Assembly (NCBI GenBank): GCA_002694685.1
Contig: NZMW01000006.1
Coordinates: 1-36,614, forward strand
From: Balneola sp.
GTDB lineage: Bacteria; Bacteroidota; Rhodothermia; Balneolales; Balneolaceae
Direction: 5' to 3'
Length of the DNA stretch: 36,614 bases
Position 1 is the stretch's first letter. Each line of letters begins with the position of its first letter. This document shows positions 1 through 36,614 of the stretch, piece by piece. Under the pieces are notes generated by a model, which searched no databases, was not told where the DNA came from, and saw only the letters and a program-made list of their open reading frames with translations. The translations under genes and the position numbers were made by a program.

Positions 1-63
1 TATAGCACTCGTTGTTTACAGATTGCTACTGAGATGTTCTATATGATGAACCAAGTAAAGTAA
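1..63 (+). CDS. 3' end of an unidentified CDS (possibly the ars regulator)
   Basis: The frame beginning at base 1 is open for 20 codons and ends at TAA 61-63, reading YSTRCLQIATEMFYMMNQVK. Only this tail is in the window, so the family cannot be read from it. It is followed after 42 bases by a DUF6428 gene and then acr3. In related ars operons the preceding gene is usually an ArsR-type repressor or an arsenate reductase, so an ArsR C-terminus is a reasonable guess from context only. Confidence 0.45.
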   Translation, partial: YSTRCLQIATEMFYMMNQVK

Positions 64-105
64 AAGAAAAAAATTTACCCATATTAATCGCATAAATACG
101 ATAAA

Positions 106-552
106 ATGAATACATCAACCTTTATACAGTCACTCGTTCAAAATTCAGGTAAAGAACTTCAGTTTAAACTACCTGACGAATCCATAATTTCAGGAGATCT
201 TCACATCACTGAAATTCAAAACCACAAGGTAGACTCAGTAGATTGTGGAGGAAACGCACATGAGTATGATGAAACCGTGGTTCAGCTTTGGATCAATGAA
301 AACTCCAGCAAACATGCCGAGTGGATAGCGGGAAAAGCGCTCAGCATATTTGAGACTGTCGGTAAGAAAATAGAGTATAGGGATGCTGCCGAGCTATTCA
401 TCGAATTTGGAGATTCGAATCACCCTACCATCCGCTATTCGGTGAAGGACATATACGAAGGCGCTGAACGTATGACTGTAGACATGACGGTGAAACCGAC
501 GGCATGCAAACCAAGTTTAGAAAAATCCTCAGAAAAAGTAACCTGCTGCTAA
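106..552 (+). CDS. DUF6428 family protein of an arsenic-resistance operon
   Basis: This is a 148-residue cytoplasmic protein without signal peptide or membrane segments. The stretch ITEIQNHKVDSVDCGG, followed by a TVVQLW block, matches what I recall of DUF6428, a family found in Bacteroidetes arsenic operons between arsR and the efflux pump. The chain ends in two cysteines (147-148), with further cysteines near residues 47 and 134. Family members often have such a cysteine-rich tail, which could bind As(III), but the biochemical role is unknown to me. Its stop codon is one base before the acr3 start, so the two are almost certainly co-transcribed and probably translationally coupled. The family call is confident; any metal-handling role is inference. 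Confidence 0.82.
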   Translation: MNTSTFIQSLVQNSGKELQFKLPDESIISGDLHITEIQNHKVDSVDCGGNAHEYDETVVQLWINENSSKHAEWIAGKALSIFETVGKKIEYRDAAELFIEFGDSNHPTIRYSVKDIYEGAERMTVDMTVKPTACKPSLEKSSEKVTCC

Positions 553-553
553 G

Positions 554-1591
554 ATGACAAAATCAGAAAAACGAATTGATTTCTTTGAACGATACCTCAC
601 GCTGTGGGTACTGATATGTATAGGAATCGGAATTGGTGTGGGATATGTAGCTGGAGATTCGATTGAAGCTATAAGCCGCTGGGAAATTTATAAAGTAAAT
701 ATCCCGGTAGCGATTCTGGTATGGCTGATGATATATCCTATGATGCTTCAGGTTGACTTCAGTTCGCTAAAGGAGATCGGTAAGTCACCGAAAGGGGTCG
801 TGTGGACCGTTGTTATTAACTGGGCCATCAAGCCCTTTACGATGGCGTTTTTTGCGTGGATCTTTTTTGATAAGATGTACTCCGCTTGGTTAAGTCCGGA
901 GTTGGCTGATCAGTACATAGCCGGGGCTATTTTATTGGGAGCAGCTCCTTGTACGGCCATGGTATTTGTGTGGTCGTATTTGTCAGACGGGGATCCTAAT
1001 TATACGCTTGTTCAGGTTTCTGTGAATGACCTGCTGATCTTGATTTTGTTCATACCCATCGTGGGATTATTACTGGGTATCACTGAGCTAACCATTCCTT
1101 GGAACACGCTGGCTGCATCAATCCTCATCTTTGTAGTGATTCCATTAGTAGCCGGTTATTTGACGCATAAAGTAGCCATTAACCGAAAAGGAAAAGAATG
1201 GTACACCGGGAAGTTTCTGCCAAAATTTAAGCCGGTTTCAATTTCAGCCCTATTAATTACACTGATCCTTCTTTTTGCTTACCAGGGAGAGCGGATCATT
1301 AATCAGCCTATAGACATTCTTTTGATCTCAATCCCGCTGATTATTCAAACGTACTTTATTTTTGCACTGGCATGGTATGGCGGGAAAAAAATAGGGTTGC
1401 CTTATCAAGTATGTGCACCGGGCTCCATGATTGGGGCCAGTAACTTCTTTGAATTGGCGGTAGCCGTGGCTATAGCATTATTTGGTCTTCAGTCCGGAGC
1501 AGCTTTGGTTACCGTGGTAGGAGTGCTGATAGAAGTTCCAATCATGCTTTCCTTAGTACGATACGCAAATAGCAGGAGGGCGAGTTATTAA
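554..1591 (+). CDS. acr3: Arsenite efflux transporter Acr3
   Basis: This 345-residue inner-membrane protein has about ten hydrophobic segments and the usual length of the Acr3 (BART superfamily) arsenite/H+ antiporters. It carries the family block GAAPCTAMVFVWSYL with the conserved cysteine at residue 133. It also has the later block APGSMIGASNFFELAVA with the conserved glutamate near residue 300. These two residues correspond to ones required for transport in characterised Acr3 proteins. The gene follows the DUF6428 gene with a one-base gap and is the last gene of the operon. It exports As(OH)3 and gives arsenic resistance. No arsenate reductase is visible downstream, so one may lie before the window or elsewhere. 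Confidence 0.95.
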   Translation: MTKSEKRIDFFERYLTLWVLICIGIGIGVGYVAGDSIEAISRWEIYKVNIPVAILVWLMIYPMMLQVDFSSLKEIGKSPKGVVWTVVINWAIKPFTMAFFAWIFFDKMYSAWLSPELADQYIAGAILLGAAPCTAMVFVWSYLSDGDPNYTLVQVSVNDLLILILFIPIVGLLLGITELTIPWNTLAASILIFVVIPLVAGYLTHKVAINRKGKEWYTGKFLPKFKPVSISALLITLILLFAYQGERIINQPIDILLISIPLIIQTYFIFALAWYGGKKIGLPYQVCAPGSMIGASNFFELAVAVAIALFGLQSGAALVTVVGVLIEVPIMLSLVRYANSRRASY

Positions 1592-1676
1592 TTTACAGGA
1601 TTCCGCTTGAAAGGTCAGTTTAAGCAATCTAGATAATCATTGGTTATATTTTAGTTTTAACCAAGGTTACAGCTGT

Positions 1677-2807
1677 ATGAAGAAATCTAAAAAATTTCAG
1701 CTCAATGTTCTTTTCATTCTATTTTTAATCAGTTTGCTACAGGTTGGATGTGCACCATCAGTGGTCGCTCAAACATCCGATAGCACGATAAGATGGGCGG
1801 ATGCACAATTGCAGTCTTCTTCGTGGTATGAAGGCAAGGAGGCTGTTCGGATCGCCGACAATGTATTGATGTATCAGCATGAAAGCGGAGGCTGGCCCAA
1901 AAATTTGGATATGGCTTCTCGACTTTCTGAAAAGGAAAAGGAGCGTATCAAAGAAGAGAAGAAATCAGAAGATAGCTCGCTCAATGAAATCACAATAGAT
2001 AATGGAGCGACCGTAGCACAGATCAGATATCTCGTTAAGGTTTATGCAGCAACAGAACAAGATCGTTTTAAAGAAGGAGTACTGAAGGGATTAGATTATC
2101 TGCTAGAAGCTCAGTATGACAATGGGGGCTGGCCTCAGTTCTATCCGCTGAGAGACGGGTATTACGAGAATATTACGTACAACGACGGGGCTATGATCAG
2201 GGTGATGGACACCTTGCGGAATGTGGCCAAGGGAGAATCGTTGTATTCCTTTGTAGATGAAGCCCGCAGACAACAAGCAGCCGATGCAATCAACCGAGGC
2301 TTGCGGGTCATTTTAGATACACAAGTTGAAGTAGACGGTGAGCTGACGGTCTGGTGTGCACAATATGATCCTGTAACTTTACGCCCAGCCAAAGCGCGAT
2401 CGTATGAACTTATTTCCTTAAGCGGTTCAGAAAGCGTGGGTATTGTCAATTATTTGATGGAAATAGACAACCCTTCTCCAGAGGTAATCACAGCGGTGAA
2501 AAGTGCAGTTGCTTGGTTTGATAAAGTAAAGATAACCGATGTTCGAATTGTTGATGTAGATAGACCTGAGCTCTCAGAAGGGTATGACCAAGTCATAGGT
2601 TTTGACCCCACAGGTGAATCTTTGCTATGGGCCCGTTTTTACGAAATCGGGACAAATTACCCCATGTTTGTCGATAGGGAAGGCACCGTTCATGCCGCAT
2701 TTTCCGAACTACCTTATGAACGGCGGATAAACTATTTATGGCTGGGAGACTGGGCGCAGAATCTGTTGGAAAAGGACTATCCTAACTGGCTTAGCCGCAT
2801 TCAGTAA
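1677..2807 (+). CDS. pelA: Secreted pectate lyase, PL10 family
   Basis: This 376-residue protein begins with a basic n-region and a long hydrophobic stretch ending in VGC (Cys25). That is either an atypical lipobox (Q at -3) or a signal peptide cut a little later at VVA-Q. The rest matches polysaccharide lyase family 10: ESGGWPKN near residue 65, TIDNGATVAQIRYL near 107, NGGWPQFYP near 150 and ITYNDGAM near 166. It also has WCAQYDPVTLRPAKARSYE near 226 and YDQVIGFDPTG near 303. PL10 enzymes cut polygalacturonate by calcium-dependent beta-elimination. The gene stands alone on its strand, with no SusC/SusD pair or other pectin genes nearby, so it is not part of a visible polysaccharide-utilisation locus. 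Confidence 0.9.
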   Translation: MKKSKKFQLNVLFILFLISLLQVGCAPSVVAQTSDSTIRWADAQLQSSSWYEGKEAVRIADNVLMYQHESGGWPKNLDMASRLSEKEKERIKEEKKSEDSSLNEITIDNGATVAQIRYLVKVYAATEQDRFKEGVLKGLDYLLEAQYDNGGWPQFYPLRDGYYENITYNDGAMIRVMDTLRNVAKGESLYSFVDEARRQQAADAINRGLRVILDTQVEVDGELTVWCAQYDPVTLRPAKARSYELISLSGSESVGIVNYLMEIDNPSPEVITAVKSAVAWFDKVKITDVRIVDVDRPELSEGYDQVIGFDPTGESLLWARFYEIGTNYPMFVDREGTVHAAFSELPYERRINYLWLGDWAQNLLEKDYPNWLSRIQ

Positions 2808-3010
2808 ATATGGTTGAATAGATTTGGTGCCTGATTAATTTAGGTGCTTTTTCAATACTGCAATTCTGAAAACACTCAACATCATCACTGAATTATTCCA
2901 ACGAAACCCATTCCACACTTTCTCTTAAAAAAATATTAGCATTTGCAGAACTGTTTATAATTTCTGAATGTTAGGATACCTCATCACTAACAATTTTAAA
3001 AAGAAAAATT

Positions 3011-3442
3011 TTGACGTTTGTAACACGCAGAGCACATTTTAACGCAGCCCACCGCCTCCATAATCCAGACAAAAGTGAAGAATGGAATAAGAAGACTTTT
3101 GGGAAGTGTAACCTTCCGAATTGGCATGGACATAATTATGTCATTGAGGTAACGGTGTCGGGTGAGCCTGACCCTGAGACTGGTTATACCATTGATCTTG
3201 GAAAACTAAAGGCAATCATGAAAGAAAAGGTCTTGGATCCCTGCGATCATAGAAACCTCAATTTGGACGTGGATTTTCTGGATGGAATTATTCCAACTAC
3301 AGAGAATTTAGTGAGAGCTTTTTACGAGCAACTTCGCCCGGATGTGGAAGAAGCATGTGCCCGTGGCGGGAAACTATATAAGGTTAAGCTTTTCGAAACC
3401 GAACGAAATATAGCCGAATATTGTCCATACGTAGGACTATAA
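3011..3442 (+). CDS. 6-pyruvoyl-tetrahydropterin synthase (PTPS-II-like)
   Basis: This 143-residue COG0720 protein has the full PTPS signature. Zinc ligands are His14 (FNAAHRL), His39 and His41 (HGHNY). The catalytic cysteine is Cys33, the Asp/His pair is D79-H80 (CDHRNLNLDV) and the pterin-anchoring glutamate is E129 (FETERN). The cysteine is spaced C-x5-HGH, as in mammalian PTPS, not C-x3-HGH as in QueD. This favours 6-pyruvoyl-tetrahydropterin formation over queuosine synthesis. The frame has no upstream ATG after the in-frame stop at 2972-2974 and no ATG before the FNAAHRL block, so TTG at 3011 is the only sensible start. folE2 follows after 28 bases, and its product (dihydroneopterin triphosphate) is this enzyme's substrate. 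Confidence 0.88.
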   Translation: MTFVTRRAHFNAAHRLHNPDKSEEWNKKTFGKCNLPNWHGHNYVIEVTVSGEPDPETGYTIDLGKLKAIMKEKVLDPCDHRNLNLDVDFLDGIIPTTENLVRAFYEQLRPDVEEACARGGKLYKVKLFETERNIAEYCPYVGL

Positions 3443-3470
3443 AAGACTATTCATTATTAGCAGTAAAGAT

Positions 3471-4370
3471 ATGATTACGAATGAAGTACAACGATTTTAC
3501 GACCCAACTTTCACGGTAACGAAAGAGTACAAAGACTCTCTGCCGGATTTGCAAAATGGGCCAGCTTCCTTGATTGAAGGGGCAAACGTGCCTATCCAGC
3601 AAGTTGGCATTTCAAATTTTAAGCTCCCTCTTAAGTTCCGCAGAAGAGAAGGAGAGCCTGTTACGCTTGAGGCAAGCATAGATGGCTATGTAAGTCTTGA
3701 AAAGGATAAGAAAGGGATCAACATGAGCCGCATCATGAGAACCTTCTATAAGTTTCAGGACAAAGTATTCCATATAGATCGCCTGGAAGAAATTCTAAAA
3801 GCATACAAAGAAGATTTAGGAAGTCAGGAATCATTTCTTCGAGTGAGTTTCAACTATCCGCTGCTGAAAGACAGTCTGCGTTCAGGGATGAAAGGATATC
3901 AGTATTATAAGGTGCAGTTGGAAGGTCGTCTTGATAATTACGATCAGTTCCAGAAACACATGCATTTAGATTTTGAATACAGCAGCGCTTGCCCTTGCAG
4001 CTATGAACTTGCTGAGCATGCCCGTGAAGAACGAGGTGTTGCTTCTATTCCGCATAGCCAAAGAAGCGTGGCCAACGTAACGGTGGCTCTCAAGGATGAA
4101 TTTTTCGTCGAAGACTTAGTTCAAATTTGTCGAACAGCTCTTCAAACAGAAACTCAGGTGATGGTTAAGCGAGAAGACGAGCAGGCGTTTGCTGAAATGA
4201 ATGGTGCGTTCCAAAAGTTTGTGGAAGACGCCGCACGACTTCTATATGATGAACTTGACAGCTACAACAGTATCCATGACTTCGTTGTACGATGTGTACA
4301 TATGGAAAGTCTGCACAGTCATGATGCCGTTAGCCGAATTTGTAAAGGCCTTCCAAATGGATTGAGATAA
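3471..4370 (+). CDS. folE2: GTP cyclohydrolase FolE2 (type IB)
   Basis: This 299-residue protein is of the usual GCYH-IB length and converts GTP to 7,8-dihydroneopterin triphosphate, the first step toward folates and other pterins. Visible family blocks are EYSSACPCSYELAEHA (residues 169-184, with the conserved metal-site cysteine), IPHSQRSVANVTV, and the C-terminal HMESLHSHDAVSRI (277-290, with conserved Glu and His). Type IB enzymes tolerate several divalent metals, which lets cells make pterins when zinc is scarce. It follows the PTPS gene by 28 bases, forming a two-gene pterin operon that ends at the terminator at 4396-4427. I saw no Zur-like operator in front of the operon, but cannot exclude one. 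Confidence 0.95.
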   Translation: MITNEVQRFYDPTFTVTKEYKDSLPDLQNGPASLIEGANVPIQQVGISNFKLPLKFRRREGEPVTLEASIDGYVSLEKDKKGINMSRIMRTFYKFQDKVFHIDRLEEILKAYKEDLGSQESFLRVSFNYPLLKDSLRSGMKGYQYYKVQLEGRLDNYDQFQKHMHLDFEYSSACPCSYELAEHAREERGVASIPHSQRSVANVTVALKDEFFVEDLVQICRTALQTETQVMVKREDEQAFAEMNGAFQKFVEDAARLLYDELDSYNSIHDFVVRCVHMESLHSHDAVSRICKGLPNGLR

Positions 4371-4395
4371 CCCAGAAATAGTTTATTTAAACTTA

Positions 4396-4427
4396 AGCCT
4401 CGCTCTTTTTAGAGTGAGGCTTTTTTT
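4396..4427 (+). terminator. Rho-independent terminator after folE2
   Basis: A ten-base stem (AGCCTCGCTC with GAGTGAGGCT, one G-T wobble) closes a six-base loop and runs into seven T residues. It ends the PTPS-folE2 unit and separates it from the sigma-factor unit. The remaining bases to 4602 hold no other gene that I can see and presumably contain the sigma-factor promoter. Confidence 0.9.
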
Positions 4428-4602
4428 ATTCTATGACATAGAGATGAGCGGATAACTTTTCTGAAGGTCTATTAATAAAAAAATCAAAATGTCAGGGTCA
4501 TATCTAGTTGTGAAATGAGTCTGTCATCCATTAAATTAGTTTTGAATTTCATCTAGCCTTATTCCTTCCAAATGTATCAAAGTCACAACGAATTCTTAGC
4601 GA

Positions 4603-5244
4603 ATGCTTAACTGGTTCAAAAAAAAGCTAGCAACTTCTTACAGCAATGAAGAGTGGATTGAGGCTTTAAGTCCTCCGCCTTTAGATAAAGCAATTGCGAA
4701 ACTCCGGGGTTACTTGGTGAAAGGCCTAAAAGCTTCTCTATATAAGTATGTTGATAAAAACTTGGGCGACTTCGTTGAAGACATTGCTCAGGATTCATTA
4801 CTCAAAATTCTGGATAAGCTTCACACTTTTCGGGGTGAAAGCAAATTCACCACCTGGGCTATGAAAATTGCTGTACGTGAGGGATATACAGAACTTCGCA
4901 AGAAAAGATATAATGACATTTCACTTCATGACTATGTAAACCCGAAAGGTGAGGCAGAGCACGCCATAGAAGTGGAAGAGAAAGAAGCACTGCCGGATCA
5001 AATTACGCATGAGTCAATGCTGGTTGAAAAGGTCATGAGAGTTATGGAAGAAGAGCTTACTGAGAAACAAAAAACAGTATTGCAGTATTTAATTATAGAC
5101 CAGATTCCATTAACGATTGTGGCAGAGAAAATGAATACAAATCGAAATGCTATTTATAAGTTGGTATACGATGCCCGACTAAAACTCAAGAATAGCCTCG
5201 AACTTGATGGGATTGATCCCGAAGAAATTTTGGAGGAGATGTAA
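4603..5244 (+). CDS. ECF-type RNA polymerase sigma factor
   Basis: This 213-residue protein has the two conserved parts of a group 4 sigma-70 factor. Region 2 is at about 55-105, with FVEDIAQDSLLKILDKLHTF followed by FTTWAMKIAVREGYTELRK. Region 4 is at about 148-200, with LTEKQKTVLQYLIIDQIPL followed by the helix-turn-helix AEKMNTNRNAIYKLVYDARL. There is no region 3. The N-terminal 50 residues and the acidic linker (about 110-135) make it slightly longer than a minimal ECF factor. It redirects RNA polymerase to an unknown set of promoters. The next gene, 47 bases away, encodes a zinc-finger anti-sigma candidate, a standard pairing. Targets cannot be read from this window. Confidence 0.9.
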   Translation: MLNWFKKKLATSYSNEEWIEALSPPPLDKAIAKLRGYLVKGLKASLYKYVDKNLGDFVEDIAQDSLLKILDKLHTFRGESKFTTWAMKIAVREGYTELRKKRYNDISLHDYVNPKGEAEHAIEVEEKEALPDQITHESMLVEKVMRVMEEELTEKQKTVLQYLIIDQIPLTIVAEKMNTNRNAIYKLVYDARLKLKNSLELDGIDPEEILEEM

Positions 5245-5291
5245 GAAATGAAGATCTCACTGCGTCAATTCAATAATAGAGTTATTCAGAT

Positions 5292-5534
5292 ATGAAACTA
5301 GATCACAAAATATTAAAGGTTTTATTAGGTGCTGTTCATTCTACTCACGATAATGAAATTGCGTGTGGTGAATGTTTTGATAAAATCCATGAGTTTGCCG
5401 AACTAGAATTGCTAGGTAAATCTCCTGACGAAGCAATGCCATTGGTAAGAGAGCACCTTGAAAAGTGTGCAGAGTGTAAAGAAGAATATGAAGCTCTTCT
5501 GAAGGGGTTAGAGAAGCTGAAGGTTTATTCATAG
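5292..5534 (+). CDS. Small soluble zinc-finger anti-sigma factor candidate
   Basis: This 80-residue protein contains the zinc-binding anti-sigma (ZAS) pattern H55-x3-C59-x2-C62 (HLEKCAEC) and a CxxC pair at residues 25 and 28 (ACGECF). The helix between them (DKIHEFAELELL) resembles zf-HC2 proteins, which hold ECF sigma factors inactive. No membrane segment or periplasmic domain is present, so it would act in the cytoplasm and might sense redox state or metal through its cysteines, as RsrA/ChrR-type factors do. It lies 47 bases after the sigma-factor gene on the same strand. The anti-sigma role is inferred from the motif and position. Confidence 0.8.
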   Translation: MKLDHKILKVLLGAVHSTHDNEIACGECFDKIHEFAELELLGKSPDEAMPLVREHLEKCAECKEEYEALLKGLEKLKVYS

Positions 5535-5563
5535 CGGATATTTTCTAACTTTTTTCAAGTCTT

Positions 5564-5607
5564 GGCTTATGAATTATGCACACGGATTAAATAAGCCTTA
5601 TCTTTTC
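5564..5607 (+). terminator. Weak hairpin after the sigma/anti-sigma pair
   Basis: A perfect seven-base inverted repeat (GGCTTAT ... ATAAGCC) with a 20-base loop is followed by TTATCTTTTC. The stem is short and the T-run is interrupted, so it could end the sigma operon or be chance. Confidence 0.35.
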
Positions 5608-5639
5608 TAAAACAATTCATCAAAAAATTCTTTCCTGTA

Positions 5640-7397
5640 ATGCCTAAGATTTTCTACTCAATAGTCGCCCTTTTATTATTTTCATTTCCTGCCTTTTCAC
5701 AAACACCCATTTCCATTTCGGAAGCCCGTCAGCAGTCTATCGGAAGCACGGTCACTGTAACCGGACATCTAACGGTAACTGATGAGTTTGAGGGGCCGGT
5801 TTATTTTCAAGACGAAACCGGAGGAATTGCATGGTTTGATTTTGGTTTGATGCGAGGAGATGATGGATTTGCCTTGGATGTAAATCGTGGTGACTCTATA
5901 GTGATAACTGGCGAACTGGGCGAATTCAATGATCTTATCCAAATTGTAGGAGATACGGAATACGAAATTTTTCCTGAAGGAAATAAGAATATAGAACCTA
6001 CAGTCATTACGGTTGAAGAGTTAAATTCGGGTGACTTTGAAGGCCAGCTTGTATCTATGAGTGTTGATGTTATTCACTCAGGAGCATTCCAATCTGATGA
6101 ATACACTATCACCGATAGAACCGGAAGCGGGGTGCTCTATATCAATGATGATACGGAAGTAATTGGTGCAGCAGCTCCGGAAGGTATAACCACCATAGTG
6201 GGTGTGGTCGGGATTTTCAGAGGCACGTACCAGCTATTACCGCGTGACTTTAATGATATTGATGCTAAAGAGGTCGTTTATCCTGGTGAGGAAGTTTCTA
6301 AAGACGAAACCTTTGAAATTGCCACCTGGAATATCGAATGGTTTGGTTCTGCCAGCAATGGTCCGGATAATGAAGAAGAACAAATGGAAAATGTAGTACG
6401 TGTTATTTCAGAAGTTGATGCCGACGTATATGCATTTCAGGAAATTGCCAATCCATCGGCTTTTGCGGAACTCATTCTCTCTTTGGACGGCTATGGAGGC
6501 TTTTTAGCTGACTTTTCCCAAAGCCAAGAAACAGCCTTTTTATTTAAAAGAGCTACCGTAGATTCGTTGGATTCCGGGCAAATAACTACTGGATTAACTC
6601 AGTCAAACTGGGCTAATGGCCGCTATCCATTATTCTTTCGGTTTAATGTGACCATAAATGATGAGAGCAGAGAAATCTATGCCTATAACATTCATGCCAA
6701 AGCTTTTGGTGACATTGATTCTTACAATCAGCGCGAAAATGCTTCCCGTGAATTAAAGCTTTATCTGGACAATACCCGTCCCGATGCAAATGTCATTTTC
6801 CTTGGGGATTATAATGATACCATTGAAGGTTCGATATCTGATGGTCAGGATTCTCCATATGACAATTTCGATGAAGATGAAGAATACACCATTTTGACCA
6901 AAGCATTGGAAGAGCAAGGATTTCAATCTCAGGCCTCGGGTTCTTTTATCGACCATATCACTATTACATCTGAGTTGGTTGACGAACATATTGTGGAAGC
7001 TCAGCGAGTCGAGAATACCTCTTATATCGGAAGCTATCTAAGTTCTACATCTGGCCATTACCCCATCTGGACCCGATTTCAGTTCACTACATTAGTTGGG
7101 AATGAAGAGCAAAGTGCAAGCCAGCCGGTAAATTTCTCTTTGGAGCAAAATTATCCTAATCCATTTAACCCAACGACTAATATCCAATATAGTGTAGCTG
7201 AAAACAGTGAGGTTACACTTCGGGTTTATGATATGCTTGGGAGAGAAATTGCTACATTGGTTAATGGAGAACGTTTAAGCAGCGGTTCTTATACAGCTAC
7301 TTTTGATGCTTCTAATCTTTCCAGTGGAATGTATATTTATCAGCTTTCAACGGGTGATGGAGTTCAACTGACAAGGAAAATGATGTTGATTAAGTAA
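5640..7397 (+). CDS. Secreted endonuclease/exonuclease/phosphatase-fold protein with T9SS tail
   Basis: This is a 585-residue exported protein. Residues 1-20 are a signal peptide ending FPAFSQ. Residues about 25-208 form two OB-fold-like domains with the repeated QDETGG / TDRTGSG turn. Residues about 225-480 are an EEP (DNase I-like) domain: N231 in ATWNIEW, E268 in FQEIA, H352 in YNIHAKA, D390 and N392 in GDYND, and H473 in TSGHYPIW. These are the usual metal and catalytic positions, so it is probably active as an extracellular nuclease or phosphodiesterase. Residues about 500-585 are a type A T9SS sorting domain (QNYPNPFNPTTNIQYSV, then LSSGMYIYQL and a basic end). The substrate could be extracellular DNA, but a phosphatase cannot be excluded. 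Related OB-fold modules occur in the giant protein at 24167-33676. Confidence 0.88.
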   Translation: MPKIFYSIVALLLFSFPAFSQTPISISEARQQSIGSTVTVTGHLTVTDEFEGPVYFQDETGGIAWFDFGLMRGDDGFALDVNRGDSIVITGELGEFNDLIQIVGDTEYEIFPEGNKNIEPTVITVEELNSGDFEGQLVSMSVDVIHSGAFQSDEYTITDRTGSGVLYINDDTEVIGAAAPEGITTIVGVVGIFRGTYQLLPRDFNDIDAKEVVYPGEEVSKDETFEIATWNIEWFGSASNGPDNEEEQMENVVRVISEVDADVYAFQEIANPSAFAELILSLDGYGGFLADFSQSQETAFLFKRATVDSLDSGQITTGLTQSNWANGRYPLFFRFNVTINDESREIYAYNIHAKAFGDIDSYNQRENASRELKLYLDNTRPDANVIFLGDYNDTIEGSISDGQDSPYDNFDEDEEYTILTKALEEQGFQSQASGSFIDHITITSELVDEHIVEAQRVENTSYIGSYLSSTSGHYPIWTRFQFTTLVGNEEQSASQPVNFSLEQNYPNPFNPTTNIQYSVAENSEVTLRVYDMLGREIATLVNGERLSSGSYTATFDASNLSSGMYIYQLSTGDGVQLTRKMMLIK

Positions 7398-7421
7398 ATC
7401 AATCTTTTACTAAAAGACTTT

Positions 7422-7460
7422 AAACCCCTCAGATATAATTATTTGAGGGGTTTATTTTTT
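7422..7460 (+). terminator. Strong terminator between convergent genes
   Basis: A perfect ten-base stem (AAACCCCTCA with TGAGGGGTTT) has a 12-base loop and is followed by a T-rich run. It ends the nuclease gene. The right arm overlaps the stop codon (7452-7454) of the minus-strand methyltransferase gene, and on that strand the hairpin is followed only by a weak T-run, so it may work mainly for the plus strand. Confidence 0.88.
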
Positions 7461-8096
7461 TACCACTAGGCAAGCATCTTTAACTTCAATTTCAGTCTTG
7501 TCATCCATAACCTTTTGATAAGCATTTGTCTGCTGACCTAGAATACTAAAGCTATTGGATTCCATAAGGGCGATTAACTCATCTGACTCATAAAGGGCGA
7601 AATTGTGCTTGGTGAATTCAAAATGTTCAACGGAGTGTCGAGGACGGTAGCCAACCAAAAAAGTGCCCTCAGGTTTTAATACTCTTCGGATTTCCTGCAG
7701 ATGAAGAGCTGGTGGATTCAGAAAGTAGATGACATTGATGGCTATAATGCAATCAAATGTATGGTCTTGAAAAGGCAGGGAAGAGGTTTCTGAACACTGA
7801 ATACTAAGTTTACCATCATCAATTAGACGCGAATTTCGATGTTCGGCTTCTTTGCACATATCTTCCGAAAAATCTACACCAGTGACATTTAAACCTGGTT
7901 CAACAGTAAAATACTGTGAGAAATGCTTCCCGTTCCCAAAACCGATTTCCAGCACTTTTTGATCTGGTTTTAGGTCAAGTAATTCAAAAGCGAGATCATA
8001 TAGTCCCTGGTTTGATTCATTGAGGGCCTTAGCTACTTCAAGCCCTGTTTTTCCAGTGGGTTTTTTAAGCTGATTTGAAAGTTCTTTTGGGTCCAT
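7452..8096 (-). CDS. Class I SAM-dependent methyltransferase
   Basis: The frame could start from TTG at 8120, but the first ATG at 8096 gives a 214-residue protein beginning MDPKELSNQL, which I prefer. The Rossmann-type SAM site is visible: motif I KVLEIGFGNGKHF, then VTGVDFSEDM (acidic end of strand 2), then FDCIIAINVIYFL (motif IV/V). After that comes EIRRVLKPEGTFLVGYRP, the post-motif helix typical of the Methyltransf_11 group. The substrate is unknown; it could be a small molecule, quinone or lipid. The gene stands alone, convergent with the nuclease gene, and has no obvious partner. Confidence 0.83.
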   Translation of the reverse strand: MDPKELSNQLKKPTGKTGLEVAKALNESNQGLYDLAFELLDLKPDQKVLEIGFGNGKHFSQYFTVEPGLNVTGVDFSEDMCKEAEHRNSRLIDDGKLSIQCSETSSLPFQDHTFDCIIAINVIYFLNPPALHLQEIRRVLKPEGTFLVGYRPRHSVEHFEFTKHNFALYESDELIALMESNSFSILGQQTNAYQKVMDDKTEIEVKDACLVVKK

Positions 8097-8187
8097 AAAA
8101 TTGGGTATTAGATCAGCCAATTGATGTAGGTATTCTTTCAGATGGTAAGGTAGAATAAAGTGGTAGACCTTAAAATCTATTTATAAT

Positions 8188-8217
8188 AAAAAAAGCTATG
8201 CCGTGAAGCATAGCTTT
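8188..8217 (-). terminator. Terminator of the Bor-like gene
   Basis: On the minus strand a perfect ten-base stem (AAAGCTATGC with GCATAGCTTT, six-base loop) runs directly into seven T residues, 24 bases after the stop of the Bor-like gene. Confidence 0.88.
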
Positions 8218-8241
8218 GGAAAAAGATCAAAAAAAGACGGA

Positions 8242-8688
8242 TTAATTATATTGAATAAATACCGTTTCATTCTTTTTTATGGCTAAATCAGTGGCTTTTT
8301 GATAAGCTTCTTTCGTCTCCTCAACCGAAGCGTCTTTTGATAATGTGACGGTATTTTCAGAAGGACTAGTGATATCATTCGCCATTCCACCACCGGCTGC
8401 ACAGGTCACCTTGATATTCATAGGAGTAACAAGGCTAAACGTAATTGCAGACACTAAACCGTTTAAAAAACTGATTTGTGTTTCTACTTTTGCTACACCA
8501 TTCGTGCATTTTTCAGAGGCATCGACTGTTGCAGGGGGGATTAACCCGTAAACAAAACTGAGTGCCCATGGTTGTTCAATAACTTCATTTGAAGCTGCTT
8601 TCCCCGTTTCTACCGTTGCATGAAAACAACCCGTTAACGTAAAAGTTGAGATTAGTGTTAGTAAAAGAATTGCTTTAGATATTTTCAT
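8242..8688 (-). CDS. Bor-like lipoprotein
   Basis: This 148-residue lipoprotein starts with a clear signal peptide and lipobox LTGC (Cys21). The block TVDASEKCTNGVAKVETQISFLNGLVSAITFSL (residues about 55-87), followed by VTPMNIKVTCA, aligns well by eye with the Bor protein of phage lambda. In Bor the matching parts run TVDAAKICGG, VKTETQQTFVNGLLGFITL and YTPLEARVYC. Bor is an outer-membrane lipoprotein linked to serum survival in lambda lysogens. Here there is an extra C-terminal segment of about 40 residues, and no phage gene is nearby. It is a monocistronic unit with its own terminator. The family assignment is fairly safe; the function here is unknown. Confidence 0.75.
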   Translation of the reverse strand: MKISKAILLLTLISTFTLTGCFHATVETGKAASNEVIEQPWALSFVYGLIPPATVDASEKCTNGVAKVETQISFLNGLVSAITFSLVTPMNIKVTCAAGGGMANDITSPSENTVTLSKDASVEETKEAYQKATDLAIKKNETVFIQYN

Positions 8689-8863
8689 AGTTGTACCCTC
8701 TATTAAGTTATATATTTAAAAATGCTGTTATAATAGTAACCCCATTAATAACAGTGGTTAAAATATGAAAATAGAATCCAAAAACAATTAGAAATAGAAA
8801 CACGGTAGCATCTTCATAAGAATAGACGATAACTAAAACCCCAAAAGCATTCTTATTTGTTTA

Positions 8864-9301
8864 TCAAGACCTTGCCTCGAAGGGTACAATAGTATCATGC
8901 TCAACATACTCTTTTAAATTTTTCAATAAAATGGCCCAGCAATATGAAGCCGTTTTAAAGTGAGTATTGCAAGAAGGCCAGCCGGTATGCTGGAAAGTTA
9001 CTTCAGTTCCATCCTCCGCATCATTCAACTCAAACCCAAAGCTGGTAGGGTTCCAGTCTTTATCGGATTTAGTCATTCTAACATGGAATGAAGTATTGGT
9101 AACGGATTCAATGACCTCAGCATACCAGTCGTATTCCTCTCCAAAATAAAAGTTGTACTCACTCCCGACTTTGGGTTCGCCTGAGCTTTTTAACGGCCAC
9201 CAATTATTGAGATGCTCCGGTTTCGTGATCGCATCAAATACTTCCTTTTTGTCTTTTTTGATTACCAAAAAGTGGAAGATATCAAAGCTCTTTGCTTTCA
9301 T
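8864..9301 (-). CDS. SRPBCC / AHSA1-like domain protein
   Basis: This 145-residue protein has the SRPBCC (Bet v 1-like) pattern of AHSA1-related proteins: a first strand followed by KKEVFDAITKPEHLNNWWP, then the YNFYFGEEYDWYAEVIE strands, then GTEVTFQHTGWP and a long C-terminal helix with YCWAILLKNLKEYVEH. These domains form a hydrophobic ligand cavity; the ligand is unknown. It is the third gene of an ArsR-SRPBCC-SRPBCC operon, separated by ten bases from the preceding gene. Pairings of ArsR-type regulators with AHSA1 proteins are common in bacteria, but their physiological signal is usually not known. Confidence 0.85.
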   Translation of the reverse strand: MKAKSFDIFHFLVIKKDKKEVFDAITKPEHLNNWWPLKSSGEPKVGSEYNFYFGEEYDWYAEVIESVTNTSFHVRMTKSDKDWNPTSFGFELNDAEDGTEVTFQHTGWPSCNTHFKTASYCWAILLKNLKEYVEHDTIVPFEARS

Positions 9302-9311
9302 GAGTGTAGTT

Positions 9312-9869
9312 TTAATTATCGGATAAGTTGGAAATCAGTTGTTCATACTCTTTCTCCAGCGGCATGTGGACATTCCAAAAAGGCTTCGGGTCTTTATTAT
9401 CCACACAGTCAATTAGGATAGAAAGATGAGTATGCCAGCCGGCACCAATTCCTGCTTTAGTATCAGAATCTGTTGGTAATTTACGGTGAGTAAGCCTAAG
9501 CAGAACTTGTTCCTCACCGTGGGATTCCAGCTCAAAAGTGACTTCAGAACCTTCGCCATCACCTTCATCCCAAGTGTAGCTCAAAACGTGGGGGCGGTCA
9601 TATTTGGTAACTACTCCCTTGGAAACCTGTCCTTCTTCCAAATCCTTATATTTTTCTGGAAGGGGGTCGTCTTCTTTGGATAGTCGTGAGTGATCAAATT
9701 CATGCGTTACCGTTCCGCCAACTTTCGGCTCAACATCACCGGCTGAAAGCCATTTTGCTTTAAATTCAGATTCTGTCAAATATTTCCATACCTCCTCAGC
9801 TGATCCATTGAGAATGCGTTCAAAGCAAATGGTCCCCGGTTCTGTAAAAACTCCATGTTTCTTATTCAT
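9312..9869 (-). CDS. SRPBCC / AHSA1-like domain protein
   Basis: This 185-residue protein has the AHSA1/Aha1-C-like SRPBCC fold. ICFERILNGSAEEVWKYL and KAKWLSAGDVEPKVGGTV are the typical N-terminal half, followed by HVLSYTWDEG, GSEVTFELESHGEEQVLLRL and a final helix starting GAGWHTHLSILIDCV. It is longer than its operon neighbour at 8864-9301 because of an insertion at about 60-85 and a C-terminal extension. The two are paralogous at fold level only. It starts seven bases after the ArsR gene, so expression is tied to that regulator. Confidence 0.87.
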   Translation of the reverse strand: MNKKHGVFTEPGTICFERILNGSAEEVWKYLTESEFKAKWLSAGDVEPKVGGTVTHEFDHSRLSKEDDPLPEKYKDLEEGQVSKGVVTKYDRPHVLSYTWDEGDGEGSEVTFELESHGEEQVLLRLTHRKLPTDSDTKAGIGAGWHTHLSILIDCVDNKDPKPFWNVHMPLEKEYEQLISNLSDN

Positions 9870-9876
9870 AGCTCTA

Positions 9877-10200
9877 CTATTTGTTTGATGGTGAATTCAG
9901 ATCGTTCATTAATGCTTCTAAAGCGTCCAGCTTCTGATCCCAGAACTTCTGATATCTTTTAAGCCACGCCATAACTTCTTGCAGTTTTTGAACGTCAGCC
10001 CTGCAATATCTCTTTCTTCCCTTTTTTCGGATTACAATTAAACCGCACTCGTTTAAAATTTTGATATGCTTTGATACCGCCGGACGGCTTATGTCAAACT
10101 TCTCTGCTATATCATTGACCGGCATAGATTCCCCGGCCAGAATATCAAAAATTTCTCTGCGAGTTGGATCGGCAATGGCCTGGAATACATCTTGAGACAT
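9877..10200 (-). CDS. ArsR-family transcriptional repressor
   Basis: This 107-residue winged-helix protein opens with VFQAIADPTRREIFDILA, then VNDIAEKFDISRPAVSKHIKILNECGL (recognition helix SRPAVSKH) and the wing VIRKKGRKRYCRAD. It lacks the ELCVC metal-binding box of arsenic- or cadmium-sensing ArsR proteins and resembles the SdpR/YczG-like group, which is often encoded beside AHSA1 genes. It is the first gene of the operon with the two SRPBCC genes. Its start lies 16 bases from two GTAAC-N6-GTTAC inverted repeats that overlap a Bacteroidetes-type promoter, which strongly suggests autoregulation. Confidence 0.9.
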   Translation of the reverse strand: MSQDVFQAIADPTRREIFDILAGESMPVNDIAEKFDISRPAVSKHIKILNECGLIVIRKKGRKRYCRADVQKLQEVMAWLKRYQKFWDQKLDALEALMNDLNSPSNK

Positions 10201-10215
10201 ACAATAAATAATTAC

Positions 10216-10262
10216 GTAACTGATTGGTTACAAATATATATGTAACTATTTAGTTACGCAAA
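10216..10262 (-). promoter_or_regulatory. Promoter with two ArsR operator-like palindromes
   Basis: Two inverted repeats of identical form, GTAAC-N6-GTTAC, lie at 10216-10231 and 10242-10257 with centres 26 bases apart. On the minus strand a TTTG (10259-10262) and a TATATTTG (10231-10238) are separated by 20 bases, fitting the Bacteroidetes -33/-7 pattern. One palindrome lies within the spacer and the other begins at the -7 box, so a bound repressor would block polymerase. Sequence pattern is seen; binding by the neighbouring ArsR protein is inferred. Confidence 0.75.
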
Positions 10263-10267
10263 TAAAT

Positions 10268-10675
10268 TTATACTTCCTCGGAAAAACGACCAGAGGCTAT
10301 AGCAGGAAATTGACTATATGAATTGTTGAAAAGATAGGTATAGGCAGGTATTGTATCGCCTTCAATAACGACTGGAATAATCTCACGTTTAAACTCATTA
10401 GGCAGGTTGAATTGTGAGCCAATTCCTTCGTAATCGTCTAATTTTTGCAGGAGTTGTTCTTTATTCTGAGTTACTTCAAACAAATGACCATACACCTTGT
10501 TCTTTGAATCGGGGAGGTACACAGCTCCCGGATAGAAGCTAACTTGAAACAGGATGCCGGGGAAGTAACCTTCTCCAATAAAAGTCTGTGTTGAATGAAG
10601 GTATCGTGCCACCGGGTTGTCGCAACCTTTCATCAATGTACCATATACAAAAAGCATGTTGGTTTCCTTTTTCAT
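10268..10675 (-). CDS. Gamma-glutamylcyclotransferase-like protein (AIG2/GGCT fold)
   Basis: This 135-residue protein begins with the family motif LFVYGTLMKG (residues about 8-17), followed by VYGHLFEVTQ and LDDYEG, whose acidic residues hold the candidate catalytic glutamate of the GGCT fold. The length is normal for the AIG2-like branch. Such enzymes form 5-oxoproline from gamma-glutamyl compounds or act on gamma-glutamylamines, but many members have no known substrate. It follows the cupin gene by 20 bases and probably shares its transcript. Its stop is 6 bases from the ArsR promoter. Confidence 0.85.
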   Translation of the reverse strand: MKKETNMLFVYGTLMKGCDNPVARYLHSTQTFIGEGYFPGILFQVSFYPGAVYLPDSKNKVYGHLFEVTQNKEQLLQKLDDYEGIGSQFNLPNEFKREIIPVVIEGDTIPAYTYLFNNSYSQFPAIASGRFSEEV

Positions 10676-10695
10676 AATGAAAGAAGGTACTCTGA

Positions 10696-10992
10696 TTACC
10701 CTTGAGTTAGTAATACTAAAGCATCGTTAAGTGCGGCTACAGAGTGAGAAACTTCTGCAGGGATTTCAATTTCATCGAACTGCTTGAGACGGGTATCTTT
10801 CTTTCCCTGGTGATACATCACTTCACCTTCCAACACTAATAACTTGGTAGGGTGATGGGCTTTATGATCCTCAAGTTTCATTCCCTTGTTAAAACCGAAT
10901 ACTAATACTTTAAAATGGTCTCCAATATGAAAGGACTTAGCAATAGGATGATTTGCCGTTTTTAACTGATCTTTAATGGAATCAATGGTCAT
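10696..10992 (-). CDS. Small cupin-domain protein
   Basis: This 98-residue protein is a single cupin barrel: KGMKLEDHKAHHPTKLLVLEGEV (motif 1, with several His and a late Glu) and FDEIEIPAEVSHSVAAL (motif 2, Pro and His). It has no other domain or export signal. Such small cupins may bind a metal and a small ligand, but the sequence does not tell which. It is the first gene of a two-gene unit with the GGCT-like gene 20 bases downstream. The 143 bases before its start hold nothing else recognisable. Confidence 0.82.
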   Translation of the reverse strand: MTIDSIKDQLKTANHPIAKSFHIGDHFKVLVFGFNKGMKLEDHKAHHPTKLLVLEGEVMYHQGKKDTRLKQFDEIEIPAEVSHSVAALNDALVLLTQG

Positions 10993-11135
10993 AAATCGGT
11001 GGTTAAGTGAATTTGAACAAACATCTTACAAAAATGACTGCACTATTGCGAAATGTAGTCATTATTCATCTTCAGTTTAAATCTCAGGAGGGCTTCCTTA
11101 TCTACTGATAGAGTTACACGGAAATCAGGATAAAC

Positions 11136-11660
11136 TCAGATTTTGTTGTCTCTGAGATCTTTATGGAGAGAAGCTTCTTTTAGTTGTCGATTCTGAAGCA
11201 GGTAATCCAGATCGTTTCTGTTATCATACATCAACTGTTTATGGTAATAATTGATGTATTCACAGATAGCAAAAAGATTAGCAAAGATTGCCCAGCCAAA
11301 TAGATTGTCACCATTTAAGCTTTTACCCGAGATGTACCACTGAATCAATAGAATAATCGGGATTAAACCTATGGCAACTCGATTATGCTTTTTAAAGGCC
11401 CGAAAACGGGATAAGATAGTTCGTTCAAAAATCGGTTTTTCATTCAGTGAAGAAAACTTCACCCACCAGTAGTATGTGCCTTGAAATAAGATGTAGCACA
11501 TCAGTATGAGACCATAGGACAGAAAGATGTAATCCCAAAAGCCGTAATGGAAATTGATAAAAAGTAAAATCCCAAAAAACATCACCACATTCATTCCTTC
11601 AACCTGGAAAGTCCACTGAAGGCGTTTTAGTAGCTTCTTTTTTTGGGATCCTAAAGACAT
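11136..11660 (-). CDS. Uncharacterised four-helix membrane protein
   Basis: I do not recognise the family. This 174-residue protein has a basic N-terminus (MSLGSQKKKLLKRLQWTF) and four hydrophobic segments at about 23-38, 42-62, 94-110 and 120-134. Between the second and third segments is a charged loop (NEKPIFERTILSRFRAFKKH). The C-terminal 35 residues are polar and rich in Asn, Asp and Lys. No catalytic motif is visible. The gene follows the amidohydrolase gene on the same strand after a 32-base interval of A/T-rich sequence and could be either co-transcribed upstream or independent. Confidence 0.7.
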   Translation of the reverse strand: MSLGSQKKKLLKRLQWTFQVEGMNVVMFFGILLFINFHYGFWDYIFLSYGLILMCYILFQGTYYWWVKFSSLNEKPIFERTILSRFRAFKKHNRVAIGLIPIILLIQWYISGKSLNGDNLFGWAIFANLFAICEYINYYHKQLMYDNRNDLDYLLQNRQLKEASLHKDLRDNKI

Positions 11661-11692
11661 AGAAAAAATAAAGGCTGCATAGTGAATTTATT

Positions 11693-12976
11693 TTATTTAT
11701 AAATCACACCATCTTTCATAACAAAAGAAACTCGTTCGAGTGTTGTTACATCTTCTAATGGATTATCATCAGTTGCTATGATGTCAGCTAATTTTCCAGC
11801 TTCGATAGAACCAATTTGATCCTGCATTCCTAAAACGGTAGCTCCGGTCATAGTTGCACTTTTGATCGCTTCCATGGTGGGCATTCCAACTTCAGTCATG
11901 TATTGGAATTCTTTACCGTTTAGTCCGTGAGGAAATACTCCGGCATCGGTTCCAAATGCAATATTAACGCCTCTTTTGTAGGCCTCAGCAAATGTATTTT
12001 GGATCATAGGCCCAATCTCCAGTGCTTTAGGTACAACCAGTTCAGGATAATATCCATCAATTTGAGCTTTTTCTGCTACCCATTTTCCTGCTGAAATGGT
12101 AGGCACGTAATAAGTTCCCTTTTCAATCATAAGGTCCATGACTTCAGGAGTCATCTTTGTGCCGTGTTCTATGGTGAGCACTCCTGCTTCAACGGCACGT
12201 TTCATTCCCTCAGCGCCATGGGCATGAGCTGCCACGTGCATGCCGTATTCATTGGCTGTCTCAACAATGGCATTTAATTCATCCATAAAAAACTGTGGGG
12301 CATCACCGGATTTTGCAACACTTAATACTCCGCCCGTAGCCGTAATTTTGATATGATCGGCACCGTTCTTGTATCGTTGACGTACCGCTTCTCGTGCTTC
12401 AGCAACACCGTTTAATACACCATCAACAGGCTCCGGGCTTCCCATCAAATCTTCTTTCCAGCCATTAGTCGGATCGGCATGACCGCCGGTAGTAGCCAGT
12501 GATTTACCAACGGTGATAATTCTTGGTCCAACCACATATCCGCCTTTAATAGCATCTCTGAGCGAGATATTAACTCCGGAACCTCCCAATTCCCGGACAG
12601 TTGTGAAACCAGCCATCAATGTTCGCTTCGAAAATAGAACTGAGCGATAGGCTTTATCGGCATCGTTAAAAGTGAAAGGCTCCAAATATTTAGCCGCATT
12701 TGTTTCACTTTCCAGGTGGACGTGTAAATCAATTAAACCGGGAAGAACCGTTTTTGATTTAAGATCTATAATTTCATCTCCGTCTCTTCCATTTATATAA
12801 CCGTTTTGGATACCGGTTATCTCATTTCCTTCAACGATGATACTTACCTCACTGCGCGGATTATCAGAGATACCATCAATCAAAGTCCCTGCATGAATTA
12901 TAGTCCGTTGTGCATGAGCAGAAAAAGATGTGAAAATCAGAATGATAAAGGAAAAGAAAAGTGTTTTGATGTCCAT
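11693..12976 (-). CDS. Secreted metal-dependent amidohydrolase (imidazolonepropionase/prolidase-like)
   Basis: The frame opens at TTG 13009, but ATG at 12976 begins a clean signal peptide (MDIKTLFFSFIILIFTSFSA, then HAQ), so I use it, giving 427 residues. The amidohydrolase metal site is complete: HVH in GLIDLHVHLE, the likely carboxylated lysine in DHIKITATGG, His in HVAAHAHG, His in LTIEHGT and Asp in AFGTDAGVFPHG. The C-terminus (GSIEAGKLADIIATDDNP) is the usual composite-domain end. Close relatives hydrolyse Xaa-Pro or other N-acyl dipeptides; substrate is not determined. It is probably periplasmic. The next gene upstream is divergent. Confidence 0.9.
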   Translation of the reverse strand: MDIKTLFFSFIILIFTSFSAHAQRTIIHAGTLIDGISDNPRSEVSIIVEGNEITGIQNGYINGRDGDEIIDLKSKTVLPGLIDLHVHLESETNAAKYLEPFTFNDADKAYRSVLFSKRTLMAGFTTVRELGGSGVNISLRDAIKGGYVVGPRIITVGKSLATTGGHADPTNGWKEDLMGSPEPVDGVLNGVAEAREAVRQRYKNGADHIKITATGGVLSVAKSGDAPQFFMDELNAIVETANEYGMHVAAHAHGAEGMKRAVEAGVLTIEHGTKMTPEVMDLMIEKGTYYVPTISAGKWVAEKAQIDGYYPELVVPKALEIGPMIQNTFAEAYKRGVNIAFGTDAGVFPHGLNGKEFQYMTEVGMPTMEAIKSATMTGATVLGMQDQIGSIEAGKLADIIATDDNPLEDVTTLERVSFVMKDGVIYK

Positions 12977-13145
12977 GATAACTTTGATTGGTTCTTTGAT
13001 TTGGCGCAATATAGGTAAATGAAGTCAAATAAAAGTGAGTCTCCGGACTTGTTAAGTATGGAAAATATTGGAGCTTCTTTATTCACTTTAGAGCTTTTTT
13101 TATGGTAATTTTGAAGTCTTTTTAATATCCACAAACAGAGGATTA

Positions 13146-14219
13146 ATGACGGTCTTATTATTCATCATTGGCTTGGTAACCTTGATTGGCGGGGCTGAGC
13201 TGTTTCTCAAGTCAGTAGATAAGTTTGGGCTTGCCTGGAGTGTTTCTCCCGTTGTTATGGGATTGACGGTTGTGGCATTTGCAACCGGCGCCCCGGAACT
13301 TGCCATCAGTTTGCAAGCGGCGGCAGATGGAAGGCCGGATCTTGTTTTGGGTAATATTCTGGGAAGTAATATTGCGAACATTCTCCTTATTCTCGGTATT
13401 GCTGGGCTTGTGAAGCCGCTTAGGATAACCAATCGGATTATTAAAATTGATGTTCCGGTTGTGATAGGGACGAGTGCATTGCTTTATGTTTTGGCTATGG
13501 ATGGCCTGCTTACCTTAACCGATGGATTGATCATATTCGGTGGTCTTATTGCCTATTCGGTTTTTATGTATACACAGATCAAGAAAGATCGTGATGCTAA
13601 TAAAAAGAAGTCAGCTGATGAAAAACCAAAGCTTGATGAACCCCTGACAACTTTATTTTACGGCAAATATATATTTCTTCTTTTAGGTGGGTTAGTATTA
13701 ATTGTGATGGGATCTCGCTGGATGGTAGAAGCGGCCGTTGAAATAGCTGATATTTTGGGCATCTCAGAATTAATTATTGGACTGACTATTGTTTCTATAG
13801 GAACCTCACTGCCTGAAGTTGCCACTTCACTTTCAGCAGTAAGAAAAGGAGATTCAGACACAGCGGTTGCCAATGTGATGGGAAGTAATCTTTATAATAT
13901 TCTGCTCACTTTAAGTCTGACCATCATTGTAGCACCGGGGGCTTTAACCGTTTCTCCCGATGCCCTAAACCTTGATATGCCATTCATGATCATTGTTGCA
14001 TGCACATGTTTGCCTCTATTTTGGCCGGCCAAAGAATTGACCAGACCCGTAGCGAGCGGATTCCTGTTATACTATGCGTTGTACATGGCCTACCTAATTC
14101 TAATATCTATAGGGCATCCTTTTCAGGAGACAATGGAGTGGGGGATGCTATGGATTGTAATTCCGATAACGGTGGTCTTAGCCACTGTTAAATTTATTGG
14201 GCACCTTAGAAACCGATAA
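13146..14219 (+). CDS. Calcium/sodium antiporter (CaCA superfamily)
   Basis: This 357-residue membrane protein has the two inverted alpha repeats of YrbG-like, K+-dependent-type exchangers. Repeat 1 is VVAFATGAPELAISL followed by GNILGSNIANILLILG; repeat 2 is VSIGTSLPEVATSLSA followed by ANVMGSNLYNILLTL. The acidic residues of GAPE and SLPE are the ion-binding positions. About ten membrane segments are visible, with a charged cytoplasmic loop around residues 145-165 (KKDRDANKKKSADEKPK). It exchanges Na+ for Ca2+ across the inner membrane. It is a single gene, divergent from the amidohydrolase gene. Confidence 0.93.
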   Translation: MTVLLFIIGLVTLIGGAELFLKSVDKFGLAWSVSPVVMGLTVVAFATGAPELAISLQAAADGRPDLVLGNILGSNIANILLILGIAGLVKPLRITNRIIKIDVPVVIGTSALLYVLAMDGLLTLTDGLIIFGGLIAYSVFMYTQIKKDRDANKKKSADEKPKLDEPLTTLFYGKYIFLLLGGLVLIVMGSRWMVEAAVEIADILGISELIIGLTIVSIGTSLPEVATSLSAVRKGDSDTAVANVMGSNLYNILLTLSLTIIVAPGALTVSPDALNLDMPFMIIVACTCLPLFWPAKELTRPVASGFLLYYALYMAYLILISIGHPFQETMEWGMLWIVIPITVVLATVKFIGHLRNR

Positions 14220-14314
14220 GGTTTTTCTTTTAGTCGCTAAGTAACTGTAACGTTTACTGTTGCTATTTAAGATCCGATTGTTATATTCGTGTAGAGAGTA
14301 ATGATTCGGGTACT

Positions 14315-15400
14315 ATGAAAAAGCTCCTTCCAATATTATTTACATCCACATTTCTACTGATTGGCTGCGATTTATTTGACAGCGCTAGCTCATCTAAAAA
14401 GAAAGAAATAGAACCCTTTTTCTGGGGTAGCGAGAAGTCATTTCCGGATTTAGCTCCAAGAATTTGGGTGTCTCCCAACGATCATATCTTCGCAGGGGGC
14501 GATTCTGCTTGGTTTTTATCAACAGATTATGGAGAAACGTTTTCCGAATTTGATGTACCTGATGAGGTTCTGAGTTTTGCCGTTAAGAAATATGGGCAAA
14601 CGTATTATGGGAAAGGGCAGGTACTTTCTGATTTTTACATTATCGCAGGTGATACACTGGATCGGCCTTTTTTTGGTGGCGCTTTTAATCTTTACACTTC
14701 AAAAGATGGGAATAATTGGGCGAAAATTTCAGGTCCTTTTCAGATGTTTGACTTCATAAAGCATCAGGACTTAATGTATGTTGGAGAGCAAAATGGAGTA
14801 GTAGTACACAACTTAAGTACAGGAGAAGAATATGCTGCTGAGTTCCAATTTGATGGTGAGAATAGTCTTTATGTTCAAGAGCTGAAAGTAAACAGTAAGG
14901 GGGCAATATTTGCGGGGACTTTAGATGCTATTTACAGATCAAAAGATCAGGGGCGGTCGTGGGAATTAGTTACAGAAGAGATTTCTGAACGCTTTTACTG
15001 GGTAGAAAAAATCATCATTGAAGATGAAGTAATGTATGGTGTTGGCTCGAAAATATTGAAGTCCACCGATTCTGGGGAGAACTGGACCATTTCAGACTAT
15101 ACAATGGAAAACTATGAAGAAGGGGAAATTGAACAACTGTTTATAACTGATTTTGATATATCTGCAGATGGATATAAATATACCATTAATTACTTAGGCT
15201 TCTTTATAAATAGTGAAAAACAGGATAACCTGTTTAAGTTTTATGGTCCCGAAAAATATGAACGTTTCTCTGAAGACCTTCCAATGAACTACAGTGAAGT
15301 GCATTCTTTTAGGAATGGAGGAGTACTGATATTAAGCACCAGCAATTACTTTTATCGGGTTGGAACCAGGAATAGTGATTCAAAGTACTGGATACAGTGA
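14315..15400 (+). CDS. Lipoprotein with BNR/sortilin-like beta-propeller
   Basis: This 361-residue protein has a signal peptide with lipobox LIGC (Cys19), so it is lipid-anchored. It contains at least four BNR/Asp-box-like units: FLSTDYGETFSEF, YTSKDGNNWAKI, YRSKDQGRSWELV and LKSTDSGENWTIS. The S/T-x-D-x-G-x-x-W/F pattern is typical of sialidase, photosystem-stability (Ycf48) and Vps10-type propellers. No sialidase catalytic residues are evident, so a binding or scaffold role is more likely than glycosidase activity. It converges with the GH20 gene, whose stop lies 22 bases away on the other strand. Confidence 0.78.
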   Translation: MKKLLPILFTSTFLLIGCDLFDSASSSKKKEIEPFFWGSEKSFPDLAPRIWVSPNDHIFAGGDSAWFLSTDYGETFSEFDVPDEVLSFAVKKYGQTYYGKGQVLSDFYIIAGDTLDRPFFGGAFNLYTSKDGNNWAKISGPFQMFDFIKHQDLMYVGEQNGVVVHNLSTGEEYAAEFQFDGENSLYVQELKVNSKGAIFAGTLDAIYRSKDQGRSWELVTEEISERFYWVEKIIIEDEVMYGVGSKILKSTDSGENWTISDYTMENYEEGEIEQLFITDFDISADGYKYTINYLGFFINSEKQDNLFKFYGPEKYERFSEDLPMNYSEVHSFRNGGVLILSTSNYFYRVGTRNSDSKYWIQ

Positions 15401-15421
15401 TTTTTTCTTATCAATACTTTA

Positions 15422-17077
15422 TTACTCTTTCTCCATTTGATAATGCTTCGCATAATTCACATCTAAAATATCGAGCCGGTTGAAGTGTGTTTGAAGTCGT
15501 TCTAAGAAATCTTCCCAGTCTTTATTCTCAACCGAAGACCACACCACTTCCGCCAGCGCAGTAGCTCTTGGGTAAGCCATATATTCTACTTTTTTGCCGG
15601 AATGAAGGTATTCTGACCACACATTTCCCTGAGATCCCAGAATGTATTTTGCTTCTTCAGGAGTGAGTTCCTCAGGAATTGGTTCATAATTGTAAACATC
15701 CTCCAGAGTAGTCATGCCGCCAATAGATATCGGTTCATCTGCCGTTGGTTCAGCTTGAAAATGGTCGAAGTAGTTGGTGCCATTGGGTGTCATGATAACA
15801 TCGTGCTGAATTTTTGCAGCCTGAATGCCACCAGCTTCGCCTCGCCAGCTCATAACGGTAGCTTGAGGCGCAAGTCCGCCTTCCATGATTTCATCCCAGC
15901 CAATAATCTGCCGGCCGTTTTCATTTAGAAATTTCTCTATCCGTTCGATGAAGTAACTCTGTAATTCATGTTCATCTTTCAGCCCTTCCCGTTTGATTAC
16001 TTCCTGAGCAATCTCACTTTCTTCCCATTGTTTCTTAGGAGCTTCATCACCGCCAATGTGGATATACTTGCTTGGGAAAAGCTCCATGACTTCCACTAGC
16101 ACATCTTCGAGGAAATCAAAGGTTTCCTCTTTAGGACAATAGATATCCTCAAAAACTCCCCAGGTAGATGTAACATGATATTCCTTGTCAAAGCAGCCAA
16201 ACTCTGGGTAAGCCGCCAAAGCTGCACTTGAGTGACCCGGCATCTCAACCTCAGGTATAATCGTGATATGTCTTTTCTGTGCATAAGCTACAACTTGTTT
16301 GATCTCCTCTTGGGTGTAGAAGCCGCCGTGACGAACGTTGTCATACACTCCGGATCCGTAGTTGCCAATCAGGGTTGAGTCGCGCCAGGCTCCAATTTCG
16401 GTGAGCTTAGGGTACTTCTTGATTTCAATGCGCCAGCCCTGATCTTCTGTGAGATGCCAGTGAAAGCGATTCATTTTATGCATAGCCAGCAGATCGATGT
16501 ATTTCTTTACGAACTCAACCGGAAAGAAATGGCGAGCAACGTCCAGATGCATGCCACGGTATTCAAATCGAGGATAGTCGGTGATCTCTACAGCCGGAAT
16601 ATTCCACTCCGTATTAACCGGCGCCATCGATGGTTTTTGGTATTCAATTTCGACCGGTAGCAGCTGGCGAAGGGTTTGGATTCCGTAGAAAAGTCCGGCA
16701 GTGGTTGGGGCAGAGATGGTAACTAAATCTTCATCCACAGAAAGTTGATACCCTTCCTCATTCTGAATACCCGATTCAGAATTTAAATGAAGGTAGATTC
16801 CGGAATCGGGAGCAGATGTACCCGAAACGATGTGATGCTTAATCCAGGTGGCCGAGAAGAGTAAATCGGAGAGATATCCTCCAAGGGATTCCATCTCCTC
16901 AGATGATTCAGATAGAATGATATCCGAACTTCGGGTCAGCTCAAAATGACCTCCACCCTGAACCATAGAAACCGGTTTTGGGATCACTGTTTGGGCCTTC
17001 ACTTCAAAAGTAGAAAAAAGAATAATCAGGCTGAGTGTAAACAGAGAAAGAGCAGAGTATTGAATTCGGTGGGTCAT
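15422..17077 (-). CDS. Secreted beta-N-acetylhexosaminidase, GH20
   Basis: The frame can begin at TTG 17086, but ATG at 17077 gives a better signal peptide (MTHRIQYSALSLFTLSLIIL ... EVKAQ) and 551 residues. Residues about 33-165 form the GH20 N-terminal domain (TTAGLFYGIQTLRQLLP). The catalytic barrel follows with RGMHLDVARHFFP, MNRFHWHLTEDQGWRIEI, IPEVEMPGHSSAAL and the catalytic Asp-Glu pair in YIHIGGDEAPK, then MSWRGEAGG and LGSQGNVWSEYL. It removes terminal GlcNAc or GalNAc by substrate-assisted catalysis and acts outside the cytoplasm, probably on chitin-derived or glycoprotein sugars. No other amino-sugar genes are adjacent. Confidence 0.95.
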   Translation of the reverse strand: MTHRIQYSALSLFTLSLIILFSTFEVKAQTVIPKPVSMVQGGGHFELTRSSDIILSESSEEMESLGGYLSDLLFSATWIKHHIVSGTSAPDSGIYLHLNSESGIQNEEGYQLSVDEDLVTISAPTTAGLFYGIQTLRQLLPVEIEYQKPSMAPVNTEWNIPAVEITDYPRFEYRGMHLDVARHFFPVEFVKKYIDLLAMHKMNRFHWHLTEDQGWRIEIKKYPKLTEIGAWRDSTLIGNYGSGVYDNVRHGGFYTQEEIKQVVAYAQKRHITIIPEVEMPGHSSAALAAYPEFGCFDKEYHVTSTWGVFEDIYCPKEETFDFLEDVLVEVMELFPSKYIHIGGDEAPKKQWEESEIAQEVIKREGLKDEHELQSYFIERIEKFLNENGRQIIGWDEIMEGGLAPQATVMSWRGEAGGIQAAKIQHDVIMTPNGTNYFDHFQAEPTADEPISIGGMTTLEDVYNYEPIPEELTPEEAKYILGSQGNVWSEYLHSGKKVEYMAYPRATALAEVVWSSVENKDWEDFLERLQTHFNRLDILDVNYAKHYQMEKE

Positions 17078-17191
17078 TTTAGACAATTCAGTTCAATTTT
17101 GAATCTAAAATAGCATTTCTCTTTAATTATAAGTACTCTAATTTATCTATTCTTAAGTGCTTTAATTACAAACAGTAGATGTCTATTTAAG

Positions 17192-18304
17192 ATGAATTAC
17201 TCTTCCTTACAAAAGTTATTGATAATAGTATTAGCCGGGGCTATATCAATCTCTTGCAGCAACGATAGTGAGATAAACCAAAACATGTTGAATGACATCG
17301 TTTCATTCACACCTAATGAGATAAGAAGTTTTGATCATATTGAGGGTAATTACTTTAGTCATTTAGGATATGAGAGTAAAGTATTGGAAAACGGGAATAT
17401 CGTTTTTGCTGATCGGCAATTATCTAATATTTTTGTTATTAGTCCTGAAGGTGAGCTTCGAAAACTAGTAAGACAAGGGAGAGGACCAGGAGAAATATTG
17501 GATGCTTACAGTTTTACGGTAAATAGTGAAGGTCATTTGTTTACTTATGATCAAGACAATAATAAGCTGTTAGAATTTGATGATGAGTTTGAATTTTTTG
17601 AAAGCTACTTTCCCCAAGAGTATGGTAGCAGCACCGTTTCTTATGCTTATGAAGTCGGGAAAGGAAATTTTGTTTTTGAGTTGCATTCCTTTGAGTATCT
17701 CAATAATCCGGACAAAACAAAAGAGAAGGTTTTTGTTCAATATGATGACAATAAGGAGGAATTTGGTAAGGAATGGTCTGTTGCTGATAAACCATATGCG
17801 ATTCTGAGAATAGCTGGAAGAGTTGTAGGTGCTGGAAACGTTCCATTTGCCTTCGATCAGCTTACCTATCCAAATGCGAATAATAATTCCATTTTTATAT
17901 TCAATACAGATTCACCGTTTATAGCGGAAATTGATGCAAATTATGACACCCTAAATACTATACCAGTAAACTTGCCTATTGAGAAAGTAAACTCTGCTGA
18001 ACGAGATTCTATTGAGCAGGAAAATAGGAAAGAGCAATGGGATACCATGGAGGATATGATTCCAGAGACTAAAACTCAGGCTGACAAAATGCTTTACCAC
18101 GACGGGAAATTCTGGTTAAAGTCGAACCTGCGGGGAAATTACCAAAAGTGGTTTGTAGTAAATATGGATGGACAGATTCTAAGAGCTGTTAACCTTCCCA
18201 AAGAAAGTATCTTAATGCACGTATCTGATGAGCATCTTGGTGTGCGAATGGATGATGTAACTTTTGCGCTATATGAAAATCCAATCAGTGAGGTGCAAAA
18301 TTAG
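17192..18304 (+). CDS. 6-bladed beta-propeller lipoprotein
   Basis: This 370-residue protein has a lipoprotein signal ending in ISISC (Cys22). It shows the blade pattern of the 6-bladed beta-propeller family of Bacteroidetes: VLENGNIVFADRQLSNIFVI, PEGELRKLVRQGRGPGEILD, SEGHLFTYDQDNNKLLEF, and near the end FWLKSNLRGNYQKWFVVNM. The RQGRGPGE turn is characteristic of this group. These proteins are usually annotated only by fold; binding partners are unknown. It is divergent from the GH20 gene, with a 114-base shared upstream region. Confidence 0.78.
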   Translation: MNYSSLQKLLIIVLAGAISISCSNDSEINQNMLNDIVSFTPNEIRSFDHIEGNYFSHLGYESKVLENGNIVFADRQLSNIFVISPEGELRKLVRQGRGPGEILDAYSFTVNSEGHLFTYDQDNNKLLEFDDEFEFFESYFPQEYGSSTVSYAYEVGKGNFVFELHSFEYLNNPDKTKEKVFVQYDDNKEEFGKEWSVADKPYAILRIAGRVVGAGNVPFAFDQLTYPNANNNSIFIFNTDSPFIAEIDANYDTLNTIPVNLPIEKVNSAERDSIEQENRKEQWDTMEDMIPETKTQADKMLYHDGKFWLKSNLRGNYQKWFVVNMDGQILRAVNLPKESILMHVSDEHLGVRMDDVTFALYENPISEVQN

Positions 18305-18333
18305 CAGTACTTTGAAGTACTATGTGCTTTTTC
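18305..18333 (+). terminator. Possible short terminator
   Basis: Two copies of the self-complementary AGTACT (18306-18311 and 18316-18321) form a six-base stem with a four-base loop. A T-run follows after ATGTGC. It lies just after the propeller lipoprotein stop; the gap before the T-run makes it uncertain. Confidence 0.4.
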
Positions 18334-18360
18334 TAAAATCATAAAGATTAATCCGTTCAA

Positions 18361-18430
18361 CTTGAGATCCCTCGTGTTTGATAATTGATTCCTCGAAAAG
18401 AATCCCAGGCACTCGGGATGACAAATCAAG
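18361..18430 (+). repeat. Intergenic imperfect-palindrome element (GTCATCCCGA/GGGATCT type)
   Basis: The outer ends CTTGA and TCAAG are complementary. Inside them, ATCCCTCGTG (18367-18376) pairs imperfectly with CACTCGGGAT (18410-18419), and GATTC (18387-18391) pairs with GAATC (18400-18404). Read on the minus strand it contains GTCATCCCGAGTG and GAGGGATCTCAAG, the wording of the dispersed intergenic palindromes I know from many Bacteroidetes and Chlorobi genomes. Only one copy lies in this window, so dispersal is from general knowledge. Confidence 0.55.
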
Positions 18431-18452
18431 ACGTACAATCGTCAACCGTCAC

Positions 18453-18481
18453 TGGTCATTGGTCATTAGTCATTGGTCATT
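18453..18481 (+). repeat. Short tandem heptamer repeat
   Basis: Four seven-base units, TGGTCAT-TGGTCAT-TAGTCAT-TGGTCAT, lie in tandem between the intergenic palindrome and the glycosylase stop codon. No function is evident; it looks like a small slippage-prone repeat. Confidence 0.75.
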
Positions 18482-18503
18482 GAAACTTGGGATTTAAGAA
18501 ACA

Positions 18504-19451
18504 TTACTTCTTCGCCTGCTCTTCCTTTTCTTTCAGGATATAATTGGCATATAGAAATTCAAGCGCTGCAGACTCATAGCCTTTCCAGTTTTGAATCAGC
18601 TCCTGAAATCGTTCTTCAGATGTATTGTGAGGATCTTCTCCGTAGCTCCAGATGATCCAGCGTCGCAATCCTTTCTCTTCTCCGCTTTTTTTGTTGGAAG
18701 GGAAAACGGCGTCTGTTCGTCCGCGCATCATCATCAAATCCTGTCCGGAAGTGGGACCGATGCCTTTAATACTGGTGATTTTGTCGTAGAACTCTTGAGG
18801 CTCACAATTCATCAAGTGGTCCATATCGACTTCACCCGCTACAATATCGTTTGCCAATCCAACCAGATACTGCCCTTTTCTTAGAGTAGGACCCATTTTA
18901 CGGATCTGGGCAGGGTCAGCCTTCATCAGCTGATGGGGGCGAGGCCAGGCGGGTAAAGATTTCTTACCCAAGGTAAGTGCGGTTCCGTAGCCTTCCCGGA
19001 TTTTGAACATCATCTTTTTAGCGGTCGGCTTGTGATTCATCTGCATCTGTACAATGCGATATAGAATATCCTCAAACAAATTAGCGCGGGTCATTCGCTT
19101 AAGTCCGTAGAGGTCTGTTAGCTTATCCCCCAAAACAGGGTCTTTCTCAGCTTTGTCATAAAGTGGACGCAAATCCATGTCGGTGCCAAAAATTTTTGCC
19201 AGACTTTCATTGGCTAATCCGATTTCTTCTTTGGAAAGCGACTCCGGGGATTCAATATGAAATTCCGGATTCTCAGGGTCGCCATTAAAGAAAATAGTAA
19301 CGATGATATCAGTATCTCCAACTGGAATAGGGCGCGTAAATCCTTCCTCAAAAACTTTTTCCGGCTCATGTTCATGATCGAAATATGATTCGATATCCAG
19401 GCAAAGAAACCAGTCGTGAGGAGGGATGGATTTGAGGGTCCAGGAGCTCAT
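18504..19451 (-). CDS. HhH-GPD DNA glycosylase (AlkA/Nth fold) with atypical catalytic region
   Basis: This 315-residue protein has an N-terminal beta-rich region (about 1-75) as in AlkA/OGG-type enzymes, then a helical domain (LFEDILYRIVQMQMN) and a helix-hairpin-helix at about 225-243 (ITSIKGIGPTSGQDLMMMRG). In base-excision glycosylases the HhH is followed by a D-x-F-P-x-x-D-x-G-L block holding the essential aspartate. Here the block reads TDAVFPSNKKSGEEKGLRRW (residues 246-265), with about five extra residues and Glu259 where the aspartate would be expected. It may be a glycosylase with a Glu substitution, a shifted active site or a DNA-binding relative. The C-terminus is a lysine/glutamate-rich tail. 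It is a single gene. Fold is confident; activity is uncertain. Confidence 0.8.
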   Translation of the reverse strand: MSSWTLKSIPPHDWFLCLDIESYFDHEHEPEKVFEEGFTRPIPVGDTDIIVTIFFNGDPENPEFHIESPESLSKEEIGLANESLAKIFGTDMDLRPLYDKAEKDPVLGDKLTDLYGLKRMTRANLFEDILYRIVQMQMNHKPTAKKMMFKIREGYGTALTLGKKSLPAWPRPHQLMKADPAQIRKMGPTLRKGQYLVGLANDIVAGEVDMDHLMNCEPQEFYDKITSIKGIGPTSGQDLMMMRGRTDAVFPSNKKSGEEKGLRRWIIWSYGEDPHNTSEERFQELIQNWKGYESAALEFLYANYILKEKEEQAKK

Positions 19452-19512
19452 GGTAAAATATTAGTTTGAAGGTATGTGATACTAAGAATCAACGAAAAGG
19501 ATGAATCGTTTC

Positions 19513-19547
19513 AAAATAAAAAAGGCCACTGAAAATCAGCAGCCTTT
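19513..19547 (-). terminator. Terminator of the RND efflux operon
   Basis: On the minus strand a twelve-base stem (AAAGGCTGCTGA with TCAGTGGCCTTT, two G-T wobbles) has a three-base loop and runs into TTTTATTTT. It lies 22 bases after the permease stop codon. Confidence 0.92.
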
Positions 19548-19569
19548 ATAATATTGAGAGTCTTAACTG

Positions 19570-22500
19570 TTAGTTAGCCAGTTCTACTTCTTTAGTACTG
19601 CTAAAAGGATTCCAATTAATGGCTTTTGCCTTTTCTAGCAGTTGATCTGTAGTAATGTAAACAACAGGGATAAAGATCAGCGTAACAAGAGTAGAAGCTG
19701 TTAATCCACCAATCACAACTCTGGCAAGAGAAGCTTGAATTTCGGCTCCGGCGCCCAATCCAAACGAAAGAGGAAGAAGGCCCAATACGGTAGTCAAGGT
19801 AGTCATAAGGATTGGTCGGAGGCGTAAACGTCCTGCTTCAATAACCGCTTCTAAAACCGGCATATTCTTTTCCCGCCTCATGAGATTAATGTAATCGACC
19901 AGAACGATGGCATTATTAACCACAATCCCGACGAGCATTATCATCCCCATTAAACTTTGGATGTTTAGTGTAGTTCCAGTTAATAAAAGGGCGGGGATTA
20001 CACCAATCATCGCTAAAGGTACAGAGAACATAACCACCAGCGGATCAAGGAAACGCTCGAACTGTCCGGCCATCACCATATAAATAAGAATGAGGGCCAT
20101 GATGATTGACATGGCGAAGTCATCAGCAGCTTTTTGCTGTTCTTCATACTCTCCACCGAAAACAATAGTGAAACCGGATGGCAGAGGGAAGTCAGACAGT
20201 TCAGCCTGAATAGATTCGACCGCTTCACCGAGTGCAATTCCACTTTCAAGGTTTGCGGTGATGTTTGTTACTCGCTGTCCATTGATACGGTTGATATCTT
20301 CAGGTCCGCGACCGCTTTCTTTTCTTATGACAGAAGAGACGGGTATCACACCTCCGTCAGGTGTACGAATTGAAATGTTATCAATATCCAAAGTTCCTAA
20401 GCGATCTTCAGGTTGCAGGCGAACGGTGATTGGATATTCGTCGCCACCAATACGGTAAGAACCTGCTCGGCTACCGCCAATATTTGTCTGTATAACTTGT
20501 GCTACTTCACGTACCGAAAGGCCCAGATCGGCGATTTTCTCGCGGTCAAACAAAATCCGTTCTTCCGGAGTACCTTCACTTCTCCCGGCGCGTACCTCAA
20601 CAATACCCGGAATGTTTTCTACACGCAGCTTAATCTCTTGAGCGATTTCATAGGCTTTATCAATGTCATAACCGCGAAGTTCAAACTGTACGTCCTCGCC
20701 GCCACCGCCGCCAAATACACGGCGAAGGATCCATAATCCGGATTGAGCATCAACTCTGATATCAGCACCCGGAACTTTGCCGGTTAAATTTTCACGAATT
20801 TCAGCAGCCAGGTCTGAGGTGCTTTGAGATCGCTCAGACTGAGGTACCATGGCTATTTCAACCTCAGCACGGCCATCCCGTACTTCAGTAGTGAAATATT
20901 CAACATCCTCCATGGGCAGCGTAGCGCGTACAATATCTTCGAGCTCTTTCAGATAGAGATTTTGAACAGCTATGTTGGTTCCGTCTGCCATTTCTAAATC
21001 GATATCAATTTCGTCAGCATCTGTCTGTGGGGCTAGTTCAACAGGAATAATAGGAACGAGCAAGAAGCTGCCCACGACCAATACAGCAGTGACTACAAAA
21101 ACCATAGGTTTGTGTTGGAGCGTTTTTTCAAGAATACCTGAATATTTGGTTTCCAGCTTCAAAAAGAATTTCTGAAATTTTCCTTTCTTGTTGTCCATTC
21201 CCTTCTGAACGGTAAGGAACCTGCTGGAAAGCATAGGAACTAACGTCAGGGCTACCAATAATGAACAGACAAGGGCAAAGACTACTACCAGTGCCAATTC
21301 TTGAAATAATAAACCAGAGACGGTCTGCATAAAAACAACAGGAAGGAAAATTACACAAGTTGTTAAAGTGGAGGCTACAATAGCTCCGGCTACCTGTTTA
21401 GTACCGATTAAAGCGCTGGTTTCTAAATCTTCGCCTTCTTCTTCCCGAAGCCGGATGATGTTTTCTAATACTACAATTCCATTATCTACAATGAGGCCAA
21501 CACCAAGAGCCAGTCCTCCAAAGCTCATTTGATTGAGGGTCAGATCGTTGAAATAGAGAAGCGCAAAAGTGGCAATGATGGAAATTGGAATCGCCATCGC
21601 TATAATAAAGGTGGATGAGCCATTTCTGAAAAAGACATAGAGTACTACCACCGCGAGTAAAGCTCCCCACATGGCTGAACTTTGCACATTGTCTATAGAA
21701 CTTTGAATAAATTCACTTTGGTCGGTAGTAATAAAAAGGTTTAGATCACTTCGCTGGCTATTGATCTGTTCAATTTCTTTTCGGATGTCTTCTGCAACAG
21801 CGACTGTGTTTGCTCCCGTTTGTTTACGAATTCCAAATCGAACCATCGGTTTCTCATCAATAGAAACAACCCGGTCTAAATCTTGATAACCAAAGGAGAC
21901 ATTTGCTACATCTTTAACACGAATAGGTTTGCTGTCTACGGTCGTGATAACTGTATTCGCAATTTGTTCGATGGACTCATATTCACCTAAAGTACGAACG
22001 TAAAGCTGTTGGAGCCCGGAGTTTACATTACCACCGGGGAGATTTGCATTTTCACGAGCAATAGCTTGCTGTACCTGAGCCGTGGAAAGTCCACTGGCAA
22101 TAAGCCGGTCTCTTTTGATGTCGACTTTCACTTCACGGTTAATACCACCCCATATATCAATAGAACCAACACCATTTATTTGTTCAAATCGTTTGGTGAT
22201 TTCGCGATCGAGCAGAACCGTTAGTTCAGCCAGATTCATATCTGAGTTAGCACCGATAATAACGATTGGGAAATTATTGGGATCAAATTTCCAGATGCGG
22301 GGTGCATCGGCTTCAGGGGGAATTGTTCCCCGAACTCGATCTAGGGCAGCTCGGACATCATTAGAAGCTACATCCACATCTACGCTTTGAGCGAACTCAA
22401 GAGTCACCCGGCTGCGCCCTTCACTAGAACTGGAACGGACTCTTTCAACTCCGGGGACACCGGCCAGAGCATTTTCAATAGGCTCTGTTATAATTTGCTC

Positions 22501-22677
22501 CATCTCCGCTGGCCCAACATTGGGATACTCAGTAGCAACAGTAAGCTGCGGGTATTCGATGGGCGGGAGGAGATCAACTGGCAGGAAACGAAAGCCTATT
22601 ACACCAAGGGTAATAATGATCAAAAAGACCATCGAAGTAGCAATAGGACGCTTTATAGAGGTTTCTGTAATTGGCAT
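19570..22677 (-). CDS. RND efflux permease (HAE1/AcrB-like)
   Basis: This 1035-residue inner-membrane protein has the twelve-helix, two-half layout of hydrophobic/amphiphilic efflux RND pumps. It begins [19 protein letters not shown], has the porter-domain block [18 protein letters not shown], and in helix 4 [20 protein letters not shown] with the proton-relay aspartate followed by Asn rather than a second Asp. The second half has [20 protein letters not shown] and a final [19 protein letters not shown]. It works as a trimer with the adaptor encoded 11 bases upstream and an outer-membrane channel that is not encoded here, so it probably uses a shared TolC-type protein. Substrates cannot be predicted; lipophilic drugs, bile-like compounds or lipids are possible. 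Confidence 0.95.
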
Positions 22678-22688
22678 GATCGTGGCGT

Positions 22689-24023
22689 TTAGAGAGTTAC
22701 GTTATTTTGTGCACCATCACGCTCTTGCATGATTTCTTTCAATAAATCTTCCCGCTGAAGCTGTTGCAGCTGGAAGATACGTTCCCAACTCATAGTGCGA
22801 ATACGAGCTTGTGTACGTCCCTCAGACAATAAATCTTGACCTACAGTGACAATCCATTGCCCGCTTTCTAAACCATTCACCCCTAATTCCATTCTACCCT
22901 GAGCAATTACATCAACTGGTTTAAACTGAACGGGAGTTGGTTCGGTCATGGATCTTGGTCTGACAGCGCCATTATTACTGGTGTCGCTAACAGGCTTAAT
23001 TTCAGAACCAAGTGAGGAAGCAATAAATACACCCTGCTCTCCACTTGTAGGATCTGTGTAAAGAGCGCTTACAGGAATGAGGGTAGCCTGCTGACTTTCA
23101 CCAAAGAAAATATCTACAGGAACGAACATCCCTGGACGAAGAAGTCCGTTTACATTGTCTACATCAATCTCAGCCTCTGTACTTCGTGTAATTTCATTTA
23201 GAAAAGGGGAGATGCGGGATAGCTTAGCATTAATTGGAACTTTCTGGCCATCACCGTTTTCAACTATGATACGTGCAGATTGACCTACCTGTATTTTATT
23301 AAGCATGTTTTCAGTTAGGATGATCTCGACTTTTAACTTTGTAAGATCACCAATAAGAAAAAGCTGAGTGCCTGTATTTGCCTGCATCCCAATTTCAGCA
23401 TTTCGTTGCCCAACTGTTCCCGAAATGGGAGCCCGGATAACAGCTTTGTCGAGTTCATCTCTACGTTCTTCTACTAATGATGCTGCTTGTTCTAGTCGTG
23501 CTTCAGCGAGCTCAACGTTAGCTTCTGCTGAAAGTAACTGTGCCTCAATTTGCTCAACTTCAACATCACTGGTTAAATCTTTTTCTTCGAGCTGTTTGGT
23601 ACGTTTGAATTCGGACTGGACCTCGGCAAGCTGAGCTTTGGATTGCTTTAGCTGAGCATTGTTGATTTTATAGCCTGCTTCAGCTTGTTGTAGCTGTTTT
23701 TGTAGTACATCTGTATTTAGCTGGACTAATTTCTCGCCCTTCTCAACATACTGTCCGTTGCGAACGAAAACTTGTTCAACCGTTCCCGATATCTGAGGAT
23801 ATAGAGGAACCTGATTTTCGGATCTCACATTACCACTGAATCGTTCTACGAGTGGTAGTGATCCAAATCGGGCTTGAACTGCCTCAACGGATGGAATGAC
23901 AGAGTTACCTCTATCTGTATTTTGGGCATTATTACTATCACTATCTGAGCATGCACTCAGTGATGCAATCAGCAATGCTGATAAAAGAAGGTTGGTTACT
24001 TTAAAAGGCTTTTTCATAATCAT
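22689..24023 (-). CDS. RND efflux periplasmic adaptor lipoprotein (HlyD/AcrA family)
   Basis: This 444-residue membrane fusion protein begins with a lipoprotein signal (lipobox SLSAC). ATG at 24023 or the ATG two codons later (24017) are both possible. A barrel-sandwich half follows (VPLYPQISGTVEQVFVRNGQ and YVEKGEKLVQLN). Next is a long coiled hairpin (about 110-195; LQQAEAGYKINNAQLKQSKA and later units rich in Glu/Ala/Leu), then the returning half (VIRAPISGTVGQRNAEIGMQ) and beta-barrel (LRPGMFVPVDIFFG). It links the permease at 19570-22677 to an outer-membrane channel. The two genes are 11 bases apart in one operon, with promoter expected between 24024 and 24091. Confidence 0.93.
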   Translation of the reverse strand: MIMKKPFKVTNLLLSALLIASLSACSDSDSNNAQNTDRGNSVIPSVEAVQARFGSLPLVERFSGNVRSENQVPLYPQISGTVEQVFVRNGQYVEKGEKLVQLNTDVLQKQLQQAEAGYKINNAQLKQSKAQLAEVQSEFKRTKQLEEKDLTSDVEVEQIEAQLLSAEANVELAEARLEQAASLVEERRDELDKAVIRAPISGTVGQRNAEIGMQANTGTQLFLIGDLTKLKVEIILTENMLNKIQVGQSARIIVENGDGQKVPINAKLSRISPFLNEITRSTEAEIDVDNVNGLLRPGMFVPVDIFFGESQQATLIPVSALYTDPTSGEQGVFIASSLGSEIKPVSDTSNNGAVRPRSMTEPTPVQFKPVDVIAQGRMELGVNGLESGQWIVTVGQDLLSEGRTQARIRTMSWERIFQLQQLQREDLLKEIMQERDGAQNNVTL

Positions 24024-24091
24024 TAGTTGGGTTCGATTAAAGTTAACCCGATTATGTGGAAAAGCGCTCCCTCTGATTTGTTAAATGCTAT

Positions 24092-24145
24092 TAAAAAGAA
24101 AGCCTCCATAAATAGTCACTTTTAAGTGAAATCTACGGGGGCTTT
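24092..24145 (-). terminator. Terminator after the giant T9SS protein gene
   Basis: On the minus strand AAAGCCCCC pairs with GGAGGCTTT (one wobble), with an inner stem TCACTT/AAGTGA, followed by CTTTTTAAT. It lies 22 bases after the giant gene's stop and separates it from the RND operon promoter. Confidence 0.8.
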
Positions 24146-24166
24146 AAAAGCTTGAGAGAGATGGCT

Positions 24167-27100
24167 TTACTTAACCATCATCATTTTCTTAGTGGCGGTG
24201 TAAAATTTACCAGACTGTGACTGCACATTCAGTACGTAAATGTACATTCCCGAGGCATATCGGGAGGCATCCCAGTTCACTTTATAGTATCCCGCGCGGA
24301 TGCTGTTCTCATTCAGCAACGTTTCAATTTTACGTCCGAGGATGTCATACACCGTCAGACTCACTTTCGCTTGTTCCGCCAGTTCATAGTGAATACTTGT
24401 AGACGGGTTAAACGGATTCGGATAGTTCTGTGAAAGTGTGAACGTTTCCGGAAGATCTTCACGAACCTGAACAGCTTTCATCGCTGTCTGTTGTAGTGAT
24501 GGCTGATTTCTGGCACGAATATCAGAGCTGATGACCATCTCGGAGTCTTCATCACTGAGGGCACTAAAAGTTACAGAAACCATATCTCGGTCGGTAATAG
24601 AAGAAAGCGTTCCAAAGTTTGCGATGTTCAGCGTAAGGATACCGTTGGCAGTATCGGCATGAGAAAGAAATACATTCGCATTCTCACTATGAATATCAAA
24701 TAGACCGCGGTCTTCAACACCTTCGAGTGTAAGCTTGTCCTCATCATAATCGATAATTAATGACAAGCCTTCCACACTGTCAGGGTGGGAGAGGCTAAAG
24801 TCATAGGTGACTTCCCGCTTTGCTTGCGATGGATTGGTTACATATTCAGCTTGAGTCTCCACTTTTTTATAACTGATGAAAGTCAGCGAATCAGCAAAGA
24901 TTTCATCCATTAACTCTTTGGAAGCTGAGCTTGGGCCTGTTGCAGTCTTGTTAATGTCTGAGGTACCATCTAGCTCATTCCGCCCATTAGTTTGGCGAGA
25001 AGTTGTTCGAGCGGTGGTATTAGTTCCGTTGAATGATTTTCTCAAAGCCGCAAAGGAGTTTGCTTTGGCTGCTTTATTACGTTCCTGGGTTAGGTTCCAG
25101 TAGCGAATAAAGGCGACGATGTCATCAACGTTGAAGTTATTATCAGGAGCTAAGCGTGCATATGGGAATGAGCTTGAGCTAAAGTCCAAAGGACCTGTCT
25201 CAAAACTAAAGTTATCACTTCTCCACCCGTTGCCAAAGCTGACGAGGTCAGTCAGGTTGACTTCAAAATCAGCGGTGAAATCTCCAATCATGGTTGTGTA
25301 GAAATCCTGAGAAGCGAATACATCATCTGAACTAGTTTGCTGTCCATCATCATCAGTATCGATGAAATATTGTCCGCCACTGTTATCCGAAACAACCTGT
25401 GAAGACACTTCAACAGAGAGAGTATCTAATGCATAAAAACTCATGTTTTCGACCAGCAATTCATTTCCTGAAATGGAGAGGTCCCCAACAGGCAATGATT
25501 CTCCTGTTCTTGTAGTGATAGTTATGGCTCCCGAGAAGAAGTCAGTAAAGTTGGGAATGCTGTTGATACCGTTTGAAGAGTTAAAAAAGAGTGAAAAACC
25601 CTGATTTACCCTAATAATGTTATTACTTCCAGCATCCAGTCTTGTGATCTGAAGCGGATTAATGGTGAAGTTTCTAAACAAACCAATCTGAGAAGATGAA
25701 TTTGATCTGTACGCTACATCAAGTCTTCCATTTCCATCCATGTCTGTGGCAACAACTCGGTCTATACTCGTGCTGCTTGAACCCAGATTGTTGGAAGATG
25801 AAAAACTACCATTTCCAGTATTCCGGAACCAAAATGCTTCTCGGGTATTTGGAGATGAAGTGATGATATCTTTAAGTCCATCTCCATCCAGATCAGCTAT
25901 AGCAACGTCAGATGCGCCGCTAATTCCACTACCGCCTGTAATGGTGGTGAATGAACCTTGACTATCAGAATTAATCAGAACTTCAATAAGATCGTCATCT
26001 GAAGAAGCGTAAATAAGATCAAGATCACCATCGTTGTCTAAATCACTACCTATGACTTTCTCAGGGAAATTAATACCGGTAAGAGTGGTTTCGGTGAAGC
26101 TGCCATCGCCATTATTATAGTAGGCGGCAATTATATTCCGTCCCTGTATTGCAGCAACAACATCAACGAGCCTGTCTCCATTGAAATCCCCGGCGTAAAT
26201 AGATCGAATGTTTCCGGCAGAGCTGGCAACAATGTTTTCTGCTCCAAAGGATACTGAAGAATTAACGCTCGTATTCTCATACCAGCTGATTTTGCCATCA
26301 TTACTTGAAGAGATTATGACATCCTCATATCCGTCATCATTAATGTCGGCTGAAGCAATATCTGTAATACCGGAGTGGCTTACCGTAATAGATGTAAGGT
26401 CTAAGAAAGAAGACCGATTTGTGCTGCCATTATTCTTAAGCACATGAAAGACGTTATCCTGATAAGAAGTAAACACAAAATCAGGATAGTCCGTACCAAA
26501 GATGCTGGTAGGTTTGATGATATTTGGGTCAATCGAGCTGCCTAAGTTTATATTTCTTAGCTGGCTGTAAGGGTTGGAGCCATCAGAATAATAAAGGCCA
26601 ATTTGGTTCAAGTCCGGTCTTGTTACCACCAAATCTTCTAAACCGTCACTGTCTAAGTCAGCACTTGCTATACTACCTGTACCACCTCCACCACCGGCTG
26701 TTTCGGTTGGTGAAGAAAAGGTTCCGTCATTCTCAGTGAGTAACCTGAAAGGTGCTGGATAATTATAGTTAATACCGTTTGTTGTGATCGAAATATCAGT
26801 TGTTCCAGACAAGCCCGATGGAACTTCAACTGTAACCAGATTAGGATACGTATCGATGACGTTCGCCGAGGTGTTACCAAAGTTAACGGTTGTGCTTCCT
26901 GAAATTCCGACCCCGGAAATTCGGATAATATTGCCTGCGACACCGGCTAAAGGCTCAATGTTCGCTATTTGAGTAGAAATAGCTTTTATAGCTACACTGT
27001 CAGATCGGGTTTGAGTTCCGTTATCGTCAACAGAAGCAACGCGGTAGTAATAAGTGACAGCATTGGTGATGTCATTGTCTGTAAAGGATGTTTCCGTTTG

Positions 27101-30100
27101 AACACCATTTGATACAGACACGTAATTATCTACAGGCTCAACACTACGATAGATCTCATATCCTTGTAAATCAGTGTCGCTGTTTGCATCCCAATTCAGT
27201 ATCACGCTTCCAATATCTCGAGAAGCCGTGATACCGGTTGGAGCGTCTGGCGGGGGGTCAACATTGTTGATCTGTAAAATAGAATTGGATGTATAGTCAC
27301 TGGCAAGGATATCTAAATCACCGTCGCCGTTAAGATCAGAAATAGCAAGAGCTCTGATTTCTCCCGCACCGGTAACTAAGTATTCAGCAGCACTAAAGTT
27401 CTCAGAACCTAAATTTCTATACAACACTACATCGCCATTAAGAGTACCAACAACAACTTCGAGTAATCCATCACCATTAAGATCACCTACTGCTGCAGTA
27501 GTCGGATCAATTAGGTCCTCAGAAATAATTTTCTGAGTTGAGAAAGAACCAGAACCGGCATTGTTTGAGTACCAGGCTACTTTAGAATCTGTTTGAGATA
27601 TGGTCAGGAGGTCTACATCACTGTCACCATCAATATTGCCGGCTATAACATTTCTTGGCAGATCAAAAGAAGAAGTAATTAATGTTCGTCCTCCAAATGA
27701 ACTTCCATTATTCGGATAGTAAACCAGCTGATCGGTTCCTTCAAGTGTTGCAATAATTTCAAATCGACCATCTTCATTGATATCAACTCCAGCGATATCA
27801 TTTACGAGCGGGGCATTTGAATCAACCGTTACTTGCGTTGTGAAATTTCCAGTTCCATCATTCTGATAAAGGAAAATATCGTCTGTAATTCTGCTAGAGT
27901 GTATAAGATCAATATCGCCATCTCCATCAGCATCAAAGGCAAGAAGTGATTGTTCAGAATAATCATTACCTACACGTTCAGGGAAAGATTGAACGGTGCT
28001 GGTAGAAACTAATCCAAAAGATCCATCTCCGTTGTTTGAATACCAGATTAAAGATCGATCATAAACAGCAGCTATATCAATCAGGGTATCTCCATCAAAA
28101 TCTGCATAGACAACATCTCTGGCTCCGAGGTTGCCTTCATTACCGATGCTCTGAACTCCTGAAAAGCTTCCATCTCCTTGATTAGCTAAGGAAATTAGAT
28201 TCTCACCGGCAGATTGATTGTAGAGTGAAGCCAGAATATCGTTATCAAGATCAGAATCTAAATCAATGGCTCTCAGCGTAGTTGCTCCCAAAATACCGGA
28301 AGGTAAAATTGAGTTTGCTTCCTGGAAGAATCCACTTTCGCCAGCTGTTGTTTCGAGTACGGTAAATAAATCTGGGAGAGGCAAGAATATTGTACCACTA
28401 ACAGTAACCAGAACTTCGTGATTACCGGGAGTAATACTTGGTACTGTTACCACAATTTGATTTGGCAATTGGGTAACAACAGGTGCGTCAATTTCACCAA
28501 TGTCAACAAGTACAGAACCTGCTGTAGTAGGTAAGTTAGTACCATAGATAGTTATAGAGGTACCTGCATCAGCGGCTGTTGTGTTGATGCCATAAACAGA
28601 AATGATATCAAAACCACTTGTGGCTTCATTACTGAGGTCGCTTTGGATATTTAAATCAGAACTGTAAGTAGCAATCCGGTAATAATAGCGGGTATTTGCC
28701 TGAACATTACTGTCAACAAAAGAAGTACCCGTCAATAATGATGGATTTATTTTAGTTGCTGAAGTAGAATCTGTAAAAGGCTCTGTGGCTCTATAAATAT
28801 TATATCCTGAAGCATTGACAGATAAACTCTGATCCCAACTCAGGTTAATAGATGAAGCTGCTTCATTAGCTACCACATTTGAAGGAGGGGAGACCGATAA
28901 ATCAATGATGTCAGTCTGATTAATAGGCTCAAGGCGATAATCACCAACCTCCCCTTCGCTTACAATACCTTCAAAGGCAAATGTTTCAGGAATTTCAGTG
29001 CCGAGTATATTCGTAAATAGGGGGCCTGAAGCGTATAGAAAGCTATTTTGATTAAGAATATCAGATTCATAAAGATCATATGATGTGAATTCCCGGAAAG
29101 TTGAACCGGTACTGTCGGTTGATAAGTCATTAATGCGAACTAATACCGACTCATAGGTTTCAGATACATCATCAAGAGTGATCGTTATAGGATCAGGTAA
29201 AGTATTTCCGGTAGAAAGAGAGGTGTATTCCTGAATATTTACGATTTCCATGAGTCCGCCAAATTCAGATCTCTGTCCTAAAATTTCTAAGGAATCACCT
29301 TCCTGAATATTCTGGCCAAAAACTACATCATTAAAATCTGCTGCTCGATAAACATGCAGGCCAGCAGAACCATCCTGTAATTTGAAGATATTGTCTGTAC
29401 GGCGGGTTACAATACCACGCACCCGAATATAAGAGCCTTTAGTCGTCAACCGAGCATCTGCAATTGATGAAAGATTTACACTAAGAGTACCCGTGTTTTC
29501 GTACCAGGCTATTTTATCGTCAAGGCGGGAGGCAGAGAGTACATCCAGATCGCCGTCACTGTCGAGGTCGGCGGCATATACGGTATTGGCACCATCAGCA
29601 AGGGTAGAAATAATGGTTTGAGCGCCAAAGGTGCCGTCCCCGTTATTTTCGTACCAGGCAATTTTATCGTCAAGGCTGGAGGCAGAGAGCACATCCAGGT
29701 CGCCGTCGCCGTCGAGGTCTATAGCATATACGCTTTGGGCACCGTCAGCAAAGGTAGAAATAATGGTTTGAGCGCCAAAAGTACCGTCGCCATTATTTTG
29801 GTACCAAGCAATTTTGTCGTCAAAGAAAGACGCGGATAGCACGTCTTGGTCTCCATCGCCGTCAAGGTCAGCCGCATATACACTTCTGCCACTACTGGTG
29901 AGGGTAGAAATAGTGGTTTGAGCGCCAAAGGTGCCGTCGCCGTTATTTTCGTACCAGGCAATTTTGTCGTCTGATTTAGAAGCAGAGAGTACATCTATAT
30001 CACCGTCATTGTCTAGGTCTATCGCATATACGCTTTCAGCACCGTCAGCGAGGGTAGAAATAACGGTTTGAGAGGCGAAGGTACCGTCGCCATTATTTTG

Positions 30101-33100
30101 GTACCAGGCAATTTTGTCGTCAAAGCTAGAAGCGGATAACACGTCTTGGTCTCCGTCGCCGTCGAGGTCAGCCGCATAAACGCTACTAGGCCCGTTAGCA
30201 AGGGTAGAAATAACGGTTTGAGTGCCAAAAGTACCGTCGCCATTATTTTGGTACCAGGCAATTTTGTCATCAGTGTAGGAAGCAGAGATTACGTCCAGAT
30301 CGCCATCACCATCGAGGTCGGTTGCAAATACGCTATAAGCTGCATCTCCAAGTGTAGAAATAACAGATTGAGTGGCAAAGTTAGCGGAAATAGGTTGGAG
30401 TGAAGTAAAATTACCCGCATAAGTCTCTGAGAAAGAGTTAGCTGTAACTGAGACCTCTGCATTTCCGGGGCTAACAGCTGGGACCGTTACGACCAATTTA
30501 GTTGCTGAAGCTTCTACAACATCTGCTGAAAAGCCTCCAATGGAAACCGCATTTGATGTTGGGTTTGAATCAAATCCTTTACCATAAATAGTAATATTAG
30601 TTCCAGGCGCAGCCGCTTCAGGGAATACTTTTGATATAGCAAAATTCAATCCTGCGGCTATATCTTCTTCATAGGTAGGGGTTAGTTGGTAACCGCCGTT
30701 AGCTGACGCGGTTGCTAAGGTTGACTGACGTAAAACACCTACGTAGTTAAACAGACTAGGTATCTCAACACCATCTAATTCATTCTGTATTGCCCCGCCA
30801 ATCCTCATAGTAGAAGGATAGGTAACTCCATCTTGGATAAGGTCGTATGAAGTGTCGTTTGTAAAAGTACCCGAGCTAGGCGTGGAAATATTTGTGATCT
30901 TTACCAATTCAGATTCATATTCTTCTCCCAAATCAGCAAGAGTTATCTCCTGTGGTTCAGGTAACGCGTTATTACGTGACGGTACAGAGAAATCCGTAAC
31001 ATTATCAAATTCTAAAAGACTATTAAATTCGGTAAGCTGTCCTGTAACAATCAGGGAATCTCCTGCAACGATATCACCATTAATTATTGCAGTATCAATA
31101 GCTGAAGCTGATGGAGCAAAAACATGCAGCCCAGAATTTCCATCTTGGATAGAAATGTTATTTCCTAATACTCTTGTAACTACCCCTTTTGTTTTCAGGG
31201 TGGTACCTAATGAAGCATTCCGTACATCAGCAATAGGGGTGACAGGTAAATTACCAATGAACTCAATATCGTCCCAATAATAAGTCTGTTCTCCGGCATC
31301 GGCTCCGGTTGTTCCAAAGTTGATTGCAGAAGTGCCATCTAAATGATTACTAAAGTCAAAATACAAGGTTTCCCACCCACCGGATGTTGTAGTATTTACT
31401 TGAGTCTCAACACTAATATTTATATCAGAGGTATTTTCTGCTTTAAGCAAAATTGGGATGCCGGCAGCCGGAGACCAAACTCTTACACTCATTAGTGTAT
31501 TACCGGAGGAGAAAGGGATAGCTTCAGCCAGGTCCATAGTGGTTCCGGCTATATTTTCTGCAAGCTGACTTCGTACAGTTTCAGCTACTAAATTTGAAGA
31601 GTTCTCTGGGTCCTGAACAACACGTGAGGAATTTCCACCAAAATCTATGAAGTCGTAAAAAACGCCGCTGTCGTCAAAAGTGATTGGGAGACTTGGAGTA
31701 ACTAATGGAATTCCTGTGTTTTCATACCAGGAAATCTCATCATTGAATTCGGAGGCAGTGAGTACATCTAAGTCGCCATCTCCATCCAGGTCGGCAGCTA
31801 TTACTGTATTAGCTCCATCAGCTAAGTCGGTAATTATTTGTTGGCTTCCAAAGGTTCCGTCTCCAAAGCTTTCATACCAGGCAATTTTGTCGTCGAAAGT
31901 AGAAGCTGATAGAACATCTTGATCACCGTCCCCATCCAAATCAGCTGTATAAACACTAGCTGCTCCATCAGCAATGTTTGAGATGATATTCTGATTAGAA
32001 AAAGTCCCGTCTCCAAAGTTTTCATACCAGGCAATACGGTCATCATTTATAGAGCTGGAAAGTATATCCATGTCTCCATCATTGTCTAAATCTGAGGCAA
32101 ATACATCAGTTGCTACATCTCCACCACCAATATTTGTACTCGCTGCAAAAGTGCCATCTCCGTTATTTGGGTACCATGCAATTTCGACACCAGAGGCAGC
32201 GGAAATCACGTCTAAATCACCGTCATTATCTAGATCGGCTGTGTAAACATTTTGTGGCTGTGTTGCAGAGGTAGATATGTTAACTGCCGGTGCAAAAGTA
32301 GCATCCCCAAAGTTTTCATACCAGTCAATCCTATTGTCGAAAAGAGAAGTGATTAATATGTCTACATCACCATCACCGTCAATATCTGCCGTATGCAAAC
32401 CATTTAAGCCACTATAAAAACCAGAAGAGAGTATAGTTTCTGTGAAGAAGTTTCCTGCTCCATCATTTTCATACCAAACAAGTTGGTTGTTGGCTGTTGT
32501 ATAAACGACATCAAGGTCACCATCTCCATCAAAGTCTGCTGCACGTACCTTTCTTGCATCGCTGGCATTGATGGTAATCAAAGATTCAGAACCAAAGGTG
32601 CCATCCCCATTGTTAGCAAACCAAGAAATGGTGTTGTCAATACCGGAAGCTGTTAAAACATCCTGATCGCCGTCTCCGTCCAAATCGGCAGGGTATACAT
32701 CAAATGCAGCATCACTGGAATTTGTGATCAGGTTCTGGCTTCCAAAAGAAGCATTTGTTTGATCCAGAACCGTAAATAAATCAGGGTAGGTGTATTCTCC
32801 AATGATGGTGGAGAGAGTTAAGTCATAATTACCAGGGGATAAATTCTCATTGACCTGAAAAGTCATTTTGTTATCTGACTGAGCAAGGTTGAACCAATAA
32901 TATCCTGTATCACCAAAATAAACTCGGTTTGATATGTTCTCTGTGGTGAGCCCGCTACCATATAAATTAATTACCTGTCCTTTCGCTGAAGCTACAGGCT
33001 CAACTTTGGTTATACGGGCCAGTGATCCATCAGCATTAAAAATTGAGATATTATCTACGAATGCTGCATCAATCCCTGCAGAATTACTTCCATCTTTGGA

Positions 33101-33676
33101 ATACCAAAAGTCAATTTCTCTGACTCCTTCGCTTAGGGAGTATAAACCACTCTGTGTCCAGGGAATCTCTCCGGATTCATCTAAAATTCGATTACCATCC
33201 ACTTCAACATGCAAGTAATCCCAGCCTGGTTCTGAACTTACTTTATATCTAAACTGAAGGTCACCACCTCCGGGAGCTACCTTTACAAAGAATTTGATAT
33301 TAACCGCCTCAGAATCGTTAATATCGGGGCTCATTAGGCTATAGCTATCTAAGTAGGTAGTATCAATAGCTTGAACAATTTGGAAGTAGTTGTTTACATT
33401 TGCAACAGTATCACCTGGTTGACCAGTATCAAACCTAAGAAATCCGGGTTCGCCAGAGAAGTAAGTGCCATTTGGGTATCCTGCTTCAAAGTCGTAGGTA
33501 AGGTCATAGAGTAGTGAATTATCAAGACTGGCAGGTGCTTTTTTCTGGCTCTGCTCCAAGTTTTTGAATCTTGGGTCCTGCTCGACTTTGATATTCCTAT
33601 CTTGTGATACAGCCTGCCCCATAGCAACGCTGGAAAAAAGGAGAAGAAAACCTAAACTTTTAATTGTGTACTTCAT
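24167..33676 (-). CDS. Giant multidomain surface protein: TIG/FG-GAP propellers, dockerin- and cohesin-like ends, T9SS tail
   Basis: The frame opens at TTG 33766, overlapping the previous gene, but ATG at 33676 starts a signal peptide (MKYTIKSLGFLLLFSSVAMG), giving 3169 residues. Approximate order: MAM/jelly-roll-like N-domain (30-215); IPT/TIG 1 (222-305); FG-GAP/VCBS propeller 1, seven DxDxDG units (307-657); carbohydrate-binding-like domain (665-810); OB-fold 1 (812-1012); TIG 2; propeller 2, six units (1099-1395); OB-fold 2 (1399-1592); FN3; TIG 3; propeller 3, seven units (1784-2137); FN3; TIG 4; propeller 4, seven units (2320-2667); Ig-like domain; dockerin-like segment (2794-2862); cohesin-like domain (2929-3065); T9SS type A tail (NYPNPFNPSTSIHYEL). 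No enzyme domain is seen. It is probably a Ca-dependent surface adhesin or scaffold, last gene of an operon with the cohesin lipoprotein and PEGA genes. Confidence 0.9.
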   Translation of the reverse strand: MKYTIKSLGFLLLFSSVAMGQAVSQDRNIKVEQDPRFKNLEQSQKKAPASLDNSLLYDLTYDFEAGYPNGTYFSGEPGFLRFDTGQPGDTVANVNNYFQIVQAIDTTYLDSYSLMSPDINDSEAVNIKFFVKVAPGGGDLQFRYKVSSEPGWDYLHVEVDGNRILDESGEIPWTQSGLYSLSEGVREIDFWYSKDGSNSAGIDAAFVDNISIFNADGSLARITKVEPVASAKGQVINLYGSGLTTENISNRVYFGDTGYYWFNLAQSDNKMTFQVNENLSPGNYDLTLSTIIGEYTYPDLFTVLDQTNASFGSQNLITNSSDAAFDVYPADLDGDGDQDVLTASGIDNTISWFANNGDGTFGSESLITINASDARKVRAADFDGDGDLDVVYTTANNQLVWYENDGAGNFFTETILSSGFYSGLNGLHTADIDGDGDVDILITSLFDNRIDWYENFGDATFAPAVNISTSATQPQNVYTADLDNDGDLDVISAASGVEIAWYPNNGDGTFAASTNIGGGDVATDVFASDLDNDGDMDILSSSINDDRIAWYENFGDGTFSNQNIISNIADGAASVYTADLDGDGDQDVLSASTFDDKIAWYESFGDGTFGSQQIITDLADGANTVIAADLDGDGDLDVLTASEFNDEISWYENTGIPLVTPSLPITFDDSGVFYDFIDFGGNSSRVVQDPENSSNLVAETVRSQLAENIAGTTMDLAEAIPFSSGNTLMSVRVWSPAAGIPILLKAENTSDINISVETQVNTTTSGGWETLYFDFSNHLDGTSAINFGTTGADAGEQTYYWDDIEFIGNLPVTPIADVRNASLGTTLKTKGVVTRVLGNNISIQDGNSGLHVFAPSASAIDTAIINGDIVAGDSLIVTGQLTEFNSLLEFDNVTDFSVPSRNNALPEPQEITLADLGEEYESELVKITNISTPSSGTFTNDTSYDLIQDGVTYPSTMRIGGAIQNELDGVEIPSLFNYVGVLRQSTLATASANGGYQLTPTYEEDIAAGLNFAISKVFPEAAAPGTNITIYGKGFDSNPTSNAVSIGGFSADVVEASATKLVVTVPAVSPGNAEVSVTANSFSETYAGNFTSLQPISANFATQSVISTLGDAAYSVFATDLDGDGDLDVISASYTDDKIAWYQNNGDGTFGTQTVISTLANGPSSVYAADLDGDGDQDVLSASSFDDKIAWYQNNGDGTFASQTVISTLADGAESVYAIDLDNDGDIDVLSASKSDDKIAWYENNGDGTFGAQTTISTLTSSGRSVYAADLDGDGDQDVLSASFFDDKIAWYQNNGDGTFGAQTIISTFADGAQSVYAIDLDGDGDLDVLSASSLDDKIAWYENNGDGTFGAQTIISTLADGANTVYAADLDSDGDLDVLSASRLDDKIAWYENTGTLSVNLSSIADARLTTKGSYIRVRGIVTRRTDNIFKLQDGSAGLHVYRAADFNDVVFGQNIQEGDSLEILGQRSEFGGLMEIVNIQEYTSLSTGNTLPDPITITLDDVSETYESVLVRINDLSTDSTGSTFREFTSYDLYESDILNQNSFLYASGPLFTNILGTEIPETFAFEGIVSEGEVGDYRLEPINQTDIIDLSVSPPSNVVANEAASSINLSWDQSLSVNASGYNIYRATEPFTDSTSATKINPSLLTGTSFVDSNVQANTRYYYRIATYSSDLNIQSDLSNEATSGFDIISVYGINTTAADAGTSITIYGTNLPTTAGSVLVDIGEIDAPVVTQLPNQIVVTVPSITPGNHEVLVTVSGTIFLPLPDLFTVLETTAGESGFFQEANSILPSGILGATTLRAIDLDSDLDNDILASLYNQSAGENLISLANQGDGSFSGVQSIGNEGNLGARDVVYADFDGDTLIDIAAVYDRSLIWYSNNGDGSFGLVSTSTVQSFPERVGNDYSEQSLLAFDADGDGDIDLIHSSRITDDIFLYQNDGTGNFTTQVTVDSNAPLVNDIAGVDINEDGRFEIIATLEGTDQLVYYPNNGSSFGGRTLITSSFDLPRNVIAGNIDGDSDVDLLTISQTDSKVAWYSNNAGSGSFSTQKIISEDLIDPTTAAVGDLNGDGLLEVVVGTLNGDVVLYRNLGSENFSAAEYLVTGAGEIRALAISDLNGDGDLDILASDYTSNSILQINNVDPPPDAPTGITASRDIGSVILNWDANSDTDLQGYEIYRSVEPVDNYVSVSNGVQTETSFTDNDITNAVTYYYRVASVDDNGTQTRSDSVAIKAISTQIANIEPLAGVAGNIIRISGVGISGSTTVNFGNTSANVIDTYPNLVTVEVPSGLSGTTDISITTNGINYNYPAPFRLLTENDGTFSSPTETAGGGGGTGSIASADLDSDGLEDLVVTRPDLNQIGLYYSDGSNPYSQLRNINLGSSIDPNIIKPTSIFGTDYPDFVFTSYQDNVFHVLKNNGSTNRSSFLDLTSITVSHSGITDIASADINDDGYEDVIISSSNDGKISWYENTSVNSSVSFGAENIVASSAGNIRSIYAGDFNGDRLVDVVAAIQGRNIIAAYYNNGDGSFTETTLTGINFPEKVIGSDLDNDGDLDLIYASSDDDLIEVLINSDSQGSFTTITGGSGISGASDVAIADLDGDGLKDIITSSPNTREAFWFRNTGNGSFSSSNNLGSSSTSIDRVVATDMDGNGRLDVAYRSNSSSQIGLFRNFTINPLQITRLDAGSNNIIRVNQGFSLFFNSSNGINSIPNFTDFFSGAITITTRTGESLPVGDLSISGNELLVENMSFYALDTLSVEVSSQVVSDNSGGQYFIDTDDDGQQTSSDDVFASQDFYTTMIGDFTADFEVNLTDLVSFGNGWRSDNFSFETGPLDFSSSSFPYARLAPDNNFNVDDIVAFIRYWNLTQERNKAAKANSFAALRKSFNGTNTTARTTSRQTNGRNELDGTSDINKTATGPSSASKELMDEIFADSLTFISYKKVETQAEYVTNPSQAKREVTYDFSLSHPDSVEGLSLIIDYDEDKLTLEGVEDRGLFDIHSENANVFLSHADTANGILTLNIANFGTLSSITDRDMVSVTFSALSDEDSEMVISSDIRARNQPSLQQTAMKAVQVREDLPETFTLSQNYPNPFNPSTSIHYELAEQAKVSLTVYDILGRKIETLLNENSIRAGYYKVNWDASRYASGMYIYVLNVQSQSGKFYTATKKMMMVK
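24480..24890 (-). other. Cohesin-like domain of the giant protein
   Basis: Within the giant protein, the stretch starting REVTYDFSLSHPDSVEGLSL, with IIDYDEDKLTLEGVEDRG, and later NGILTLNIANFGTL and MVSVTFSALSDE, has the strand pattern of cohesin-type jelly rolls (x-G-L-x-h-x-h-x-Y-D-x-x-x-L). It sits directly before the T9SS sorting domain. Assignment is by pattern only. Confidence 0.6.
25095..25295 (-). other. Dockerin-like segment of the giant protein
   Basis: Two F-hand-like repeats are visible. The first, GDFTADFEVNLTDLVSFGNG, has Ca-ligand positions D1, T3, D5, N9 and D12 as in type I dockerins. The second, LAPDNNFNVDDIVAFIRYW, keeps D5, N9 and D12 but lacks acidic residues at positions 1 and 3. 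The linker between them is longer than usual. Assignment is by pattern only. Confidence 0.6.
25675..26715 (-). repeat. FG-GAP/VCBS propeller block 4 (seven units, divergent)
   Basis: Seven units of about 50 residues with loops such as ADLDSDGLED, ADINDDGYED, GDFNGDRLVD, SDLDNDGDLD, ADLDGDGLKD and TDMDGNGRLD. The second unit (FGTDYPDF) has lost the calcium loop. Units are divergent in DNA, unlike block 2. Confidence 0.8.
27265..28325 (-). repeat. FG-GAP/VCBS propeller block 3 (seven units, divergent)
   Basis: Seven units with loops IDLDSDLDND, ADFDGDTLID, FDADGDGDID, VDINEDGRFE, GNIDGDSDVD, GDLNGDGLLE and SDLNGDGDLD, flanked by TIG 3 and the second FN3 domain. The count matches a seven-bladed propeller. 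Confidence 0.8.
29490..30380 (-). repeat. Exact-period 150-bp tandem array (propeller block 2, six units)
   Basis: The same DNA words recur every 150 bases: the G-T-x-C-C-G-T-C box begins at 29631, 29781, 29931, 30081 and 30231. Each unit encodes 50 residues of the form ISTLADGAxSVYAADLDGDG, then DxDVLSASxxDDKIAWYxNN and GDGTFGAQT. The units are nearly identical in DNA, whereas those of the other three blocks have diverged, indicating recent duplication or gene conversion here. Confidence 0.93.
31705..32755 (-). repeat. FG-GAP/VCBS propeller block 1 (seven units)
   Basis: Seven units with loops ADLDGDGDQD, ADFDGDGDLD, ADIDGDGDVD, ADLDNDGDLD, SDLDNDGDMD, ADLDGDGDQD and ADLDGDGDLD, each followed by a [V/I]-x-x-A/S-S run and a W-Y-x-N-x-G-D-G-T-F end. 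It follows TIG 1. The last two units resemble those of block 2 most. Confidence 0.82.
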
Positions 33677-33734
33677 TGAACGTGGATTTAAAACTGATAG
33701 AAAATATGTGTCGATAAAGAGTATAAAATTTTGA

Positions 33735-34664
33735 CTAGTTCTGGACAGTCGCCCCATGGAATTCAAGGATATCTATGTTGTTTCCAACCGAGGTTCTTAA
33801 CTGAGAGTTACTCGAAATACTAATAGATGCTCCTCCTGAAAAGCTGGAAGTGGGGGAGAATGTGATTTCACAAACCTTACCGCCACCGCTTAGTGGAGAA
33901 GTATTACCCGCAATTCCAGCATCAATAGTTATAAAGCTTGCAGAAACTTCGGGCTCAACATATATAAGAGTGTTGGATCCGTCAGGGTTTAAAAAGCTTC
34001 CTTCTGAATCAAAAACCTGCACATTTGAAACTGTCAAACTTGAACTAGGATAATTAACCACCAACGAAAAAGCTGTTAAGTCATCCGACTCTTCAATTTC
34101 ATCAAGGTAAATTTCAGCAGTAAATGTTCCATCGGTGTTGCTTGTAATGGTAACAGGGTTAAATAAGAATCCACGGCTTTGAAATGCGTCTACTGCAAAA
34201 AATCCGGTAAAAGAAGTATCAGCGGTTACTCCCTCATTACTGTAAGAGGCCTGAAGCTCAAATGAATACTGATTTCCTTCAAAAGTTTCTTTAAGGTTTG
34301 TAAGGGTAAAAGACCGATCAAAAGCATCAACATCAACAAAGTCACCGGCTGATATTGTTTGACCCGGTTCAGCATAAGCGAAACGAAACGAATATCTGGA
34401 GTAGTCAACGGTTTGGTTAACTAGTTCCCATGAGATGGTCTCATTATTTTCGTCAAAAGTAAAAACAGTACCTAAAGAAGTTCCGTCATTTGCAAGCTGT
34501 AGATCGGGAAACGCAAATGGATTATATCTAGGATCGTTGGGGTTTGACCTTTCATCTTCCGGGTTTTCAGGTAGTTCATTAATTCCATCGATAATTCCAT
34601 CACAACTGGTGGCAATAAAAATTGCGCCTAATAAAGCGAGGAGGCTGAAATATTTTTTCGACAT
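33735..34664 (-). CDS. Lipoprotein with cohesin-like domain
   Basis: An ATG at 34688 is possible, but ATG at 34664 starts directly at the signal peptide MSKKYFSLLALLGAIFIATS with the lipobox cysteine next, and has an A-rich leader, so I use it (309 residues). After a Pro/Asn-rich spacer (about 22-48) comes an FN3-like domain (about 50-155) and then a C-terminal cohesin-like jelly roll (about 165-309). In the latter FTAEIYLDEIEESDDLTAFS, LVVNYPSSSLTVSNVQVFD and GKVCEITFSPTSSFSGG match the cohesin strand pattern. The giant protein's gene starts 58 bases downstream; the PEGA gene ends 28 bases upstream. A lipid-anchored cohesin beside a dockerin-bearing T9SS cargo suggests it could anchor the giant at the cell surface; this is inference. 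Confidence 0.78.
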   Translation of the reverse strand: MSKKYFSLLALLGAIFIATSCDGIIDGINELPENPEDERSNPNDPRYNPFAFPDLQLANDGTSLGTVFTFDENNETISWELVNQTVDYSRYSFRFAYAEPGQTISAGDFVDVDAFDRSFTLTNLKETFEGNQYSFELQASYSNEGVTADTSFTGFFAVDAFQSRGFLFNPVTITSNTDGTFTAEIYLDEIEESDDLTAFSLVVNYPSSSLTVSNVQVFDSEGSFLNPDGSNTLIYVEPEVSASFITIDAGIAGNTSPLSGGGKVCEITFSPTSSFSGGASISISSNSQLRTSVGNNIDILEFHGATVQN

Positions 34665-34692
34665 ATGTTTTTTTATTGGATAGTCCATAATT

Positions 34693-36614
34693 CTAAAAAT
34701 TTACCTTCATGCTAATTCCGGAATTCTGTGCATTAAATTCCAGCTTGGCTTGCTCAAACTTTTTCTTGTTTGAAGGCTGAAGTAAGAGGTCAAAAATTTC
34801 AATTCCTTTAACGGCTAAATAGGCAGTTATTCCAAGCTTGAGACCATCTAAAGCTGTTTGGGCATTATTATATTCTTGAACATAAGCGGCTTCAAGTTCA
34901 ACGAAATTTTGTTGTGCAGTATTATATTCATTTAAGGCCGTTTGGTATTTATCGTAAGAAGAACCATAATCCAAGTAGGACTTTACGGAATACCCAATGG
35001 CACCAGCTCCTGCAAGGAAGTACAAAAATCCTCTGCCCTTACCTAGATATCCATGCCCAACACCGGGAAAAACAGCTCCCGGTAAAATAGAACGCCAGAC
35101 AGCTTTCCCTTTGCTCCGAGGGTTATATTCATCAACAAAAGTAACTTCCTGCGATAAGGAGTTTACTTGTATTCTTTGCTCAATATCATCGAATCCATCT
35201 TTCTCAATTTTGATCTCATACTGTCCGAAAGGTATGGAAGGAAGTTGCAGCGGTAATTCTGTATATGTTCTTGAAAAGCCCGGTCCTTTTAACTCAAGCT
35301 CTGCATCTTCGAATAAGCTATTTATAGTTAAACTGCCGCGTCCTTCAACTCTGTTTAAATCAAAATTAATAGTTTTATCGTCGTTTCGAAGAATCTCGAT
35401 TTGCTCTGTCTTTTGGTCGAAATTCTGGAGATCACCCGTCAGAGAGTAATTCCCAACAGGGAGGTCTCGTATGGTTCGCGGCCCAACCCATTCTTCAACG
35501 ATGTTGCCATTCTGTCTAAGTGTAAACTCCACATTTTCTTGTTGAGCGATTACAAAAAGGTTTCCTGTAATCTGTCCAAGGGAAACATTCTCAACTAAAG
35601 TATCCCCTAAATTCACAGTAAAAGTCCGGCTTACAGCATCAAAACCCGAAGAACGAACTTCAAGGCTGTGTACTCCGGGAACAAGTTCAATATTTTCTGT
35701 AGAGCTTTGAGGCACATCATCAACTAAAACAGTAGCGGTGCTGGGTGTGGCGTTAACAGTGAGATATCCGACATACTTTTGGAGATTATAGTTAAGCTCT
35801 CGGTTTTCACTTGTTAAAACGAGCTCATCTTCTACGTTTGAATAGCCGGGTAGTGTTAACCTGACCTTTAAGTCTCCAGGATAAAGCAATATTCGCTGAG
35901 GTGTTTGTCCACTGGACCCTGGACTGTCATTAATATAGATTGAAGCTCCCTCAGGTTCAGAACTTATCAATACAGGAACTGGGTTAATCTTGTTTAGTGA
36001 AAATTGAAAAGAGTTTACGCGGTCGGCTGAAACGGTGATAGAATCATCCCGAAATTCATACTGATCTTTCCGTACCTGGATAAAGTGTTTACCGGTTGTT
36101 AATTCCGTATTAAAAACAGTTCCGTCAATTTCGCTAGGTTCACCATCAATAATGATACGGCTGTTTTCCGGAGTTACAGTAAACTGAACGGGTTCAGTAG
36201 TGGATTTTTGATTACCGGTAATTTGTATTTCCCAGACTTCGCCAGCGGCTAAGTTTATGCCCTCATCATTTAGAACAAGCTGGAAAGGAGGGAATCCTTC
36301 TTTAAAAATTTGAACTACTCGTTCGTTTGTGGATAGATATAGGAGGTTATAACCCGGTAACTGCTGAATTTTACTAATTCCGTTATTTGACCTGAATGTC
36401 AAACCAGTAAGGTCTGATACAATTCTCAAACCGGCAGTTAGATTTCCGTTTATATCTCTATTATCATCCCTGTCAGCAATAATCTCACCTGAGACCTTAT
36501 TAGCTGAACCTACAACACGCATGGTTGCTAGCTCATCATCAGCTTCTTGGGCGTTAAGGTTGTTAAGTGGAAATATCCCAAATGTCAGGAAAAGAAAAAT
36601 TGGGAGTAGTAACA
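34693..36614 (-). CDS. PEGA-repeat protein with C-terminal membrane region (5'-partial)
   Basis: The first in-window ATG is at 36522, but the frame is open to the window edge and reads LLLPIFLFLTFGIFPL, then NNLNAQ, a signal peptide; the true start is outside. About 640 residues are visible. At least four PEGA-type beta domains follow one another, with VTPENSRIIIDGEPSEIDGT, SSEPEGASIYINDSPGSSGQ, NATPSTATVLVDDVPQSSTE and a later pair around GPRTIRDLPVGNYSL and LPSIPFGQYEIKIEKDGFDD. The C-terminal 150 residues (ILPGAVFPGVGHGYLGKGRG, FLYFLAGAGAIGYSV, then a Gln/Asn/Ala-rich coil and a second hydrophobic stretch) resemble the DUF5683-type end of Bacteroidetes proteins. PEGA domains often bind cell-wall or surface structures. 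It precedes the cohesin lipoprotein by 28 bases. Confidence 0.82.
   Translation of the reverse strand, partial: LLLPIFLFLTFGIFPLNNLNAQEADDELATMRVVGSANKVSGEIIADRDDNRDINGNLTAGLRIVSDLTGLTFRSNNGISKIQQLPGYNLLYLSTNERVVQIFKEGFPPFQLVLNDEGINLAAGEVWEIQITGNQKSTTEPVQFTVTPENSRIIIDGEPSEIDGTVFNTELTTGKHFIQVRKDQYEFRDDSITVSADRVNSFQFSLNKINPVPVLISSEPEGASIYINDSPGSSGQTPQRILLYPGDLKVRLTLPGYSNVEDELVLTSENRELNYNLQKYVGYLTVNATPSTATVLVDDVPQSSTENIELVPGVHSLEVRSSGFDAVSRTFTVNLGDTLVENVSLGQITGNLFVIAQQENVEFTLRQNGNIVEEWVGPRTIRDLPVGNYSLTGDLQNFDQKTEQIEILRNDDKTINFDLNRVEGRGSLTINSLFEDAELELKGPGFSRTYTELPLQLPSIPFGQYEIKIEKDGFDDIEQRIQVNSLSQEVTFVDEYNPRSKGKAVWRSILPGAVFPGVGHGYLGKGRGFLYFLAGAGAIGYSVKSYLDYGSSYDKYQTALNEYNTAQQNFVELEAAYVQEYNNAQTALDGLKLGITAYLAVKGIEIFDLLLQPSNKKKFEQAKLEFNAQNSGISMKVNF

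Follow-up and report, generated by a model that had tools for sequence, protein, structure and literature searches.

A candidate cohesin-dockerin pair joining a giant T9SS cargo protein to a neighbouring lipoprotein in Balneola sp.

Clostridial anchoring scaffoldins, with their type II cohesins and X-dockerins, offer a parallel: a large protein attaches through its dockerin to a cohesin that is itself anchored. Anchoring there is by SLH or sortase, and the cargo is cellulosomal. Away from cellulosomes, AfuCoh76 and AfuDoc75 of Archaeoglobus fulgidus are described as a non-cellulosomal pair that binds (PMC9705933), and a non-cellulosomal surface use has been proposed for the dockerin and cohesin proteins of ANME archaea (PMC9012536). 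In Ca. Stygibacter (Cloacimonadota) a large scaffoldin-like protein carrying a T9SS-type CTD for surface attachment bears the cohesins, and dockerins occur on other secreted proteins; tandem cohesins, CBMs, and dockerins on hydrolases and peptidases are described, and the authors read the system as cellulosome-like (PMC8542988). Cohesin/dockerin proteins outside cellulosomes are already known, and so are cohesins on proteins with T9SS-type tails.

The window, that is, the whole 36,614-nucleotide stretch analysed here, is contig C6 of the assembly and repeats the sequence of C13:134133-170935; the two differ by 2 mismatches and, within the giant gene, by two in-frame gaps of 150 and 39 bp. Two separate gene copies in the assembly were considered and rejected, as C6 repeats C13; given this near-identity, the copies stand for a single locus, or for two versions of it that differ in repeat number. 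An earlier note on this DNA had described three adjacent minus-strand genes, for a PEGA protein, a lipoprotein and a giant T9SS cargo, and both the ORFs and their domain content confirm the trio:

24167..33676, minus strand: giant T9SS cargo, 3169 aa from ATG
24170..24424, minus strand: type A T9SS C-terminal sorting domain of the giant (Pfam, TIGR04183)
24452..24892, minus strand: cohesin-like domain belonging to the giant itself (segment residues 257-403; Pfam and predicted fold)
25094..25291, minus strand: predicted dockerin domain of the giant, 66 aa (family profile); first Ca-loop-like motif complete, second without the first acidic position
25659..32743 (approximate; span from translation), minus strand: the giant's TIG and fn3 domains, together with its FG-GAP propeller repeats in 25 stretches (Pfam)
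33735..34688, minus strand: predicted lipoprotein, 317 aa, with invariant cysteine 29
33738..34181, minus strand: the lipoprotein's cohesin (residues 170-317; predicted fold, family profile)
34191..34511, minus strand: fn3-like domain of the lipoprotein
34693..36614, minus strand: PEGA-repeat protein, 5' end lost at the contig end; complete copy at L008:15514-17496

The giant ORF spans 24167-33766(-) and, counted from an opening TTG, has 3199 codons; codon 31 is an ATG with a signal-peptide-like stretch behind it, and a start at this ATG matches the 3169 residues given earlier. The assignment of the third gene stands as well, with Pfam PEGA at 7.5e-32; its complete copy, on C13, has 660 aa. 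In several relatives the PEGA protein is fused to a caspase-like peptidase domain. Neither the window lipoprotein nor the PEGA protein falls in an NCBIfam family above cut-off.

Pfam models scoring above their cut-offs on the giant are FG-GAP_3, TIG, FG-GAP, fn3, the propeller model BBS7 and Por_Secre_tail, and from the FG-GAP/TIG/fn3 content we infer a possible adhesion or matrix role. Its proposed status as type A T9SS cargo is upheld by the sorting domain (TIGR04183, 34.5 bits against a cut-off of 23) and by the SprA translocon encoded in its own genome (SprA_N, 1.3e-97), where 63 distinct genes carry T9SS tails. Just before this tail a second cohesin-like domain had been suspected. Against a cut-off of 24.1 bits, Pfam Cohesin scores 21.4 when the whole protein is searched, 25.2 for the dockerin-cohesin segment and 28.8 in the genome search. 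In the comparison with the predicted fold, cohesins fill the first 36 rows (Z 10.6-12.4), and other Ig-like adhesins follow closely at 10.4; the suspicion is borne out by the segment score and the fold, though with a small margin over other Ig-like folds.

In the lipoprotein, cysteine 29 follows a hydrophobic helix and is invariant in 13/13 lipoproteins of alignment A10, the window's included, and from this helix and cysteine the protein is classed as a predicted lipoprotein. In the AF2 model the 34 best PDB rows for the C-terminal domain are all cohesins (Z 12.8-15.9, 2.3-3.0 A), the next row lying at 10.5. Among the matches of the cohesin profile A11 are scaffoldin cohesins (1.6e-11) and 2xdh, from A. 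fulgidus (1.1e-5). Judged by predicted fold and family profile, this domain is a cohesin, as had been claimed, though Pfam Cohesin (PF00963) left the window lipoprotein unmatched; the same model matches 7/13 of the A10 lipoproteins at E<=1 (best 1.4e-5).

The dockerin-like segment, placed at 25095-25295 in the earlier note, is now put at 25094-25291. Pfam Dockerin_1 (PF00404) did not match the window giant in whole-protein, segment or C-terminus searches; among 24 giant C-termini, 10 are matched at E<=10, the best of them with 3.4e-4. Since Pfam, applied to single proteins, is blind to the window dockerin as well as to the cohesin of the lipoprotein, profiles made from relatives were needed. 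With the dockerin profile A12, 15 PDB sequences came up at E values to 10; 14 of the 15 are dockerins, the best at 0.0037 (2mte, 1daq, 2jnk and 4fl4_A are taken by us to be dockerins), and by this family profile the segment is a predicted dockerin. A first profile, A5, was set aside: its 10 PDB matches were led by the unrelated 5il7 (0.044) and included 6 dockerins, at E 0.23-0.69. The small profiles A1 and A6 gave no relevant match among PDB sequences. A placement of the domains outside the cohesin and dockerin families, which the earlier note had named as refuting, was not observed, with the reserve that Pfam misses the window dockerin and that the fold comparison of the giant effectively covered its cohesin-like domain. 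The model of the giant segment has helices at 136-148 and 178-194 (block pLDDT 86-92); no dockerin chain appeared among its fold-search rows, the comparison having effectively covered residues 257-403 only.

Dockerin calcium loops follow the motif D-x-N/T-x-D-x-x-x-N-x-x-D. Loop 1 of the window dockerin fits it; loop 2 has positions 5, 9 and 12 without position 1, and this apparent degeneracy counts against docking, as does the lack of a Dockerin_1 match in the window giant. The degenerate loop also favours an unlikely reading, in which the domains are cohesins and dockerins by descent only and now serve as structural spacers, the lipoprotein being linked for some other reason, such as a T9SS accessory role. 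The slight lead of the giant's cohesin over other Ig-like folds points the same way, while two observations argue against spacers: all 20 A12 dockerins share D15, W23, P34, P43, D57, F61 and W65 without exception, and lipoprotein and giant co-occur as described below.

Within the organism's own family (92 genomes) the lipoprotein is found in 7 and the dockerin-cohesin giant in 6, all six within the seven, and the gene trio is retained in 6/92. In another class, that of genome G193, the lipoprotein occurs in 16/245 sampled genomes, the giant in 16/245 and both in 14/245 (each at E<=1e-20); two genomes have the giant and, at that threshold, no lipoprotein (G424, G538), two the lipoprotein and no giant (G150, G521), and one lipoprotein of this class, in G491, is a fragment at a contig end. 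The samples of 394 and 245 genomes are subsets of larger groups, and the counts leave aside 38 further genomes of the 245 with lipoprotein matches between 1e-4 and 1e-20 and partial model cover, as well as 9 weaker giant rows (E 1e-5 to 1e-8). Alignment A10 was built from lipoproteins first noticed next to giants; without the six genomes of this class that feed it, 10 genomes carry the lipoprotein (E<=1e-20), 8 of them with a giant. Fisher values for co-occurrence are 6e-19 and 1e-8, which overstate independence, since the genomes are related and six of the 14 belong to one genus. A lack of joint conservation in relatives, which the earlier note had named as refuting, was not observed: the genes are kept together across genera and families.

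The 26 giants comprise 20 matches at E<=1e-20 from the other class and the six from the own family. Fifteen adjoin a lipoprotein gene (one of these one gene away), 2 lie apart and 9 are cut by contig ends; a cut giant was scored positive if its visible side has the lipoprotein, and for three linked giants (L058, L065, L067) the verdict comes from a single flank. The two apart despite visible flanks are in G100, where the lipoprotein is 8 kb off, and at G495:C7; G495 and G530 each have two giants against one lipoprotein match. These two unlinked giants, and the four genomes named above with one partner only, count against docking. It is the gene linkage that points the proposed docking to the lipoprotein, and we put at roughly 0.62 the probability that the window encodes a non-cellulosomal cohesin-dockerin docking pair on T9SS, the giant's dockerin binding the cohesin of the neighbouring lipoprotein.

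A cellulosome, or another multi-enzyme complex, is suggested by the presence of cohesins and dockerins and is highly improbable. Two dockerin genes were found in the own genome, the giant's and, on C10, that of an S8 protease, each adjoining a cohesin gene; no glycoside hydrolase is among these dockerin carriers. The A11 search of this genome at E<=1 gave three distinct cohesin sites in three proteins, so one cohesin per protein and no scaffoldin with several, in agreement with the earlier view that this is not a cellulosome. Weak PF00404 matches at C10:307946, C2:257730 and C4:579265 (E 0.26-1.5) were taken as chance.

All 26 giants have both a dockerin and a cohesin-like domain, in a constant order of dockerin, cohesin and tail. 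One possibility, raised in the earlier note and somewhat doubtful though compatible with docking, is that one giant's cohesin holds the dockerin of another, in a chain starting on the lipoprotein. Among 17 giant-bearing genomes searched with Dockerin_1 at E<=0.05, 7 gave no match (G026, G029, G010, G354, G480, G465, G100), so that there the giant's dockerin may be the sole one on offer, but the model misses most giant-type dockerins and cannot prove absence, and G354 and G480 each carry two dockerin giants. The 10 with matches, the own genome included (in G323 one of the two is the giant's own), may offer the giant's cohesin another client. One dockerin would moreover have to serve two different cohesins, and the dockerin of a cellulosomal scaffoldin is not known to bind that scaffoldin's own cohesins. 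An equally tentative idea, likewise compatible with docking, is that the dockerin folds onto the cohesin within the same chain, perhaps keeping that cohesin closed until export, and is later passed to the lipoprotein. The constant domain order and linkers of 15 to 86 residues across the 26 giants would permit this, though fold-back alone leaves the linked lipoprotein unexplained. Mirror-tree correlations over 15 pairs (dockerin against cis cohesin 0.93, lipoprotein cohesin 0.92, tail 0.85 and lipoprotein N part 0.85) do not tell the two cohesins apart; a subset of distant pairs was set aside, selection on tail distance by itself lowering the tail value.

In the docking that we favour, the giant's dockerin would, once T9SS has exported the protein, bind the neighbouring lipoprotein's cohesin, probably with calcium, and the putative surface lipoprotein would hold the giant on the outer membrane, besides or after the handling of the sorting tail; the tail by itself could anchor the giant, though the lipoprotein probably pins it to the cell. 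The PEGA protein is a third conserved partner. The giant's own cohesin may bind a dockerin too, either the one in the same chain or one on a second copy or a different protein, or may act as a spacer before the tail. A broader scheme, possible but still on the doubtful side, would be a widespread and so far undescribed mode of surface docking in T9SS bacteria, with a distinct dockerin subfamily on propeller or Ig-rich giants and fn3-cohesin lipoproteins from the same operons giving a reversible, calcium-dependent second anchor, chains being possible and a PEGA or caspase-PEGA partner frequent.

No paper on a cohesin-lipoprotein/dockerin-giant operon was found in the open-access library searched, and to our knowledge the surface retention of giant T9SS proteins has been little studied beyond Porphyromonas and Flavobacterium. 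The linked cohesin lipoprotein offers a concrete case in which a putative non-covalent T9SS anchor can be probed with purified domains; it would extend cohesin-dockerin use well away from cellulose, may yield a new orthogonal binding pair, and could open the unexplained part played by the recurrent PEGA or caspase-PEGA neighbour. Compared with the clostridial scaffoldins, the window giant has an Ig-like domain before its dockerin, presumably as in X-Doc. The A. fulgidus pair resembles it in being non-cellulosomal, and both window cohesins match 2xdh; 75 and 76 are reportedly neighbouring genes, one product bearing both modules. We know of no T9SS, fn3-cohesin lipoprotein or FG-GAP giant in that archaeon. 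The ANME proteins differ in their link to S-layer proteins and substrate-binding proteins and in that several cohesins occur on some of them (PMC9012536), and in contrast to Ca. Stygibacter the window system has one cohesin per protein, a predicted lipoprotein receptor and a propeller giant.

The final 12.4 kb of the window carries three minus-strand genes:

34693-36614, minus strand: PEGA protein, truncated by the contig end
33735-34688, minus strand: lipoprotein, 317 aa
24167-33676, minus strand: T9SS cargo, 3169 aa (the giant)

The window, 1-36614, is contig C6 of a genome (G000; 3.95 Mb, 17 contigs, 99.7% complete) that repeats it whole at positions 134133-170935 of contig C13, with 2 mismatches; the giant on C13 has one additional 150-bp FG-GAP repeat and 39 bp more. 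This duplication is either assembly redundancy or repeat-number variation, and the two copies, on C6 and C13, are counted here as one locus. The earlier note's description of a three-gene locus with cohesin and dockerin parts is borne out by sequence, fold and family comparison.

Pfam finds 25 FG-GAP_3, 4 TIG and 2 fn3 stretches in the giant, and no catalytic domain over the cut-off anywhere in the protein; there follow a weakly modelled Ig-like stretch, the dockerin, a linker, a cohesin-like domain and a T9SS type A tail. The Pfam Cohesin model reaches its cut-off on the dockerin-cohesin segment (25.2 bits) and stays below it on the whole giant (21.4 bits). For the predicted fold of residues 257-403 of that segment the best 36 matches are all cohesins (Z 10.6-12.4), with other Ig-like adhesins next at Z 10.4, so that the margin for this cohesin by fold alone is small. 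The orthologous giant of a relative (G035:C4:187616-203458) is an open frame of 5280 codons.

In the lipoprotein a cysteine, invariant in all 13 sequences of our lipoprotein profile, closes a hydrophobic helix; an fn3 domain comes next, and the cohesin is C-terminal. The top 34 matches of its model (pLDDT 82) are cohesin entries at Z 12.8-15.9, clearly set off from the one below them at 10.5. The full profile matches cohesins 3l8q (0.0017), 5lxv_A and 2xdh (0.02) as well as many fn3 domains, and a cohesin-only profile matches 3l8q at 1.6e-11. Pfam detects the cohesin in 7 of the 13 members, the window's own lipoprotein giving no match.

The window's dockerin likewise has no Pfam match; among relatives, Dockerin_1 appears at E<=10 in 10 of 24 giant C-termini (best 3.4e-4). 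Searched against PDB sequences, a profile of 20 giant dockerins gave 15 matches up to E 10 (best 0.0037), 14 of them dockerins. D15, W23, P34, P43, D57, F61 and W65 are invariant in all 20. The two tryptophans, together with a D-I-x-P-x-x-G-x-x-P link that is often present, set this dockerin apart as a separate subfamily, here named "W-type".

In the window's own family (92 genomes) the lipoprotein occurs in 7 genomes and the dockerin-cohesin giant in 6 of those 7, all 6 keeping the order PEGA-lipoprotein-giant; in the seventh (G028; L028:1850-4411) the lipoprotein is followed by a giant's start at the contig end, and a CHASE2-cyclase gene stands on its other side in place of PEGA. The giant's segment was found in 10 of 394 genomes of a phylum sample, and in 23 of 245 genomes sampled from another class, that of G193, at E<=1e-4. 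At E<=1e-20 that class sample has the giant in 16 genomes and the lipoprotein in 16 (counting G491, a fragment at a contig end). Both occur in 14, spread over six families besides the window's own, with six of the 14 in one genus; G424 and G538 have only the giant, G150 and G521 only the lipoprotein.

A lipoprotein lies near 15 of 26 W-type giants, adjoining in 14 and one gene away in L086. Two have none adjoining (L052 of G100, where it lies 8 kb downstream, and L091 of G495:C7), and for nine the contig ends, with no lipoprotein on the visible side. PEGA adjoins the lipoprotein in 10 of the 13 loci with that side visible (not G028, G193 or G323). Six of these PEGA proteins have no caspase domain (G000, G023, G029, G026, G035, G354) and four do (G010, G515, G556, G480), the fusions lying at:

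L027:15101-17689, fusion of PEGA with a peptidase domain of caspase-like (C14) type
L086:3045-5819, the same fusion
L088:16653-18392, the same fusion
L090:9841-12204, the same fusion

The fusion in L088 is followed by a second caspase gene. Two more conserved genes lie upstream of the trio's PEGA (L023-L026; C13:171245-174708): one product has about 637 aa and an end that is NTF2-like (Cds6_C, narrowly under cut-off), the other has 513 aa, in which Pfam finds nothing at E 0.01.

In the class of G193, loci whose dockerins are weaker and more ordinary again have a cohesin protein as neighbour, directly adjoining in G468, G524, G489 and G469 and one gene off in G442; in G357 (L093:4630-12908) three tandem dockerin-plus-tail genes adjoin one cohesin-plus-tail gene, and G478 has the cohesin neighbour, the dockerin profile giving no score there. 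The window's genome has one W-type dockerin and one further dockerin, over cut-off with its two halves together, in an S8 protease on C10 that also has a cohesin-like stretch and a T9SS tail. The adjoining 1324-aa T9SS protein (the pair spans C10:4370-11426) has a cohesin by the cohesin-only profile (1.2e-6; no Pfam match), whose other sites in this genome are the lipoprotein and the giant. Both dockerin genes found in this genome thus adjoin a cohesin gene. By these searches, three of its T9SS-tail genes (65 matches, 63 without the C6/C13 duplicates) carry a dockerin or cohesin.

The giant would be exported by the T9SS, whose tail it carries and whose translocon protein SprA is present in the genome. 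Its dockerin would then bind the cohesin of the neighbouring lipoprotein, tying the giant to the membrane, as linkage, fold and the precedent of a non-cellulosomal pair that binds in A. fulgidus (PMC9705933) suggest. The proposed non-cellulosomal docking on a lipid-anchored cohesin, the central idea of the earlier note, is well supported by these comparisons. The giant's own cohesin might hold the dockerin of another copy, giving a chain, a hypothesis that we regard as rather unlikely; that the dockerin folds back onto the cohesin of its own chain is a proposal of the same probability. Either is compatible with the lipoprotein anchor. At E<=0.05, 7 of 17 giant-bearing genomes have no Dockerin_1 match, a count bounded by that model's missing most W-type dockerins, and there the giant's own dockerin, in cis or from another copy, may be the sole partner; the other 10 have 1-6 matches each, so that other clients are possible in them.

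A search of open-access literature returned no recognisable description of a PEGA-lipoprotein-giant operon, nor does one appear in passages of PMC10266427 and PMC8810776. Non-cellulosomal cohesin and dockerin proteins are known from bacteria and archaea (PMC9012536), and Cloacimonadota have, according to PMC8542988, a cohesin scaffoldin bearing a surface-attachment CTD.
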